Positions 1 to 60,338 of a stretch of DNA of 60,338 nucleotides are shown here, one piece after another. The notes below the pieces were generated by a model. It was not told the DNA's origin, did no database searches, and was given only the letters and a program-made list of their open reading frames with translations. Every line of letters begins with the position of its first letter. Within the stretch, counting starts at the first letter, position 1. Origin of the DNA: Candidatus Peribacteraceae bacterium (GTDB lineage Bacteria; Patescibacteriota; Gracilibacteria; Peribacterales; Peribacteraceae); assembly GCA_028699155.1 (NCBI GenBank), contig JAQVVD010000005.1, forward strand, positions 1 through 60,338. Direction: 5' to 3'. Position numbers and translations under genes: made by a program.

Positions 1-774
1 GTAGGCGATGCCGAGTTCCTGCAGGTACTCGAGGACCGTCGCGTGGTATTCCTTGCTCTCGTTGTCCAGGAACTGTTCAAGCTGCGGCGCGGACTTGATG
101 AGAATCTGCGTATCTTCCTCTTTGGAGTCGAGCAATCGCAGGGGATTCGTGGCCAGTCGCGCGCGATCGAGTTCCGGAAGGTTGCGCTCCTTGCCGATGA
201 AGAACTCTTTCAGCGCCTCCACGTACGCTTGGCGGTTCTCCGGAAGACCGATGTTATTGATCTGGAGATTCAGGCGCTTGAGGATCTTCAAGTCATTGAA
301 GATTCGCACCATGACCTGGATGAGCTGTGCGTCAAGGCTCGGGTCCTTGATGCCGATAATCTCGAAGTTGAACTGGTGGAATTGGCGGTAGCGACCTTTC
401 TGCGGTCGGTCATGCCGGAAGAGTTGCCCGATGGAGTAGAGCTCCACCGGTTGCGGGAGCTGATCCATGGCGTGCTCAATGTAAGAACGGCATACGCCTG
501 CGGTGAATTCCGGACGCAGAGCCAGTTCGGTGTCATCGCTCTCATCCTGCTTCTTCGCGGAGACAATGAAGAGTTCCTTCTCCACGATGTCCGTGTGTTC
601 GCCGATGCCCCGCTCGAAGATGTCTCTGCGCTCAAAGATCGGCGTATCGATGCGTTGGTATCCTGCCTGCCTCGCACGGTGGCGCACGGCCTTCTTGATG
701 TACGTCATGTACCGTTGCTCCTCAGGGAGCACGTCGTGGGTGCCTTTCGGTGTACGGTAGGTAGATTGCGACAT
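1..774 (-). CDS. hisS: Histidyl-tRNA synthetase, N-terminal 258 residues (runs off window)
   Basis: Charges tRNA-His with histidine in the cytoplasm. Translating the reverse strand from the ATG at 774 gives an open frame to base 1 with no stop, so the C-terminal part, including the anticodon-binding domain, lies outside the window. The class II core is clear: an N-terminal YRTPKGTHDVLPEE motif 1 lead-in, LRPEFTAG, and the motif 2 stretch FRHDRPQKGRYRQFHQFN, which is specific to HisRS. The start is the only one that gives the family's usual N-terminus. No Shine-Dalgarno sequence is visible upstream. A tRNA-His gene lies about 2.4 kb away on the same strand. Identification is secure; only the 3' end is missing. 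Confidence 0.96.
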   Translation of the reverse strand, partial: MSQSTYRTPKGTHDVLPEEQRYMTYIKKAVRHRARQAGYQRIDTPIFERRDIFERGIGEHTDIVEKELFIVSAKKQDESDDTELALRPEFTAGVCRSYIEHAMDQLPQPVELYSIGQLFRHDRPQKGRYRQFHQFNFEIIGIKDPSLDAQLIQVMVRIFNDLKILKRLNLQINNIGLPENRQAYVEALKEFFIGKERNLPELDRARLATNPLRLLDSKEEDTQILIKSAPQLEQFLDNESKEYHATVLEYLQELGIAY

Positions 775-904
775 GCGGTTGCTTCAGGAGTAGTGACTGA
801 GGAGATCCTCGCTGCAGCCAGTATTTCTGTGCCAAGGTAGTGTAACGACGACACGGCTTCCTGCCAAGGCATCCTGACAGGGTTTTCTCCTGCAGGAGAG
901 GGAG

Positions 905-1600
905 TTATCCTGCTTGTTGCAGCAGCTCAATAGAGAGGTTTTTCTGCGATAAGCCAGCGAGGAACGCGCACTCGTCGTACCCGTCGTCATCGATTCCCCA
1001 GAAGTAGAGCACGCCCTGTTCCCCAGGCGGTGTGCTGATGGGGATGAGGCAGTGTGTGTACGTCACAATGGATGCTGTTGTGTCGTATGCGCCTGAAACT
1101 GCGGGCGCCGGATTGAAGTAGCATTGTTCCTTGTAGGCGGGGAACCCCTGTACCAGCGGATCCGTTGGCGTGACTGCACAACCGCCCGCGACCTGCATGC
1201 CGTCTGCGCTGGCATCCTCCTGCCAGTTGAGGGCTGCCTGCAAGGTATCAAACGATGGGTAGTAATCCACAAAGTGATAGCCGACCGGAGTGGCATGCGT
1301 CAGGTAGCGTTCGCTGTTGTCTGGGTACTGCAGTTCCTCGAGTATCTGCAGAGCGTCTCCGGGGAAATCTTTGGTGAAGGGCGCATCATCCCATGCGACG
1401 AGGATGTCGTAGGAAGATGCGTGGAATATGGCGGTGGATTGCTTACGCTCCGCAGGTTCCGGTGGAAGGGCGGGTTCCGCAGTCTGTTCTTCTGCAGGGG
1501 CAGCGGCAGGTTCCGCAGGCGGCTGCCCAGCGGAACAACCTGCCAGCGCTACGATGGAGGCGAGGACGATGCCGTTCGTGAGGCGGTGTGCGTACTTCAT
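905..1600 (-). CDS. Putative lipoprotein of unknown function
   Basis: A 231-residue protein with a bacterial lipoprotein signal: a positively charged start, a hydrophobic stretch and the lipobox LAGC with the lipidated Cys at residue 22. A Pro/Ala/Glu-rich linker of about 30 residues follows, then a globular region with several Cys and aromatic residues. No family is recognised, so only the location (membrane-anchored, outward facing) is inferred. A -10-like TACCAT at 1609-1614 on the reverse strand ends 8 nt before the ATG, which fits a leaderless transcript. It is divergent from the DUF4349 gene. Confidence 0.8.
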   Translation of the reverse strand: MKYAHRLTNGIVLASIVALAGCSAGQPPAEPAAAPAEEQTAEPALPPEPAERKQSTAIFHASSYDILVAWDDAPFTKDFPGDALQILEELQYPDNSERYLTHATPVGYHFVDYYPSFDTLQAALNWQEDASADGMQVAGGCAVTPTDPLVQGFPAYKEQCYFNPAPAVSGAYDTTASIVTYTHCLIPISTPPGEQGVLYFWGIDDDGYDECAFLAGLSQKNLSIELLQQAG

Positions 1601-1682
1601 GGTTTGCTATGGTACAGATGCAGACGCGCATGAACCAGTTTCGAATTCTGAGGAAGTATGTTGTAGGGCGAGTTTTGTTTCT

Positions 1683-1710
1683 TTGAAAGGGTCAGCTGTC
1701 GGCATACAAT
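1683..1710 (+). promoter_or_regulatory. sigma70-type promoter of the DUF4349 gene (leaderless)
   Basis: TTGAAA at 1683-1688, a 16-nt spacer and TACAAT at 1705-1710. The ATG at 1717 begins 6 nt after the -10 box, so transcription should start at or next to the start codon. Confidence 0.7.
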
Positions 1711-1716
1711 ACCCCT

Positions 1717-2634
1717 ATGCCTTCCAAAAAAAATCAGCATCGGCTCCTGCTCGTCGGGGCGGGAATTGTCATTGTGGTCATTCTCGTTGCAGGTTCGAAA
1801 GATCTGGAGTCCAATCGTTCCAATTCTGCTTTCGATGGGATCTTGGGAGGAGGCTATGACGGTGAGGAAGAGGCGGGAGGGAAATTCATGCCCATGACTG
1901 CTCCGTCGGTTGGGATGCATGAAGAGACGGCATACGACATGGATATGGCGCAAGAGCCGGAGCGAATGGTGATCCGCAGCGGTGCGTTGTGGGCGGTTGT
2001 AGCGGATGTGCGAGTGGCAGTGAAGGATATTACCGACCATGCAGACAGTATTGGTGGATTCACCGTTACAACGGAAGTGCAGGAGTACTTGCCGGAGAGC
2101 GGTGTGAGAGCGACCGTAGAAATCCGCGTGCCGCAGGAACGGTTCGCGGAAGTGATTGCATTCGTGAGGGCGAATGTGCTGCGCGTGACCAGTGAACAGG
2201 TATCGGGCCAGGATATCACGGAGGAATTCGTAGATAATCAGGCACGCCTAGGGAATCTGCAGGCGACGGAAACACAGCTCCTCTCCATTATGCAGAAGGC
2301 GTACAAGATCGAGGACGTGCTCGCCGTACAGCGTGAGCTCACGAGCATCCGTGAGCAGATCGAGCGCCTGGAAGCGCGCCAGAAATTCCTGAGAGAATCG
2401 GTGGCAATGTCCAAGATCTCCGTCTACCTGAGCACCGACGAGCAGCACCTCCCCATCATCGAAGAGCAAACCCCGTGGCAGCCGATCGCGGTTGCCAAGT
2501 CGGCGCTGCGTTCATTGATTACCACCTTCCAGTTCCTGGCGGAAGTTGTGATCTGGATCGTCATCTTCCTGCCGGTCTGGGGTACGGCATGGCTCCTGCA
2601 CCGTCGCTACCAGAGGAAGGGAAAGAAGAAGTAG
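1717..2634 (+). CDS. DUF4349 domain membrane protein
   Basis: A 305-residue protein with an N-terminal signal anchor (about residues 8-24), a periplasmic or extracellular DUF4349 core, a predicted coiled coil around residues 180-230 rich in Glu, Arg and Gln, and a C-terminal TM segment (about 268-292) ending in a basic tail. The core shows the family pattern: an R-S-G-A strand start, a VTTEVQE segment, RVPQERF, then SEQVSGQDITEEFVD and a long helix. DUF4349 proteins are envelope proteins with no agreed biochemical role. The ATG at 1717 is fixed by the promoter immediately upstream. Family call confident, function unknown. Confidence 0.88.
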   Translation: MPSKKNQHRLLLVGAGIVIVVILVAGSKDLESNRSNSAFDGILGGGYDGEEEAGGKFMPMTAPSVGMHEETAYDMDMAQEPERMVIRSGALWAVVADVRVAVKDITDHADSIGGFTVTTEVQEYLPESGVRATVEIRVPQERFAEVIAFVRANVLRVTSEQVSGQDITEEFVDNQARLGNLQATETQLLSIMQKAYKIEDVLAVQRELTSIREQIERLEARQKFLRESVAMSKISVYLSTDEQHLPIIEEQTPWQPIAVAKSALRSLITTFQFLAEVVIWIVIFLPVWGTAWLLHRRYQRKGKKK

Positions 2635-2847
2635 GTGCGTCTATGTATGGGGTGGGTCGAGCCTTGTCACATGAATGTGCCTGGGGCGCGGAGTGGTTCC
2701 ACGTTTGAACCGATAGTACCGAGGCACTGCGACGGCTCCAATGCGCGTTTGCCCTTGCTTATGCGTAGATTCTCTTACTGAAATCTTTTCAAAGAGGTAG
2801 AGACGACACCAGATTTGAAGCCATCAGAAACGGTGTAAGCTAGCAGC

Positions 2848-3156
2848 ATGCTAAAAAAATATCTTGCAATTGGAATGAGCATTTTCCTGCTGATCATCAT
2901 CGGAGCTTTTGTGTACACATATAGCGGCACTGTCCCAGAAGAAACCGAAGCACAGACTGTCTCATGGAAAGAAGTGACGACCATACTCCGCAGCGGAAAT
3001 GTCGCTCAAGTCACTCAACTGCACAATCTGACCGTTACCCTTATTCTCAAAGACGGCACGCGCATCGTCACGAAGGAACCTACAATCGATGATATCTGGG
3101 ATGAGGTACATTCTTGCGGAACTCCGTGCGACGATATGATCATGGCGACGGAGTAA
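2848..3156 (+). CDS. Small membrane-anchored protein resembling the FtsH N-terminal extracytoplasmic domain
   Basis: A 102-residue protein with one N-terminal TM helix (about residues 5-24) and a short extracytoplasmic domain. The segment after the helix (SWKEVTTILRSGNVAQV, then VTLILKDGTRI) has the look of the small alpha/beta domain between the two TM helices of FtsH proteases, but no ATPase or protease follows. A C-terminal CGTPC pair could form a disulfide. A TAAGCT box at about 2835-2840 ends 7 nt before the ATG, again a leaderless arrangement. The FtsH resemblance is an impression from pattern, not a search result. Confidence 0.65.
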   Translation: MLKKYLAIGMSIFLLIIIGAFVYTYSGTVPEETEAQTVSWKEVTTILRSGNVAQVTQLHNLTVTLILKDGTRIVTKEPTIDDIWDEVHSCGTPCDDMIMATE

Positions 3157-3175
3157 TTCCCGAAAGTGATGTGAC

Positions 3176-3253
3176 TGGGGCGAGAGATGGGATTTGAACC
3201 CACGACCTTCTGGGCCACAACCAGACGCTCTAACCAACTGAGCTACTCCCGCC
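3176..3253 (-). tRNA. tRNA-His (GTG), CCA encoded
   Basis: On the reverse strand a full cloverleaf folds: an 8-bp acceptor stem that includes the extra G(-1):C73 pair typical of tRNA-His, D arm GCTC/GAGC, anticodon stem TCTGG/CCAGA with loop TTGTGGC (anticodon GTG), and T arm GTGGG/CCCAT with TTCAAAT loop. CCA is encoded at 3176-3178. A TAGTAT -10 box lies at 3265-3270 upstream. Confidence 0.96.
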
Positions 3254-3297
3254 GTGCGCGCAGCATACTACTTGGTGCGTGTGCGTATCGCTAGTAC

Positions 3298-5619
3298 TTA
3301 CAGTTGTTTTCCTCCTGTGTCCTGCTGCTCCGATTCCTCCGAGGCGGAAGCGTTCAGGCTGTCTGCCCCGATCACGAACTTCACGGCATCTTCTCCTTCT
3401 GCCGGAGGGATCGGCTCGCCGATGTCGGCTGGAGATCCCTCTTCCATTTTCTGCATATCTGAAGCAGCAGGGGATGAGGACGCAGGGGGGGGCTCTGCAG
3501 TCGGAATTGCCTCCTGGGGCATTGTTTCTTCCGCTTGCACCGCCGGGGCGGCGTCGGAGAGAGTAGGAGATGCCCCTGTCTTCGATTGCTCCTTCTCCTT
3601 GATTTTCCTGTTCTGGCGGTATCTCCTGCGTTTCTGTCGCCTCAGTTCCTGCTCGCGTTCCCCGGGCGTCATCGCCGCCCACTGTTCCGGCGGAATGTGG
3701 TAGGCAGGTTCCTGCTTCTGCTCTGGCGATTGCACTGATGTCGTCAGCGGCTCAACGGTCGCCGCCGGTGCTGCCGGTTCCGGTGCTGGCGGAGGCTCCT
3801 GCAGCTCAGGCGGGGGAGGAGATGATGGAGTTTGTCCTTCCTGCTGAGCTTTCTGGATGCCCTGCTGCAGCCAGTCGGGCGCATTTGCAGTATCGATCGT
3901 TTCAGATGTCGTCGGTGGCGGGGGAGTGGTGTCTGCCGGTGCAGCGAGAGGCGGCTGCGTAGGTGCAGGAGGTTCGTCTTGCGCTGTCGAGGCAGTCGTT
4001 TCTACGGCGGGCGCAGGTGCTGGCTGTTGCAGCCAGAGGGGGACGGTGCCGTTCTCCTCAGGAGGCGGAGGAACAGGTGCAGGTTCCTGCAGTACCGGTT
4101 CCTGTGCAGCGGGTTCCTGCGGCATCGGCATGACAGGAGGTACAATCGGTTCTTGTCGTGTCTCTCTGCCGGTAGTTGCTGCTTGCTGCTTGATCCCTTG
4201 CTGCAGCCAGGGCGGCGCTTCGGCAGTTGCGAGGTCAGGAGGAGGCTGTTCCTCCTTGGTCACAGGAGTATGTTGAGGCGGAGGAGGCGCGGTATCGACG
4301 ACTGTCGTATCGATCACAGCCGCTTCCTGTACTTCGGGATTATCGATGGCGAATGACATCGGTTGCATTCCCCCCGGCGATTCCTCTTTCTGGTCGTTAT
4401 CGGTCAGTGTCGCTTCTGCACGGTCCAGCAGTGTGGAGACGCCGCCCTTCCTGCGCAGGAAACGAATGAGGAGTGTCGCGAAGAATCCGATGGCAATCGC
4501 GAGTAGGATCCCCACTCCGTACCTGAGGACCGTAGAGAGGAGCACCGGGAAAACAGATGGTTCCTTCTCTCCTCCGTTCGCTCCATTTTGTTCAGTCGGG
4601 TCTGTCGGGGGAGGCAGTGGGGCGATTGAGCGGACATCTACGCTGGTTTCCAGCTGCGCGATCTCTCCTCCGGTACGCAGGTTGCGTATCCCCACGCGTA
4701 CCGTGTACACGTTGTTCGCCGCGTACGCATGGATCGGAGCATCCAGCAGGCTCTGGTGTCCATCGCCGAAATTCCAGTGCAGCAGGAGCGGGTCCCGCCG
4801 GTATGGCTCATGTTCGATGTACGTCGAGAATTTCACTGCGCCGGAGCCGAAGTGCGTGACGAGGATGCGCGCACGCTCCTCCTCCATCCGCTGCCGCTCC
4901 GTTTCGCGGTCTTTGTCTTCCTGCACCGCCTGCTCGGGCGAGACGACGGCGATCTCCTGTTCGGTTCCCACGCGCCCGCGCAGCGAGACGGTCACGACGC
5001 GCCGCGTGACCGGTTCTGTGAACCAGAGGTGCAGTGGCGTGTGCTGCTCGCTGAAGAAGGTATTCTCTGCCACCTGGTCGTTCTGGAAGTTGCCGTCGCC
5101 GTTGGCATCGACTGTCTTCTGGAGGTCGAGGACGAATGCTTCCTGCGAGTCGCTGACCGGCAGGAGCTGGAGTACGCTGCGGCTGGATGTGAGAATGACG
5201 CGACCACTCGCGTCGGCTGCCGGATTGGTGCGAACCAGCACGCCGGAACCAGCGGAGAATGTGTGTTCCTGCGGAACATTCTCCTGCACGTGCATGAGGA
5301 GCGTCTTCCTGTATCGCTTGCTGCCGTCCGCATTGCGCACCTCTCCCGTGAGGAGGTAGTTGCCCGGCTGGATCAGGCGCGTACGGAACCACTGGTTCCG
5401 GCCGGCTTGCAGGAAGGTTTCATCCAGCAGGAGCGTCCAGTTGTAGCTGGGGTCCGCGATGTCATGGTCGGCGTAGATCTCGAAGACCGCACCGGTGGAG
5501 AGCGTGAATTCCTCCGCGATCGCAGCTGGTTCTGTGGTTGCGGCACGCGCCAGTGCGCCGGTTCCCAGAGCAGAGAGGAGCACGAGGAGGAACGTTGCTT
5601 TGCGGAGGAGGAAGCGCAT
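3298..5619 (-). CDS. Large proline-rich membrane protein with PKD-like domain
   Basis: About 773 residues from the ATG at 5619; an in-frame GTG at 5628 would overlap the upstream stop. There is a signal peptide, then a roughly 340-residue extracytoplasmic region containing a PKD-type fold (LHWNFGDGHQS ... HAYAANNVYTVRV, the WxFGDG signature). One TM helix lies near residues 365-390, followed by a basic RFLRRK stop-transfer and a long low-complexity cytoplasmic tail rich in Pro, Glu, Ala and Gln. The tail repeats a short APxWLQQGI motif four or so times (PPWLQQGIKQQ, PLWLQQPAP, PDWLQQGIQK). The gene directly follows the TrbC-like pilin gene 5625-5996, so the two are probably co-transcribed. 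Function unknown; the setting suggests part of an envelope-spanning pilus or secretion assembly. Confidence 0.8.
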   Translation of the reverse strand: MRFLLRKATFLLVLLSALGTGALARAATTEPAAIAEEFTLSTGAVFEIYADHDIADPSYNWTLLLDETFLQAGRNQWFRTRLIQPGNYLLTGEVRNADGSKRYRKTLLMHVQENVPQEHTFSAGSGVLVRTNPAADASGRVILTSSRSVLQLLPVSDSQEAFVLDLQKTVDANGDGNFQNDQVAENTFFSEQHTPLHLWFTEPVTRRVVTVSLRGRVGTEQEIAVVSPEQAVQEDKDRETERQRMEEERARILVTHFGSGAVKFSTYIEHEPYRRDPLLLHWNFGDGHQSLLDAPIHAYAANNVYTVRVGIRNLRTGGEIAQLETSVDVRSIAPLPPPTDPTEQNGANGGEKEPSVFPVLLSTVLRYGVGILLAIAIGFFATLLIRFLRRKGGVSTLLDRAEATLTDNDQKEESPGGMQPMSFAIDNPEVQEAAVIDTTVVDTAPPPPQHTPVTKEEQPPPDLATAEAPPWLQQGIKQQAATTGRETRQEPIVPPVMPMPQEPAAQEPVLQEPAPVPPPPEENGTVPLWLQQPAPAPAVETTASTAQDEPPAPTQPPLAAPADTTPPPPTTSETIDTANAPDWLQQGIQKAQQEGQTPSSPPPPELQEPPPAPEPAAPAATVEPLTTSVQSPEQKQEPAYHIPPEQWAAMTPGEREQELRRQKRRRYRQNRKIKEKEQSKTGASPTLSDAAPAVQAEETMPQEAIPTAEPPPASSSPAASDMQKMEEGSPADIGEPIPPAEGEDAVKFVIGADSLNASASEESEQQDTGGKQL

Positions 5620-5624
5620 GAGTA

Positions 5625-5996
5625 TCACTGTGCGTTATCGACGATGAAGTGGACGAATGCGGATGCAAGAAGAATCACAAGGATGCCGATAATCGTGTAG
5701 AGCACGATCTTGATTGCTTTGGATCGTGCATCATCCGATCCGCTGCCGACGATCAGATAGATGCCCGCGATTACGATCACGAGGACTGCCGCGATTCCCA
5801 TGTAGGAGAGGACGCTCTCGACGATGGACCAGATGCTCCCGCGCAGATCCCCGGATCCGCCGGTCTCGATGCCGCCGGCATCTCCGAGACCTTCATCATC
5901 GCTGCCGGACCACACGGCAGCCGCACAGCGCAAAGGCAGTGCCAATGCGGCGGCAGAAAGCCGGGAGAGCGTGCGGGAGGAGAAGAGGTGATGCAT
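5625..5996 (-). CDS. TrbC/VirB2-like mini-pilin (paralogue 1)
   Basis: A 123-residue protein with a signal peptide, a Gly/Ser/Asp-rich linker, and two TM helices separated by a short polar loop (SGSDDARSKAIK). This is the architecture of the TrbC/VirB2 pilin subunits common in CPR genomes. The two helices are about residues 62-86 and 96-118. It closely resembles the next gene upstream (6079-6486) in the VLVIVIAG-Y-L-G-G-(N/S)D-KA-K-I-LY-IIG pattern, so the two arose by duplication. A TGC-TATAAT extended -10 lies at about 6022-6028 on the reverse strand. Confidence 0.82.
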   Translation of the reverse strand: MHHLFSSRTLSRLSAAALALPLRCAAAVWSGSDDEGLGDAGGIETGGSGDLRGSIWSIVESVLSYMGIAAVLVIVIAGIYLIVGSGSDDARSKAIKIVLYTIIGILVILLASAFVHFIVDNAQ

Positions 5997-6078
5997 GTGT
6001 ATGTTTGGTCTTTCTGTCTTCTATTATAGCAAAAAAGAGCATTTCGATCCAGCCCGTATGGGTCGGCGGAAGAGTCCC

Positions 6079-6486
6079 CTAGAGTATTTCCGTTGCGAAC
6101 TGGACGATTGCACCGGCAAGCAGACAGAGGATCAGACCGATAATGGCGTACAGGATCATCTTGTATGCCTTCTGTCTGTATTCGTCGTTCCCTCCGCCGA
6201 TGAGCAGATACATGCCCGCGATCACGATCACCAGTACCGCAATGATGCCGAGGAATGTAAAGATTGTGAGCAGAACGTTTGTGAGGACGCTGCGCAGGTT
6301 TGTCTCTGTGCCGAATCCCTCGGCTGCTTCCACTCCTTCCGGCACGCCTCCTCCGCTGTAGCTGCCAGGGTCCGGGTAAGTGGCGTACGCGAGGAACGGA
6401 GCGGGAGCCGCGTTCTGCGCGGCAAGCGCACTCTGCAATGGTAGGAGGCCGATGCAGAGCACTGTGAGAGAGAGGAGGATACGCAC
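6079..6486 (-). CDS. TrbC/VirB2-like mini-pilin (paralogue 2)
   Basis: A 135-residue protein with a cleavable-looking signal peptide, a Pro/Gly/Tyr-rich N-terminal region and two TM helices flanking a GGGNDEYRQKAYK loop, as in TrbC/VirB2 pilins. The GTG start at 6486 is supported by a promoter (TTGCGA, 17-nt spacer, AAGAAT) ending 6 nt upstream, implying a leaderless GTG mRNA. It heads a likely transcription unit with paralogue 1 and the PKD protein. Such subunits usually form the pilus of type IV secretion-like machines; a TraG-like ATPase is encoded at 11651-14275, but no VirB4 is in the window. Confidence 0.82.
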   Translation of the reverse strand: MRILLSLTVLCIGLLPLQSALAAQNAAPAPFLAYATYPDPGSYSGGGVPEGVEAAEGFGTETNLRSVLTNVLLTIFTFLGIIAVLVIVIAGMYLLIGGGNDEYRQKAYKMILYAIIGLILCLLAGAIVQFATEIL

Positions 6487-6492
6487 GCAGCC

Positions 6493-6542
6493 ATTCTTTC
6501 ACGCCCGCTCCCGTTTCGCAATCCGCAGTGGGTCTGTACCAT
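6493..6542. promoter_or_regulatory. Divergent overlapping promoters for the pilin and M24 peptidase genes
   Basis: Reverse strand: TTGCGA (6516-6521), 17-nt spacer, AAGAAT (6493-6498), 6 nt to the GTG at 6486. Forward strand: TTTCGC (6514-6519), 17-nt spacer, TACCAT (6537-6542), 6 nt to the ATG at 6549. The two -35 boxes overlap, so polymerase can probably occupy only one direction at a time. Confidence 0.6.
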
Positions 6543-6548
6543 GGTGCC

Positions 6549-7559
6549 ATGCGGCCGACCACGCCATCACAGGTGCTGAAAGGGCAGAAGATTCCGGCGC
6601 TCCTCATCACCGATCGCGTGAACATTTTCTATGTCACGGGAGCGAAAATGAGCAGAGGCGCGCTCCTCATCACGGCGCGCGCCATAACGCTCTTTGTGGA
6701 CGGGAGGTACATCGAGGAGGCGAAGCGGAGTGCCAGGAAGGGGATCACTGTGCAGAGCGATGACGGGCTGGGAGTCGCCCTGAAGCAAGTGCGGCGCTGC
6801 GGGATAGAAGCAGAGAAGGTTACAGTTGCACAACTAGGCAGGATCAAGCGCAAATATAAGAACACAAAATTTATACAGACTGCGGGGATTATCGAGGAGT
6901 TCCGGCGCTCCAAGGCGCCGGAGGAACTGCGCGCGTTCCGGCGCGCGCAGAGGATCACGCACGAGATGCTGCGCCGCATTCCCGCCGCGCTCACACCCGG
7001 CGTGACGGAGAAGGAGATCGCATGGATGCTCACAACCTGGGCGCACGAACTTGGCGCAGACGAGCTCGCCTTCGAACCGATCGTTGCCTTCGGCACCCAC
7101 ACCGATTCGCCGCACCACAGCCCGACCGATCGGAAACTGAAAAAGCGCGATATCGTGCAGATCGATACCGGCGCCAAGTACGGCGGTTACTGCGCAGACC
7201 AGAGCAGAGTGTTCTTCGTCGGCAAGCCGACGGCACTGCAGCAGGAAGTGTACGATATCGTGAAGCAGGCCAAGGATGCTGCGACGCATGCCGTGCAGGC
7301 GGGCGTGACGAATCACCGTCTGGATAGAATTGCCCGGGCAGCCCTGCGAGAAGCCAATTATGAGCAGTACTTCTTCCATTCTCTGGGCCATGGTGTCGGA
7401 CTGGAAATTCATGAAGGGGTGAGCCTCTCACAGAAGGCTAAGAAGATGAAACTCCTCGCAAATGAAATCATCACCATCGAACCCGGCGTCTACATTCCGG
7501 GTAAGTTCGGGATCAGGTTGGAGGATGAGGTAGTTGTTCCTTCAGGCCTCCTTCCGTAA
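6549..7559 (+). CDS. pepQ: M24-family metallopeptidase (Xaa-Pro aminopeptidase/dipeptidase type)
   Basis: Cytoplasmic peptidase that removes N-terminal residues before proline or splits Xaa-Pro dipeptides. About 336 residues: a creatinase-like N-terminal domain (about 1-115) and a pita-bread catalytic domain. The five metal ligands are visible: Asp in QIDTGAKYGG, Asp in YCADQSRVFF, His in HSLGHGVGLEIHE, Glu in TIEPGVY and Glu in RLEDEVVV. The start at 6549 is chosen because it sits 6 nt after the -10 box TACCAT; ATG 6540 and GTG 6528 are also in frame but lie inside the promoter. Its 3' end overlaps the convergent methyltransferase gene by 18 nt. PepP and PepQ cannot be told apart from the sequence alone. 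Confidence 0.9.
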   Translation: MRPTTPSQVLKGQKIPALLITDRVNIFYVTGAKMSRGALLITARAITLFVDGRYIEEAKRSARKGITVQSDDGLGVALKQVRRCGIEAEKVTVAQLGRIKRKYKNTKFIQTAGIIEEFRRSKAPEELRAFRRAQRITHEMLRRIPAALTPGVTEKEIAWMLTTWAHELGADELAFEPIVAFGTHTDSPHHSPTDRKLKKRDIVQIDTGAKYGGYCADQSRVFFVGKPTALQQEVYDIVKQAKDAATHAVQAGVTNHRLDRIARAALREANYEQYFFHSLGHGVGLEIHEGVSLSQKAKKMKLLANEIITIEPGVYIPGKFGIRLEDEVVVPSGLLP

Positions 7560-8207
7560 GGCGGCGTGGTAGGCGGAGGCGATGATGTTGGAAACGACGG
7601 TCTTGTGCCCGATATCGCCGTACTGCTTCCTGATGATGCCGCGGCAGGCAAGGAAGAGTTTCGCGAGCAGGAACCACCACACCTTCATCCACCGTCCTCC
7701 GCGCGTTTCGCACTGGAACCCGATGCGCTGGAAGAGCACGGCGAGGGTCTCCATGGTATTGGCCTGTTCTTCGATCGTCTCCACGGTGAAGTCTTCAAAG
7801 AGGATGCGAATGCCGTTTTCGGTAAAGCGCCAGTAATCACCCGGGTGGTCGTTGATGGGGTAGACGAATGCCGAGGAGAAGAGCAGCAGTCCGCCCTTCT
7901 TCAAAATGCGGTGGATCTCCTTCACCGCTTTGTACGGGCACTTGACATGCGGGAGCACGCCGAGCAGCAGAACGACATCGAACGTCTCATCCGGAATCAT
8001 GTGCATGTCTTCTACATTGCCCACGTAATCCACATCGCCGCGCGGGTTGAGCTCAAGCGTCTTCTTGTTGGGGAAGATGGAACGGTACAAGTCATTCCCT
8101 GCTCCGATATCCAGGACATTCTTGTCCGTGGCGTACCGCCGGAGGAACGCCTCCGTGCGCGGGCGCGTGATCTTGGCAGTGAGACCGATGGTATCGACAA
8201 AACCCAT
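7542..8207 (-). CDS. Class I SAM-dependent methyltransferase
   Basis: About 221 residues from the ATG at 8207; an in-frame TTG extension to 8291 exists. Rossmann methyltransferase motifs are clear: motif I NVLDIGAGN near residue 32, an acidic residue after the second strand (LELNPRGDVDY), motif II/III DVVLLLGVLPH, and HRILKKGGLLLFSSAF as motif IV-V. The spacing resembles the methyltransferase-11 group, which acts on quinones, sugars or small molecules. A C-terminal hydrophobic patch (WWFLLAKLFLACRG) may touch the membrane. Substrate not predictable. Confidence 0.85.
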   Translation of the reverse strand: MGFVDTIGLTAKITRPRTEAFLRRYATDKNVLDIGAGNDLYRSIFPNKKTLELNPRGDVDYVGNVEDMHMIPDETFDVVLLLGVLPHVKCPYKAVKEIHRILKKGGLLLFSSAFVYPINDHPGDYWRFTENGIRILFEDFTVETIEEQANTMETLAVLFQRIGFQCETRGGRWMKVWWFLLAKLFLACRGIIRKQYGDIGHKTVVSNIIASAYHAALRKEA

Positions 8208-8318
8208 GGGAATTCCGGGGAGGGAATTGGAAGGCAGGATATACCCAAAACGCACGCAGTTCCAAGGGCAAAGCCGCACGGTAGCCAACAATCCGAATTT
8301 CCGCTACAATAATAGGAT

Positions 8319-9791
8319 TTGAAACCAACACACATCATCCGTTTCGCGCTCGCCAGCCTTCGCCCTCTCGGGGCTACGGCTGGCAGGATCAGCTACCAAT
8401 CTGTATTCGTAGGTATGCGGTCTGTCCGCCTACGCTACTGCTTCGGCGGACCGATCTTCTGCATATCTACCGCACTCCTCCTGCTCCTGCCGTTCGCTGC
8501 AAGGGCGACGGAGGCGTACGAGCAGGAGTTCACGCTCACGGCGTACTACTCGCCGGAGCCCGACCAGTGCGGCTACGTTACCGGCGGGCTGACCGCGGAT
8601 AAGATCCTCAATGGAGAAGGCCACACCACGGCGGACGGCTCCGCCGTTGCCGCCGGCATGATCGCCGCGCCGCCGAGCTACGCGTTCGGCACGCGTGTTG
8701 CGTTGCCGGGGCTTGGCACGTTCACCGTCCGCGACCGCGGCGGCGCGATCCAGGAACTGGGCAGCGGCAATCATCGGCTGGATGTGTGGGTGGGGGGAGG
8801 GGAGGAGGGGCTTGCGCGTGCGCTCGCCTTTGGCGTGCAGCACATGCGCGGAACCGTCTATCCGCCGGGAACCGACCAGCCCGCTGAAGTCTTTGATCTC
8901 GCATCGCTCCCCGCGCCGCCCGAGCGGCTGGAGACGTACTGCCGTGACCGCAATTCGATTGCCGCGCTGCGCGCAGACGCGGGCGATACCAGTTTCTCCG
9001 TGCGGCTGCTGCAGGAATCGCTCAAGAATCTGGGGTACTTCCGCCACGGAATTACGGGATTCTTCGGTTCCACCACCAGCGCAGCTCTTACCTCATTCAT
9101 CGGGGATTTCGGCGTAGACAGTGCGGCCGATGGTCTCACGGAGCGTACTGCCGCCTTCCTCGCTGCTGCCATTCGGCGTGTCGGCGCACGCTCGCCGGTC
9201 TCCGGCTACGTGGATGCGGGCAGTTCCAAGAAACACGTTGCGCAGGCGCAGCGAACGCTCCGATTCCTGGGCTACTACCGTGGGCGCACCGATGGTGTGC
9301 ACACGCAGACGCTCGCGGATGCGGTGCTCAAATTCCAGCTGGAGCAGGGGATCGTGCAGTCGGCAGAGGAGGCGGGTGCGGGCAGGATCGGCCCGGCGAC
9401 GTTGCGCATCCTCTCCAGGGAATGGAATCGAAGACTCGTTGCGAAGCAGGCGGAGCACGAGCTGGTGGTACGCAGGATCGATACACTCCTTGCGCAGCGC
9501 GGCGCGTACGTAGATCGCTTTCTCGCGGAAGGCAACAACGGTGCGCAGGTGCGGTTGCTCCAGACGCTGCTCGCGGACCGCGGCTTCTTCCCGCGGGAGG
9601 AAATCAACGGGAACTACGGACCGCTCACGCAGGCTTCCGTCCTCGCGTACCAACTGGACCGGGAGATCGTCGAAGGCGCGCATGAGGCGGGCGCTGGCGC
9701 GGTGGGACCGCAGACGCTCGCAGCGCTTCAGAACGAGGTACGTCTCGCAACGTACCGGCTGGTGCGGGCGCAGGGGTGGGGGGTTCTTTGA
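8319..9791 (+). CDS. Secreted 3D-domain protein with three peptidoglycan-binding domains
   Basis: About 490 residues. A signal sequence with hydrophobic core near residues 48-62 is followed by a 3D (Asp-Asp-Asp, MltA-like double-psi barrel) domain at about 68-180 (LTAYYSPEPDQ, then VRDRGGAI and HRLDVWVGG). Three PG_binding_1-like repeats follow (about 215-285, 295-370, 400-470), each with the LQ-x(2)-L-x(2)-(L/R)G(Y/F) pattern. This is probably a peptidoglycan-acting enzyme such as a lytic transglycosylase. The TTG start at 8319 follows TACAAT (8305-8310) by 8 nt. The N-terminus is unusually long because two GC-rich palindromes lie inside it; without them the start would run straight into the signal-peptide core. 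Confidence 0.87.
   Translation: MKPTHIIRFALASLRPLGATAGRISYQSVFVGMRSVRLRYCFGGPIFCISTALLLLLPFAARATEAYEQEFTLTAYYSPEPDQCGYVTGGLTADKILNGEGHTTADGSAVAAGMIAAPPSYAFGTRVALPGLGTFTVRDRGGAIQELGSGNHRLDVWVGGGEEGLARALAFGVQHMRGTVYPPGTDQPAEVFDLASLPAPPERLETYCRDRNSIAALRADAGDTSFSVRLLQESLKNLGYFRHGITGFFGSTTSAALTSFIGDFGVDSAADGLTERTAAFLAAAIRRVGARSPVSGYVDAGSSKKHVAQAQRTLRFLGYYRGRTDGVHTQTLADAVLKFQLEQGIVQSAEEAGAGRIGPATLRILSREWNRRLVAKQAEHELVVRRIDTLLAQRGAYVDRFLAEGNNGAQVRLLQTLLADRGFFPREEINGNYGPLTQASVLAYQLDREIVEGAHEAGAGAVGPQTLAALQNEVRLATYRLVRAQGWGVL
8352..8451. repeat. Two GC-rich palindromes within the 5' end of the 3D-protein gene
   Basis: First hairpin: GCCAGCC (8352-8358) and GGCTGGC (8378-8384). Second: GTCCGCC (8424-8430) and GGCGGAC (8445-8451). 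Loop sequences contain TACGCTACTGCTTC-type motifs that resemble dispersed palindromic repeats. Both stay in frame within the extended signal-peptide region. Confidence 0.6.
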
Positions 9792-9825
9792 TGGATGGCC
9801 GGATGATTGGATTGCTGGATAGTTG
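9791..9825. repeat. Heptanucleotide repeat arm, left of the four-helix-bundle gene
   Basis: Degenerate 7-nt units of the TGGATNG type in tandem. The reverse complement of the arm at 10239-10267 matches it at about 21 of 28 positions by hand alignment, so the pair forms an imperfect inverted repeat around the gene 9860-10237. Confidence 0.65.
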
Positions 9826-9859
9826 AAAACTGTTTTTGAATGTGAAAGAGTGGGCTGCT

Positions 9860-10237
9860 ATGGCAGAGAATTTTTTGAAACTGAATGACGTGAGGCCGTA
9901 CAAGCGTGCGTATCATCTCGCGGGGTACGTATGGGATATCGTTTCAAAATGGAATATATTGGCGCAGAAAACAATCGGTGAACAGTTCATCCGCTCTACT
10001 GATTCCATAGCAGCGAATATCGCGGAAGGATTTGGCCGTTTCGGGAAAAGGGACAAAATAAAGTTCTATCGGTATGCATACGGTTCGACCTATGAATCTC
10101 TCAATTGGAATCAGCAGGCAAAAGATCGCGGTCTCGTATCCAAAGAGCAGTACGATCACATTTTGCAGGAGCTTCAGGCTTTACCAAAAGAGATCAATGG
10201 GTACATCAAACTGACGAATGCCAAGCTTCAAAAATAG
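9860..10237 (+). CDS. Four-helix-bundle protein (S23/IVP family, TIGR02436-like)
   Basis: About 125 residues from the ATG at 9860; TTG 9836 and GTG 9842 are alternative starts. The family signature is strong: an RPYKRAYHLAGYVWDI first helix, GEQFIRSTDSIAANIAEGFGRFGKRDKIKFYRYAYGS in the middle, and a last helix with LPKEINGYIKL. Proteins of this family are encoded in 23S rRNA intervening sequences and as free-standing genes, and the fold is shared with the Avd accessory protein of diversity-generating retroelements. No reverse transcriptase is nearby. The gene lies between imperfect inverted arms of heptanucleotide repeats, suggesting that gene and arms travel as a cassette. Cellular function unknown. 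Confidence 0.88.
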   Translation: MAENFLKLNDVRPYKRAYHLAGYVWDIVSKWNILAQKTIGEQFIRSTDSIAANIAEGFGRFGKRDKIKFYRYAYGSTYESLNWNQQAKDRGLVSKEQYDHILQELQALPKEINGYIKLTNAKLQK

Positions 10238-10238
10238 G

Positions 10239-10267
10239 TCCAACCATCCGACAGTCCGGCTATCCAA
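10239..10267. repeat. Heptanucleotide repeat arm, right of the four-helix-bundle gene
   Basis: Tandem degenerate 7-nt units (TCCAACC, ATCCGAC, AGTCCGG, CTATCCA), beginning directly after the stop codon of the four-helix-bundle gene. It is the inverted partner of 9791-9825. Confidence 0.65.
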
Positions 10268-10315
10268 ATTACTCGTCAATTGCTCTTCGTCACACCTTCC
10301 TGCAAGCTCTTCCCG

Positions 10316-11389
10316 ATGCGTTTTCTGCTCATGATCCTCCTCACGCTCGTTTTCCCCGTGTCCGCGTTCGCGCAGGGGCAGACCGTCACGCGCAGAGACG
10401 GATTTCTGCACCTGTGGGAGAGCATCAAACGGCCGGCAGGAATGCAGCTCTACCCGGAGTTTGATGATGTGCTGGAAGGAGATATTGGATTCACAGAGAT
10501 CAGTTACGCAGCGGAGCGCAACCTGCTGGATGACACTCAGTTCTTCTACCCGAATGATCCGCTCCTGTACCGCGATGCGGTGCTGTGGATGTTCCGGTTG
10601 CACAACGTCGGCGATCCGGAGGACATGGAGGAGCAGGATCTGCCCGCCATGCTCGCGCGGTATCCTCTCGCCGCCGGCGAGGAGCTCGCGCAGCGAGTCG
10701 GTTCCGTACAGGAGCTCGATGCGTTACTGGCAGATTTCCACCGTTTGCTCATGGCAGAAGTGCACGAGGTGAGCTACTACTCGGAGAAATTCCACGGAGA
10801 CGGTACTGCCTTCGGCGAGAAGTTCGACATGTACGCCCTCACAGCCGCGCACCGCACGTTTCCCTATAACACCCTGGTGCGGGTCACGAACCTCGAGAAC
10901 GACAAGAGCGTCGTCGTGCGCATTAATGACCGCGGGCCGTACGTGGAGGGGCGCAGCATGGATTTGAGCCTTGCCGCCATGGAGACGATTGCCAATCGTT
11001 CGCAGGGCGTGCTGCGCAACGTCCGGCTGGAGCGATTGGGCGATGTCGATCTTGTGAACGAGCAGCAGCCTTCGAGTGTCTGTGCAGGGCAGCCGATGCA
11101 GGAGCGGGTCTACCAGCGCCGCATCACGCGGGATGTGCGCTTCCATCGGGGCATTCCCCACACTGTCACCGTGGGAGAAACGCTGAGTGTCGGGTCAACC
11201 AAGTACTTCGTCATCCGTTCCATCACGCATCCGGATGGGTTCGTAGACAAGGCACAGCAGTGGATCGGCCCCGAGGAGCGATTCACGTTCACGCCCGGGC
11301 AGCAGGGTGCGTATTTGCTGCGCATTGGAACGCCGCAGAATCGCAGCCGAATCTTCCGCATGCAGGCGGAACCCTGCCAAAGTGAATAA
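10316..11389 (+). CDS. rlpA: Secreted RlpA-like double-psi beta-barrel protein
   Basis: About 357 residues. The ATG at 10316 opens a clear signal peptide (MRFLLMILLTLVFPVSAFAQ). The first 140 residues of the mature protein are of unknown type. The RlpA/DPBB domain at about 140-240 shows the hallmark stretch SYYSEKFHGDGTAFGE, then AHRTFPYNTLVRVTNL and VVVRINDRGPYVEGRSMDLS, including the conserved Asp and the AHRT/NDRGP motifs of RlpA lytic transglycosylases. A C-terminal beta-rich region of about 110 residues has no recognised family. Together with the 3D-domain protein and MltG it forms a cell-wall remodelling group. Confidence 0.87.
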   Translation: MRFLLMILLTLVFPVSAFAQGQTVTRRDGFLHLWESIKRPAGMQLYPEFDDVLEGDIGFTEISYAAERNLLDDTQFFYPNDPLLYRDAVLWMFRLHNVGDPEDMEEQDLPAMLARYPLAAGEELAQRVGSVQELDALLADFHRLLMAEVHEVSYYSEKFHGDGTAFGEKFDMYALTAAHRTFPYNTLVRVTNLENDKSVVVRINDRGPYVEGRSMDLSLAAMETIANRSQGVLRNVRLERLGDVDLVNEQQPSSVCAGQPMQERVYQRRITRDVRFHRGIPHTVTVGETLSVGSTKYFVIRSITHPDGFVDKAQQWIGPEERFTFTPGQQGAYLLRIGTPQNRSRIFRMQAEPCQSE

Positions 11390-11430
11390 ATAATTTGATC
11401 AGATTTTTGCTTTTCGCATAAGGTAATTAT

Positions 11431-11531
11431 TAGGTTGTAGGTTGTAGTTTGTAGGTAGTAGTGCGTAGGGTCTCTCGAAAAGTACCTCATTCTTCCGGTT
11501 GCCTACAACCTACCACCTACAACCTACCAAC
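11431..11531. repeat. Heptanucleotide inverted repeat upstream of the TraG-like ATPase gene
   Basis: Left arm 11431-11470 is built of TAGGTTG-type heptamers; right arm 11502-11531 of CCTACAA/CCTACCA heptamers. Over 25 nt the arms are complementary at 23 positions by hand alignment, separated by about 30 nt. As RNA this would be a long hairpin in the intergenic gap. Confidence 0.75.
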
Positions 11532-11650
11532 TTGCCCGTGGCAGTACCAAAAACCAAGTTTTTCTGCTATAATACTTCGATATTCTGCGCAGAAGTAAAA
11601 CGATTTATCGCTGCTCGCGCAGTATTATCACTCCTACATCCGTTTCACCC

Positions 11651-14275
11651 TTGGTCGTCGCTCTCCGATTCCTCATCGTGCCCCTCATCTGGATCGGGAC
11701 CATCCTCATTGGATGGATCAGCAAACCGGATTTGTGGGTCTCGCTCTGGAACTGGTTCATGGCGGATCCGCTGGAAGCCTCCCTGCTCATCTTCAACATC
11801 TGGTTCGCCTGGTGGATTTTCAAGCGGATCTTCCGCTACTGGTACGCGGTGCGCCGTTCCAGGAAACTGGTGAAGTTCCGGGTGCTGCTCCCGCGCAATG
11901 ACAGCAAAGTAGACCAGGAGAAACGCACGGAGAAAGATTTCAAAGAGAAGGTCGCCGTCATGGAGCAGCTCTACCGCGCCCTCTGGGAAGTGCGGAGCCT
12001 CAATGTGTGGCAGGTTCTGCACTACTGGATTTTCCGGTACCGCATCATCAGCTTCGAGCTCTACGCACACAAGGGACTCATCGTCTTCTACGTGGTCACG
12101 GAGCCGAAGCTCCAGTCCATCGTGGAGAAGCAGATTACGTCCTTCTATCCGGATGCCGAGATCGTGCCGGAGGAGACACCGGATATCTGGCCGAAGGGGT
12201 ACAAACTCGTTGCCTACAACATGGCGTTCAAGAAGGGGTACATGTATCCCCTGCGTTTCTACGAGCAGATGCAGGACGATCCGCTCAATGGCATTGCGAA
12301 CGTGATGGGGAAACTGGATGGAGACGAGATTGCGGCGATCCAGATCGTCATCTCTCCTTCATTCTCCAACAAGTGGGGTGAGAAGACGCGCCGGTTTGCC
12401 TCTGCCAAGTTCAAGGGGGGCCGTGATTCGTTCCTGAGCCGCATACCACTCATTCATCTCATCTCTCCGCTCTTCGACTACTTCTTCTTTGGCGGGACCG
12501 GCAGCATAGGGGCAGGGGGAACCAATGCGCCCGGCGCGAGCGGCGGGGACAAGTTCGTTCGCATGATTCAGCCGGAGGAAGAGCTCTACAAGCGCATAGG
12601 AGAGAAGGCCGGCATGAGCTTCTACCACACCTCCGTGCGCATTTTCTCCGCGAGCAAGACGTGGAATCGCGCTCTGGAAACCAGCAATAACATGCAGGTC
12701 GCATTCAACGCGTTCAAGGATGCGTACGGAAATTACTTCGAGAACAAGCGCCTCTTCCTGGAAATCTTCCCGTTGCACTGGAATGCGAAGATCATGTACT
12801 TACTCTGGAAACAGCGCTTTAACTGGCCGTTTAAGAAGAAGGAAATGATGGTGGAGAAGGAGCTTGCGGGTTTGTACCACTTCCCGGACAGCCGGTATAA
12901 CAAGATTCCGAGCATTCAGTGGATGACGTACAAGGCGTTGCCCCCTCCGCCGGATACTCCGAAGGAGGGCATTCTCCTCGGGAACAACGTGTACCGCGGC
13001 GATACGACTCCGGTTCGGTTCCTGGAGACGGATCGTACGAGGCACCACTACATCATCGGAAAATCCGGTACAGGTAAATCCGCGCTCTTGAGCTACATGG
13101 CGCGGCAGGATGTCGCCAACGGCGACGGCGTTTGCATGGTTGATCCCCACGGGGACCTCATCGAAGATGTGCTGGCGCACGTACCCAAAGAACGCGCGAA
13201 AGACATTGTCGTCTTCGACCCGTCCGATATCGAGCGACCGATGGGCTTAAATCTCCTGGAGGCCACGACGCCTGAGGAGAAAGATCGCGCATCTCTGGAT
13301 GCGATGGAGATCTTCATCAAGATGTTCGGGAACGAAATCTTCGGACCGCGCATCCAACACTACTTCCGCAACGGCTGTCTCACGCTCATGGACGATGAGG
13401 ATGAGGGGGCCACGCTCATCGACGTGCCGCGCCTCTTCGTGGACGAAGAATTCCAGCGGTACAAAGTCGCGAAGTGCAAGAATGCCGTCGTACGCAGTTT
13501 CTGGGAGTACGAAATCGCCAAGACCGGCGCTCGCGAGAAGGAGGAAATGATCCCGTACTTCAGTTCTAAGTTCGGACCCTTCATCACGAATACGACGATG
13601 CGCAACATCATTGGGCAGCCTAAGAGCGCGTTCAACATCCGTGAGATCATGGATTCCAAGAAGGTGTTGCTGGTGAACCTGAGCAAGGGAAAGATCGGCG
13701 ATACCAACGCGCAGCTGCTCGGTCTGATCTTCGTGAATAAGGTGAACATGGCGGCGCTGAGCCGCGCAGGCGTGCCCCGCGAACAGCGGTCACGCTTCTA
13801 CCTCTACGTCGACGAGTTCCAGAATTTCGTGACGGAAGCGTTCGCCACCATTCTCTCCGAGGCACGCAAGTACGAGCTCGCACTCATCATGGCGCACCAG
13901 TACATCGGGCAGCTCGTAGGAAAGACGGAAGCCTACGGAGAGTCGAACACGAAGATGCGCGACGCGGTCTTCGGTAACGTGGGCACGATCATGAGCTTCA
14001 AGATCGGCGCGGAAGACGCCGAGTACATGGCCAAGGAATTTGCCCCCGTGCTCTCCGAGCAGGATGTGATCGGCATCCCAAACTTCAATTGCTACTGTAA
14101 ATTGAACATCAATAACGTGCAGTCGCGACCCTTCAGCATGGCGACGATCTGGGACGAATCCAACCGCAACGAGAAACTGGCGGAACTCATCAAGGAATAC
14201 AGCCGCATGAAGTACGGTCGCAAGCGGGTGTTCGTCAATCAGGAGATCGAGGATCGCATTGGAATCATCCGGTAG
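11651..14275 (+). CDS. TraG/HerA-superfamily membrane ATPase (type IV coupling-protein-like)
   Basis: 874 residues. Two N-terminal TM helices (about 4-25 and 43-62) are followed by a roughly 400-residue domain and then a RecA-like motor. Walker A is GKSGTGKSA near residue 470, with CMVDPHGDLIEDVL just after it, as in VirD4/TraD/HerA-type ATPases. The Walker B region RFYLYVDEFQNFVT lies near 715, and ALIMAHQYIGQL is the usual post-Walker-B segment of TraM-recognition/TraG proteins. The TTG at 11651 is the only start in range; an extended TGC-TATAAT -10 lies about 75 nt upstream. In CPR genomes this family is chromosomal and linked to TrbC-like pilins, as here. It probably moves DNA or protein across the envelope; its substrate is unknown. 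Confidence 0.85.
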   Translation: MVVALRFLIVPLIWIGTILIGWISKPDLWVSLWNWFMADPLEASLLIFNIWFAWWIFKRIFRYWYAVRRSRKLVKFRVLLPRNDSKVDQEKRTEKDFKEKVAVMEQLYRALWEVRSLNVWQVLHYWIFRYRIISFELYAHKGLIVFYVVTEPKLQSIVEKQITSFYPDAEIVPEETPDIWPKGYKLVAYNMAFKKGYMYPLRFYEQMQDDPLNGIANVMGKLDGDEIAAIQIVISPSFSNKWGEKTRRFASAKFKGGRDSFLSRIPLIHLISPLFDYFFFGGTGSIGAGGTNAPGASGGDKFVRMIQPEEELYKRIGEKAGMSFYHTSVRIFSASKTWNRALETSNNMQVAFNAFKDAYGNYFENKRLFLEIFPLHWNAKIMYLLWKQRFNWPFKKKEMMVEKELAGLYHFPDSRYNKIPSIQWMTYKALPPPPDTPKEGILLGNNVYRGDTTPVRFLETDRTRHHYIIGKSGTGKSALLSYMARQDVANGDGVCMVDPHGDLIEDVLAHVPKERAKDIVVFDPSDIERPMGLNLLEATTPEEKDRASLDAMEIFIKMFGNEIFGPRIQHYFRNGCLTLMDDEDEGATLIDVPRLFVDEEFQRYKVAKCKNAVVRSFWEYEIAKTGAREKEEMIPYFSSKFGPFITNTTMRNIIGQPKSAFNIREIMDSKKVLLVNLSKGKIGDTNAQLLGLIFVNKVNMAALSRAGVPREQRSRFYLYVDEFQNFVTEAFATILSEARKYELALIMAHQYIGQLVGKTEAYGESNTKMRDAVFGNVGTIMSFKIGAEDAEYMAKEFAPVLSEQDVIGIPNFNCYCKLNINNVQSRPFSMATIWDESNRNEKLAELIKEYSRMKYGRKRVFVNQEIEDRIGIIR

Positions 14276-14397
14276 GATAGTCGCAAGCTCGCTGCGTTGC
14301 CGCCGGAGATCGTGCCGAATATGACCGAATTCTTTCTGCGGAGTCAGATGACAGTTCGCACCGTCCTTGGTACTATCTGCACACACCCAGTTTTTCT

Positions 14398-14709
14398 ATG
14401 ACTTCTCTCAAACAAGCGCGCGACCTCTTCCGGCTCCAGCGTGATGCAAAAAGGCTCAAGAAAGAGCTCAGGAATATCCATGTGGAGGCGGAATCATCCG
14501 GCGTGAAAGTCGTGGTTTCCGCAGAACAAACCGTTCTTGCGATCGAGATTGATCCTGCCGTGGAGCGCGCGCAGATTCCTGCGTTGCTCGTGGATGCGCT
14601 CAACCGCGCCATGAAGAAAGCGCAGGTCGTCTCCTCCGAAAAAATGCAGTCCATTATGGGCGATATGGGTTTGCCGACGGAGGAAGGGCTCCGGGGGATG
14701 TCTTCATAA
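14398..14709 (+). CDS. ybaB: YbaB/EbfC family nucleoid-associated protein
   Basis: A 103-residue protein, the normal family length. An N-terminal charged helix (KQARDLFRLQRDAKRLKKELRN) leads into the beta-sheet segment VEAESSGVKVVVSAEQTVLAIEID, where family members have G-x-VxVxxxG, and a C-terminal helix with NRAMKKAQ and a GLP end. YbaB proteins form dimers that bind DNA and are often encoded with dnaX and recR, neither of which is here. It is 11 nt upstream of mltG, so the two are probably one transcript. Confidence 0.85.
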   Translation: MTSLKQARDLFRLQRDAKRLKKELRNIHVEAESSGVKVVVSAEQTVLAIEIDPAVERAQIPALLVDALNRAMKKAQVVSSEKMQSIMGDMGLPTEEGLRGMSS

Positions 14710-14720
14710 CTGTTCCTGCC

Positions 14721-15740
14721 ATGAAGAAAATTTTCAGACTCCTTGTCTTGCTCCTCATCGGGTTTCTTGCGTTCATCGTCTGGTACCTGGGCGCGCTCAG
14801 GCCGGTCGATGCATCGAACCAGGCGCGCGTGCTTCTCAAGATCGAGCCCGGAACATCCGTTGCTGCGATCGTACAACAACTGGAGGAAAAGGATCTCATT
14901 CGTTCGGCATCGGCTTTCATGCTCTATGCGAAATTCCATGGTGCGGAGAGGGAACTGCAGGCGGGGAGCTTCGTTCTCAGAAAATCGTTCTCCGCAGAAG
15001 AAATCATCAGCACTCTGCGCACGGGGAAGGCGGAGGAAATGACTCTCACAATTCCGGAGGGGTATACGGTGAGCGACATTGATGCACTGCTTGCGGAAAA
15101 AGGCCTCATTGAGGGAGGGGAGATCATCGCGTGCGCCCAGACGTGCGACTTCTCTTCGTTCGAGTTCCTCCCGTCTCCGGATGGTCTCGCGCAGCGCGGA
15201 GGCAAGCTGGAGGGATACCTGTATCCGGATACCTACTTCGTCGATGCGCAGGAGTTCGTTCCCAAGTTCTTCCTGGAGCGTTTGCTCACCACCTTCCGAA
15301 AGAAAGTGCTGGAAGAGCTCGCAGCTGATAGAGAGGAATCGCCGCGTTCCCTCCACGAGATTGTCACAATGGCGTCGCTCATTGAAGCGGAAACCAGAGG
15401 GGATACCGAGAACGAGCGACTGATCGTCTCCGGCATCCTCTGGAAGCGGTTCGACGCGGGGAGCGGATTGGGCGTGGATGCGACAGTACGCTACATCCTG
15501 CAGAAACCGACGGATGCGATTACCGTCCAGGACCTCAATACCGATAGCCCCTACAACACGCGCAAATTCCGCGGGCTCCCGCCCGGGCCTATTGCGAATC
15601 CCGGGTATTCGAGCATCTTCGCCGCGCTCAATCCGCAGGAGAGCGACTACTGGTATTACCTGCATGACAAGAGCGGCGTGATCCGCTACGCCAGAACGAA
15701 TGAAGAGCACAACGTGAACAAGTATCAATACCTGCGGTAA
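14721..15740 (+). CDS. mltG: Endolytic transglycosylase MltG
   Basis: Cuts nascent glycan strands within the chain and so ends peptidoglycan polymerisation. 339 residues: an N-terminal TM anchor (about 5-25), a LysM-like subdomain (about 35-110) and a YceG catalytic domain. Visible motifs are VTMASLIEAETRG, holding the catalytic Glu, SGILWKRFDAGSGLGVDATV, DSPYNTRKFRGLPPGPIANPG and the C-terminal YYLHDKSG-x-ARTNEEH. All are characteristic of MltG. Length is normal. Confidence 0.94.
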   Translation: MKKIFRLLVLLLIGFLAFIVWYLGALRPVDASNQARVLLKIEPGTSVAAIVQQLEEKDLIRSASAFMLYAKFHGAERELQAGSFVLRKSFSAEEIISTLRTGKAEEMTLTIPEGYTVSDIDALLAEKGLIEGGEIIACAQTCDFSSFEFLPSPDGLAQRGGKLEGYLYPDTYFVDAQEFVPKFFLERLLTTFRKKVLEELAADREESPRSLHEIVTMASLIEAETRGDTENERLIVSGILWKRFDAGSGLGVDATVRYILQKPTDAITVQDLNTDSPYNTRKFRGLPPGPIANPGYSSIFAALNPQESDYWYYLHDKSGVIRYARTNEEHNVNKYQYLR

Positions 15741-15786
15741 GTGTGGCTGCAATGCGCAGAATGTGCTAGTATAGTCATGAGACACA

Positions 15787-15885
15787 ATGAAATATCTCTT
15801 CAAGTTCCTCACCTTTGCAACACTCTTTCTGTGGTTCGCCCATAGGGATAGGTGCAACAATGCACATACCCCCTACACATCATGA
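15787..15885 (+). CDS. Possible 32-residue membrane leader peptide
   Basis: A short frame beginning MKYLFKFLTFATLFLWFA, which looks like a signal peptide or single TM helix, and ending with a TGA that overlaps the next start (ATGA at 15882-15885). A TATAGT box lies at about 15770-15775, 11 nt upstream. The position and overlap suggest translational coupling to the LOG-family gene, but the frame is short enough to be chance. Confidence 0.35.
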   Translation: MKYLFKFLTFATLFLWFAHRDRCNNAHTPYTS

Positions 15886-16526
15886 AGAAGAAGCGACTCA
15901 AGATCGGCGTGATGGGTTCCGCAAGCGGACCTCAGATCGAAAACCAGGAGGTGCGTGAACGCGCACGCGAGCTCGGTCGTGAGATCGGAAGGCGCAGGTA
16001 CATCCTCATTAACGGCGCGTGCCCGGGATTGCCGCACGATGCGCTGCTGGGCGCAGAGGAGGAAGGAGCGCTGACCATTGGCATTTCTCCTGCATTCTCC
16101 GAGCATGAACATTTGCATGAGTACAAATCTCCCGACGGCCAGGATGTTATTATCTATACGGGGCTCGGTTTCATGGAGCGCGATATCATCAATATCCGAT
16201 CTTCCGATGCAATCGTGATTGTCGCAGGGGGCATTGGTACGCTCAATGAATTCACGATTGCATACGAAGAAGGACGTCCCATCGGCATTCTCACGGAGAG
16301 CGGCGGGATAAGCGATTCCATTCCGCACATCGTGGAGGATCTCTGCAGGCGCAAGGTAGCGCCGAACATGGTCTTCGATCCGGATCCGAAGAAGCTCTTA
16401 GACAAACTGGAAAAAGTCATTGAGAAGTACCCACTGCCGATTCACGAAGACGGGCGCGTGGTGGATGCCGACAAGCCGGAGCCGCGGCGCACGGACTGGT
16501 GGCACGAGGCAGGGAAGAGAGGCTAG
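15882..16526 (+). CDS. LOG-family / TIGR00725-type Rossmann protein
   Basis: About 214 residues from the ATG at 15882. The N-terminus KIGVMGSASG and the loop VAGGIGTLNEFTIAYEEGRPIGIL match the SLOG superfamily, in which a PGGxGTxxE-type loop binds a nucleotide or phosphoribosyl ligand. The LOG branch releases cytokinin bases from nucleotides in plants and some bacteria, and DprA shares the fold. Here the Pro of PGGxGT is replaced by Ala, which is common in the uncharacterised TIGR00725 branch. No phage-defence partner is adjacent, so a housekeeping nucleotide role is more likely. Confidence 0.8.
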   Translation: MKKKRLKIGVMGSASGPQIENQEVRERARELGREIGRRRYILINGACPGLPHDALLGAEEEGALTIGISPAFSEHEHLHEYKSPDGQDVIIYTGLGFMERDIINIRSSDAIVIVAGGIGTLNEFTIAYEEGRPIGILTESGGISDSIPHIVEDLCRRKVAPNMVFDPDPKKLLDKLEKVIEKYPLPIHEDGRVVDADKPEPRRTDWWHEAGKRG

Positions 16527-16756
16527 TTGGTGCTGCCGAATATTCTGTCGTATGCGGTCCGGTACGCTGCCGTTGATCCGACGAGCGTTCTGTTACTCTC
16601 GTTCACTGTTGAATGTTTTCGAAGTTCTACATCCACCAGAAGCACCGGCATCTGTTCCCCGGTCTCCTGGTTCATGGCGACAGCAGGGGCAACCATGCCT
16701 CTCATGGATATTGCATCCGGTGCATCTTTGCCGACAAATGTTTCTCGCTTTTCCAT
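16523..16756 (-). CDS. Small protein downstream of der, probably with an unannotatable N-terminal TM helix
   Basis: From the ATG at 16756 the product is 77 residues, polar and acidic, with no known family. In the same frame the codons immediately upstream (16757-16831) encode a convincing TM helix (about HFLATASVLLTIASLFFTIQTL), with no ATG, GTG or TTG before the frame closes inside der. An AAGGAG lies 5 nt before a TTA codon that overlaps the der stop (CTTAG at 16828-16832). The real protein may therefore be about 100 residues, membrane-anchored and translationally coupled to der, using a non-standard start or carrying a sequence change at its start. Confidence 0.55.
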   Translation of the reverse strand: MEKRETFVGKDAPDAISMRGMVAPAVAMNQETGEQMPVLLVDVELRKHSTVNESNRTLVGSTAAYRTAYDRIFGSTN

Positions 16757-16827
16757 GAGTGTCTGAATCGTAAAAAATAAGGAGGCAATTGTAAGGAGTA
16801 CAGAGGCGGTTGCAAGAAAATGCTTCT

Positions 16828-18168
16828 CTAAGTGTTCTCCTTCGTCACCCAGCGGATCGGCGTTCCCTCGAATGCGAACGTTTCACGCATGCGGTTCTCC
16901 AGGAATTTGAGCCGGCTCACGGGGATTTTCCTCGGGTCCTTCACGAAGAGGACGAACGTAGGCGGCACTTCATCCGCCTGCGTAATGAATTTGCTCTTGA
17001 GCAACGCCTGCGTTTGCTGGCCGTGCACAACAGACTCGAACCACTCACGGAGAGCCTTCGTCGGGATGCGGCGCCTGCGGTTGCGATCCACCGTCTCAAT
17101 CAGCTCGAAAATCTTCAGCAGTCCCTCGCGCGTTGCGGTGGAACAGGGGAGGAGCGGTGCGAATGTGCAGAACGAGAGCTCGGACCGGATTTCTTCCATC
17201 GTTTCGGTGCGCTTTCCCTGTGGGGTCAGATCGATTTTGTTCACCAGGATAATGAGCCCTTTCCCCTCCGCGATCGCCATGTGCGCAATGCGCTTATCCT
17301 GCTTGCTGACGGGTGCAGTTGCATCCAGCAGGAGCACGGCGATATCGCACATTTCCAGCGCTTTCATGCTGCGGAAGGACGCGTGAATCTCAATGTCGGA
17401 TTCCGTCTGCTTCCTTCGCGCAAGGCCTGCGGTATCCATGAAGAGGTACTCCTGCTCATGGAAACGAATGATCGTATCCGTTGTGTCGCGCGTGGTGCCT
17501 GCTTTCTCCGAGACGAGCAGCGGCGACTTCTTCTTCTGCGTTTCGGACATGAATGCGTTCACCAGCGAGCTCTTGCCGACGTTCGGTTTCCCGATGATCG
17601 CAATGCGCGGCGCCTCCCCCGGCACTTCCTCCTGTACAGTGAAGTGGAGCGAGGCGAGTTCTTTTTCAATCGCCTTGAGCAAGTCTTCGATTCCGATCTT
17701 GTGGGGCGCGCTCACGGCGATGATCTCCTTGGCGATATCCAGTTCGTAGTACTGCGGAAGGATTGTATCAATCTCTCCAGGATTGTCGCACTGCGTGATC
17801 GCGAGCAACACAGGTACGTGTGTGCGCCTGCTGCGCCGCAGGATGCTCACGATTTCCAAATCATTCGATGTGAGCTCCTCCTTCCCGTTGATGGTGAAGA
17901 GGATCAGGTCTGCGTTTTCCAGCGCCAGGAACGATTGCCGATGTACGTCATCTTCCAGATCCTTGTCCTCCGTGCCTCCTCCCATGCCGCCCGTATCAAT
18001 CAGGAGGAAATCCATGCCGGGCGTGCGCACGCGCGCCGCAATCTGGTCGCGCGTGGTCCCCGGGGTATCGCTCACGATCGCTTTCCTTCGGCCCACGAGC
18101 CGATTGAAGAGCGTGGACTTGCCGGTATTCGGTTTCCCGATGATGGCGACGGTAGGAAGACGTGACAT
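16828..18168 (-). CDS. der: Ribosome-assembly GTPase Der (EngA)
   Basis: Double GTPase needed for maturation of the large ribosomal subunit. 446 residues, normal for Der. The first G domain carries IIGKPNTGKSTL (G1), DTPGTTRDQ and DTGG. The second has IIGKPNVGKSSLVN, SEKAGTTRDTTD, DTAGL and NKID. A C-terminal KH-like domain of about 90 residues ends with KFLENRMRETFAFEGTPIRW. The start at 18168 is the family's usual N-terminus. Confidence 0.96.
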   Translation of the reverse strand: MSRLPTVAIIGKPNTGKSTLFNRLVGRRKAIVSDTPGTTRDQIAARVRTPGMDFLLIDTGGMGGGTEDKDLEDDVHRQSFLALENADLILFTINGKEELTSNDLEIVSILRRSRRTHVPVLLAITQCDNPGEIDTILPQYYELDIAKEIIAVSAPHKIGIEDLLKAIEKELASLHFTVQEEVPGEAPRIAIIGKPNVGKSSLVNAFMSETQKKKSPLLVSEKAGTTRDTTDTIIRFHEQEYLFMDTAGLARRKQTESDIEIHASFRSMKALEMCDIAVLLLDATAPVSKQDKRIAHMAIAEGKGLIILVNKIDLTPQGKRTETMEEIRSELSFCTFAPLLPCSTATREGLLKIFELIETVDRNRRRRIPTKALREWFESVVHGQQTQALLKSKFITQADEVPPTFVLFVKDPRKIPVSRLKFLENRMRETFAFEGTPIRWVTKENT

Positions 18169-18303
18169 AGAAGTGAGGGATTGCAGACGAGCTACTCGTT
18201 ATGAGCGAGCGAGCGTAGGCGGGCGAATCGCATGATGATGGCGAAAGTTGGCAACGGAGCCATGGGAACCGCAAGTGTAACACGGGGGCACGGATGTGGC
18301 TAT

Positions 18304-19338
18304 TTAACCGAAGAGCCTGCTGATGCGGTTCACAGGGGTAAAGTCTCTGCCCTCTGTACCCGGTCTATGGCGATACTGCATGAGGTAAGCGTCTTCCGGA
18401 GTGTCTTCGTAGAAGCCCCGCAAGACCGAAACGGCTCTAAAGCCGTTCTCCCGGAAGAAGAGCTGCGCATCCAGGTTCGTCTCGCGCACTTCGGCGAGAA
18501 GACGATTGCGCCGCTGCTGACTAAGCTTGGCAATGAGCTTCGCGACCATCTGCGATCCGACGCCGCGGCGCCTCATCTGCTCCGCGGCAGCGAGGTTCAG
18601 GAGGTGTATGCGTGTTTTGTGAAGTTCGTAGATCATGAAGCCGACGACGCGATCTTCGTACTCCGCGCACATGCCGATGCAGTTGCGTTGCCGCAGGCAC
18701 CGGATGAAGTCATCCTCCAGCCAGGGGAATTCGAAACTTTCACTTTCAATCTGCAGCACTTCCGCCATGTCGCGGCGGATCATCCAGCGAATGTGCACGA
18801 GCACTTCCGGCTTTTCCTCCCGCTCGTTGCCAGGTACTGCGAAGGGAAGCGATAGACGTTCAATTGTTTCCCCGCTTCCGTACTTTTCTCTCTGTCCCAC
18901 CTGGTCGATTCCAGCAGACGCTCCTCGGATCACGTCGTCTCCTGCGAGAGCGAGGAGGCGCTGGAGAGCGCTCTGGACATTCGAAAGAATCGTAGGGAGA
19001 TCGTTTGTTTCAGGCGAGGCGCCAGTGCTCCTCGGGTCCGTCGCATCTGCGATTTCGTCTCGCAGGTTCAGCAGTTCTTCGAGTATAGGTTCTATAGACT
19101 CACAGAAGCCGCCTTCTTCCGCACCGCTGCCGCCGCACGTGTCGTGCGCCATGCGCACCACTTCTGCGAGGTCGTTCCAGATGAGGTCGATGTATTGCTC
19201 TGTCTTGCGGTATTGCAGTTGGTCGCAGTGATGCAGGGCATCCTGAATCGTTGCGGTCTGATGCCGCTGCGCATTTACAACGCCGCTGCTTGGGGGGCTG
19301 ATTTCTTCCGAGCCTGCTGATTGTCGCTGTTCCAGCAT
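18304..19338 (-). CDS. rimI: GNAT acetyltransferase, RimI-like, with N-terminal extension
   Basis: 344 residues from the ATG at 19338; a longer frame to 19641 would run into the next gene. The C-terminal ~150 residues form a RimI-type GNAT domain: IRWMIRRDMAEVLQIESESFEFPW, then VVGFMIYEL, an acetyl-CoA loop RRRGVGSQMVAKL in the Q/RxxGxG/A position, and EVRETNLDAQLFFRENGF. RimI acetylates the N-terminus of ribosomal protein S18 in Escherichia coli. The first ~190 residues, predicted helical, are not part of RimI and have no recognised family. The gene downstream of the divergent leuS promoter (19391-20863) is a diverged paralogue. Confidence 0.82.
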   Translation of the reverse strand: MLEQRQSAGSEEISPPSSGVVNAQRHQTATIQDALHHCDQLQYRKTEQYIDLIWNDLAEVVRMAHDTCGGSGAEEGGFCESIEPILEELLNLRDEIADATDPRSTGASPETNDLPTILSNVQSALQRLLALAGDDVIRGASAGIDQVGQREKYGSGETIERLSLPFAVPGNEREEKPEVLVHIRWMIRRDMAEVLQIESESFEFPWLEDDFIRCLRQRNCIGMCAEYEDRVVGFMIYELHKTRIHLLNLAAAEQMRRRGVGSQMVAKLIAKLSQQRRNRLLAEVRETNLDAQLFFRENGFRAVSVLRGFYEDTPEDAYLMQYRHRPGTEGRDFTPVNRISRLFG

Positions 19339-19390
19339 TACGTGTGTTATATATGAAAATCTTAAAAATACAATAGAGCTGCATGGATGC

Positions 19391-20863
19391 TCATGTCTCA
19401 GCTCTTTTTGCAAGCTGGATGCCGGGCGCAAGGCGTGCTTCCAGATGCCTGAGGAGCTTCTCTGCAAGCAGCAGAGTGATTCCGCGATCCCTTGCGTTCG
19501 GAGCAATCCATATCCCCCTGATCGTGAGAGGGTGGTTCGGTGTTGGTCCAGGGTTGTAGAATGCAAGGCCTGCCACAGAATCCCGTTCAGGATCCGTGGC
19601 GGAGATCCACACGTCAGATTGTGCGTGGGATCCACGTTCATGATCGGTGATCACTTCGTAGAACCGCCGCACCGCGTCTCTATCGGATTGCGGGACATTT
19701 GCAATTTTCATCTGTTTGCGCGTTTCCGGATCATCAATCCAGAGGGTATCTCCCGCATCCGATGCGAGTGCAAGAAGGCATCGCACTGACTGCAGGGCAC
19801 GCTGGGATGCTAGATGGAATCTCTCTGCACCGTCTGCGAGCAGGGGTCCGCAGAGTTCGAGGAGCTGCGTCCTCAGGGGCGTATCCGGGAAGCTCCCGAG
19901 CGTCTGGCGCAGGCGAGTCTGTTCTTCAGGGGAAAGATAGAAGTCCCGGCACTGGTCGATGGCTGTCAGATCATCACGGAGGTTCTGGGGGTTGGGCGAA
20001 GGAGGCAAATGTGCCGCCTCCACTTCCTGTCTTATGGTGCGCCTTTTGTCCGGCATGAGTTTTTCGAGGAGACGCGCTACCATTGCCTGCCCGTGGGGAC
20101 CGCCGCGTTCAGCTGGAGGGACCGCTATTGTCAGAACGTTCATGGCGCGACGGTGCAATTCGTAGATCATGTGGCCGCACACATGTGTCGGAAGGTACGG
20201 GCGCAGGCGTTCCTGCCGTTCTGTTTCTGTTTCTTCTCCGTGTTCCATTGCTGTCGCATCTCTTTGTTCTGTCGCCCGTCCTTCATGGTGTTGCTGAGCA
20301 GGCGCAATCGTCACATTCTCTGTGGATGCCTGTGCGAATTGTTTCGTTGCAACATAATTTTCCTCGGCCGCTGCCCAGTCTTCTGCAGTCGGGGAATCTA
20401 TTGGCATCGCCGCGATGTAGCCGACGGTATTTCGTTCACGTAGGATGCGCATGAGTCCCTTGTCATCGAGAGGCTCTTGCGGCGGCTGAGTGAATGTCTG
20501 CTCCTCAATATCCCAAACTGCCAGCATGTCGCGGCGGATCATCCAGCGGACAGTTGGTTGCGGATGTTCTGCGCATGCAGACGGTGCCGTTCCTCCTTCG
20601 GCGATGCGCAGGAGCTCGAGGCATGCCTGTTTCGTCTCCTGTATTGCCTGTCGGAATACTGGTCGGTTTGCAGACCCCTGTGGAGCTGCATGCCGCAGGC
20701 GGTTGCAGTACGCGATATACGCTGTACGCACAGGCGAATCAGCCGGCAGATCGTTGAGCGAACGCGGCCAGACGGTTCCTTTGGGGTCTTCCACTGTGGC
20801 CCCTGGCGTCGCTGCTATTGATTGCGAGACCGGTGCATTTGTCGGTGTTTCTTCCGGTGTCAT
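19391..20863 (-). CDS. Two-GNAT-domain protein, diverged paralogue of the neighbouring RimI-like gene
   Basis: About 490 residues from the ATG at 20863. A first GNAT-like domain matches the neighbour (VRWMIRRDMLAVWDIEEQTF against IRWMIRRDMAEVLQIESESF, and HMIYELHRRAMNVL) but is split by an insertion of about 65 residues rich in Glu, Gln and Thr. Its acetyl-CoA loop is altered (ERGGPHGQAMVARL), so it may not be active. A second GNAT fold near the C-terminus has GIWIAPNARDRGITLLLAEKLL, closer to a working Q/RxxGxA loop. A promoter with a consensus TTGACA (20920-20925), 17-nt spacer and TATCAC (20897-20902) lies upstream; it rules out the ATG at 20896. Substrate unknown. Confidence 0.72.
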   Translation of the reverse strand: MTPEETPTNAPVSQSIAATPGATVEDPKGTVWPRSLNDLPADSPVRTAYIAYCNRLRHAAPQGSANRPVFRQAIQETKQACLELLRIAEGGTAPSACAEHPQPTVRWMIRRDMLAVWDIEEQTFTQPPQEPLDDKGLMRILRERNTVGYIAAMPIDSPTAEDWAAAEENYVATKQFAQASTENVTIAPAQQHHEGRATEQRDATAMEHGEETETERQERLRPYLPTHVCGHMIYELHRRAMNVLTIAVPPAERGGPHGQAMVARLLEKLMPDKRRTIRQEVEAAHLPPSPNPQNLRDDLTAIDQCRDFYLSPEEQTRLRQTLGSFPDTPLRTQLLELCGPLLADGAERFHLASQRALQSVRCLLALASDAGDTLWIDDPETRKQMKIANVPQSDRDAVRRFYEVITDHERGSHAQSDVWISATDPERDSVAGLAFYNPGPTPNHPLTIRGIWIAPNARDRGITLLLAEKLLRHLEARLAPGIQLAKRAET

Positions 20864-20961
20864 ACGAGATGGAGGAAAGCAGGCATAAGGTGTCATGTGA
20901 TAGAACTGTGCTACATGCTTGTCAAGCGCTCCATACGTTTTCTCAAACGGTGCGAACTCGT

Positions 20962-20990
20962 TTGTTTGCGCGGCACGGTGGAGGTACTCT
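20962..20990 (+). promoter_or_regulatory. leuS promoter (leaderless)
   Basis: TTGTTT at 20962-20967, a 17-nt spacer and TACTCT at 20985-20990, with 7 nt to the leuS ATG at 20998. A GGAGGT string lies within the spacer/-10 region, but it would not be in the mRNA if transcription starts at the ATG. Confidence 0.65.
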
Positions 20991-20997
20991 TTGGCAT

Positions 20998-23430
20998 ATG
21001 CAACAAGCGTACGATGCATCGGCGGTAGAGCCCAAATGGCAGAAGAAGTGGGAGGAGTTAAAGGCGTACGAAGTCGACCTTAAGAAAGCCAAAGATCCCT
21101 ACTACAGCATGGTGATGTGGCCCTATCCGAGCGGGGATAAGCTGCACGTGGGGCACTGGTACAACTTCGGTCCGGCGGACAGTTACTCGCGTTTCATGCG
21201 CATGCAGGGCAAAGATGTATTCACGCCGATGGGGTTCGATGCGTTCGGTCTTCCTGCGGAAAACTATGCGGTGAAGACCGGCATCCATCCGACTGAGTCC
21301 ATTGCGAAGAACGTGGAGACGATGATCGCGCAGCTCAAGCGCATGGGCTGCATGTACGATTGGTCAAAGTCTGAAAATAGCAGCGCACCTTCGTACTACA
21401 AATGGACGCAGTGGGTGTTTCTCAAACTGTTTGAGCATGATCTGGCGTTCCGGAAGAAGCAGGATGTGAATTTCTGCCCCAAGTGCCAGACGGTGCTCGC
21501 CAACGAGCAGTGCCAGGACGGCAAATGTGAACGATGCGAATCGGAAGTGGAGCAGAAACCCATGACGCAGTGGTTCTTCAGGATAACGAAGTATGCGGAT
21601 CGTTTAGTGGACGGGCTCGAATCGATTGATTGGCCGGAGAAGACGAAGACGATGCAGCGGCACTGGATCGGGCGCAAGCATGGAATCAACATCGTCTATG
21701 AAGTGAAAGGCAGTGCCGACAGCATCACGTGCTTCACAACCCGACCGGATACGAACTTTGGCGCCACGTTCATCGTGGTGGCGCCCGAGCATGCATTTGC
21801 ACAGAAGGTGGCGAAGGAGAATCCGGAAGTTGCGGGCTACATTCAGGCCGCTTCGAAAAAGAGCGAGCTCGAACGCCAGGAGGAAGGACGGAAGAAGACG
21901 GGGGTCTTCACAGGGCACTACGCCGTGAATAACCTCAGCGGATACGAAATGCCGATCTGGGTATCCGATTTCGTACTGGGCGGATTCGGGACGGGCGCGG
22001 TGGTCGGTGTGCCCGGCCATGACCTGCGGGATTTTGAATTCGCAGAAACGTTCGGCATCCCCGTGCTTCGCGTCGTCGTGGGGCCGGATGGCGATACATC
22101 CAAAATTACCAAGCCGGAACAGGTCCAGGAGGATGCAGGCACGATGGTCAATTCGGATTTTCTCGATGGCATGGAGATCATGGCTGCAAAAGAGAAGATC
22201 ATGGATCACATTGCGGCGAAAGGGTGGGGAGAGAAAATCACCACCTACCGCCTGCGCGACTGGTCCATCTCCCGGCAGCGCTACTGGGGCGCGCCGATTC
22301 CCATCGTCTACGATCCGGAGGGCAATCCGCACCCGATTCCGGAGGAGCATCTTCCGTGGTTGCTCCCCACGGATGTGGAGTTCAAACCTACGGGAACAGC
22401 ACCACTTGCGCAGAGCAAGGAGCTGAAAGTACGGACGGAAAAGCTCTTCGGTAAGGGCTGGACGCCGGAAGTGGACACGATGGATACCTTTGTATGCTCA
22501 TCGTTCTATCAGTTTATGTACTTGTCGACGGAAGGAGTGGGAACGAAGTCAGAAGCCAGAAGCCAGAAGTCTGACTTCATCGATCCAAAGATCGAGAAGA
22601 AGTGGATGCCGGTCGACATGTACATCGGCGGAGCGGAGCACGCGTGCATGCACCTGATCTACGCGCGATTTGTAACGATGGCATTAAAGGATTTTGGCTT
22701 TGTACAATGTGAAGAACCGTTCAAAAAATTAGTTCATCAAGGGATCATCACCAACCAGGGCGCCAAGATGAGCAAGAGCAAAGGCAACGTTGTGAGCCCC
22801 GATGCGTTCGTAGAGAGGCATGGGGCGGATGTGTTCCGCATGTACCTGATGTTCATGGGACCCTTCACCGATGGGGGGGACTGGAGTGATACGGGCATCA
22901 AGGGGATCGATCGGTTTGTGCAGCGCATGTGGAAGGTACTGAATAAAAGAGTTGATCAATGTTCTCCGCAGGTGCGTGCCAAAGTGCACGCAACGGTGAA
23001 GAAGTGTACGGAAGACATTCCCGCGCTGCGGTTCAACACCGCGATCGCTGCGCTCATGGAGCTCCTCAATGATCTGGAGAAGCAGGGGGGCATCGCGCAG
23101 GAAGGCGCGGAGATCGTTGCGCGCCTCCTCGCCCCGCTCGCCCCGCACCTCGCCGAGGAACTCTGGGAGAGCATCGGCGGGCAGGGGTTTGTGATCGACC
23201 AGCCGTGGCCGGAATTCGATCCTGCTCTCCTCAAGACAGATTCCGCGACTGTTGCCGTGCAGGTGAACGGCAAGGTGCGTGGACAGATTGAGGTAGCGAC
23301 CGATGCCGCAGAAGCAGAGGTGATTGCACAAGCGAAAGAGGAGCCGAATGTTGCAAAGCATCTGGAGGGGAAGCAGGTGCGGAAAGCAATCTATGTAAAA
23401 GGAAGACTCGTGAGCCTGGTTGTGTCGTGA
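20998..23430 (+). CDS. leuS: Leucyl-tRNA synthetase
   Basis: Charges tRNA-Leu. 811 residues: the class I HIGH box as WPYPSGDKLHVGHW near residue 35-48, a zinc-ribbon-like segment with four Cys (CPKCQ ... CERCESE) near 162-182, an editing domain with TTRPDTNFGATF and GVPGHDLRDFEFA, the KMSKS box AKMSKSKGNV near 590, and a C-terminal anticodon-binding helical bundle ending in VNGKVRGQIEV. Between the catalytic core strands (about residues 516-527) sits the hydrophilic segment KSEARSQKSDF, encoded by a heptanucleotide inverted repeat; it looks like a recent in-frame insertion in a surface loop. Confidence 0.96.
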   Translation: MQQAYDASAVEPKWQKKWEELKAYEVDLKKAKDPYYSMVMWPYPSGDKLHVGHWYNFGPADSYSRFMRMQGKDVFTPMGFDAFGLPAENYAVKTGIHPTESIAKNVETMIAQLKRMGCMYDWSKSENSSAPSYYKWTQWVFLKLFEHDLAFRKKQDVNFCPKCQTVLANEQCQDGKCERCESEVEQKPMTQWFFRITKYADRLVDGLESIDWPEKTKTMQRHWIGRKHGINIVYEVKGSADSITCFTTRPDTNFGATFIVVAPEHAFAQKVAKENPEVAGYIQAASKKSELERQEEGRKKTGVFTGHYAVNNLSGYEMPIWVSDFVLGGFGTGAVVGVPGHDLRDFEFAETFGIPVLRVVVGPDGDTSKITKPEQVQEDAGTMVNSDFLDGMEIMAAKEKIMDHIAAKGWGEKITTYRLRDWSISRQRYWGAPIPIVYDPEGNPHPIPEEHLPWLLPTDVEFKPTGTAPLAQSKELKVRTEKLFGKGWTPEVDTMDTFVCSSFYQFMYLSTEGVGTKSEARSQKSDFIDPKIEKKWMPVDMYIGGAEHACMHLIYARFVTMALKDFGFVQCEEPFKKLVHQGIITNQGAKMSKSKGNVVSPDAFVERHGADVFRMYLMFMGPFTDGGDWSDTGIKGIDRFVQRMWKVLNKRVDQCSPQVRAKVHATVKKCTEDIPALRFNTAIAALMELLNDLEKQGGIAQEGAEIVARLLAPLAPHLAEELWESIGGQGFVIDQPWPEFDPALLKTDSATVAVQVNGKVRGQIEVATDAAEAEVIAQAKEEPNVAKHLEGKQVRKAIYVKGRLVSLVVS
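22545..22578. repeat. Heptanucleotide inverted repeat inserted in leuS
   Basis: GAAGTCAGA (22545-22553) and TCTGACTTC (22570-22578) are perfect 9-nt inverted arms; between them are tandem AGAAGCC units. The reading frame of leuS is kept. Confidence 0.75.
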
Positions 23431-23447
23431 GAGGTACGATGCAGTAC

Positions 23448-24191
23448 CTACATGATTGCTTCTCCTACGCTGAGAGACAGTCTCGTTTCTCTCCCAATAG
23501 TCTCGCGCATGTCGATGAGACACGGCGGAGTATTCTCTTGCGCCTCCGCTACGATCGCGCTGCGTAGTCCTGCGGGATCCATGGGTGCCGCCTTGCCATT
23601 CCGTGCCCGCAATCCCGCAGACTCTACGAGTTCTACGAGGGATTGGGGCGTGTGCTGCATGCGCGTCTGCGCGAATGCGTCTTCTCCCATATGGCGTCTC
23701 CACTTCATCTCCTGATTGGAAGTGAGCAGTGCCAGAACTTCTTCTCTTGTTCTGTCTCTGAGCGTGTAATCGACGATGACATATTGCGCTGATTGCTGCG
23801 CTTCCTGGAGTTCTGCCAGCATCGTCCGTGCCTCTTGCGGTGCCATGCAGCAGATCACGTACGAGATACTGATGATGGAAAACTGTTTCTTCCCGGAGAA
23901 AATATCTTTCGCTGTCGCCTGGTGCACATTCGGCGTCCCCGAAGGTTTGATGGCGGCAAACCTGTCGTAGAGAAACAGTTGCTCGCGAGCGGAGAGCACT
24001 CCTTCCAGAATGACGCGCGAAACCCCCTGCCAACCGGAGCCGTAATCCAATGCTTCGACGGGATGCGTATCGCCTTCGAAGAATTTTCTCCTTCGCTGCT
24101 TCGCAGCCACGGCACGGAAGAGTGCTACCTGCTCATCATATGCGTGTGCGTGATAGCCATGCGCATGCTCCGGTGCGAAGAAAACCGACAT
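23448..24191 (-). CDS. Methyltransferase-like protein
   Basis: About 247 residues from the ATG at 24191, chosen because TTGACA (24224-24229), a 16-nt spacer and TATTTT (24202-24207) sit 10 nt upstream. A Rossmann methyltransferase pattern is visible: ALDYGSGWQG as motif I near residue 47, LFLYDRFA as the acidic second strand, FSIISISYVICCM as motif IV, and QYVIVDYTLRD. This resembles a small-molecule class I methyltransferase, possibly of the methyltransferase-25 type. It is convergent with leuS, with a short AGGTAC/GTACCT hairpin between them. Substrate unknown. Confidence 0.72.
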   Translation of the reverse strand: MSVFFAPEHAHGYHAHAYDEQVALFRAVAAKQRRRKFFEGDTHPVEALDYGSGWQGVSRVILEGVLSAREQLFLYDRFAAIKPSGTPNVHQATAKDIFSGKKQFSIISISYVICCMAPQEARTMLAELQEAQQSAQYVIVDYTLRDRTREEVLALLTSNQEMKWRRHMGEDAFAQTRMQHTPQSLVELVESAGLRARNGKAAPMDPAGLRSAIVAEAQENTPPCLIDMRETIGRETRLSLSVGEAIM

Positions 24192-24201
24192 TTTGCCATG
24201 C

Positions 24202-24229
24202 AAAATAGAGGAAGTATTCCTTTTGTCAA
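24202..24229 (-). promoter_or_regulatory. Promoter of the methyltransferase-like gene
   Basis: Consensus TTGACA at 24224-24229 (reverse strand), 16-nt spacer, TATTTT at 24202-24207; the start codon follows 10 nt later. Confidence 0.6.
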
Positions 24230-24251
24230 TGATCTATCGAAATGTCAGTAA

Positions 24252-25751
24252 TTGCCTTACTATTGCTCTGTAGAAGCACATCCCTTCGACCGGTACGCGG
24301 CATACACAGATTTGGCAGCACTCAACGCTGCCAGCGAAAAACCGCTGCGTAAATCTCTGCGCGTGAACACGCTGAAGACTTCTGTTGAAGCCTTCAAAGT
24401 ATGGGCGAAGAAGGAGGGATGGCAGCTCACTCCGGTTCCGTGGTGCCCGGAGGGATTCTTCGTCGAGCGTGCGGACAGGAGCACTGCGCTCGGCAAAGAT
24501 CTGCTGCACCTGCTCGGGCATGTGTACATGCAGGAAGCGGCGAGCATGTTGCCCGTCGCGCTCCTCGACCCGCAGCCGGGCGAGAAAGTGCTGGATATGA
24601 GTGCAGCGCCCGGCAGCAAGACCACGCAGATTGCGGCGCGCATGAACGGTACCGGTGTCGTAGTGGCAAACGATGTGCAGGAGAAGCGTCTCCAGACACT
24701 CAAATCCGCGTTGTACCGCAGCGGTGTCCCCAACGCGCTGCTCACTAGAAAACAGGGGCAGTGGTTCGGCACCCGCATGGTGGAACGGTTCGACCGCGTG
24801 CTCTGCGATGCGCCGTGCACGGCGCAGGGGACGGTGCGCAAGGATGCCTCCGCGCTGGAGTACTCCTCCGAGCGGTCCATTCATGGCATGGCAGCGTTGC
24901 AGTTCTCCCTCCTGGAATCCGCGGTCCACGCGGCCAAGGTCGGCGGGAGGATCGTGTACTCTACCTGCACGCTCACACCCGAGGAGAATGAGATGGTGGT
25001 GAGCAGAATACTGAATAAATATTGTGAACAGGTCACTGTACTGGATGTGACCGGGAGATCAGAGATCAGAAATCAGAGGGCAGAGATCAGAGCTCAGAGA
25101 TCAGCTTTGCACCAGGCTCTTAAGGATTCAATGACTGTGCAAAGAGAGTTACAGAAAACTGGTAACTGGTCTCTGACTTCTGATCTCTATCCATTCCTGC
25201 GTCTCTGGCCGCAGACGTACGACACTGAAGGGTTCTTCTGTGCGGTACTGCGCAAGCGTTTGCCCACGGCGGAGCGCGTGTTTGAGCGCCCCGCGCTTTT
25301 CCAGGAACGCCCTCTTCGGCGCAGAGAACAGGAAAAAATCGGGGCATTCCTCACGGAACTCTATGGCACGTCCTTCCTCCATGAGGGTGACCAGCTCTTC
25401 GAGCTCGATGGGCAGCTTCTTCTTTCTACAGAAGATGTGCAGGATTTCCCGTTGCTCACCAAGGACTACGCATTGGGGTTCCCCTTCGCGAAATTGCTCA
25501 AAGACGGGCGTTGCCGCCTGACGCACGATCTCGCAATCGCACGCGGCATGATGGCCACGTCCAATTGCATGGAGATGAAAGACGAACAGCTCCATGAGTT
25601 GTTTGCGGGCAGAGATACTACTTGTTCCAAAACAATCGATGGCGATGTCATTCTGCAGTGGCAGGATCTTGCGATCGGCGTGGGGCTTGCGCAGCAGGGG
25701 GTGCTCAAGAACCGAATCTCCCGCTGGCTCGTGCAACTCACGAGCGAGTAG
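24252..25751 (+). CDS. rsmF: RsmB/RsmF-family 16S rRNA cytosine-C5 methyltransferase
   Basis: Methylates a cytosine in 16S rRNA. 499 residues. The N-terminus has the KPLRKSLRVNTLK segment typical of RsmF-like (NOL1/NOP2/sun) enzymes. The SAM site is DMSAAPGSKTTQIAA, the catalytic cysteines are in DAPCTAQGTVRKD and YSTCTLTPEENE, and a C-terminal domain of about 150 residues with a PUA-like end is present. A segment of about 40 residues between the STC motif and the LRLWPQTYDTEGFF strand is encoded by heptanucleotide repeats (25056-25188) and appears inserted. The TTG start is the only usual start codon in range and is uncertain. RsmB, RsmF and YebU-type members cannot be separated here. Confidence 0.88.
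   Translation: MPYYCSVEAHPFDRYAAYTDLAALNAASEKPLRKSLRVNTLKTSVEAFKVWAKKEGWQLTPVPWCPEGFFVERADRSTALGKDLLHLLGHVYMQEAASMLPVALLDPQPGEKVLDMSAAPGSKTTQIAARMNGTGVVVANDVQEKRLQTLKSALYRSGVPNALLTRKQGQWFGTRMVERFDRVLCDAPCTAQGTVRKDASALEYSSERSIHGMAALQFSLLESAVHAAKVGGRIVYSTCTLTPEENEMVVSRILNKYCEQVTVLDVTGRSEIRNQRAEIRAQRSALHQALKDSMTVQRELQKTGNWSLTSDLYPFLRLWPQTYDTEGFFCAVLRKRLPTAERVFERPALFQERPLRRREQEKIGAFLTELYGTSFLHEGDQLFELDGQLLLSTEDVQDFPLLTKDYALGFPFAKLLKDGRCRLTHDLAIARGMMATSNCMEMKDEQLHELFAGRDTTCSKTIDGDVILQWQDLAIGVGLAQQGVLKNRISRWLVQLTSE
25056..25188. repeat. Heptanucleotide inverted repeat inserted in the rRNA methyltransferase gene
   Basis: The left arm, 25056-25104, is seven tandem heptamers of the AGATCAG type. The right arm, 25170-25188, is the reverse complement of the left-arm core (17 of 18 positions by hand). 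An inner AGTTAC/GTAACT pair lies between them. The coding frame is kept throughout. Confidence 0.75.
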
Positions 25752-25770
25752 TGCTATCATGCGTCTCCTG

Positions 25771-27531
25771 ATGGATCCGGTAGAAGAAATCAAATCGCGG
25801 CTGCCTATAGAAGAGCTTGTCGGCCAGTACCGCCAGCTCACCAAGAAGGGGCGCAATTTCGTCTGTCTCTGCCCCTTCCACAACGACACGCATCCGAGCA
25901 TGGTCGTCTCGCCGGATAAGGGCATCGCCTTCTGTTTCGCCTGCAATACCGGCGGAGATATCTTCAGCTTCTACCAGTCGATCGAGGGAGTCGATTTCCG
26001 CCAGGCGATCAAGGATCTCGCTGAGCGCACCGGCGTCGAGCTGCCGCAGGCACTGCCAGTGGCGAAGGAGAGCAAGGATGAGAAGGAACGCCTGCGTTCC
26101 TGCCTGGAGGAAGCTCTCACATTCTTCCGCGGGCAACTTACGAAGAGCGAGAAGGCGAAGCTCTACCTGCATGACCGCAAAATTCCCGCGGAGCAGATCG
26201 AACAGTTCGCGCTCGGGTACGCGCCGGATTCCTTCTCCGCGACGTACGAGCATCTGCTGAAAGCGGGATTCTCCAAGAGTGAGATCATCAAAGCGGGGCT
26301 GGGTGTGCAGAAAGACCTCAAAGAAGGCAAGATCTACGACCGGTTCCGCAATCGCCTCATCTTTCCGATCCACGATGCGCGGGGGCAGCTCGCGGGATTC
26401 GGCGGGCGGACGCTGGGGGAAGACGATGCCAAATACATCAATTCCTCAGAAGGACCTCTCTACAACAAATCAGAGATTCTGTACGGATTGCACCATGCGA
26501 AAGAGGCGCTGCGCGAGAAGAAAACCGTTCTCATGGTGGAGGGGTACTTCGATGTGCTCGCATGTCACCGCGTGGGAATCGCCAACGTGGTTGCGGTCAG
26601 CGGGACCGCACTCACGGAGAAGCACGTGCGGATGATCAAGCGTTCCTGTGAGACAGTCACCTTGTGCCTGGACCAGGACAGGGCGGGCAAGGATGCGGCA
26701 GAACGCGCATTCTACCTCTGCAACGCAGCAGGACTCCTGGTGCAGTCTGTCCGTATTCCGCAGAAAGATCCGGATGAAGCCGCGAACACGGCGCCGGAGC
26801 TCCTGCGGCAGCTCCTGACGGATGGAGGAGTGCCGTACATCGTGCACGTGATGGAGGAGCTGCGGGAGAAAGGGATTTCCTCCGTTGCGGAGAAGCGTGA
26901 TGCGCTCAGGCGGTTACTCCCCCTCATCAATGCAGTCCCGAGCGCCGTGGAGCAGGGGGGATACGTAGCGGAAGCGGCGCTCCTTCTGGGGACGACTGAG
27001 ACCGCGCTCAGGGAAGACATGCGCAGTGCCGAAGCTCCGGTCAAAGAGCCCGATGCGGTTCCCGAGCGGCAGGCGAGCGAGGGGGCGAAAGTATTCTCCT
27101 GCGCGGAAATTGCGCTGGGGCTCTTCCTGCTCTATCCGCAGCATCGTCTCCTGCTGGATCAGCTCATCGAGCCGATCGATGGTTTTGCCGCTGCGCTCTA
27201 CGCCGCGCTGCGCGAGATTCCGGCGGATCAGAAGGATGTCGCAGTGCATGCGCTCAATCTCTCCGATACGGACCGTGAGCGCGCTTCGATCCTCCTCCTC
27301 TACTGCGAGCAGCATGAGTTCGGCCGATGGTCGGATGCACTGGCGCTGCGCGAAATACGGAACAACTGCGCACATGCGAACCAGCAACTGCTCAAGCAGA
27401 AGCAGCGGGAAATTACGCAGAAACTGGTCCAGGCGCGCTCGGAAGGGAAACGAGCGGAAGAAGAAAACTTAAGCAATCAGTACTACCAGCTGCTCAAGCT
27501 TGCCAAGATATCCATGGAGGGCATACGCTGA
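25771..27531 (+). CDS. dnaG: DNA primase
   Basis: Makes RNA primers for replication. About 586 residues. The CHC2-type zinc finger is CLCPFHND ... FCFACNTGGD near residues 32-60. The catalytic core follows, with the DnaG stretch IFPIHDARGQLAGFGGRTLG and the TOPRIM motifs MVEGYFDVLACH (Glu) and CLDQDRAGKDAA (DxD). The C-terminal ~150 residues are the helicase-interacting region. The ATG at 25771 (MDPVEEIKSRLPIEEL) is 10 nt after a TATCAT box (25755-25760); the ATG at 25759 is an alternative but overlaps that box. The gene is tightly packed behind rsmF and ahead of rpoD, the classic macromolecular-synthesis order dnaG-rpoD. Confidence 0.94.
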   Translation: MDPVEEIKSRLPIEELVGQYRQLTKKGRNFVCLCPFHNDTHPSMVVSPDKGIAFCFACNTGGDIFSFYQSIEGVDFRQAIKDLAERTGVELPQALPVAKESKDEKERLRSCLEEALTFFRGQLTKSEKAKLYLHDRKIPAEQIEQFALGYAPDSFSATYEHLLKAGFSKSEIIKAGLGVQKDLKEGKIYDRFRNRLIFPIHDARGQLAGFGGRTLGEDDAKYINSSEGPLYNKSEILYGLHHAKEALREKKTVLMVEGYFDVLACHRVGIANVVAVSGTALTEKHVRMIKRSCETVTLCLDQDRAGKDAAERAFYLCNAAGLLVQSVRIPQKDPDEAANTAPELLRQLLTDGGVPYIVHVMEELREKGISSVAEKRDALRRLLPLINAVPSAVEQGGYVAEAALLLGTTETALREDMRSAEAPVKEPDAVPERQASEGAKVFSCAEIALGLFLLYPQHRLLLDQLIEPIDGFAAALYAALREIPADQKDVAVHALNLSDTDRERASILLLYCEQHEFGRWSDALALREIRNNCAHANQQLLKQKQREITQKLVQARSEGKRAEEENLSNQYYQLLKLAKISMEGIR

Positions 27532-27547
27532 TTTGGGGTGGATTTAC

Positions 27548-27575
27548 TTGGCGCGGGCTGGAATTTGCTTATACT
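27548..27575 (+). promoter_or_regulatory. rpoD promoter
   Basis: TTGGCG at 27548-27553, a 16-nt spacer and TATACT at 27570-27575; the ATG at 27586 begins 10 nt later, leaving a 5' leader of only a few nucleotides. Confidence 0.65.
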
Positions 27576-27585
27576 GCGAACCTAC

Positions 27586-29079
27586 ATGGCTTCTCATCCA
27601 CGAAAGTTCATCGCACAGCCGACGGACGACGATCTGAAGAAGTTTCCCGATGCGGTGAAACACTTGATTAAAAAAGGCCGCGAACAGCGGTACGTCACGC
27701 ACCAGGAAATCATGGCTGCCGTGCCGAATGCAGAGAAGAACGTGGAGCTGCTCGATGAGGTGTACACCATGCTCGTGGATCTGGGCATCCAGGTGATTGA
27801 CGTCAAGGATGCGCTCATCTGGGAGAAGAAGGGGAGGCATGAGATTCCGGAGATACAGGAGCCGACGGAAGACCTGACGGAGATCGTCTCGATGGATGAC
27901 GACGATGACACAGATGTCGATGCGGATGCGGAGATGGATGACGGCGTGGCGAGCACGGCGGACAAAATCGACGATGATGAGGAGGACAACCGCCTTGAGA
28001 TGATCGCGACGGCTGGCATTGCGGCGGATGAGCGCGAGTTGTCGGTGGAAGAGCGCGGCAAGCGGCGTCGCGAGCGCGAGGTCGACCTGCTGGAAATCAG
28101 CAACGACTCTGTGCGCATGTACCTCTCCGAGATCGGGCGCGTGCCGCTCATTGATGCGCGCAAGGAAGTCGAACTCGCCCGTCGCATTCGCAAGGGCGAT
28201 GCGGCGGCGAAGCAGCAGCTCGCGGAGGCGAACCTGCGCCTCGTCGTGAGCATTGCCAAGAAGTACATCGGCCGCGGTCTCTCGTTCCTCGACTTAATTC
28301 AGGAGGGGAACATCGGTCTCTTCCGCGCCGTGGAGAAGTTCGATCCTGAGCGTGGGTTCAAGTTCTCCACCTACGCGACGTGGTGGATTCGCCAGGCGAT
28401 TACGCGTGCGATTGCAGACCAGGCGCGCACAATTCGCATTCCCGTTCACATGGTGGAGACGATCAACAAGCTCACGCACACGCAGCGCCGCCTGGTGCAG
28501 GAACTCGGGCGCGAGCCCACGGTGGAGGAGCTCTCGGTCGAGATGGAGATGGATGTGAAGAAAGTCCGGCACATCCAGAAGATCAGCCAGGATATCATCT
28601 CGCTCGAGTCGCCTGTCGGTTCCGAGGAGGACAGCAAGCTCGGAGATTTCATCGAGGACGAGGAGGCGATCAACCCGTTCGATGCGACCAACAGGCAGCT
28701 GCGGAAAGAGAACGTTCACTCCATGCTCGATTTCCTCACCCCGCGCGAGCGCAAGATCATCGAGATGCGCTTCGGGCTCAAGGACGGCGTGGGGCACACG
28801 CTCGAGGAAGTGGGCAAGGAATTCGGAGTGACGCGCGAGCGCATTCGCCAGATCGAGGCGAAAGTGCTCCAGAAGATGCGCGACCACCCGCGTTCGCTCA
28901 CCATCCGTGAGCATGGCGGATCGCCCAAGAGGGTCGGGTTCTCCACTGTCGGAGCGTTCGCGCACAGCAAAGTGTGTCCGGAGTGCAGAAAGGGGACCAT
29001 GGTGGATGTCGTGAAGCAAGGGAAGCCGTTGCTCAAGTGCGATTCCTGCGCGTACGAGATTCCAAAATCACACTTCTAA
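27586..29079 (+). CDS. rpoD: Primary sigma factor (sigma70/RpoD) with C-terminal zinc ribbon
   Basis: Housekeeping sigma factor. 497 residues: region 1.1-like helices (about 10-80), an acidic linker, region 1.2 ([16 protein letters not shown]), region 2 with the -10-recognition helix ([22 protein letters not shown]), region 3, and region 4 with the HTH ([21 protein letters not shown]). After region 4, where RpoD usually ends within about 15 residues, the protein continues for about 60 residues and contains CPEC-x16-CDSC, a zinc-ribbon-like pair of knuckles (about residues 464-487). That tail is unusual. A leaderless-type promoter and an intrinsic terminator bracket the gene. Confidence 0.95.
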
Positions 29080-29088
29080 TCTACGATG

Positions 29089-29120
29089 AAAAAAAGCCCC
29101 CGTCTTCACGGAGGCTCTTT
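29089..29120. terminator. Bidirectional intrinsic terminator between rpoD and the DUF378 gene
   Basis: Stem AGCCCCCGT/ACGGAGGCT (29095-29103 and 29108-29116, one mismatch). It is flanked by a run of seven A on the left, which gives a U-run for the reverse-strand gene, and CTTT on the right for rpoD. Confidence 0.8.
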
Positions 29121-29142
29121 AGGTTGCGTATGTACGGAATCA

Positions 29143-29355
29143 TCACCCGCAGCACTTGGCTGCTTTGTAGACGGCAGAGAGACCGACGAGGACGTAGACG
29201 ACGTTCTCTACGGTCGGCATGCTCCCGAGGAGCAGTGCGACGATGTTTCCCTGGAAACCAAGGAAATTGCCAAGACCGATAAGACCCCAGTTGAGGGCGC
29301 CGACAAGGACCAGAATCCATGCGACCTTGCCGAGGATGGTTGTATTGCAGGTCAT
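29143..29355 (-). CDS. DUF378 family small membrane protein
   Basis: A 70-residue protein with two TM helices (about 10-30 and 50-63). The pattern KVAWILVLVGALNWGLIGL, then VENVVYVLVGLSAVY and the final KCC, matches the short DUF378 family, known for the ALNWGLxG motif. Function unknown. The terminator at 29089-29120 ends the unit. Confidence 0.85.
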   Translation of the reverse strand: MTCNTTILGKVAWILVLVGALNWGLIGLGNFLGFQGNIVALLLGSMPTVENVVYVLVGLSAVYKAAKCCG

Positions 29356-29529
29356 AAGAATGGGAAAGGGGAAAAGGTAAAGGTTGTCTACTAATCTAAC
29401 ACAGTGCTGCGCGGAAGAACGCTTGCATGAACCGGGAATACTATTTTTGTAATAGACTTGTCAAGTACAGCTTGTCAGCACTGCCATCTGCTGTACCGCA
29501 ATGTGCCGGCAACGCGTATCATGGGTGAC

Positions 29530-32529
29530 ATGGTTTCCAGGCGGTCCGCAGCAATGGCGAAGAAGAACGGAGAACCGCGACGGCAGTTGTCGGAGGCGTT
29601 TGAGCGAAGGTATGTGCAGCTGAATGCGGTGCAGAAACAAGCGGTGGATGCGATCGAGGGTCCGGTCATGGTGGTCGCGGGCCCGGGGACGGGCAAGACG
29701 GAAGTGCTCGCGCTGCGTGCGGCGAACATTCTGCGCAGGACGCAGATGCGCCCCACGAACATTCTCTGCCTCACCTTCTCCACGTCCGGCGCCAAGGCGA
29801 TGCGCGAACGGTTGCGGCAGATCATTGGACCCGATGCCTACGGCATCACGGTGAGCACGATCCACAGTTTCTGCAATGATCTGATCCAGCAGAACTCGCA
29901 GCTCTTCGTTGATTTTCGAGCACTGGAGCAGGTGAGCGCCATTGCGCAGCTCCAGATTGTCCGCAAGGCGATCAAGAACTTGGGGCAGCGATCGGAACTC
30001 TACATGCCGGTCGCGGAGCACGACCGCGCGGCTGATGTGCTGGATCGCATCACGCAGATGAAGAAAGAGGGGATTACGCCAGATGATTTACGCAAGCATG
30101 TGGATGCGTTCGCGGAAGAAATACAGCAGACGCCCACCGGGAGGGAGAGAGATCTCGCCAGCAAAGCGTACAAAGACGATTGTAGGAAGGTACAGCAGTT
30201 CAGAGAGTTCATTGCGGTCTACCAGGCGTACATCGATGAGCTGGCCGCAACGCACCGGTACGATTTCGATGACATGGTTCTGGTGGTTCTGCGCGCGTTT
30301 CAGGAGCATGAATGGCTGCTCGAATCGTTGCAGGTGCGCTACCAGTACATGCTGGTCGACGAGTTCCAGGATTTGAACGGAGCGCAGAACCGCGTTCTGG
30401 ACGCACTGACGACGTATGCGCAGATCGACCAGGAGCCCAACATCTTCGTGGTGGGGGACGACGATCAGGCGATCTTCCGGTTCCAGGGGGCGAACATCGG
30501 CAACATGCGTTCGTTCCTCGAGCGGTTCCCCGGGACGACGGTGATGACGCTCACGACGAACTACCGCTCGACCCAGCCGATCCTGGATGCGGCTTCCGCC
30601 GTGATTGGCGCGAATCAGGAACGGCTGGTCAACGTGGTCAAAGGCATAGAGAAAGATCTTGTTGCGGGCAGGGAGAAGGGCGGCGCGAAACCGCAGTTCA
30701 TACGCTATCCCGATACGAGCACGGAGTACGCAGGGATTGCGGGCATACTCCGCGATGCGCAGAAGCGCGACATCCCCTGGAAGCAGATGGCCGTGATCTG
30801 CCGCAGGAATGAGGAAGTGCTGGAGATTGCCGGAGTGCTGACTGCTGCGGGCATCCCGAACATCGTTGCCGCCAAGCAGGATCTGGTGGCGCACCCGCAG
30901 GTGCTGCAGGCGATTACCCTGTTGCGGGCCGTGCATGAACCGGAGAATTCCAGCGTGCTCTCCGGCGCGCTCGCGCTCCCGTGCTTCGGCTGCCACCCTG
31001 CGGAATTGGGGAAACTGTTCATGGATTTCCGCGCGTACAAGCGTACGAAGGAGAGAGTGTGCCTCCATGATTTTCTACTAAAAGAGCAGTCGTTGCCTGC
31101 GGCGATCAAGAGCGCGCATGCGTTCATCATGAAGAGGCACCAGTCCATTCCCAGCGTGACCCTCACCGCACTGGTTGCAGACGTGCTCACGGCGTCCAAT
31201 CTCCTGCCTCCCGTGGATGCAAAAGAGGAAGATCCGCGCGTTATCGCCGGACTGCATGCGTTCTACGAGTACGTGAAGAGCCGCTGCTACGAAGTAAAAT
31301 CCACCACGCTCCCCGCACTCCTCTCCGATATCGACCAGTACATGACGGAGCGGAAGCTGAAACTGGAGTACGACCTGCCGCACCTGGTGCAGGATGGCGT
31401 GCAGCTCATGACCGGGCACGGGGCAAAAGGACTGGAGTTCGATCTGGTGATCATGGCGGATGTCCGCTACCGAAACTGGGGGAACAGGAGTAGCGGGAAC
31501 TCGTTTTCTCTCCCCGATCACCTGATCATGAATCTCGAGAAGGAAGTGGAGAAGCGATCGGGGCAGGAAGACGAGCGCAGGCTCTTCTTCGTGGCTATGA
31601 CAAGGGCTCGGCGCGAACTCATCCTCGCCTTTCCGGAGACGTATCGCAGCGGCGAACAGATGCGCGATGCGCAGGTGAGCAGTTTCGTGGCGGAGGCGGG
31701 AGAGAGTGTGGATGAAATCACGCTTGCGCAGGAGCATGTGCCCGTTCCCATAGAGACACTGCGAACGCCGCCGCTCAGGATCGATACGGTCTTCCGCACG
31801 TTCCTGGAGGAACGGCTGAAAGACTACGAGCTCTCCGTTACGGCGCTCAACGTGTTCCTGGACGGAGAGGAGGGGCCGCAGAAGTTCCTCTGGGAGCAGT
31901 TGCTGCAGCAGCCGAAAGCCAAGATTCCTCAGATGGCATTCGGTACGGCAGTTCATTCTGCACTGGAAGACCGGAATCTCGCATGGCAGCAAGGTGGGCA
32001 GTTCTCCGTCGATGCACTGGTGGATGCATTCCAGAAGCACTTACAGGAGGAGATTCTCACCACTGAAGAATTCGAGCATTACAAATTGATAGGGGGTGAT
32101 ATTGTGCGAAGGTACGGGGATCAAACATCTTCCGGCATCCCGCTGGTGCTCTCTACCGAGCGGACATTCCGTGCAGTCATTGATGAGATTCCGATCAAAG
32201 GGAAGGTGGACCGCATAGACCTGTTCGAGCCGGGTGGCAGGGAGTGTCGCATCCTGGACTACAAGACAGGATGGCCCAAGAAGACGGAGGATGCGGTGCG
32301 GAAAGACGAGAAAGTATTCCGGCAGTTGGTGTTCTACAAGATTCTCTGCGACAGCGATCCCAAATTCATACACGAGGCGACGCTCTTCACGCTCGATTTC
32401 ATCGGCAATGAGAATGAGGGAAGAAGGGAATTCTCCCTCAGGATCACGCAGGAGGAAATCGCTGAACTCAAGAAGCTGATCCAGGATGTCTGGGCGAAGA
32501 TCATCTCACTGGATTTCACGAATCTTTAG
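29530..32529 (+). CDS. UvrD/Rep-type helicase fused to a RecB-like (PD-(D/E)XK) nuclease
   Basis: 999 residues. The SF1 helicase motifs appear in order: VVAGPGTGKTEV (I), STIHSFCNDL (Ib), VDEFQDLN (II), VGDDDQAIFRFQGA (III), TNYRST (IV), MTGHGAKGLEFDLV (V) and FFVAMTRARREL (VI). A C-terminal nuclease of the AddB/RecB type follows (GTAVHSALEDR, KGKVDRIDLF, ILDYKTGW), carrying the Asp and D-x-K residues of the active site. A single polypeptide therefore holds both activities needed for DNA-end processing. TATCAT (29517-29522) ends 7 nt before the ATG at 29530, which fixes the start; ATG 29521 overlaps the -10 box. It probably stands in for RecBCD/AddAB or assists repair. Confidence 0.92.
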   Translation: MVSRRSAAMAKKNGEPRRQLSEAFERRYVQLNAVQKQAVDAIEGPVMVVAGPGTGKTEVLALRAANILRRTQMRPTNILCLTFSTSGAKAMRERLRQIIGPDAYGITVSTIHSFCNDLIQQNSQLFVDFRALEQVSAIAQLQIVRKAIKNLGQRSELYMPVAEHDRAADVLDRITQMKKEGITPDDLRKHVDAFAEEIQQTPTGRERDLASKAYKDDCRKVQQFREFIAVYQAYIDELAATHRYDFDDMVLVVLRAFQEHEWLLESLQVRYQYMLVDEFQDLNGAQNRVLDALTTYAQIDQEPNIFVVGDDDQAIFRFQGANIGNMRSFLERFPGTTVMTLTTNYRSTQPILDAASAVIGANQERLVNVVKGIEKDLVAGREKGGAKPQFIRYPDTSTEYAGIAGILRDAQKRDIPWKQMAVICRRNEEVLEIAGVLTAAGIPNIVAAKQDLVAHPQVLQAITLLRAVHEPENSSVLSGALALPCFGCHPAELGKLFMDFRAYKRTKERVCLHDFLLKEQSLPAAIKSAHAFIMKRHQSIPSVTLTALVADVLTASNLLPPVDAKEEDPRVIAGLHAFYEYVKSRCYEVKSTTLPALLSDIDQYMTERKLKLEYDLPHLVQDGVQLMTGHGAKGLEFDLVIMADVRYRNWGNRSSGNSFSLPDHLIMNLEKEVEKRSGQEDERRLFFVAMTRARRELILAFPETYRSGEQMRDAQVSSFVAEAGESVDEITLAQEHVPVPIETLRTPPLRIDTVFRTFLEERLKDYELSVTALNVFLDGEEGPQKFLWEQLLQQPKAKIPQMAFGTAVHSALEDRNLAWQQGGQFSVDALVDAFQKHLQEEILTTEEFEHYKLIGGDIVRRYGDQTSSGIPLVLSTERTFRAVIDEIPIKGKVDRIDLFEPGGRECRILDYKTGWPKKTEDAVRKDEKVFRQLVFYKILCDSDPKFIHEATLFTLDFIGNENEGRREFSLRITQEEIAELKKLIQDVWAKIISLDFTNL

Positions 32530-32836
32530 AGCGTCGCACTATGCGTCGTCGCCTATGTTGTCGTTTTCGCTCCTGCAGTGCGCTTTTTACAATCACTTCT
32601 TGATTGTAATTCTCCGGATCTTGATGTGGGCAGGTCACAGGAAATGTTTGCCCTTCCTGTGCCAGGAGATCCCCGTGAATATCCTCCATCGAGTGCGGAG
32701 GAGTAGTGCATTGCATTGCTGTTGCAAAACGGCGGAGAAATGTCCGTTGGTTGCCTTGCAGATGCCCCGTTGCTCTTTGCTGCTCGAGTAGAGCTCGTGC
32801 CTGGATTGCATCGTTGGTGCGTTGAGGTGTTTCCAA
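32516..32836 (-). CDS. Hypothetical protein, highly basic C-terminus
   Basis: A 106-residue frame with a TTG start, rich in Gln, Arg and Thr, ending in a KRQHRRRR cluster that could bind nucleic acid. It overlaps the 3' end of the convergent helicase gene by 14 nt. No family is recognised. Support is the absence of a competing frame and the normal amino-acid mixture; a chance frame remains possible. Confidence 0.45.
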   Translation of the reverse strand: METPQRTNDAIQARALLEQQRATGHLQGNQRTFLRRFATAMQCTTPPHSMEDIHGDLLAQEGQTFPVTCPHQDPENYNQEVIVKSALQERKRQHRRRRIVRRSKDS

Positions 32837-32889
32837 TATAGGAGAGGTACTCTAACTCCTGAAATTCAGGATGGCAAGGGGAGGGCTCC

Positions 32890-33480
32890 TCAGCGTGACA
32901 GGAGGAACTGCCGCAGGGCGTGCGCCGCCTTGCCCCTGTGGCTTGTGCTATTTTTTTGTTCGACTTTCAGTGCAGAGAATACAGAGTCGCAGCCATCGGG
33001 CTTGAAGCATGCGGAGATGGGGAGGCCGGGCAGATAATCCGCCTCCAGCGTTGCTGTGATGATGCCGCTGCACTTCCCTTCAAACACGTGCTCGTCACCG
33101 TTTGCATCGATGTACGCAAGTGTGCAGAGGAAATGTGCGCGCTTGTTTGCTTCCTTCTCCATGCGCTTGAGGAAGTGCTCGATCCACTGCGCATCGCTTG
33201 CCGAAGGTCCCGCGCCCCAGCGGCGCGTGTGGAGCCCGAGCTCGTTTGCGATCGCTTCTACCACGATGCCGGAATCATCTGCCACGGTCGGCAGGTTGCT
33301 TAGGCTCCGGAAGAAGCGCGCTTTCTGCAGGGCATTCTCTGCAAATGTGTTGCCTGTTTCCTCCGGGTCGCCGGCGATGCCGATATCCGCCGGGCGCACC
33401 GGCGCGATCGGGAGGCCGCTGAGCACCTCCGATATCTCTATGAATTTGCCGTGATTATTGGTTCCTATCAGGAGCTGCAT
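32890..33480 (-). CDS. rdgB: XTP/dITP pyrophosphatase (RdgB/HAM1)
   Basis: Removes non-canonical purine triphosphates (dITP, XTP) to protect DNA. About 196 residues from the ATG at 33480. The N-terminal LIGTNNHGKFIEI (usual form TxNxxKxxE), then ETGNTFAENALQKARFF, the catalytic ADDSGIVVEAI and a late GLPISACFKPDGCDSVF segment define the HAM1 family. The common SHRGKA(L/A) end is present as TSHRGKAAHAL. The start overlaps the preceding mini-ORF, suggesting translational coupling. Confidence 0.93.
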   Translation of the reverse strand: MQLLIGTNNHGKFIEISEVLSGLPIAPVRPADIGIAGDPEETGNTFAENALQKARFFRSLSNLPTVADDSGIVVEAIANELGLHTRRWGAGPSASDAQWIEHFLKRMEKEANKRAHFLCTLAYIDANGDEHVFEGKCSGIITATLEADYLPGLPISACFKPDGCDSVFSALKVEQKNSTSHRGKAAHALRQFLLSR

Positions 33481-33587
33481 AGCCAAAGGATACGTTCTCT
33501 TTGAACTGAAAGGAATGCGTTACCAGTGATGAGGAAAATTCCAAGAATCAATGACTCCAGAAGAAGGTTCCATTTAGATCTGCTCAT
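33468..33587 (-). CDS. Possible 39-residue single-TM protein
   Basis: The frame from the ATG at 33587 encodes MSRSKWNLLLESLILGIF followed by a short basic tail: one TM helix with positive flanks. It overlaps the end of the upstream gene by 14 nt and the start of rdgB by 13 nt, so three frames are chained. The overlaps and hydrophobicity argue for a real mini-gene; its length argues for caution. Confidence 0.4.
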   Translation of the reverse strand: MSRSKWNLLLESLILGIFLITGNAFLSVQRERILWLCSS

Positions 33588-33984
33588 GGAGTGGAATACA
33601 TCCTTTCCTGCATTCATTGGCATAATTCTGGATGCGCTGAAGGTCTTCTCTTGTTCTTGTATCGTGCACATCATACGTATCGAGTAATTGACGCAGCTCA
33701 TCTGCAGTGTCTTGTATGAGTCGCGAAAGGAGGTACCTCACATGATCCGGGAAGCGTTCGTTGATTGAAAACTTGATCGCCTGCACGATCTTTCTCATTC
33801 GTATTGCAACTGCAGGGAGTGCACTCCTTGCCTCTGCATCAAGGTCAGGTTGCTCTCGTTGTTTTGCAACATAGGTATAACCACTCATAAGATCGTTTAT
33901 GTGAGATCTTGCGGAGTGCGCCGCACTGAGTGGGCTAGAACTTTCCAATGCCGTTAGTATTTCTTGGCATAGTTGTGAATTCAT
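33574..33984 (-). CDS. Hypothetical helical protein
   Basis: 136 residues, almost entirely predicted alpha-helical, with heptad-like spacing and polar surfaces. No known family. The ATG at 33984 lies 6 nt after a TAATGT box, a leaderless arrangement again. It is the first gene of a small unit with the TM mini-ORF and rdgB. Confidence 0.6.
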   Translation of the reverse strand: MNSQLCQEILTALESSSPLSAAHSARSHINDLMSGYTYVAKQREQPDLDAEARSALPAVAIRMRKIVQAIKFSINERFPDHVRYLLSRLIQDTADELRQLLDTYDVHDTRTREDLQRIQNYANECRKGCIPLHEQI

Positions 33985-34183
33985 GTTGATACATTACTCT
34001 CATAGATTAGTGGGGACACTCAAAAAAACGCAATTTCAGCTAACGCTCAAGATTATGCGAAGTCGGCGTATCCAGTCCTCAATCTCACAGTGCCGCCGAC
34101 GTGCCATATAGCCCGTGTTGTGTGATGATGAATTTTCTCCGTTCTTCTTGTTCATAATGTTATAAAACAATAAAATATAATTT

Positions 34184-34528
34184 ATGGAAGTTCCGGTTCC
34201 CAAGGATTCAGATGAGCCTGAAATAATCAGGTGGTATCAGCATGGAGTAGAGTATATTGAGGGTGCGTTGGGAATTTCACTGAGCCTGATTGAAAAAGTA
34301 CGCTTCAAGGATCTTGTACGTGATAGCGTTGATCGAAACAAGCAAGTAGTTGGTCATTGGATGAGGGTTTGTTTAGGGCATGAAGCAATTGAGATATTTT
34401 TGCATGATTACTACGGAGTACCGCTGCCAATTGAAGACGAAGAAACTGATTGGGTAACTGATGGATATGGGCGTGAAGATTATCGACAATTTTGGAAGAA
34501 GAGGCAGGAGGAATCAGAACTGCCTTGA
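34184..34528 (+). CDS. Hypothetical acidic protein
   Basis: 114 residues, acidic, rich in Glu, Asp, Trp and Tyr, with no signal peptide or TM segment. The segment WMRVCLGHEAIEIFLHDYYGVPLP might be a core helix and strand. No family is recognised. The upstream 200 nt (33985-34183) is AT-rich, with several TATAAA/TATAAT-like boxes just before the ATG, and holds nothing else I can identify. Codon usage is more AT-rich than in neighbouring genes, hinting at transfer. Confidence 0.6.
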   Translation: MEVPVPKDSDEPEIIRWYQHGVEYIEGALGISLSLIEKVRFKDLVRDSVDRNKQVVGHWMRVCLGHEAIEIFLHDYYGVPLPIEDEETDWVTDGYGREDYRQFWKKRQEESELP

Positions 34529-34568
34529 TAAGGGATAAGGAGAAAATTCGTTTTCGCGCAACCCGTAC

Positions 34569-36815
34569 CTACGCGCCAACCTCCATGTAGACCTTCCGTG
34601 CTTTCGCGCCGTCGGCGGGGCCGATCAGGCCTTTCTCTTCCATGATGTCCAGGAGCCGCGCGGCGCGCGCGTAGCCGACTTTCAGCTGCCGCTGGAGCAG
34701 GCTGGCAGAAGCGCGGCCCGTGCTCTGCACGATGCGCACGGCCTCGAAGAACAGGTCGTCGCCGCCGTTGTCATCCGCTTCCAGGTCGATGTACCCGTCG
34801 GCTTTCATCTCCTCCTCTCCTTCCTCTGCGTCTTCTCCTCGTTCTATCATAGGGATCTGTTCCGTAATTCTGCCGCCGCCTGCGATCTTGACTGCGTTGA
34901 TCACGCGCTCCACTTCCTTGGTGGAGATGTAGATGCCCTGGATGCGCGTGGGGCGGGAGGTAGCCGCTGTCATGTAGAGCATGTCGCCTTTCCCCAGCAG
35001 GTCTTCTGCGCCGATGCTGTCGATGATCGTGCGGCTGTCCACCGCGCTCACGGTGCGGAAGGAGATACGTGTGGGGATGTTCGCTTTGATGAGACCTGTG
35101 ATGACATCCACGCTCGGGCGCTGCGTGGCGATGATCAGGTGCATGCCCGTGGCGCGGGCCATCTGCGCGATGCGGGCGACCATGGTTTCCGTATCGCGCC
35201 GGAACTGCCGCATCATCAGGTCTGCCAGCTCGTCCACCACGATCACGATGCGCGGGAGGATGTTCTCCTCCTCCATCTGCTTCTCGTTGAATTCATCGAT
35301 GTTGCGCGCTCCGGCCTCTGAGAATCGGTGCAGGCGGCGTCCCATCTCCGCAACCGCCCAGCGCAGCGCCTGCAGTGCCTTCTCCGATTCTGTGATCACG
35401 GGAGTGAGCAGGTGCGGGATGCCGTCGTAGGGCATGAGTTCCACGCGCTTGGGGTCGATGAGGATGAGCTTGAGTTCGTGCGGAGCATTCTGGAACAGGA
35501 GCGCAGTGAGGAAGGTGTTCATGCATACGGATTTGCCCGAACCGGTCGCTCCCGCGATGAGCAGGTGGGGCATGTCCGCCAGGTCGGCGACGATCGCATC
35601 GCCGGAGACATTGCGCCCGAGCGGGAAGGTGAGCTGTGATTCGCTCTGGTGAAACTGCGGGCTCTCCAGGATTTCCCGCAGGTGCACGATGGTGCGGACC
35701 CTGTTGGGCATCTCGACGCCGACGAGCGATTTGCCGGGGATCGGCGCCTCTATGCGCAGGCTCTCCGCTGCGAGCGCGAGCGCGAGGTCGTCTTTCAATC
35801 CTCCGATTTTACTGAGCCGCACGCCCTCAGACGGTTCCAGGGTGAACTGCGTCACCGTGGGGCCCGGGTGCGCCTCGCGCATGGTCACTTCGATGCCGAA
35901 CTCTTCCAGCTTCTCCTCGATCTGGCGCGCTTGGGACTTGAGTTCCTCGTCGTTCACCGTGAGTTCGCTGTGCACGTTATCCAGCAGGTCGAAGCTGGGG
36001 AATGTCCACTCCTCGAACCGCGTATCCTTCATTTCCAGCGTGTTCTTGCTCACGGGCTTCGCAGCGCGCGCCTCCTTCCTGATCTGTTCCTTCGCCTTCT
36101 GCTTCACGAGCTGCTGGGCGAAGACGGGGCGCACGATATTGAGTTCCGGCGCTTCCCGGTCCTCCTCTATCAGATCTTCCCCTTGGTCCTCCTCTTCCTC
36201 CTGAGCACTCAGCGCTGCACGCGTTCGCGTCTTTGCTGCTGCGGCAGGCTGTCGTATGAACAGGGAGGAAAGCAGACGCAGGAGCGAGCCTACATCAGGT
36301 TCGAATGCGATGAAGACGCCTCCTGCGAATGCGGATGCGAGCACGGTGTATCCGACTGCTTTCGTGGCGAAGAGCACGAAGGGCACGCTCATGAGGAAGC
36401 CGATCGCCCCCGCGTACAGGTCGCGCTTGAGCGCGAAGTCCTCCGGCGGAGCGCCGAGGTGCACCATTCCGAGGAACGCAAGCAGGCAGAGGAACAGGCC
36501 CGTGGAACGTTTCACTTCGATCGCGCCCGTGGGGGCGATGCAGTGGAAACCGCCGGAGAGGAAGAGGAACGCGGGGAAGAGGATGCTCCATGCGCCGAAG
36601 AGAAACGTGAGTCCGCGGTTGATCATGTCGCCCACAGGACCCGCATTTCCTTTGAGCACGAGCACCAGCAGAATGCCGATGCAGATCTGGGCGATTCCGC
36701 TTACCTGCCTCCGCGTGGAGTCTTTGAGGTCGAGCCCGCTGGACGCCCGCGAACGGCGTTTCGCTCTGGTCCGGCGCGTGCGCACTGCGGTTTTCCTGCG
36801 CTTCTTGCGTGGCAT
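34569..36815 (-). CDS. ftsK: DNA translocase FtsK
   Basis: Pumps chromosomal DNA through the division septum. 748 residues from the ATG at 36815. A very basic N-terminus (MPRKKRRK) is followed by four TM helices (about 40-175), a linker with Glu-rich and Ala-rich parts, an FtsK alpha/beta motor with Walker A AGATGSGKS near residue 420 and LILIDPKRVEL, and ATQRPSVDVITGLIKANIPTRISF. The C-terminal winged-helix gamma domain is ASASLLQRQLKVGYARAARLLDIME. The linker is short, as in SpoIIIE. TACAAT (reverse strand, 36823-36828) ends 7 nt before the ATG. Confidence 0.95.
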   Translation of the reverse strand: MPRKKRRKTAVRTRRTRAKRRSRASSGLDLKDSTRRQVSGIAQICIGILLVLVLKGNAGPVGDMINRGLTFLFGAWSILFPAFLFLSGGFHCIAPTGAIEVKRSTGLFLCLLAFLGMVHLGAPPEDFALKRDLYAGAIGFLMSVPFVLFATKAVGYTVLASAFAGGVFIAFEPDVGSLLRLLSSLFIRQPAAAAKTRTRAALSAQEEEEDQGEDLIEEDREAPELNIVRPVFAQQLVKQKAKEQIRKEARAAKPVSKNTLEMKDTRFEEWTFPSFDLLDNVHSELTVNDEELKSQARQIEEKLEEFGIEVTMREAHPGPTVTQFTLEPSEGVRLSKIGGLKDDLALALAAESLRIEAPIPGKSLVGVEMPNRVRTIVHLREILESPQFHQSESQLTFPLGRNVSGDAIVADLADMPHLLIAGATGSGKSVCMNTFLTALLFQNAPHELKLILIDPKRVELMPYDGIPHLLTPVITESEKALQALRWAVAEMGRRLHRFSEAGARNIDEFNEKQMEEENILPRIVIVVDELADLMMRQFRRDTETMVARIAQMARATGMHLIIATQRPSVDVITGLIKANIPTRISFRTVSAVDSRTIIDSIGAEDLLGKGDMLYMTAATSRPTRIQGIYISTKEVERVINAVKIAGGGRITEQIPMIERGEDAEEGEEEMKADGYIDLEADDNGGDDLFFEAVRIVQSTGRASASLLQRQLKVGYARAARLLDIMEEKGLIGPADGAKARKVYMEVGA

Positions 36816-36822
36816 GAGTGGT

Positions 36823-36850
36823 ATTGTACAACAAAAGCAGCGAGGTGGAA
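36823..36850 (-). promoter_or_regulatory. ftsK promoter (leaderless)
   Basis: On the reverse strand TTCCAC (36845-36850), a 16-nt spacer and TACAAT (36823-36828), 7 nt before the ftsK ATG at 36815. Confidence 0.6.
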
Positions 36851-36977
36851 TAGTGGAATATTTCGCAGGTGCCGGAGGGGAGCGTGCCTGCTCCTGCTTT
36901 CCAGACAAACGTTACCTGGGATACAATTCTGCAGACAAATGCATGCATTTTTCGCATCGGGCACGTATCATGCACGC

Positions 36978-37823
36978 ATGAAAGTTCTCATCTTCGGAGC
37001 GGGGGGCTACCTGGGGAGCCAGCTCCTCACAGTATTCCCGGGTACGGTTCCCTCGACGGTCGATATCGGCAATGCGGAAGCAGTGGCGCGCGAGCTCGAT
37101 GCGCACAAACCGGATGTCGTGATCAACGCGGCGGGCAAGACGGGACGCCCAAACATCGATTGGTGCGAAGATCACAGGCTGGAAACGTTCCACAGCAACG
37201 TGACTGGACCGCTCGTGCTCCTCAAGGAGTGCGCGGATCGTGGCATTTACTGGGTCCATCTCGGTTCCGGGTGTATCTACCAGGGAGACAACGGGGGCAG
37301 AGGGTTCACGGAGGAGGATGCCCCGAATTTCTTCGGTAGCTTCTACTCGCGCACCAAAGCGTGGTCGGACCAGATGCTCAGGGAGTTCACGGAGCCGGTG
37401 GGGGGCAGGGGAGGGATCCTCGTCCTGCGCCTGCGCATGCCGTTCGATGGAACGGCAGGGGAGCGGAGCCTCATCAGCAAGCTCGCCAAGTATGAGCGCA
37501 TTCTGGACATGAAGAACTCCATGACCTATTTGCCCGATATGTTTGAGACTGCGAAAAAGCTCATAGCGAAGCGGAAAACAGGTCTCTACAACATGGTGAA
37601 TCCCGGTGTGATGTCTCCCTACGACGTCATGGCGCTCTACAAGGAAATGGTCGATCCATCGCACGCGTTCGAACGCCTCTTGCTCGAAGATCTGCCGGAG
37701 GTAGCCAAAGCGGCGCGGAGCAACTGTCGCTTAAGCACGGAGAAACTGGAGCGGGAGGGGATTATCTTGCGGCCGGTGGAGGAGGTGATGCGGGAAGCGA
37801 TGGCACTGCGAAAAACATCGTGA
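36978..37823 (+). CDS. RmlD-like NAD(P)-dependent sugar-nucleotide reductase/epimerase
   Basis: 281 residues, an extended short-chain dehydrogenase. The nucleotide-binding loop is IFGAGGYLGSQL at residues 5-16. PDVVINAAGKTGRPNIDWCE with a following FHSNV and HLGSGCIYQG are the usual RmlD substrate-site segments, and the catalytic Tyr-x3-Lys appears as FYSRTKAWSD. RmlD makes dTDP-L-rhamnose, but without rmlA, rmlB or rmlC nearby the exact substrate is open. The ATG follows TATCAT (36966-36971) by 6 nt. Confidence 0.83.
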   Translation: MKVLIFGAGGYLGSQLLTVFPGTVPSTVDIGNAEAVARELDAHKPDVVINAAGKTGRPNIDWCEDHRLETFHSNVTGPLVLLKECADRGIYWVHLGSGCIYQGDNGGRGFTEEDAPNFFGSFYSRTKAWSDQMLREFTEPVGGRGGILVLRLRMPFDGTAGERSLISKLAKYERILDMKNSMTYLPDMFETAKKLIAKRKTGLYNMVNPGVMSPYDVMALYKEMVDPSHAFERLLLEDLPEVAKAARSNCRLSTEKLEREGIILRPVEEVMREAMALRKTS

Positions 37824-37828
37824 ATATA

Positions 37829-37857
37829 TTGTGTAAATAATACTATTATGTTATAAT
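37829..37857 (+). promoter_or_regulatory. Promoter of the MacA/MacB-type operon
   Basis: TTGTGT at 37829-37834, a 17-nt spacer and consensus TATAAT at 37852-37857; the ATG at 37870 is 12 nt downstream. This is the best -10 box in the window. Confidence 0.75.
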
Positions 37858-37869
37858 TACTTTAAAGTT

Positions 37870-39681
37870 ATGCCTCTCCTTAGAGCCATTCTCTGGCCAC
37901 TCAAGCGTGTCTACTCGGTATTCAGGGGAATGTGGCGTATCGTGCGGAAGTATCCGAAGAGCAGCCTGGCGATTCTCTTCGTCTTCGGCGCGTTCACGCT
38001 GCTCATATGGTATCTGCGCCTGCCCTCTCCGCCCGAGTACATCACGGAGACTGCGGTGCGCGGAGATTTGCAGCAGGTTGTGGAGGGCGTGGGAGTGGTG
38101 ATTTCCGAGAAGGACATCAAGCTCCAGTTCCCGATTACCGGGCTGGTGGACAAGGTACACGTACAGGAGGGGGACAGGGTGGAGAAGGGGCAGGAGCTCG
38201 CGCGCCTGCGTTCCAGCGGTCTTTCTGCCGATGTGAATGCCGCAGCGGCGCAAGTCGCCTCGGCGCAGGCGAATCTGGCGAAGATGGTGGAGGGCACCAG
38301 GCCCGAAGAGATTGCCGTTACCGAAGCATCCGTGCAGAACAAGCGCGCCTCGCTGGAGGCCGCGCGTGAGACTCTGCGGAGTGCGGAACTCTCTCTGCAG
38401 ACGTCCCAGTCGAAGTTGGAGATCCTGAGGAACGAGGCGAAGGTGGGGCTGGAAGGGTATGTCACCACGGCGCGCAGCACCGTATCGCAGCAGCTCTCGA
38501 CCGCACTCACTGCGGCGCAGGTGATGGATGACGTGCTCAGCGGCAACGACCTCCTGGACGTTTTCGTCAAGTACGAGCCGGGCCAGCTGGAGCTCATGCG
38601 CAAGCAGATCCTGAGCGCGCAACAGCTCATCCAGTCCGACGTCAGCAACTCCACGGGCATCTACGAGTACAAAGACGCCATCGAGGCCCTGGATCTTGCG
38701 CGGCAGCACGTCTCTGATCTGAGCGTTGTCTTAAACCAGGTGTACTCCACGGTTTCCGCCCTCCCCATTACGCCGTACTTCACGAATGCGGATCGGGAGA
38801 GCGCCAAATCGACGATTGCGACGCAGCGCACGAACGTGCAGTCCTCGCTCGCATCGCTCGATACCGCGCTCAAGAACCTGCGCGACGCATCCGCGAGTTA
38901 CGATTCGCAGATAGCGACGGAGGAGAAGAACGTCGTCACCGCGCAGGGGACGCGCGACAAGGCGCTGGCGGACATCCAGACGTACGAGACATCCCTGCGC
39001 ATCGAGGATGCGCAGCTCAATCTGCTCAGGGCCGGCACGCGCAAATCCGATATTGATGCGGCGCGCGCGCAGCTCAATCAGATGTACGCGCAGCTGCAGC
39101 GTGCGCGGGAGCGCTACGCGGATACCGTCATTTTCGCGCCGATCTCCGGCACGATTACCAAGGTGAACCTGAAGGAGGGGGAACTCCTCTCCACGTCGTT
39201 CGCGTCCGATGCTGCGATCACCATGCTGGGAGATGCCCCGTACCGCGTCCAGGTGTTCGTGGCGGAAATCGACATTCCGAAAGTGCAGGTGAGCCAGTCG
39301 GGTTCCATTGCGCTGGACGCGTTCCCCGGCAGGAAATTCGATTTGATCGTCTCGGAGATCGATCCGGCGGCGACCAGCGTGGATGGCGTGTCCAAGTACC
39401 GGGTCAAGATGGACTTTGACGGGGGGCAGGATGACGCACTCAAGATCGGCATGACCGGCGATGCGGAAATCTACACGGATCGCCGCGAGGATGTTGTGAG
39501 CGTGCCCGGTCGCGCGGTCATTACCGATGCGAACGGTGGAGACATCGTGCGCATTCTCACGCAGGCAGGAGCTGTGGAAGAGCGCCCCGTGGAGATCGGC
39601 ATGGACGGGCAGGGCGGAGAGGTGGAAGTTGTGCGCGGCATTACAGAAGGAGAACAGGTGATTGTTCTCATCAAGGAATGA
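37870..39681 (+). CDS. HlyD/MacA-type periplasmic adaptor
   Basis: Membrane fusion protein that links an inner-membrane exporter to the outside. 603 residues: one N-terminal TM helix (about 35-54), a first biotinyl-lipoyl half (GVVISEKDIKLQFPITGLVDKVHVQEGD), a very long coiled-coil hairpin (about 110-400, longer than usual), a second lipoyl half (FAPISGTITKVNLKEGELLS), and beta-barrel and membrane-proximal domains at the C-terminus. The TGA overlaps the next ATG (ATGA at 39678), so translation is coupled to the ABC ATPase. No outer-membrane channel is encoded; CPR cells usually lack an outer membrane, so the adaptor may act with the cell wall. Confidence 0.88.
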   Translation: MPLLRAILWPLKRVYSVFRGMWRIVRKYPKSSLAILFVFGAFTLLIWYLRLPSPPEYITETAVRGDLQQVVEGVGVVISEKDIKLQFPITGLVDKVHVQEGDRVEKGQELARLRSSGLSADVNAAAAQVASAQANLAKMVEGTRPEEIAVTEASVQNKRASLEAARETLRSAELSLQTSQSKLEILRNEAKVGLEGYVTTARSTVSQQLSTALTAAQVMDDVLSGNDLLDVFVKYEPGQLELMRKQILSAQQLIQSDVSNSTGIYEYKDAIEALDLARQHVSDLSVVLNQVYSTVSALPITPYFTNADRESAKSTIATQRTNVQSSLASLDTALKNLRDASASYDSQIATEEKNVVTAQGTRDKALADIQTYETSLRIEDAQLNLLRAGTRKSDIDAARAQLNQMYAQLQRARERYADTVIFAPISGTITKVNLKEGELLSTSFASDAAITMLGDAPYRVQVFVAEIDIPKVQVSQSGSIALDAFPGRKFDLIVSEIDPAATSVDGVSKYRVKMDFDGGQDDALKIGMTGDAEIYTDRREDVVSVPGRAVITDANGGDIVRILTQAGAVEERPVEIGMDGQGGEVEVVRGITEGEQVIVLIKE

Positions 39682-40424
39682 CCATGCCAGAAAAGAACGC
39701 GCCGCTCATCGAGACGCAGAAGCTCTGCAAATCCTACTTCAATGAAGAGATAGAGACGCCGGTGCTCTTCGATATCGAACTCAAGATTGATGCGGGAGAG
39801 TTCGTGGCGATCATGGGTCCTTCCGGTTCCGGGAAATCGACGCTCATGCACATTCTGGGATTCCTGGATCACCACACGTCGGGCAAGTTCCTCTTCCACG
39901 GGGAGCCGACGCAGAAGATGGATGACGATACGCTGGCGAGGATACGGGCCACGCGCGTGAGCTTCGTCTTCCAGGCGTTCAACCTGCTCCCGCGCACGTC
40001 CGTACTCAATAACGTGATGCTTCCGCTGCTGTACCATCCGATCATTCGACCGGAAGATCGCCTGGAGAAGGCGCACAAGGCGATCGAGATGGTCGGACTC
40101 TCTGATCGGACATCGTTCCTCAGCAGCCAGCTTTCCGGCGGGCAGAAGCAGCGCGTCGCCATCGCGCGCGCCCTCGTGACAGAACCGGAGCTCATCTTCG
40201 CGGATGAGCCGACGGGCAACCTGGATTCCCACTCGGGCATCCAGGTGATGGAGGCGCTCCAGAAACTGCACGCAGATGGCCATACGATTATCCTCGTCAC
40301 CCACGAGCAGAGTACGGCGGAGCACGCTCAGCGGATTATCCAGCTGCATGACGGCCGCGTCGTTTCGGATAGCACAGAGTTCAAACGCCGCATTGCCGCA
40401 CAGGAAGGCAAACTCCATAAGTAA
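39678..40424 (+). CDS. MacB/LolD-type ABC transporter ATPase
   Basis: 248 residues. Walker [10 protein letters not shown] near residue 45, Q-loop [15 protein letters not shown] signature [15 protein letters not shown], Walker [13 protein letters not shown] and H-loop VTHE are all intact, and the order and spacing are those of the MacB/LolD/FtsE group. It powers the two permeases encoded next. A second in-frame ATG at 39684 is possible. Confidence 0.95.
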
Positions 40425-40426
40425 CC

Positions 40427-41665
40427 ATGCTCTTCTCCGACCTGCTGAGAACGGCGACCCTCGGTGTGACCGTCAACAAAGGGCGGTCGCTCCTGACCAT
40501 GCTCGGGATCATTATCGGCGTGGGGGCGGTGGTGCTGATGACCGGCGTCGGCCGGAGCATGGAGAGCGTGATTCTCGGGCAGATTGATGTTCTGGGTCCG
40601 AAGACGCTCGCTCTCTGGCCGGGAAAGAGCGGACCGGAAGGAGGTGCAGCTGCGCTCCAGTCGGATTTCGATGCCATCAAGATGGGCGATGTGCAGGCCC
40701 TGACAGAGCTCAGCACCATTGCGGATATCGCGCCGATCATGTTCGTGCCGGGCGAAGCGCGCTACGGGCGCGAACGCACCAACCCGCGCGTCGTCGGCAG
40801 TACGCCGGAGTACTACAGCAGCCAGAACATCGAGGTCGTTCAGGGGAGGTTCCACGATGCGGAGGATGAGAGGGCACGCCGGGCGGTGGCTGTGATCGGG
40901 CCGGATATTGTGGATGATCTCTTCTACGGCGGCAGTGCGCTCGGCAAGCGCATCGATATCGGTGACAAGATCTACACGGTCATCGGCGTGCTCAAACCGG
41001 TGGGGACGCAGTTCTTCCAGAATGTGGATGATCGCATCATCATTCCCTTCTCGGTCGCGCAGAGCATCACGCAGCGCGACTACCTCGATATGGTCACGTT
41101 CCAGGCGGTCGGCAGCACGCAGATCGCGCAGCAGGACGTGGAGTCGCTGCTGCGGCAGCGCCACCGGATCGTTCCGCCCGAGGGCGACGATCCCGCGGAG
41201 AATGATGACTTTCTCGTGCGCACTGCGCAGCAGGCGCAGGATATTCTGGGTGCCGTTTCCCTGGGGCTCACGCTGTTCATCACGATGGTCGCGGGCATCT
41301 CGCTCGTGGTGGGAGGCATCGGCATCATGAACATTATGCTGGTCGCTGTATCGGAGCGCACCCGGGAGATCGGCCTGCGCAAAGCGATCGGGGCGAAAGG
41401 GAGAGATATTCTCTACCAGTTCCTGATCGAATCCGTGTACGTGACGCTCATCGGCGGCGCCATCGGCGTCTCGATCGGGCTGTTCCTCTCGTACATCGTC
41501 TCGCTCATCGTGCGCGACTTCCTGGTGCGTTACACCTTCACCGTCTCTCTTGGCTCGATTATTGTGGCGCTCTGCATGGCGGCGGGAACCGGGCTCATCT
41601 TCGGGATCTATCCAGCGAAGCGAGCATCCCAGTTAAGCCCAATTGAAGCCCTAAGATATGAATAA
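40427..41665 (+). CDS. MacB-like ABC permease (first copy)
   Basis: 412 residues with the four-helix MacB/FtsX topology: one N-terminal TM (about 20-42, GIIIGVGAVVLMTGVG), a large MacB_PCD extracellular domain (about 45-270), and three C-terminal TM helices with the GGIGIMNIMLVAVSERTREIGLRKAIGA coupling helix. The ATG follows the ATPase stop by 2 nt. MacB transporters export peptides, macrolides or lipoproteins by mechanotransmission; the cargo here is unknown. Confidence 0.93.
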   Translation: MLFSDLLRTATLGVTVNKGRSLLTMLGIIIGVGAVVLMTGVGRSMESVILGQIDVLGPKTLALWPGKSGPEGGAAALQSDFDAIKMGDVQALTELSTIADIAPIMFVPGEARYGRERTNPRVVGSTPEYYSSQNIEVVQGRFHDAEDERARRAVAVIGPDIVDDLFYGGSALGKRIDIGDKIYTVIGVLKPVGTQFFQNVDDRIIIPFSVAQSITQRDYLDMVTFQAVGSTQIAQQDVESLLRQRHRIVPPEGDDPAENDDFLVRTAQQAQDILGAVSLGLTLFITMVAGISLVVGGIGIMNIMLVAVSERTREIGLRKAIGAKGRDILYQFLIESVYVTLIGGAIGVSIGLFLSYIVSLIVRDFLVRYTFTVSLGSIIVALCMAAGTGLIFGIYPAKRASQLSPIEALRYE

Positions 41666-41681
41666 CTAATTTATACAACTC

Positions 41682-42899
41682 ATGCGAACTGAAGACACCA
41701 TCGGCATCGCACTCGAGGCGCTCAGGCGGCACAAGTCGCGCTCGGTCATCACGACGCTTGGCATCATTATCGGGGTGGGGTCTGTCATTCTCATGGTCTC
41801 CATTGGGGCCAGTTTCGAGCGGTACATTCTAGACCAGGTCGACCAGTTCGGCGGCAACGTATTCGAGATCCATGCCAAAGGATTGCAGGACATCGGGAAG
41901 GAGACGCTCACCATTACCATTGGCGACTACGAGGCGATCAGGGGGCTCTCCACGGTGCGCAGCGTGAGCCCGGTCATCTTCCTGAGCAGCCGCGTCTCGT
42001 ACGGCGATCAGGAGATTGCGCCGATGATCATGGGTACGACCAAAGAAATCTTCCATAACTGGTCCATGGAAGTCGCCAAAGGCAGGCTGCTCTCCGATGC
42101 GGATGACCAGGGCGCGCGCAGCGTCGCGGTCATCGGATCGAAAGCGGCAGAGGAGCTCTTCTCCAACGAAGATCCCATGGGCAAGCGCATCAGCATCGGC
42201 TCCAGAAAACTTACCGTGGTAGGGGTGCTCGATTCGCTCGGTTCGGCGCTGGCGCAGCAGATGGATTCGGTCGTCTACATTCCGTTCAGCGTGGCGAAAG
42301 CGGTCACGGGGAGGACGCGCTACATCGATTACATTTCCCTGCAGTCCACGGTCGACACGAGCCTCGCGCAGGCGGATATCCAGTCACTTCTGCGCCAGAG
42401 GCACAACATCGATAATCCCGAGGGGGATCCGGACAAAGATGACTTCTACGCGCGTTCCGTGGAACAGGCGATGGAGATCATCTCTGCCATCACGATGGGC
42501 ATCACAGTATTCCTCGGGCTCATCGCGGGCATTTCCCTGCTGGTCGGCGGCATCGGCATCATGAACATCATGTTCGTCTCCGTCTCCGAGAGGACCAAGG
42601 AGATCGGCCTCCGGAAGGCCGTCGGTGCCAAGCGTAACGACATCCTCTTCCAGTTCCTCATCGAAGCGATTGTCCTCACGCTGATCGGAGGAGTGATCGG
42701 CATTCTCATGGGCGTAGGCATCGGCTACATGCTCTATCTGATTGCGCGGTACTTCCTGGGAGACTTCACGTTCGCGCTCTCCGTGAATGCCATCTTCCTC
42801 GCGATGGGCATGGCGGTGAGCACGGGACTGGTATTTGGCATCTACCCTGCCAAGAAAGCTGCCGACTTGAGCCCGATGGAGGCGATACGATGGGAATAG
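41682..42899 (+). CDS. MacB-like ABC permease (second copy)
   Basis: 405 residues, same topology as the preceding gene and clearly paralogous: TLGIIIGVGSVILMVSIGASF at the N-terminus, the GGIGIMNIMFVSVSERTKEIGLRKAVGAK coupling helix, and the common C-terminal end PAKKAADLSPMEAIRWE. Two different permeases after a single ATPase gene suggest a heterodimer. A 3' fragment resembling this gene's end follows at 42934-42985. Confidence 0.93.
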   Translation: MRTEDTIGIALEALRRHKSRSVITTLGIIIGVGSVILMVSIGASFERYILDQVDQFGGNVFEIHAKGLQDIGKETLTITIGDYEAIRGLSTVRSVSPVIFLSSRVSYGDQEIAPMIMGTTKEIFHNWSMEVAKGRLLSDADDQGARSVAVIGSKAAEELFSNEDPMGKRISIGSRKLTVVGVLDSLGSALAQQMDSVVYIPFSVAKAVTGRTRYIDYISLQSTVDTSLAQADIQSLLRQRHNIDNPEGDPDKDDFYARSVEQAMEIISAITMGITVFLGLIAGISLLVGGIGIMNIMFVSVSERTKEIGLRKAVGAKRNDILFQFLIEAIVLTLIGGVIGILMGVGIGYMLYLIARYFLGDFTFALSVNAIFLAMGMAVSTGLVFGIYPAKKAADLSPMEAIRWE

Positions 42900-42933
42900 C
42901 AGGTGTCTATGGAAATACAGGTGCAACAAAGAG

Positions 42934-42985
42934 GAATCCAGCGAAGCGTAGCGAAGTTGGATGGAGGCGATAAGATGGGAGTGAT
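42934..42985 (+). pseudogene. Vestige of a third permease 3' end (or partial duplication)
   Basis: Bases 42959-42983 match the last codons of the second permease almost exactly (GATGGAGGCGATA, then A/C, GATGGGA), and the preceding AATCCAGCGAAGCG resembles the PAKR codons of the first permease. The frame is broken. The piece between is also palindromic (ATCCA ... TGGAT). The rest of the gap to the tRNA (42986-43162) holds no gene that I can see. Confidence 0.5.
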
Positions 42986-43162
42986 TTGAAGAACGCAGGA
43001 TGCACGCGGATGCGTGCGCCTTTCGGATATCGGACGCGGCGCAGCAGCATGGAGCCGTTATAGCACCGAGGACGCGAGAGGATGTCGCCGGTACACTGAA
43101 GGGGGCGAAAGCAGATGTTTTTATCTTCAAAACGCGCAGTGCTTCGTCTACACTCTGCGCGT

Positions 43163-43247
43163 GGGTCGGTACCGAAGTGGCCAAACGGGTCTGGCTGTAA
43201 ACCAGATGGCTCTGCCTTCGGGGGTTCGAATCCCTCCCGGCCCACCA
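43163..43247 (+). tRNA. tRNA-Tyr (GTA), class II, CCA encoded
   Basis: Acceptor stem GGGTCGG/CCGGCCC (with one G-U pair), discriminator A, encoded CCA at 43245-43247, anticodon loop CTGTAAA with anticodon GTA, long variable arm, and T-loop GGTTCGAATCC. A TACACT box about 10 nt upstream may be its -10. Confidence 0.96.
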
Positions 43248-43314
43248 TTCGATTCATGCGCGAGGCTCACGCACTCATCGTGAGCGGCGAGGTTCGAACT
43301 GGCGGCGCTGTTCA

Positions 43315-43343
43315 TTGGATATTTCTGATGGTCCGCATAGAAT
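43315..43343 (+). promoter_or_regulatory. Promoter of the EamA transporter gene (leaderless)
   Basis: TTGGAT at 43315-43320, a 17-nt spacer and TAGAAT at 43338-43343; the ATG at 43350 is 6 nt downstream. Confidence 0.7.
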
Positions 43344-43349
43344 GTTTCT

Positions 43350-44264
43350 ATGCAGCCAACATCCAGTTTGGCGGTTTCAACAGAGCGGGTGGGAGAACTC
43401 TTCATCATTGCAGAGACGTTCTTTTGGAGCTTGTTTCCTGTCATGACGATTCTCACATTCGGCACACTCACACCCCTCTATACCGCCGCAATCAGCACAG
43501 TGATTGCCGCACTCTTCTTCGCGGTCGGCCTCACTGCAAAGCGCCAGTGGCACCACCTGCTGCGCCGCAAGGCCTGGAGGAGCATGTTCCTTACGTCGCT
43601 CTTCATCGGTGTGCTCTTCTACGCATGCATGTTCATGGGGCTGCGCCACACCACCGCAGGCAATGCATCGATCCTGAGTCTCATGGAAGTATTCTTCTCG
43701 TTCGTGATCCTCGGCGTGCTTTTGCGGCACGAACCAGTGCTGCCTCTCCATTTGCTGGGAGGGGTCCTGATGGTCATCGGTGCAGGGCTCATTCTACTGC
43801 CGGGGATGACTGGTTGGCAGCAGGGGAATCTGCTGGTTGTCAGCGCGACTTTCTTTGCGCCATGGGGCAACAAGTACGCACAGCAGGCTCGTAAGATCGT
43901 AAGCGCAGAGGCCATCATGTTCTGCCGCAGCGTCATAGGCAGTCTCTTTCTGTTCTTGCTCGCAGCCCTCTTCGAAACGCCGCCCTCATGGGAAGCACTG
44001 CATGCCTCAGCCGGTTTCCTGCTCGTGAATGGCATGCTCTTGCTGGGGCTCTCCAAGATTTTCTGGTTGGAAGGTATCGCACGCCTTCCCATCACAAAAG
44101 CGATTTCACTGGGGAGCCTGGCGCCAGCATTCACGCTCATTGTCGCATATGTGGTGTTGCATGAGCAGGTAACGGCCATGCAAGTGCTTGGGTTTTTGCC
44201 TATTGCATTCGGCGTGTACCTGCTCACGAAGAAACGGGCGGCACTCTCGTCCGTCGTTCCATAA
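43350..44264 (+). CDS. EamA/DMT-family transporter
   Basis: 304 residues with about ten TM helices in two homologous halves, as in the drug/metabolite transporter (EamA) family. Recognisable features are the first-helix region ELFIIAETFFWSLFPV, the LRHTTAGNASILSLMEVFF segment after helix 3, and the second-half counterpart LARLPITKAISLGSLAPAFTLIVAYVVLHE. Substrates in this family include amino acids, metabolites and drugs; none can be assigned. Confidence 0.9.
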   Translation: MQPTSSLAVSTERVGELFIIAETFFWSLFPVMTILTFGTLTPLYTAAISTVIAALFFAVGLTAKRQWHHLLRRKAWRSMFLTSLFIGVLFYACMFMGLRHTTAGNASILSLMEVFFSFVILGVLLRHEPVLPLHLLGGVLMVIGAGLILLPGMTGWQQGNLLVVSATFFAPWGNKYAQQARKIVSAEAIMFCRSVIGSLFLFLLAALFETPPSWEALHASAGFLLVNGMLLLGLSKIFWLEGIARLPITKAISLGSLAPAFTLIVAYVVLHEQVTAMQVLGFLPIAFGVYLLTKKRAALSSVVP

Positions 44265-44308
44265 CGATGCCAATGGACGCAAGTCATTTCCATCACCCAT
44301 AGGATGCC

Positions 44309-44584
44309 TCACGCCGGTTTCCAGTAGCAGGGCTGCTTGCATTTGCTGCAGTACTGCTCGCCGCTCTCATGGGCTTTCCCACTGGTGCAGCGTGCATTGC
44401 AGCAGGCTGACCGTATGGAGGTCTGCTGCGCCTGTGAGAGCTTCCTGCGCGATTCTACCGACAGGTGCTTCTCACAGTACTGCCTGCCGTTCGTCGCTTT
44501 GCCGCAACCTTTCACCGTGCAGAACTCGTGTTTTTTTGGGATGGGAGTGGGTGGAACAGGCACGCAATCACGCAAGGCAACCAT
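44309..44584 (-). CDS. Small Cys-rich protein, probably zinc-binding
   Basis: 91 residues with nine or more Cys and several His: C-x-VKGCGKATNGRQYCEKH, then SACCNARCTSG and QYCSKCKQPCYW. The spacing suggests two or three zinc knuckles; the first resembles a plant/phage HNH-leader type CxxxGC ... YCxxH. There is no catalytic motif. A perfect palindrome lies 17 nt upstream (44601-44614). Confidence 0.65.
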   Translation of the reverse strand: MVALRDCVPVPPTPIPKKHEFCTVKGCGKATNGRQYCEKHLSVESRRKLSQAQQTSIRSACCNARCTSGKAHESGEQYCSKCKQPCYWKPA

Positions 44585-44600
44585 AGGCTCTATGGGGCAA

Positions 44601-44614
44601 TTCTCCTAGGAGAA
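44601..44614. promoter_or_regulatory. Perfect 14-bp palindrome, candidate operator
   Basis: TTCTCCTAGGAGAA lies between the divergent Cys-rich gene (start 44584) and the RhlE-type helicase gene (start 44717), close to the former's presumed promoter. It could bind a dimeric repressor; the regulator is not known. Confidence 0.4.
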
Positions 44615-44716
44615 AGGCTCTTTTATGGAATGTGCGCATGTTGTTACAGGCATGTGCAGGCAATTTCCTCGTGTTTGTGCTCTCTTTTCGTCTCAGGGAG
44701 AGTATGATGCAATCGC

Positions 44717-45985
44717 ATGCATACCAATACTGTGTCATCCGAACAGTCTCCTGGTTTCCAGGCGCTTGGCATTCATTCCGCATTCCTGAAGATCCTCGAC
44801 TCCCGAGGCATCACCAGGCCCACGCCTATTCAGCATCAGGCGATTCCGCTTGCGCTGGAGGGAAAAGATCTCATAGGCATAGCGCAGACAGGCACGGGAA
44901 AGACGTTTGCTTTCGGGTTCCCGATGCTGCAGCGGCTCGCGGCCGGCAAGAAGAGGGCGCTCGTCATCCTCCCCACGCGCGAGCTGGCGTACCAGGTCGA
45001 AGAGGCGCTCCAGCCGTTTGCATCCGCTCTCCAAATCCGGATGGCGGTCTTCGTCGGCGGCGCCTCGATGCATCTGCAGCGTCAGATGATCAAGCGCGGC
45101 AATCCGCGCATCCTCATCGCCACGCCGGGTCGGCTCAACGATCACTTAGAGAGGCGGACAGTGACGCTCAAGGAGGTGGAGATTCTCGTCCTCGACGAGG
45201 CGGACCGCATGCTCGACATGGGGTTCAAGCCGCAGATTGACCGCATTCTCTCGTACGTTCCGCGCACGCGCCAGACGCTGCTCTTCTCCGCGACGATGCC
45301 GCAGGATATCGTCAAGCTCGCCACCGACCAGATGCATCTTCCGCTCCGCATAGAAGTCGCTCCCGCGGGGACTGCGGCTGCGAAGATCGAACAGGAGCTC
45401 CTGATCGTGCGGCAGCAGGATAAGCAGGCGCTGCTCCAGTCGCTCCTCAGGGAGTGTGCGGGGCAGGTGCTCGTCTTCTCGCGCACGAAGCACGGCGCGA
45501 AGAAGATCACGCGCGCCCTGAACGAAGGGAATGTTCGTGCAGCGGAAATCCACGCCAACCGTTCGCTCGTGCAGCGCCGCAGCGCGCTCGAAGGCTTTAA
45601 GAAAGGGGTGCACCGCGTCCTCGTCGCAACCGACATCGCCTCACGCGGCATTGATGTCACAGATATCGCACTGGTTATCAATTACGATCTCCCCGATGAT
45701 CCCTCGGACTACGTCCACCGGATTGGGCGGACGGGCCGTGCCGAACGCGCAGGGAAAGCCATCTCCTTTGCGACGCCCACACAGGCCGGAAGCATCCGTG
45801 ACATCGAGCGGCTCATTCGCGCACCGTTGCATCGTCGGCAGCACGCATCGATTCCTCCCATTCCCATGGAACAGAAGGCGAGTGCGACAGCGCACCCGCG
45901 CCGTTCTGCCGGCCGATCCCATCCGCGCTCTTCGGGACACACGAGGTTTCGGCAGGATCCCCGCAGGAGCCAGCGCCGCAGGTAA
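44717..45985 (+). CDS. rhlE: DEAD-box RNA helicase, RhlE type
   Basis: 422 residues. The motifs are in order: Q motif ITRPTPIQHQAIP, I AQTGTGKT, Ia PTRELAYQ, Ib TPGRL, II DEAD, III SAT, IV VFSRTK, V ATDIASRGIDV, VI HRIGRTGR. A basic C-terminal tail of about 60 residues (SAGRSHPRSSGHTRFRQDPR) follows, as in RhlE proteins that act on ribosome assembly or RNA decay. TATGAT (44703-44708) ends 8 nt before the ATG. Confidence 0.95.
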   Translation: MHTNTVSSEQSPGFQALGIHSAFLKILDSRGITRPTPIQHQAIPLALEGKDLIGIAQTGTGKTFAFGFPMLQRLAAGKKRALVILPTRELAYQVEEALQPFASALQIRMAVFVGGASMHLQRQMIKRGNPRILIATPGRLNDHLERRTVTLKEVEILVLDEADRMLDMGFKPQIDRILSYVPRTRQTLLFSATMPQDIVKLATDQMHLPLRIEVAPAGTAAAKIEQELLIVRQQDKQALLQSLLRECAGQVLVFSRTKHGAKKITRALNEGNVRAAEIHANRSLVQRRSALEGFKKGVHRVLVATDIASRGIDVTDIALVINYDLPDDPSDYVHRIGRTGRAERAGKAISFATPTQAGSIRDIERLIRAPLHRRQHASIPPIPMEQKASATAHPRRSAGRSHPRSSGHTRFRQDPRRSQRRR

Positions 45986-46106
45986 ACGGGAGAGAACGTA
46001 TTCCTGATAGGAAAATGTTCTGGGGAAGCAACAGCAGACCATTCCGAAGAAAGAACAGGAAGCGAAACCTGCAGGGAAGAGGCTGGAAGTTGAAGTGGAG
46101 TGATAG

Positions 46107-47135
46107 TTACAGCCGCACCCTTCGTCCCTCGTACCTTCTGAGGATCAGTCCGTGCTGCTGCCCGAGGATCTCCTTGGAGAGGGGATCGTCGTAATCGCTG
46201 TCGTAGACGACCGTCGTGATGCCGGCGTTCAGGATCATCTTGGTGCAGATCACGCAGGGGAAGGTGTTGCAGTAGAGCGTTCCGCCCTCGATGCCGATGC
46301 CGAATTTTGCAGCCTGAGTGATGGCGTTCTGCTCCGCGTGCGCGCCGCGGCAGATCTCATGCCGCTGGCCCGAGGGGATGCTCATCTTCTCCCGCAGGCA
46401 TCCGCCCATCTCCGCGCAGTGGGGCACGCCCTTGGGCGCGCCGTTGTACCCCGCGGTGAGCTGCTGCGTGTCCTTGGCAATCACCGCGCCGACCCTGCGT
46501 CGCAGGCAGGTGGCGCGCTTGGCCCATACGTATGCGATTTCCATGAAGATCTCGTCGAACGTGGGTCTGTCTTCGCCGGAAAGCAGCCTGAGGAAGTGCT
46601 CAAATTTCTTCTGCAGTTCCTCCAGCGTGCCTTCATTCAGAATGAAGTAATCGGTATCTTCCAGGCACTTCTTCACCTGTTGTCCCTCCGGAGGTTCGCC
46701 CACGCCCTTCTCGCGATTGAGCTTCTCCAGGATCTGTTCGCGTGTCAGCGGGGCTCCCTCGCGGTTGCGTGCGGCGATGCGATCGAGGAGCACGGCATCG
46801 CTCGCGCTCACCCCCACCAGATGGAAGTCGGGGAGCGTGCGCAGCTGCGCTGCCTCACCCGGGTTGCGGATGCCATCAATCACCCAGTCCTTCGCAGGGT
46901 CTTTCGCGATCGTTTCGCGCACTTTCACACCCAGTGCGCCGGCGCCGTGCATCTTGCGCAGGTCGTTGCCGACCTGCTGCAGGTTCTCGCGCGTGTGCGG
47001 GAGCCCCCGCGCGGTAGCCTCCGCGCGCACCATGTCTGAGAGCGAGATGTACGAGAATCCGCGTGCCTGCAGGAGCTTGGCGATTTCGCCCTTGCCGCTG
47101 CCCATGAAGCCGGTGAGTCCGATGTGTCGGGGCAT
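46107..47135 (-). CDS. P-loop kinase domain fused to dCMP deaminase
   Basis: About 342 residues from the ATG at 47135, fixed by TTGTCC (47167-47172), an 18-nt spacer and TACCAT (47143-47148), 7 nt upstream. Residues 1-170 form a nucleotide- or dephospho-CoA-kinase-like domain with Walker A GFMGSGKGE and WVIDGIRNPGEAAQL. Residues 195-342 form a deoxycytidylate deaminase with the zinc motifs HAEQNAI and PCVIC and the upstream AGYNGAPKGVPHC segment. The same order occurs in yeast Dcd1 and in phage-defence deaminases of the AvcD type. Probably nucleotide-pool metabolism; a defence role is possible. Confidence 0.88.
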   Translation of the reverse strand: MPRHIGLTGFMGSGKGEIAKLLQARGFSYISLSDMVRAEATARGLPHTRENLQQVGNDLRKMHGAGALGVKVRETIAKDPAKDWVIDGIRNPGEAAQLRTLPDFHLVGVSASDAVLLDRIAARNREGAPLTREQILEKLNREKGVGEPPEGQQVKKCLEDTDYFILNEGTLEELQKKFEHFLRLLSGEDRPTFDEIFMEIAYVWAKRATCLRRRVGAVIAKDTQQLTAGYNGAPKGVPHCAEMGGCLREKMSIPSGQRHEICRGAHAEQNAITQAAKFGIGIEGGTLYCNTFPCVICTKMILNAGITTVVYDSDYDDPLSKEILGQQHGLILRRYEGRRVRL

Positions 47136-47142
47136 GGGGCAC

Positions 47143-47172
47143 ATGGTATGGGCACCGTGCCATGGAGGACAA
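47143..47172 (-). promoter_or_regulatory. Promoter of the kinase-deaminase gene (leaderless)
   Basis: On the reverse strand TTGTCC (47167-47172), an 18-nt spacer and TACCAT (47143-47148), 7 nt before the ATG at 47135. Confidence 0.55.
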
Positions 47173-47204
47173 GCGGTAATTTCGGGCATGCCTTTCTGTA
47201 CGCC

Positions 47205-47483
47205 TTAAACGCTCGTGCGCGGTTTCTGTTTGTCCCGTCGCCCTGCCGATCGCCGTATTTTCTTCTCCTCATCGAAGAAGAGGAGGTAGATCGCAGGGAG
47301 GATCCCGATGGAATTGACGATGAGGAGTGCGATGAACCAGGCGAGCTGGTTGCTTCTTGCGCTGCGCCAGAGGGCGATGCCGCGCAGGACGATGTCCAGG
47401 ACGATGAGCGGGACCATCATGGGCAGGAGCAGGCCGATCCAGTGCGGCATGCCGACGAAAGGCAACATATCAGAGTACGTCAT
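47205..47483 (-). CDS. DUF5652 / PLDc_N-like small membrane protein
   Basis: 92 residues with two TM helices (about 15-37 and 48-68) and a basic, Arg/Lys-rich C-terminal tail. The ending of the second helix, IGILPAIYLLFFDEEKK, matches the short DUF5652/PLD-nuclease N-terminal family common in CPR genomes. No catalytic domain is attached. Confidence 0.78.
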   Translation of the reverse strand: MTYSDMLPFVGMPHWIGLLLPMMVPLIVLDIVLRGIALWRSARSNQLAWFIALLIVNSIGILPAIYLLFFDEEKKIRRSAGRRDKQKPRTSV

Positions 47484-47579
47484 AGGGGTAGTCGGATACT
47501 GTGTGGTCTAGTAAAGCAGAAATCCGCACGGGTTGCGAACAGTGTCCGCCGGGGCGTGCATGCTGCAACGTGAGAGCGG

Positions 47580-47723
47580 CTATTCGTCGTCCGCAGCGTC
47601 GAACGGCTCTTCCAGATCGCAGGTGCAGCCGTCATCGTCGCGGTCCGGGCAGTTGGGCGAGCAGAGGTAGCCGCCGCAGACCGGGCACTCGGTCACCTCT
47701 TTGTCGCAGGTATTACATGTCAT
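47580..47723 (-). CDS. 47-residue Cys-rich mini-protein
   Basis: From the ATG at 47723 (MTCNTCDKEVTECPVCGGYL), with nine Cys arranged as CxxC-x6-CxxC-x4-C-x3-C-x7-CxC, and an acidic tail. The first part looks like a treble-clef or zinc-ribbon knuckle. It is too short for most gene finders but the Cys spacing is too regular for chance. The gap 47724-47902 has a TACAAT box (about 47860-47865) and nothing else clear. Confidence 0.6.
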   Translation of the reverse strand: MTCNTCDKEVTECPVCGGYLCSPNCPDRDDDGCTCDLEEPFDAADDE

Positions 47724-47902
47724 GGACGGGGTGGGGGAGAGAGTGAGATGTCACTATTGTGTGCGAATTCGCATGGGCTATGCAATAGTCCTACCACTTG
47801 CATGATTGGCAGAAAGAATTCATAGCTATAGTTTGCTTCTGGCAATTGCGTTGCGAATTTCCTACAATGTTTTCCTTCTTGCTATCATTCCGAATTCTTC
47901 CT

Positions 47903-48232
47903 ATGGCAAAAACGCTCCTCTGCATCCCGGCATTCCTCATCGCGTTCTTCAGCGCCGTTTCCGTTACGCACGCGGCATCGTTCTGCGAGCCGGAAGTGCA
48001 GCGGGATTGGCCGAGTTGGATCGGCCAGCTCGGTGCGTGCGCACAGCAGGAGGGTGTGATTCCTGCGCAGGGGGAGGTGTATCTCCCGCGCATCCCGGAA
48101 TTTTACCAGTCGATCAACTACAGGCGATGGTATATGCAGCCTGTTGTGCAGCCGAGTACATCGCCAACGCAGGGGGAAAGAGTCGGTGCCGAGTGGTGGC
48201 CTGACTGGATCGGCAAACCGGCATGGTACTAG
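47903..48232 (+). CDS. Small secreted protein
   Basis: About 109 residues from the ATG at 47903, with a textbook signal peptide (AKTLLCIPAFLIAFFSAVSV, cleavage near THA-A). The mature part has two Cys and three WP-type motifs (RDWPSWIGQL, EWWPDWIGKP). An in-frame ATG at 47867 is possible but overlaps the -10 box. No known family. Confidence 0.65.
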   Translation: MAKTLLCIPAFLIAFFSAVSVTHAASFCEPEVQRDWPSWIGQLGACAQQEGVIPAQGEVYLPRIPEFYQSINYRRWYMQPVVQPSTSPTQGERVGAEWWPDWIGKPAWY

Positions 48233-48236
48233 GCGC

Positions 48237-49304
48237 TTAGAGCCGTGTCATAGCCTGAGGAACGTTTCTCCAGTACACGTATCCGAGTGCGCAGGAGAGG
48301 GAGAGAACCAGGATCCAGATGCCTGCGCCCGTCTCCGGTTGGGAGAGAGGCTTGTGTGCTGTCACAGGCTGAGCGGGGGCGCCTGCGTGCAGCGTATCTG
48401 TTCCCTGAGGCAGGGAAGCGGAAGGCGTGGGAACGTAGCTCGAGCCGACCGTGTACGGATTGCGTGGGATTTCCGCCGTGGTGCCGGTTGTTTGCGTCGG
48501 TATGACAGGCGGTTCTTCGGTCTCTTCCTGTGCGACGAAAGGATTGCCGAAGTCTTGTGCAGGGGTATCCGCTTCAGTTGCTGCCGGCTCGTTTTGAGGC
48601 TCATCTTCCTCGGTTGCCTGTAGCGCATCGAGCAGCGCGAGCACTTCTTCCTCCGTTCCTGTTTCTGCTTCTATTGCTGCTTCTGTCGTTTCCGTTTCAC
48701 TCGTCGGAGGAGGAGTGTCAGATGGGAGCGCAGTTTCCTGCGGCGCGAGATCCGGCTGCACGTCGTCTTCTGTCGGCGCAGGTTCTGCAGGTTCCGCTGG
48801 TTCCGGCACAGGCTCCTGCTCTGTGGGAGTGCTGCCAATCGTAATGGTGCCGAGAGCGGAACCCGTCGTCAGCGTATAGGTGTGTTGCGTGTGCATCGGC
48901 GCATCTTCCGGCACGTCGTATCGCCACGTATCGCTCTCGAAGAGAATCGAACTGTAGAGGCATGATCCGCCGCTCTCACAGAGCGTATCGGATGATAGAA
49001 TTGCCGGCGTTGTCGTTGTGTTGACCCAGGCGATGCTGGCGCCCGGGAGAACGGAGATATCGGCTGGATCAAATCCATCCTCCGTAATGTATACCGTCAC
49101 TTCATCTACCAATTGCGCAGTGATGTTCTTCAGCCCGCGGAAGAATCCGAAGGAGAGGGCGCAGACGAGCCCGATGCCGACCAGTGCAGCCGGATAGCGT
49201 GCGACGTGCTTCTCTCTCGAAGGGGTTGCGGCATGTGGTACATCCTTGCGCTCCTCTGCAGAGCAGGAGTTTGTGGATTGCCAGTGCGGGTGGAGTTCAG
49301 GCAT
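48237..49304 (-). CDS. Membrane-anchored cupredoxin-fold protein with sortase-like tail
   Basis: 355 residues. A TM anchor (about 39-58), then a cupredoxin-like domain (about 65-155, ITEDGFDPADISVLPGASIAWVN, ending GTITIG), a long Glu/Pro/Thr-rich linker, a QPETG motif, a second TM helix and a short basic tail (WRN). The usual copper ligands (His after the second strand and the C-x-H-x-M loop) are absent, so it probably does not bind copper. The start overlaps the stop of the upstream cohesin gene (ATGCCTGA at 49297-49304), so translation is coupled. It is the last gene of the dockerin-cohesin operon. Confidence 0.72.
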   Translation of the reverse strand: MPELHPHWQSTNSCSAEERKDVPHAATPSREKHVARYPAALVGIGLVCALSFGFFRGLKNITAQLVDEVTVYITEDGFDPADISVLPGASIAWVNTTTTPAILSSDTLCESGGSCLYSSILFESDTWRYDVPEDAPMHTQHTYTLTTGSALGTITIGSTPTEQEPVPEPAEPAEPAPTEDDVQPDLAPQETALPSDTPPPTSETETTEAAIEAETGTEEEVLALLDALQATEEDEPQNEPAATEADTPAQDFGNPFVAQEETEEPPVIPTQTTGTTAEIPRNPYTVGSSYVPTPSASLPQGTDTLHAGAPAQPVTAHKPLSQPETGAGIWILVLSLSCALGYVYWRNVPQAMTRL

Positions 49305-51033
49305 GTGTGCGAGGATGCAGGCAAGTCGCTAGCTGTCTGCGGCTGGCGAAGATCGTTCCGATGATGGCCGAGACCAGGAGAAGGAGCGCCAGTGTGGAAC
49401 CGGTTCCGGTACTGCCAGGCAGGTCGCCGACATCCTGGCGTGCGAATGGATTCTCTCCCGGTGCGTCCGTGAGGATAGATGCGATGAGCGGTGCTGTAGA
49501 AGTTGTGGGATTGCCGATTTCCACGGCTACTTCCTGGCTGAATGCGCTCTCTTCATCATTCATATCGACTGCGCGAATGGCGAAGTAGTACGTCGTTCCC
49601 TCCGGCAGGTTCCGGATTGCCACGTTTGCCGTTGTGCCCGGAATGGTCTTCCGTTGGATGTACTGCCCGGAAGTCGCGCCGTAGTAGACATTGTACGCTT
49701 TGAGCATAGAGGAACGCAGGTCGTCCCACTTCAGGAATGCGGTGTCTCCCTCAGAGGTCACGCGCGGATTCCTGATTTGGAGGAGCGAGAATGCCGTGCG
49801 GTCATTCCGGTACGTTTCAGGATCCTGGCACGTACCCTCCACGCAGAGATTGCTTGCGCACTGCGTGCTTAAGACGCAGGTGCCTCCCACAGGAATTTGC
49901 GCCTGTTTACTGCTGCAGAAACCCTGGTAGCAGATTCCATCCGTACACTCGCTGCTGCTCGTGCATGCCTGAGGAGTTTCTACGGGATTCTCTGCAGTGC
50001 GGCAGACGCTATTCACGCAGTTGTTACTCGCACACTCTCTGTTGGACGTGCAGCCTTCCCCGGTAGCCAGTCCGGTGATACCGGAACAGAATCCATTGCG
50101 GCACACTTCGCTTTCACACTGGTCATCGCGGCGGCATGCGCCGTCGTTCGGAATGCGGAAGTCCTCCCTGCGGCAGAATCCTTCGTAGCAGGTTCTGCTC
50201 TCACACTCGCCGTCGAGCATGCAGGGTTGGAGCCCGTCAGTCGTTTCTGCGGCGCAGACCCCGTCTACGCAGGTGTGACTCGTGCATTCCGCATTCGCGG
50301 TACAGGGACCGCCGGCAGCGGTGAGAGATGCAGTCGTCGCAGCGCTCTGGGGATCCAGCCGGACGAAGAGCGCGCCTGGTTCCTGCTGGAGCGCGTATGT
50401 CGCTTGTCCGCCCGCGTCCTTCGCGAGTATGTACGTGTGCCCGTCACGCTGCACATTGAAGAAGCTGACGGCTGTTCCGGGGGTGAGTTCCTTGATGACG
50501 GTGAAGGTGATGCGCGCGACGGGGACCCAGTAAGACGTGGGAGGATTCTCCGTGCTCGTATTCGCATGAATTTTCGCGAAGCCCTTCTCAGAGGCAAAAT
50601 CTGCTTCTCCCGGGATGACTTCGACGAACGGGTCGTCGTACACCTCGATGGTCTTTCCCTCCAGGATTGTCGCGTCGTAACTCAGCCATGTACGTACGCT
50701 GGTAATCGGATTGCCCTGCGGGTTCTGTACGACGAGATCGATATCGAGCGTATCACCGACGGAGAGAGCTTCTGTCTGGAGCGTCTGCGGGTCGCGTACG
50801 TCAAAGGGTGGGCAACTGTCGGCCGTATCCGGGCTCACTGTCCAACCGGGAGGAGGAACGGAGCCGTAGATCCATGTATCGGTCGTGTATCCTTCCACGC
50901 AGTGGGGGCGCAAGACCAGCGCGGCGCCAGTTGCTTCCTGCGACTGTGCCACGCGCGGCGCGGCAAGGAGGAGCAGCGCGCAGGCGATGCCTGTGCACAT
51001 GCTCCGATGGAAGGTTGTGGTGTGTATTCGCAT
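49297..51033 (-). CDS. Surface protein with cohesin-like, Cys-rich repeat and fibronectin III domains
   Basis: 578 residues from the ATG at 51033. After a signal peptide, a cohesin-like beta domain (about 60-190) has the VGDTLDIDLVVQNPQGNPITSVRTWLSYD pattern. Seven or so short repeats of C-x5-C-x4-C-x3-G-x-C type follow (about 230-400, for example CTSHTCVDGVCAAE and CESRTCYEGFCRRE), then an FN3 domain (about 415-505, LRSSMLKAYNVYYG ... GTTYYFAIRAVD). A C-terminal TM helix after an LPGSTGTG motif and a RR end resembles a cell-wall sorting signal. Displayed on the surface; the partner dockerin is encoded 10 nt upstream. Confidence 0.8.
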   Translation of the reverse strand: MRIHTTTFHRSMCTGIACALLLLAAPRVAQSQEATGAALVLRPHCVEGYTTDTWIYGSVPPPGWTVSPDTADSCPPFDVRDPQTLQTEALSVGDTLDIDLVVQNPQGNPITSVRTWLSYDATILEGKTIEVYDDPFVEVIPGEADFASEKGFAKIHANTSTENPPTSYWVPVARITFTVIKELTPGTAVSFFNVQRDGHTYILAKDAGGQATYALQQEPGALFVRLDPQSAATTASLTAAGGPCTANAECTSHTCVDGVCAAETTDGLQPCMLDGECESRTCYEGFCRREDFRIPNDGACRRDDQCESEVCRNGFCSGITGLATGEGCTSNRECASNNCVNSVCRTAENPVETPQACTSSSECTDGICYQGFCSSKQAQIPVGGTCVLSTQCASNLCVEGTCQDPETYRNDRTAFSLLQIRNPRVTSEGDTAFLKWDDLRSSMLKAYNVYYGATSGQYIQRKTIPGTTANVAIRNLPEGTTYYFAIRAVDMNDEESAFSQEVAVEIGNPTTSTAPLIASILTDAPGENPFARQDVGDLPGSTGTGSTLALLLLVSAIIGTIFASRRQLATCLHPRTHA

Positions 51034-51043
51034 GGTCACGGAG

Positions 51044-51373
51044 TTAGCGATATTCGATGTGCGAGAGAAGGCGCATGGCATCATCTACTGTCAGTATTCC
51101 ATCATCATTGGGATCGGCTCGCAGTTCCTCTGTCGATGCCGCTCTGTATCCCTGGGCGATTTCCAGGATCAGGCGGACATCCTCCAGGTCGATCTTTCCG
51201 TTTCCGTTCATATCGCCGCGCACTTCCGTACTTCCCGCTTCGATGAGGCTCACAGGTTGCACGGTGCCTGCAGTGTAGATTCCAAGGCCGAACGATGAGG
51301 CGATGCTCGCGCACCCCAGTGCCAGAATGCCGAGGGTTCTCCTATGTGCCGCGAAGATGTTTTGGAGAGACAT
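51044..51373 (-). CDS. Small membrane protein with a type I dockerin domain
   Basis: 109 residues from the ATG at 51373. An N-terminal hydrophobic segment (about 14-38) is followed by a dockerin: two EF-hand-like calcium loops, DMNGNGKIDLEDV and DPNDDGILTVDDA, each with the D-x-N-x-G-x-I-x3-D layout, separated by about 27 residues. Dockerins bind cohesins at nanomolar strength in cellulosomes. The stop is 10 nt before the cohesin gene, so the two proteins are made together. Confidence 0.82.
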   Translation of the reverse strand: MSLQNIFAAHRRTLGILALGCASIASSFGLGIYTAGTVQPVSLIEAGSTEVRGDMNGNGKIDLEDVRLILEIAQGYRAASTEELRADPNDDGILTVDDAMRLLSHIEYR

Positions 51374-51517
51374 ATCGTAGTAGTATAGGGGAAAGCGCAT
51401 CTTCCATCAATTCCCACCTGTTGACTAAAAAGGGGAATATGTTTTGAAATTGTCCATCGCATCGTCGTTGTCCCGTGCGATGTCGTGCGGCGGGAAAATC
51501 TGGTAGGATGGCGATCC

Positions 51518-52480
51518 ATGGCTCAGATCTACCTCTTCACCGGAGAGAATTCCTACGAGCTGCGTCGCAAGCGTTCCTTCTGGGCGCAGGAGTTCTCGTG
51601 CAAGCACGGAGAGGAGAACCTCCTGCGCCTGGAGGCGCGCACGACGACATTCCGCGCACTGATTGACGAAGTATCCGTCGCTCCCTTCATTGCCGAGAAG
51701 CGCCTGGTGCTGATGGATGGCATCCCGTCGGGAACCAAGGAGGAAGTGGAGCAGCTCTGCCGTTCCATCCATCCAGCCGTCATCCTCCTGATCGCGGAGC
51801 CGAAGCCGGATAAGCGCCTCTCAGTCGTGAAGGCACTGACGGCCGTTGCGCAGTGCGAGGAATTCCGCCGGTGCTCCCCGGCTGCACTGGAGGAGTGGCT
51901 GACGAAGGAAATTGCTGCATTGGGCGGATCGATGCATCCCGAAGCGAAGGCTTTCCTTCTGGATCGCGTGGGGAATGAGCAGGAGCTCCTGGTGCAGGAG
52001 TGCAGGAAGCTCGTGTTGTACGCGCAGGGGAGGGAGATCCGCATCGAAGATATCGAGATGCTGGTCGTCTGCCAGTCGGAGAAACAGGTGTGGGAACTCA
52101 TGGATCTTCTGGCGCAGCGCAAGACGTCTGAAGCCATGCGCTACGTGCAGCGTATGCTGCGGCAAGGCGAGAGTGCCGTGGGGCTCTGGAATATTTTCCT
52201 CTGGATGATCAGCAACCTCGTTCCGGTAGCAGGCGTCGTGGAAGACGGGGTTACGTCTCCGGTTGCGATTGCCAAGCAGGTAGGCATGAATGTGCGCAAC
52301 GTGCAGACGCTGCTCCCGTTCGTGCGGTCTATGTCACGCGCACAACTCACCAGCCTGATCGAGAGAATCGTCGAGTATGACATTGCCCTCAAGACAGGGA
52401 AAATACGCGCATCGGACCAGGAGCCGGAAGAGCTGCTCTCCGTCATTGATCGGTCGTTGCTTGCGTGCTGCGCACCGTAA
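51518..52480 (+). CDS. holA: DNA polymerase III delta subunit (HolA)
   Basis: Clamp-loader wrench that opens the sliding clamp. 320 residues from the ATG at 51518, which follows TAGGAT (51504-51509) by 8 nt. The N-terminus IYLFTGENSYELRRKRSFW matches HolA, as do VSVAPFIAEKRLVLMDGI, the helical AEEWL-type region (ALEEWLTKEIAAL), LLVQECRKLVLYA and the C-terminal VYDIALKTGKI-like end. Length is normal. Confidence 0.88.
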   Translation: MAQIYLFTGENSYELRRKRSFWAQEFSCKHGEENLLRLEARTTTFRALIDEVSVAPFIAEKRLVLMDGIPSGTKEEVEQLCRSIHPAVILLIAEPKPDKRLSVVKALTAVAQCEEFRRCSPAALEEWLTKEIAALGGSMHPEAKAFLLDRVGNEQELLVQECRKLVLYAQGREIRIEDIEMLVVCQSEKQVWELMDLLAQRKTSEAMRYVQRMLRQGESAVGLWNIFLWMISNLVPVAGVVEDGVTSPVAIAKQVGMNVRNVQTLLPFVRSMSRAQLTSLIERIVEYDIALKTGKIRASDQEPEELLSVIDRSLLACCAP

Positions 52481-52493
52481 CGCGGTGGGCATC

Positions 52494-52919
52494 TTAGGAT
52501 GCCTGTTCGATTTTTCGCAGGATCTCCTCTTCCTTCCTCGCCTCCTCTGTCTGATGCTGCCGTTCCTGCTGTTCGCGTTCCAGGCGGCGGTTGTGGCGCT
52601 CCTCCGATGTTTTTGAGAGGAGCTGCTGCTGTCCGATCTGCGCGATGTCCGATGCGTATTTCTTGTCGATTGCTTCCAACTGCGTTTTCTCATTGACGAG
52701 GATATCTCTCAGATTGCCAATTTGTTCGGGCGTCATGATCGGAAGGATGTTGATCCAGTACTGCCGCTCTTCATCATTCATGCTCTCTGAATCGAGGATG
52801 AGCGCAATCAGTTCCGGGTGCTTCTGTTTGAGCTCATCCGGGATGGTGAGCGCTTTCGCACCCCCTGCCGCCTTCCGATCGCTTGTGCCAGTCATCGGGA
52901 GTAGCGTATGTGTTTTCAT
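52494..52919 (-). CDS. Hypothetical protein with C-terminal coiled coil
   Basis: 141 residues from the ATG at 52919. The middle segment (NDEERQYWINILPIMTPEQIGNLR) may be a small helical domain, and the C-terminal half is a long Glu/Gln/Arg-rich predicted coiled coil. No signal peptide. Convergent with holA. Not recognised; may be one of the short CPR-specific families. Confidence 0.65.
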   Translation of the reverse strand: MKTHTLLPMTGTSDRKAAGGAKALTIPDELKQKHPELIALILDSESMNDEERQYWINILPIMTPEQIGNLRDILVNEKTQLEAIDKKYASDIAQIGQQQLLSKTSEERHNRRLEREQQERQHQTEEARKEEEILRKIEQAS

Positions 52920-52953
52920 GCCTGAGGTAAAGCGCAAGCGAGTGCGTGCGGCA

Positions 52954-54075
52954 TCATTCCTGCGGCACGAAGAGCGGCAGGATGATCAGGATGATGAGTG
53001 CGATGAAGGTGAGGAGCGTGAGTCCTCCTATTGCCAGGATGATCGGCGGCAACGCCTTGATCCTGTTCAGAAGATTCGCGCCTGCTCCGGGTTCTTGCGC
53101 TTCGCTGCCCGGTGCGGGAGGCCCGAATACTTCGGCGGGCTCTTCCTCAACTGCTGCCGAAGGTTGCGCCGTGAGCGTGATACTCTCCGGTTTGCTGCAG
53201 AGTGCGCTGTTGCGTAGGGCGGATGCAATGGAATCCAGATCAACATTCCATCGTTCGGCGAATCGTGCAGAGACATCGGGAATGCTCTCTTCGAATGCCG
53301 CAGCATCGCGCAGGCCGCGTTCGCGCAGGCGGCAGAGGGTGCGGAGCATCGCTTCCTGCGTGAGAGCGCTGTCCCCCTCGAGCACGCCATCCACCTCCTC
53401 TGCCGTTGCCGGTACTGCCGCATCTTCCTGCGGAGGAGTGGACGTACCAGCGATCGCGGCGCTGGGAAGGAGGGAAGGCGCAGCCGCCGCAGGCGCTTCT
53501 TCCTGCGATGGGCCTATGGCACCTGGGAGTTGCACAGGTGTCGGTATAGGCGACGGAACCGGCGCAGGTGTTCCTGGTTCCTGTTCCGGGTCCCCCGCGT
53601 AGAAGAGGTACGGGTAGAGCCCATTGAGCACCTCCTCGCAATGGAGGGAGCCTGCCAGCATCTCCGTAACGGCACCGGGTGAGAGCGAGAGGTTCTCCGC
53701 GACGCGCTCAACCAGTCGTTGCTTGGTGATGGGCAGCACATTCGGGTCTGTGTACCGATCCTTCACTCTGCAGAGCACCCGCGCCTTGTGTCCCGTTGAA
53801 CGGCTCGCCTGCAGGGCGGGCTCGGAAGGTACGGCGGCATCCTCGATGAGCGTGGCGTAGGAGCGGGTATTGCTGTGCATTCTCTGTCGTATGGCTGCCC
53901 TGCGCAGCGCTTCTCGATCGGTAGCACTGGCGGAGATCGTTTGCTCTACGGCAATGGTCTCATCTGATGCTGCAGCAGCCTGTGGGATATCGCTGATCGC
54001 GAGCGCAACAACGGATGTTCCCAGGATCAGCAGGAGTCCGGGGGAGAGGCGCGGAGCATGTCGCAGGTTTGTCAT
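52954..54075 (-). CDS. Hypothetical envelope protein with N- and C-terminal hydrophobic segments
   Basis: About 373 residues from the ATG at 54075. A signal sequence (about 12-33) is followed by a helical domain with two Cys (SLSPGAVTEMLAGSLHCEE), a Pro/Ala-rich linker, a second Cys-containing helical region with a similar ring (ALTQEAMLRTLCRLRERGLRD) and a C-terminal TM helix (about 345-368) ending FVPQE. The two helical regions may be a divergent duplication. Function unknown. Confidence 0.65.
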   Translation of the reverse strand: MTNLRHAPRLSPGLLLILGTSVVALAISDIPQAAAASDETIAVEQTISASATDREALRRAAIRQRMHSNTRSYATLIEDAAVPSEPALQASRSTGHKARVLCRVKDRYTDPNVLPITKQRLVERVAENLSLSPGAVTEMLAGSLHCEEVLNGLYPYLFYAGDPEQEPGTPAPVPSPIPTPVQLPGAIGPSQEEAPAAAAPSLLPSAAIAGTSTPPQEDAAVPATAEEVDGVLEGDSALTQEAMLRTLCRLRERGLRDAAAFEESIPDVSARFAERWNVDLDSIASALRNSALCSKPESITLTAQPSAAVEEEPAEVFGPPAPGSEAQEPGAGANLLNRIKALPPIILAIGGLTLLTFIALIILIILPLFVPQE

Positions 54076-54223
54076 GTGAGAGGAAGAGGAAACGATCGTA
54101 AAAAAGGAAAGGCAGTGCAAGCGAAAAGGGAGATACAATTATCAAAGATTGCCCTGCCGTCAATACGGCGGAGAGGCATATGGACAAGATGGCATCTTCA
54201 TGTTCAGTAATATCTGATGGGTT

Positions 54224-54409
54224 CCCTGGTCGTTGTGCGCGATCCGCCAGGGTGATGAGCCGGGAACGCCCCCGGACGTTCCCGCGGAGCACGTCTCTCA
54301 GAAGTGCTCTACAAGAAGGGCTCAAGAAGAAATACCACCCCGGCGAATTCCGAGGGCAAAACAGCGGGATTCGCCCGAGCGTGTTCCCGGGGCATCCTCA
54401 GTCGGATGC
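54224..54409 (+). ncRNA. Candidate structured RNA, not a known family
   Basis: The gap between 54075 and greA (54483) has no good coding frame but folds strongly. Stems: CCCTGG/CCAGGG (54224-54229 with 54247-54252); CGGGAACG/CGTTCCCG (54261-54268 with 54277-54284); GAGCAC/GTGCTC (54287-54292 with 54304-54309); GGCGAATTCC/GGGATTCGCC (54342-54351 with 54366-54375); GCATCC/GGATGC (54392-54397 with 54404-54409). TGAGC/GCTCA (54256-54260 with 54320-54324) encloses stems 2 and 3 as a three-way junction. G-U pairs favour the forward strand. It does not match RNase P, tmRNA, SRP or 6S RNA motifs. No clear terminator. Confidence 0.45.
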
Positions 54410-54482
54410 ATGAAGCAAAAATGTGTGCGCGATGTACTGGCAAGAAACAAAAAGTAGTTTCTTGTTATAGGAGGTGTCGTGC

Positions 54483-55019
54483 TCACGCAACCTTGATGAT
54501 CTCGTACTTGTGGGTACCGGCGGGGGTGACTACCTGTACGATTTCTCCTTTCATGCTGCTCAGGAATGCTCTGCCGAGAGGGGATTCGTTGCTGATCTTC
54601 TTCGACATGGGGTCAGCCTCAGTCGATCCGACGATCACGAACGTCTCGGGCTCGTGATTCTCTGTCCTGTTGCGTACAGTGACGGTAGAACCGATCTCAA
54701 CAGACTTGGAGTTGGTTGCGGCGTCCTTCTTGGAGCTGATGATTTTGGCGTTCTTGACCTTTCGTTCCAGTTCCAGGATGCGTCCTTCCACGAATGCCTG
54801 CTCGTTCTTCGCTTCCTCGTACTCAGAGTTCTCGGAGAGGTCCCCGTAGGAGATTGCTTCCTTGAGCCGTTTTGCCACTTCCTGGCGCCGGACGGTCTTG
54901 AGGTGATCCAGTTCCTCCTGGAGCTTCCTCAGACCCTCGCGCGTCACGAGCGTCTGGTCGTCGTTGTCGGAGAAGTCCGTTTCATCATCCAGCACGATCG
55001 CGTCATCATCCGTCGTCAT
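54483..55019 (-). CDS. greA: Transcription elongation factor GreA
   Basis: Rescues backtracked RNA polymerase. 178 residues from the ATG at 55019, with an acidic N-terminal extension of about 22 residues before the usual start (LVTREGLRKLQEELDHLKT). The coiled coil with acidic tip (YGDLSENSEYEEAKNEQ) and the C-terminal FKBP-like domain with SPLGRAFL are standard GreA. Its upstream neighbour carB lies 77 nt away on the same strand. Confidence 0.95.
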   Translation of the reverse strand: MTTDDDAIVLDDETDFSDNDDQTLVTREGLRKLQEELDHLKTVRRQEVAKRLKEAISYGDLSENSEYEEAKNEQAFVEGRILELERKVKNAKIISSKKDAATNSKSVEIGSTVTVRNRTENHEPETFVIVGSTEADPMSKKISNESPLGRAFLSSMKGEIVQVVTPAGTHKYEIIKVA

Positions 55020-55096
55020 AGGCAGAGAGGGGAGAATTGTGTGGAGCAGTCTACGAAGGAATTTCTCTGCTGGCAAATGAATTCGCCGTGTGTTTG

Positions 55097-58000
55097 CTAG
55101 CGTGCATCCAGCAGATCCGGCCAGGCGAGGAGGGGCAGGTTGGCGATATCCTCCTGCGTCAGAGCCTCGATGAGGCGTTTCGCGAGCTGGACATTGGTGA
55201 TGAGAGGAATGCCGTGGTCCGTCGCGAGACGCCGGATGAAGTATCCATCCGTCTGTTCGCGCGCACTGGAGTGCATCGGCACGTTCACGACCAGGTCGAC
55301 TCTCCTCTTCTCCAGATACTCCTGGATGTTGGGGCTCCTGCTCTCGGAGAGCTTGTGCAGCAGGGCAGAGGTGATCCCGCGCGATTCCAGGAATTCGTGC
55401 GTACGCTTGGTGGCGAAGAATGCGAAGCCACACTCAGCGAGTTTCTGGATTGCCGGCAGCATGTCGACCTTATCTTCCAGGCGGCCGATGGTGAGCAGGA
55501 TGTTCTTCTTGGGAGGGGAGAACCCCACGGCAGTGAGCGCCGTGAGGAGAGCCTGTTCGGCGTTCTCTCCGAAACAGGCGACTTCGCCGGTGCTCGCCAT
55601 CTCCACGCCCAGGCGCGGATCGGCGCCCTTGAGGCGGTTGAAGCTGAACTGCGCAGCCTTCACGCCGACGTGGTCTAAGTCGATGGTCTGGTACCGTGCT
55701 CCCGTATCCGCACGGCCAAGGAGCGCCTGCGTTGCAATCGTGATGAAGTTGGCGCCCGTCACTTTGCTGGCGAAGGGGAAGCTGCGGCTGGAGCGCAGGT
55801 TGCACTCAATGACTTTGAGGCGGTTGTTCTTGGCGAGGAACTGGATGTTGAAAGGTCCGGAAATCTGGAGGTCGCCGGCGATCTGTTTCGCGATGATCTT
55901 CATGCGCCGGAGCGTTTCTAAGTTCACGCGTTGCGGAGGCATGACCATCGTCGAGTCTCCCGAGTGGACGCCTGCGTTCTCTACGTGTTCGGAAATAGCG
56001 TAGAGCAGCAGCAGTCCGCGCTGCGCAACGCCGTCGAATTCGATCTCCTTGGCTCCCTGCTCGAATTTGGAGATGACGACCGGGCTCTCTTTATTGATGA
56101 AGGCGGAGAGCCCCACGTACGCTGCCAGATCCTCGCTCGAGTGCACGACGGCCATTGCCGCGCCCGAGAGCACGTAGCTGGGGCGAACAATCACGGGGTA
56201 CCCGACTTTCTCGGAGAACTTCCGCGCGCTCTCCACCTCAGAGAATTCTCTCCACTCCGGTTGGTCGATGCCGAGCGTGTCGAGCATCGAACTGAATTTG
56301 TGACGGTCTTCGGCGCGGTCGATGTTCTCCGGAGTGGTGCCGAGCATTCGTATGTCGTGTTTCGCCAGTTTAAGCGCGAGAGAATTGGGAATCTGCCCTC
56401 CCATCGAAACGACGATGCCTTCGGGCGAGAGCAGGTCCGCAATGTCGCGCACGCGCTCTTCTGAGAGTTCCTCGAAGAAGAGATCGTCGCACTCATCGTA
56501 GTCGGTGCTCACCGTCTCAGGATTGCTGTTGATCATGGCGACGGTGAAGCCCTGCTTCTGGAGCTCGTGGGTCGCCTGGACGCAGCACCAGTCGAACTCC
56601 ACCGAGGAACCGATGGAGTACGGTCCGCTCCCCAGCATGATTGCGCGCGGGCGTCCGTCGGTCCCGCCGAACGATACGTCATGCTGCCGTGCGCAGTACG
56701 TGAGGTAGAGGTAGTTCGTCTGTGCGGGGAATTCTCCTGCGAGCGTGTCGATCTGTTTCACGACGGGCGTAATGCCGTGCCGTTTCCGTTGGGTGCGCAC
56801 CTCTTCGGGTTCCGATCTCGTCAGCTGCGCGAGAGAGCGGTCAGAGAACCCCGCGCACTTTGCTGCGCGCAGCAAGACCGGCGGGAGTTCTTTCTTCTTC
56901 AGGGACCGCACCTGGCTGCAGATCCGGGCGCAGTGGGCGATGCGTTCCAGGAACCATCGGTCGATGCCCGTTGCGATGGAAACTTCCTCCGGCGTCCACT
57001 CCTTCTGCAGCGCCTCCGCAACCGCGAAGATGCGTCGCGGGGTTGGGCGTTTGATCTCCTTGGTGAGATCCTTGAATGTAAAGCAGCTCGGGTAGAGGCC
57101 CTCCGTACCGATATTGAGCATACGGATCGCTTTCTGCAGGGCTTCTTCAAATGTCCTCCCCAGCGCCATGACTTCGCCCACGGACTTCATCTCGCTCGTG
57201 ACCTGGTCGGAGACGAAGCGGAATTTCTGCAGGTCCCAGCGCGGCACTTTGACCGCGACGTAGTCCAGGGACGGTTCGTAGTCCGCGCAGGTGACGTGCG
57301 TGATGGCGTTGCTGAGTTCGGGCAGAGTGGCTCCCAGCCCGAGTTTCGCCGCGATGAAGGCGAGGGGGTACCCCGTTGCCTTGGATGCGAGTGCCGAGCT
57401 GCGGCTCAGTCGCGCGTTCACCTCAATGACTCTGTACTCGCGGGATTTCGGGTCCAGCGCGTACTGGATGTTGCATTCCCCGACGATCTTGAAGTGGCGG
57501 ATCACCTTGAGCGCGATGGAGCGCAGGAAGTGGTACTCGGTGTTATCCAGCGTCTGGCTGGGTGCGATCACGATGGATTCTCCGGTATGGATGCCCAGCG
57601 GATCGACATTCTCCATATTGCAGACGGTGATGCAGTTATCCGCGCAGTCGCGCACGACTTCGTACTCGATTTCCTTCCAGCCTGTCAGGTCTTCCTCCAC
57701 CAGAATCTGCGGCGATTCCACGAAAGCGACCTTGAGGATGGGGAGCAGCTCCTTCTCGTTCATGGCGCGTCCGCTGCCCTTGCCGCCCAGGGCGAATGCG
57801 CCGCGCACGATGACGGGGTAACCGATCACCTGCGCCGCCTGGAGACCGTCTTCTATCGATTCGCATGCGCGTGACTGGGGAACATGGACGCCGATTGCTT
57901 TCAGCTCCGCGTTGAAGACCGCGCGGTCTTCGGTCTTTCGGATGCTCTCGACCGGGGTGCCGATCACTTCGATGCCATGCTCTTTGAGTATGCCCAGTTG

Positions 58001-58384
58001 CTCCAGCTTCATGCCGCAGTTCAACGCGGTCTGTCCGCCGAAACTCAGAGCGATGGCGTCGGGACGTTCCTTCTCGATCACGCGCGCGACGAAGTCGGCG
58101 TTCACGGGGACGAAGTAGACCCGGTCTGCCAGGCCCCAGCTCGTCTGGTTGGTTGCGATATTGGGATTGACCAGAATGATGCGCGCACCTTCTTCCCTGA
58201 ATGCTTTGATTGCCTGGCTCCCCGAGTAGTCGAACTCGCCGGCTTCTCCAATCTTCAGCGCTCCCGAACCGAGGAGCAGGATGGTCCTGCCGTGTGCCCG
58301 CTGCGTTGTTTTCGCTTCCTTAAAAAAAAGAGCCCCGTCGCCCTGTGGGGCGTTGCGAGAGCCGCCGTCCGTTCTTGGATGCAT
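55097..58384 (-). CDS. carB: Carbamoyl-phosphate synthase large subunit
   Basis: Makes carbamoyl phosphate for pyrimidine and arginine synthesis. 1095 residues, normal length: two carboxyphosphate/ATP-grasp halves (LLLGSGALKIGEAGEFDYSGSQA and IMLGSGPYSIGSSVEFDWCCV), an oligomerisation domain between them, and a C-terminal MGS-like domain. The start ATG at 58384 is supported by TTGTCC (58417-58422), a 17-nt spacer and TACTCT (58394-58399), 9 nt upstream, giving an N-terminal extension of about 20 residues over the typical protein. Within that extension lies an intrinsic-terminator-like hairpin (58322-58351). No carA is in the window. Confidence 0.95.
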   Translation of the reverse strand: MHPRTDGGSRNAPQGDGALFFKEAKTTQRAHGRTILLLGSGALKIGEAGEFDYSGSQAIKAFREEGARIILVNPNIATNQTSWGLADRVYFVPVNADFVARVIEKERPDAIALSFGGQTALNCGMKLEQLGILKEHGIEVIGTPVESIRKTEDRAVFNAELKAIGVHVPQSRACESIEDGLQAAQVIGYPVIVRGAFALGGKGSGRAMNEKELLPILKVAFVESPQILVEEDLTGWKEIEYEVVRDCADNCITVCNMENVDPLGIHTGESIVIAPSQTLDNTEYHFLRSIALKVIRHFKIVGECNIQYALDPKSREYRVIEVNARLSRSSALASKATGYPLAFIAAKLGLGATLPELSNAITHVTCADYEPSLDYVAVKVPRWDLQKFRFVSDQVTSEMKSVGEVMALGRTFEEALQKAIRMLNIGTEGLYPSCFTFKDLTKEIKRPTPRRIFAVAEALQKEWTPEEVSIATGIDRWFLERIAHCARICSQVRSLKKKELPPVLLRAAKCAGFSDRSLAQLTRSEPEEVRTQRKRHGITPVVKQIDTLAGEFPAQTNYLYLTYCARQHDVSFGGTDGRPRAIMLGSGPYSIGSSVEFDWCCVQATHELQKQGFTVAMINSNPETVSTDYDECDDLFFEELSEERVRDIADLLSPEGIVVSMGGQIPNSLALKLAKHDIRMLGTTPENIDRAEDRHKFSSMLDTLGIDQPEWREFSEVESARKFSEKVGYPVIVRPSYVLSGAAMAVVHSSEDLAAYVGLSAFINKESPVVISKFEQGAKEIEFDGVAQRGLLLLYAISEHVENAGVHSGDSTMVMPPQRVNLETLRRMKIIAKQIAGDLQISGPFNIQFLAKNNRLKVIECNLRSSRSFPFASKVTGANFITIATQALLGRADTGARYQTIDLDHVGVKAAQFSFNRLKGADPRLGVEMASTGEVACFGENAEQALLTALTAVGFSPPKKNILLTIGRLEDKVDMLPAIQKLAECGFAFFATKRTHEFLESRGITSALLHKLSESRSPNIQEYLEKRRVDLVVNVPMHSSAREQTDGYFIRRLATDHGIPLITNVQLAKRLIEALTQEDIANLPLLAWPDLLDAR
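58322..58351 (-). terminator. Intrinsic-terminator-like attenuator inside the carB 5' coding region
   Basis: On the carB strand, stem GCCCC/GGGGC (58347-58351 with 58332-58336) is followed by TC and a run of eight T (58322-58329). It sits within codons 12-21 of carB, about 35-65 nt from the predicted transcript start. A translating ribosome would cover it. Confidence 0.6.
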
Positions 58385-58393
58385 GTCGGACAG

Positions 58394-58422
58394 AGAGTAC
58401 GCGAACCCGCATCGCAGGACAA
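58394..58422 (-). promoter_or_regulatory. carB promoter (near-leaderless)
   Basis: On the reverse strand TTGTCC (58417-58422), a 17-nt spacer and TACTCT (58394-58399); the ATG at 58384 follows after 9 nt. Confidence 0.65.
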
Positions 58423-58485
58423 CTATTTCGATGAAGAAGTGCAATTGTGTTTATTGCAAGCCAAAATCACATGTGCGATTGCCCA

Positions 58486-58514
58486 TTGTTGCCCGGGGGG
58501 AGAGCTGGTACTGT
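58486..58514 (+). promoter_or_regulatory. Promoter of the SLH-protein gene (leaderless)
   Basis: TTGTTG at 58486-58491, a 17-nt spacer and TACTGT at 58509-58514; the ATG at 58523 follows after 8 nt. Confidence 0.65.
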
Positions 58515-58522
58515 GGTGTGCG

Positions 58523-59374
58523 ATGTTTCCGAGAAAGACGTACGTGCTCTCCATGGGGATGCTGCTCCTCCTCCCGGCGCTTGTTTCCGCGAGTGCGCTG
58601 GAGGGGCTTCTGGCGGATATCGATGCGCTGGATACGGAGATAGGAGAGAGCCTGCTGGAGCAGCAGCAGCAGGAAGCCGATGAGGCGTACGAGGGGAGCA
58701 TCCTGCTCTACCCGGAGGAGAAGTCTGTTTCCTCTGCGGGGGGATCGCACTTGGAGGAGAGCGGAGGGGCATTCGTCTCGGTGCGCGACGAGGGCGAAAT
58801 AGTGGAGTTAAGCGATGTCCCGCGCAGCGAGTGGTTCGCCCGCTACGTGCAGGATATGGCGGACCGGAGGATCATCACCGGGTACAGGGACGCGGCAGGA
58901 ACCCCCCGGGGCCTGTACGGCCCTGCCGATCCGGTCACGGTCGAACAGTTGGCGAAGATCAGCGTTCTGGCTGCCGGCGTTGACCAGAGCAAGTGCCCGC
59001 GTTCGCCAAAGAACGGCAAGGTCATGGGCACATGGTCTGCGCAGTACATTGCCTGCGCCGAGCATCTGGGGTGGAGCGTGTACCAGGATGGGTCGGTGGA
59101 ACCATCCCGTCCCGCCCTGCGGGCGGAGGTTGTTACGACGGTTCTGCAGGCGTTCAACCGGCAATTTGAGCCTGCAACCGGTACCGTCTTCAGAGACGTG
59201 AGCAACACCATGCCTTCGCGCTACGCCATCGAGACGGCGGCGCGTGACGGCATCGTGTCCGGCTACACCGATGCCAAAGGAAATCTCACGGGGTTCTTCG
59301 GCCCCTTCGACGAAGTCAACCGTGCGGAGACGGCCAAGATCGTCTCGCTCGCGCTGCAGACGTACGGAGAATGA
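58523..59374 (+). CDS. S-layer homology (SLH) domain protein
   Basis: 283 residues from the ATG at 58523. A signal peptide (RKTYVLSMGMLLLLPALVSA) is followed by a Gln/Glu-rich coiled stretch and two to three SLH repeats: ARYVQDMADRRIITGYRDA ... GLYGPADPVTVEQLAKI; WSAQYIACAEHLGWS ... SRPALRAEVVTTVL; SRYAIETAARDGIVSGYTDAKGN ... FGPFDEVNRAETAKI. SLH domains bind secondary cell-wall polymers, so this is a cell-surface anchor or S-layer component. Confidence 0.92.
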   Translation: MFPRKTYVLSMGMLLLLPALVSASALEGLLADIDALDTEIGESLLEQQQQEADEAYEGSILLYPEEKSVSSAGGSHLEESGGAFVSVRDEGEIVELSDVPRSEWFARYVQDMADRRIITGYRDAAGTPRGLYGPADPVTVEQLAKISVLAAGVDQSKCPRSPKNGKVMGTWSAQYIACAEHLGWSVYQDGSVEPSRPALRAEVVTTVLQAFNRQFEPATGTVFRDVSNTMPSRYAIETAARDGIVSGYTDAKGNLTGFFGPFDEVNRAETAKIVSLALQTYGE

Positions 59375-59394
59375 GGCGAGACTATTCTCTCGCC
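59375..59394 (+). terminator. Hairpin after the SLH-protein gene
   Basis: Perfect stem GGCGAGA/TCTCGCC (59375-59381 with 59388-59394), six-base loop, directly after the stop codon and followed by ATCTTT. A weak T-run, but the position supports a terminator. Confidence 0.6.
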
Positions 59395-59425
59395 ATCTTT
59401 GCCAATGTGTGCAAAGATATTTTCA

Positions 59426-60190
59426 ATGAAACTGTATGCCATCTGTTCGCCGTCCCACGCTGTTTTGCGTGATCAGTGGTTCTTGCCGTCTGCAGAGAAA
59501 GTTTTCGAAGAAATCATTGTGGAAACAGTCCCGCAGGATTGTGTAGATGGGGTGTATATGCACAGTGGATGGAAGAAAACTATGGAGAGAAAAATAGATC
59601 TTCTCCTCAGGGCAGTGGAGGAAAACTGGGGTGGCATATTCGTGTACTCAGATGTGGATATTCAATTCTTCAATAGCGTAGAAACGTTGTCTTTCGAATC
59701 CCTCCTTGGTGAGCAGGATGTCGTATTCCAAAACAGCCAGGCTGGCGGCATTTGTATGGGGTTCCTGGTATGTCGGGCGAATGAGGCGATGCAGAATTTC
59801 TGGCGGGCGGCAAAAGAGGAAATACGTGAGAATTGTGGCATATATGGATACAGTGACCAGTCTGTCGTGAATTTTCTTCTGGGCATCAAGAAGTATCGTG
59901 GATCTTGGCGCACATTCATTCGTATGAATATTCCATGGGCTGAGAAGGTGAAGCACTTCTATTACAGGTGTTGCCAACAGCAGAAGAAACGTTCTATTTC
60001 TCTCCGGTGGGGATGTCTTCCGGAGCAGTTCTACTCTCCTGGCAAGTTCTGGCATCCGGGAGAGCAGCTGGATATCCCGCAAGATATCGTCTTGCACCAT
60101 GCAAACTGGACAATAGGTATCCAGAATAAAATCGCGCAGCTGGAGTATGTGAGACGGATAGTGTCAGAAAGGCATTCGAATGTCTCATGA
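59426..60190 (+). CDS. Putative glycosyltransferase (DxD type, GT77-like)
   Basis: About 254 residues from the ATG at 59426. The segment FVYSDVDIQFFNSVETL carries a DxD-type metal and nucleotide-sugar site, preceded by KIDLLLRAVEENWGG and followed by VFQNSQAGGICMGFLVCRAN and GYSDQSVVNFLL. This order is that of nucleotide-diphospho-sugar transferases of the GT77-like group. The C-terminal part has HHANWTIGIQNKI. No signal peptide. It may add sugars to a surface polymer. Codon usage is less GC-rich than in the neighbouring genes. Confidence 0.78.
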   Translation: MKLYAICSPSHAVLRDQWFLPSAEKVFEEIIVETVPQDCVDGVYMHSGWKKTMERKIDLLLRAVEENWGGIFVYSDVDIQFFNSVETLSFESLLGEQDVVFQNSQAGGICMGFLVCRANEAMQNFWRAAKEEIRENCGIYGYSDQSVVNFLLGIKKYRGSWRTFIRMNIPWAEKVKHFYYRCCQQQKKRSISLRWGCLPEQFYSPGKFWHPGEQLDIPQDIVLHHANWTIGIQNKIAQLEYVRRIVSERHSNVS

Positions 60191-60338
60191 TATCTGCCGT
60201 AGAGATTCAGGTAGGCTCTCCCCTAGGAAACTAGAATTTTTTGAGGACTAACAGAAGAACAGTATACAGATTTTCGTTCCGATGATTAAACCGGAATTCA
60301 CACTCCTTCAAATACAGAGAAAACTTGTGCGAAGGAAT
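60191..60338. other. Terminal intergenic stretch, nothing identified
   Basis: 148 nt after the glycosyltransferase gene, AT-richer than average. I see no clear gene, hairpin or promoter pair; a partial downstream gene could begin beyond the window. Confidence 0.5.

Follow-up and report, generated by a model that had tools for sequence, protein, structure and literature searches.

Pairs of cohesin and dockerin domains are known mainly from cellulosomes, and the roles put forward for them elsewhere are guesses. What, then, are both domains doing in adjacent genes of a CPR bacterium? The locus lies in the window, that is, the whole stretch of DNA analyzed here: 60,338 nucleotides of contig JAQVVD010000005.1, from a Candidatus Peribacteraceae genome of 1.18 Mb in 44 contigs. 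Three ORFs follow one another on the minus strand (Table 1) and encode a small dockerin protein, a cohesin/Cys-repeat/FN3 protein and a third protein. Their coordinates match exactly the three-gene unit of the preliminary description, with 10 nt between the dockerin and cohesin ORFs and 8 nt shared by the cohesin and third ORFs. Sigma-70-like sites, one of which precedes the dockerin gene, occur over the scanned region at about chance level.

Domains and predicted anchoring of the operon proteins

In the window, the profile scores of both domains are near the Pfam cut-offs. For the dockerin profile (PF00404), hmmscan gave 22.5 bits over residues 53-105 (E = 1.3e-4), just below the cut-off of 22.9, and the genome scan 23.5 bits, above it; for the cohesin profile (PF00963), the corresponding values were 22.6 bits over residues 87-192, below the cut-off of 24.1, and 25.8 bits, above it. 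These scores indicate that the window domains are divergent. In the family orthologues, scores were clearly above the cut-offs, with E-values down to 5e-9 for the dockerin and 5e-11 for the cohesin, which confirms the two domains named in the preliminary description. First, the small protein combines a type I dockerin profile match with two calcium loops that are essentially invariant in an alignment of 54 orthologues, and a phmmer search against the PDB matched it to cellulosomal dockerins (2y3n_B, E = 1e-4). Second, the cohesin profile match comes with a cohesin beta-sandwich (jelly-roll) fold: all 50 PDB matches listed by Foldseek for a dockerin-cohesin model were cohesins, the best being 5lxv_A (E = 4.7e-9), and the matches listed include the non-cellulosomal cohesin-FN3 module of C. 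perfringens (2w1n). Further along the same protein, hmmscan placed EB-like Cys repeats between the cohesin and an fn3 domain (residues 420-501, 29.2 bits, above the cut-off); the FN3 was also what phmmer matched in the PDB.

Table 1. Features of the three-gene operon in the window
Feature	Coordinates	Strand	Remarks
Sigma-70-like site TTGATG-17-TATACT	51382..51410	-	single; directly 5' of dockerin start
Dockerin gene, 109 aa	51044..51373	-	one dockerin domain, behind a membrane segment at the N-terminus and a short spacer
N-terminal membrane segment (dockerin protein residues 14-36)	51266..51334	-	topology inferred
Dockerin domain (PF00404)	51056..51217	-	profile and predicted structure
First calcium loop, D54-x-N-x-N-G-x-I-D-x-x-D65	51179..51214	-	D54 and D65 invariant
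Second calcium loop, D87-x-N-x-D-G-x-L-T-x-x-D98	51080..51115	-	D87, T95 and D98 98% conserved
Cohesin/Cys-repeat/FN3 surface protein gene, 578 aa	49297..51033	-
Cohesin domain region	50356..50916	-	includes conserved RPHC...C N-terminal cysteine pair
Cys-repeat region	49834..50265	-	in some orthologues only; elsewhere Ser/Pro/Glu-rich linker instead
Fibronectin type III domain	49531..49776	-	best-conserved portion of the cohesin protein
C-terminal LPGSTG + hydrophobic segment + RRQ	49333..49425	-	sortase-type sorting signal or membrane anchor
Third operon gene, 355 aa	48237..49304	-
Plastocyanin-fold domain lacking type-1 copper ligands	48834..49106	-
QPETG + hydrophobic segment	48255..48353	-	sortase-type signal or second TM

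Then, we considered how the operon proteins may be held at the surface. Over 54 sequences, the membrane segment of the dockerin protein is as well conserved as the dockerin domain itself, with F28 and G31 invariant (as is A46) and G36 kept in 94%. Such unusually strong conservation argues for a helix that stays in the membrane rather than a signal peptide that is cleaved. Unlike this N-terminus, that of the cohesin protein is not conserved across orthologues. At the other end, a TG-type motif followed by a TM segment was present in all 39 cohesin proteins compared, being of the P-G-x-TG type at 30 of the 39 loci and accompanied by RRQ at 36, and 29 of 38 third proteins carry QPxTG plus a hydrophobic segment. 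An NCBIfam scan of the operon proteins, whose motifs differ from LPxTG, returned no anchor match; matches to NqrB and the like lay far below cut-off and were discarded. The source genome encodes two clear sortases, and a sortase A has been reported in Ca. Peribacter riflensis (PMC4736985). Hydrophobic segments and TG-type C-terminal signals agree with the proposal that these proteins are anchored. It is from such sequence features that we infer the membrane topology, orientation and sorting or processing of the operon proteins.

The third protein had been described as an anchored cupredoxin-fold protein. It is predicted to consist of a cytoplasmic N-terminus, a TM helix, the cupredoxin-fold domain, a Pro/Glu-rich linker and QPETG with a TM helix. 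The fold stood up to analysis: AlphaFold modeled residues 67-157 with a pLDDT of ~93, and Foldseek matched them to plastocyanins (E = 6e-8). The copper site did not, since the plastocyanin-like beta-sandwich lacks the His-Cys-His-Met ligands of a type-1 center. The first copper His is Ala in the window protein, and at the Cys position none of 35 aligned domain-bearing proteins has Cys and 31 have Ser. The protein therefore has its fold in common with plastocyanin and pseudoazurin but differs from them in lacking type-1 copper ligands, and at five loci the cupredoxin domain is missing altogether while the TM-linker-TM frame is kept. Copper electron transfer by the third protein is thereby ruled out.

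Conservation of the operon in the family

The cohesin protein was searched in 59 genomes, the source genome included. It gave strong matches in 35 family genomes, which represent 35 different genera; the 36th, G035, is 66% complete. Directly upstream of the cohesin gene, phmmer detected the dockerin gene in 32 of 34 relatives, a count that rose to 33 once a profile search had added one with a degraded first calcium loop. The first loop is degraded or lost in the dockerin of G027 (L065:6806-7153), and in G019 (L057) the cohesin gene is present and the dockerin gene undetectable, which suggests that the pair is not strictly essential. Among 240 genomes sampled from across the phylum, full-length matches to the cohesin protein were confined to the family, and those found elsewhere were to the FN3 region.

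We also compared 39 Peribacteria loci (L090-L128) that were fetched separately as a second collection, many of whose genomes overlap the first set. Scanning with an 11-row alignment recovered relatives with the same locus, and those that bear a name are MAGs of Candidatus Peribacterales, Peribacteraceae or Peregrinibacteria, which places the source genome in the Peribacteria of the CPR. Dockerin, cohesin and third gene kept their order and strand in 39/39, which excludes chance and decay: the operon is conserved across ~35 genera. A divergently transcribed holA lies upstream at 38 of these loci, with greA at 33 and carB at 32, so the operon appears to sit in a stable, vertically inherited place. 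Judged from its domains and its conserved adjacency, the earlier claim of a real cohesin-dockerin pair in one operon of a CPR bacterium is right, with the binding itself a prediction.

Some further observations concern the same loci and genomes. On a contig filed under a Kiritimatiellales MAG (L105, JAIPIN010000010.1) and probably misbinned, the Peribacteria operon is present in full, neighbors included. Near holA, the window encodes on the minus strand (52954-54138) a putative surface protein of 394 aa with a C-terminal membrane segment, found at only two of the 39 loci while the genes around it are conserved. Most family genomes (G003-G034, e.g. G028:C1:775414-775905) have a second FN3 protein of ~800-900 aa, which shows no apparent link to the cohesin operon. 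Lastly, in-frame TGA codons occur in some relatives of the same class, which fits the use of code 25 by class members.

Cohesins and dockerins in the source genome and in sister lineages

Does this pair belong to a cellulosome? The source genome has one convincing cohesin, two further matches (E = 0.07 and 0.19) being sub-threshold and not credible, and two dockerins: that of the operon and one on a secreted Cys-rich protein of 1,400 aa, which carries it complete and internal beside six DUF4215 repeats and a weak propeller match. With a threshold of E = 0.001, a single cohesin and a single dockerin were detected in most genomes of the family. Cohesin and dockerin profile scans of the source genome revealed neither a multi-cohesin scaffoldin nor a dockerin-bearing glycoside hydrolase, and no cellulose-binding module was among the Pfam matches of the operon proteins. 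Since both the scaffoldin array and the enzymes are absent, the cellulosome reading is rejected, and the pair is non-cellulosomal. The preliminary description had rightly seen no glycoside hydrolase, as neither dockerin protein of the genome is such an enzyme; its word "scaffold" was too strong for an operon whose cohesin protein has a single cohesin and no array.

Additional dockerins came to light in some relatives. In G025, six dockerin matches stand against one cohesin, some of them on DUF4215 proteins. Three adjacent related genes on one of its contigs (G025:C46, L136) each carry a dockerin, and the one checked has DUF4215 repeats; these are candidate clients of the cohesin. In G034 (C33, L144), the N-terminus of an additional dockerin protein is of the LEPLENR type, typical of Planctomycetes, and the sequence is probably bin contamination; hence we did not accept every extra dockerin in relatives as a client. 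Next to the gene for the 1,400-aa protein (L036:4870-9072, G000:C16) lies another (L036:4061-4873), whose Glu-rich product has a membrane segment at its C-terminus. This neighbor and the third protein of the window share a short motif, LxxALQA, helical in the third-protein model.

Several other families of the class have a homologous cohesin-FN3 protein, ~350-450 aa long. In four of them (f2, f9, f11 and f17) its gene follows that of a cohesin protein of ~180-240 aa, whose N-terminus is mostly of the lipoprotein type, and those of large proteins (1,260 to >2,100 aa). The giants of f2 and f9 combine Ig-like, DUF11 or TIG domains with a C-terminal dockerin or dockerin motif, that of f11 has a dockerin motif, and in that of f17 a dockerin was searched for and none detected; in f15, giants with dockerins and a cohesin lipoprotein lie on a separate contig. 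In f3 the gene order is that of the operon: first a protein of 493 aa that has a membrane segment at its N-terminus, then cohesin-FN3, then a third protein with two TM segments. The C-terminus of the 493-aa protein looks dockerin-like by eye, and Pfam gave no match. Between the third proteins of the family and of its sisters, alignment is restricted to the C-terminal sorting segment (probability 86.5). Several dockerin-bearing surface proteins of the sister families are adhesin-like. Cohesin display of dockerin-bearing surface proteins would predate the family, and in Peribacteria the partner with the dockerin would have been reduced to a small protein of the membrane.

Possible functions and known cohesin-dockerin systems

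The explanation that we favor, with confidence only a little above even, is a lineage-specific, non-cellulosomal clasp in which cohesin and dockerin bind in cis and so attach a protein displayed at the surface to membrane or wall. The three genes would be co-expressed as a single operon. The small dockerin protein would be held in the membrane by its N-terminal helix, placing a calcium-binding dockerin near the membrane, and the cohesin/FN3 protein would be exported via a signal peptide; its C-terminal P-G-x-TG/TM signal would retain it either in the membrane or, once processed by sortase, in the wall. Calcium-dependent binding of the dockerin to the cohesin of its operon partner would staple the latter to the membrane, leaving the Cys-repeat region or Ser/Pro linker and the FN3 domain to face outward; the third protein, with two TM segments and a copper-free cupredoxin domain, would be a further surface component. 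The clasp is supported by the constant gene order at 39/39 loci, the dockerin gene adjoining the cohesin gene in 33/34 relatives, the intact calcium loops, the TG signals conserved in the cohesin and third proteins, the two sortases and the same gene order in f3. A wider version, tentative and on balance doubtful, is that a single dedicated cohesin-dockerin bond, dependent on calcium, serves throughout this CPR family as a structural rivet in the envelope, joining a membrane dockerin to a wall-sorted display protein, and that this bond derives from an ancestral system of the class in which the cohesin displayed giant dockerin-bearing adhesins.

The second dockerin of the source genome counts against a clasp, as the large secreted protein that bears it could be the real ligand. 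This leads to the main rival, which we judge unlikely: the cohesin/FN3 protein may be a membrane receptor for other large dockerin surface proteins such as adhesins, with the operon dockerin as a stand-in or regulator until a client arrives. The six dockerins of G025 with their single cohesin would suit a receptor, as would f2, f9 and f15, in which large DUF11/Ig-like/TIG/TSP3 proteins with C-terminal dockerins adjoin cohesin genes. However, most family genomes lack a second detectable dockerin, and the small dockerin is kept almost everywhere.

Quite improbably, the two domains might not bind each other at all and serve as rigid or calcium-binding surface modules, co-transcribed for other reasons. 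In line with this, the window domains are divergent and near the Pfam cut-offs, and modeling did not demonstrate an interface. For the model, the dockerin and cohesin of a relative (L095), which lie in frame, were joined by translating through the stop codon and submitted to AlphaFold with 62 aligned rows. Each domain reached a pLDDT of ~97. The pTM of 0.64, the measure by which docking was judged, falls between the values that we estimate from the definition of pTM for floating (~0.59) and docked (~0.7) domains and is compatible with either. Yet exactly these domain types are adjacent almost universally, with a single convincing cohesin and intact calcium loops.

We consider it very improbable that cohesin and dockerin act in trans, linking neighboring cells or a host cell. 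Both partners are predicted surface proteins, and adhesive roles have been proposed for non-cellulosomal dockerins and cohesins of ANME archaea and Omnitrophota (PMC9012536, PMC10066038). Nevertheless, the dockerin domain lies only ~20 residues from its membrane helix, which would give it little reach through a cell wall. We also know of no host protein with a cohesin or dockerin partner domain. Finally, a cellulosome remnant or a chance pair of weak profile matches, as the cellulosome-type domains and near-threshold window scores might suggest, is refuted by the operon's conservation in ~35 genera, the cohesin fold matches, the single cohesin and the lack of any dockerin-bearing glycoside hydrolase or multi-cohesin scaffoldin in the genome.

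Because one cohesin and one operon dockerin are kept together in a fixed operon throughout a family of bacteria with reduced genomes, each partner can be predicted from the other and the two are open to direct tests in vitro. If the clasp is true, it would identify a specific molecular component with which CPR cells build or display their surface, and sister lineages tie the same cohesin to adhesin-like giants. An attachment role is plausible given those partners, and host attachment by the operon, as proposed in the preliminary description, is possible by analogy: an adhesin role has been suggested for dockerins outside cellulosomes (PMC10066038), and Peribacteria are predicted to be symbionts from gene content only (PMC4736985). 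In the portion of the literature on Peregrinibacteria, CPR, Patescibacteria and Gracilibacteria that our search reached, we found no description of a cohesin/dockerin system, and the five-genome Peribacteria paper mentions neither domain. Each domain by itself is known; within the reach of this search, their arrangement is new.

How does this arrangement compare with known systems? Like the cellulosomes of Clostridia and Ruminococcus, it has the same domain families and folds, predicted to lie outside the cell with one partner linked to membrane or wall; it differs in that each cohesin protein has a single cohesin instead of a scaffoldin array, that no enzyme bears a dockerin and that the dockerin is itself predicted to be membrane-anchored. 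With the non-cellulosomal modules of Archaeoglobus and ANME (Peer et al. 2009, as cited in PMC9012536) it shares a cohesin and a dockerin unlinked to cellulose, low copy number and an open function, but the ANME systems are described as variable, some proteins having several cohesins, whereas Peribacteria have a fixed three-gene operon in the family core. C. perfringens GH84C (2w1n) also combines cohesin and FN3 in a single chain outside cellulosomes, as modules of a secreted enzyme; the Peribacteria protein, in contrast, is predicted to be non-enzymatic and anchored. Omnitrophota, too, are ultra-small bacteria with dockerins proposed as adhesin parts (PMC10066038), but nine of theirs are in one giant protein, whereas Peribacteria have one small membrane dockerin with its cohesin encoded next to it.
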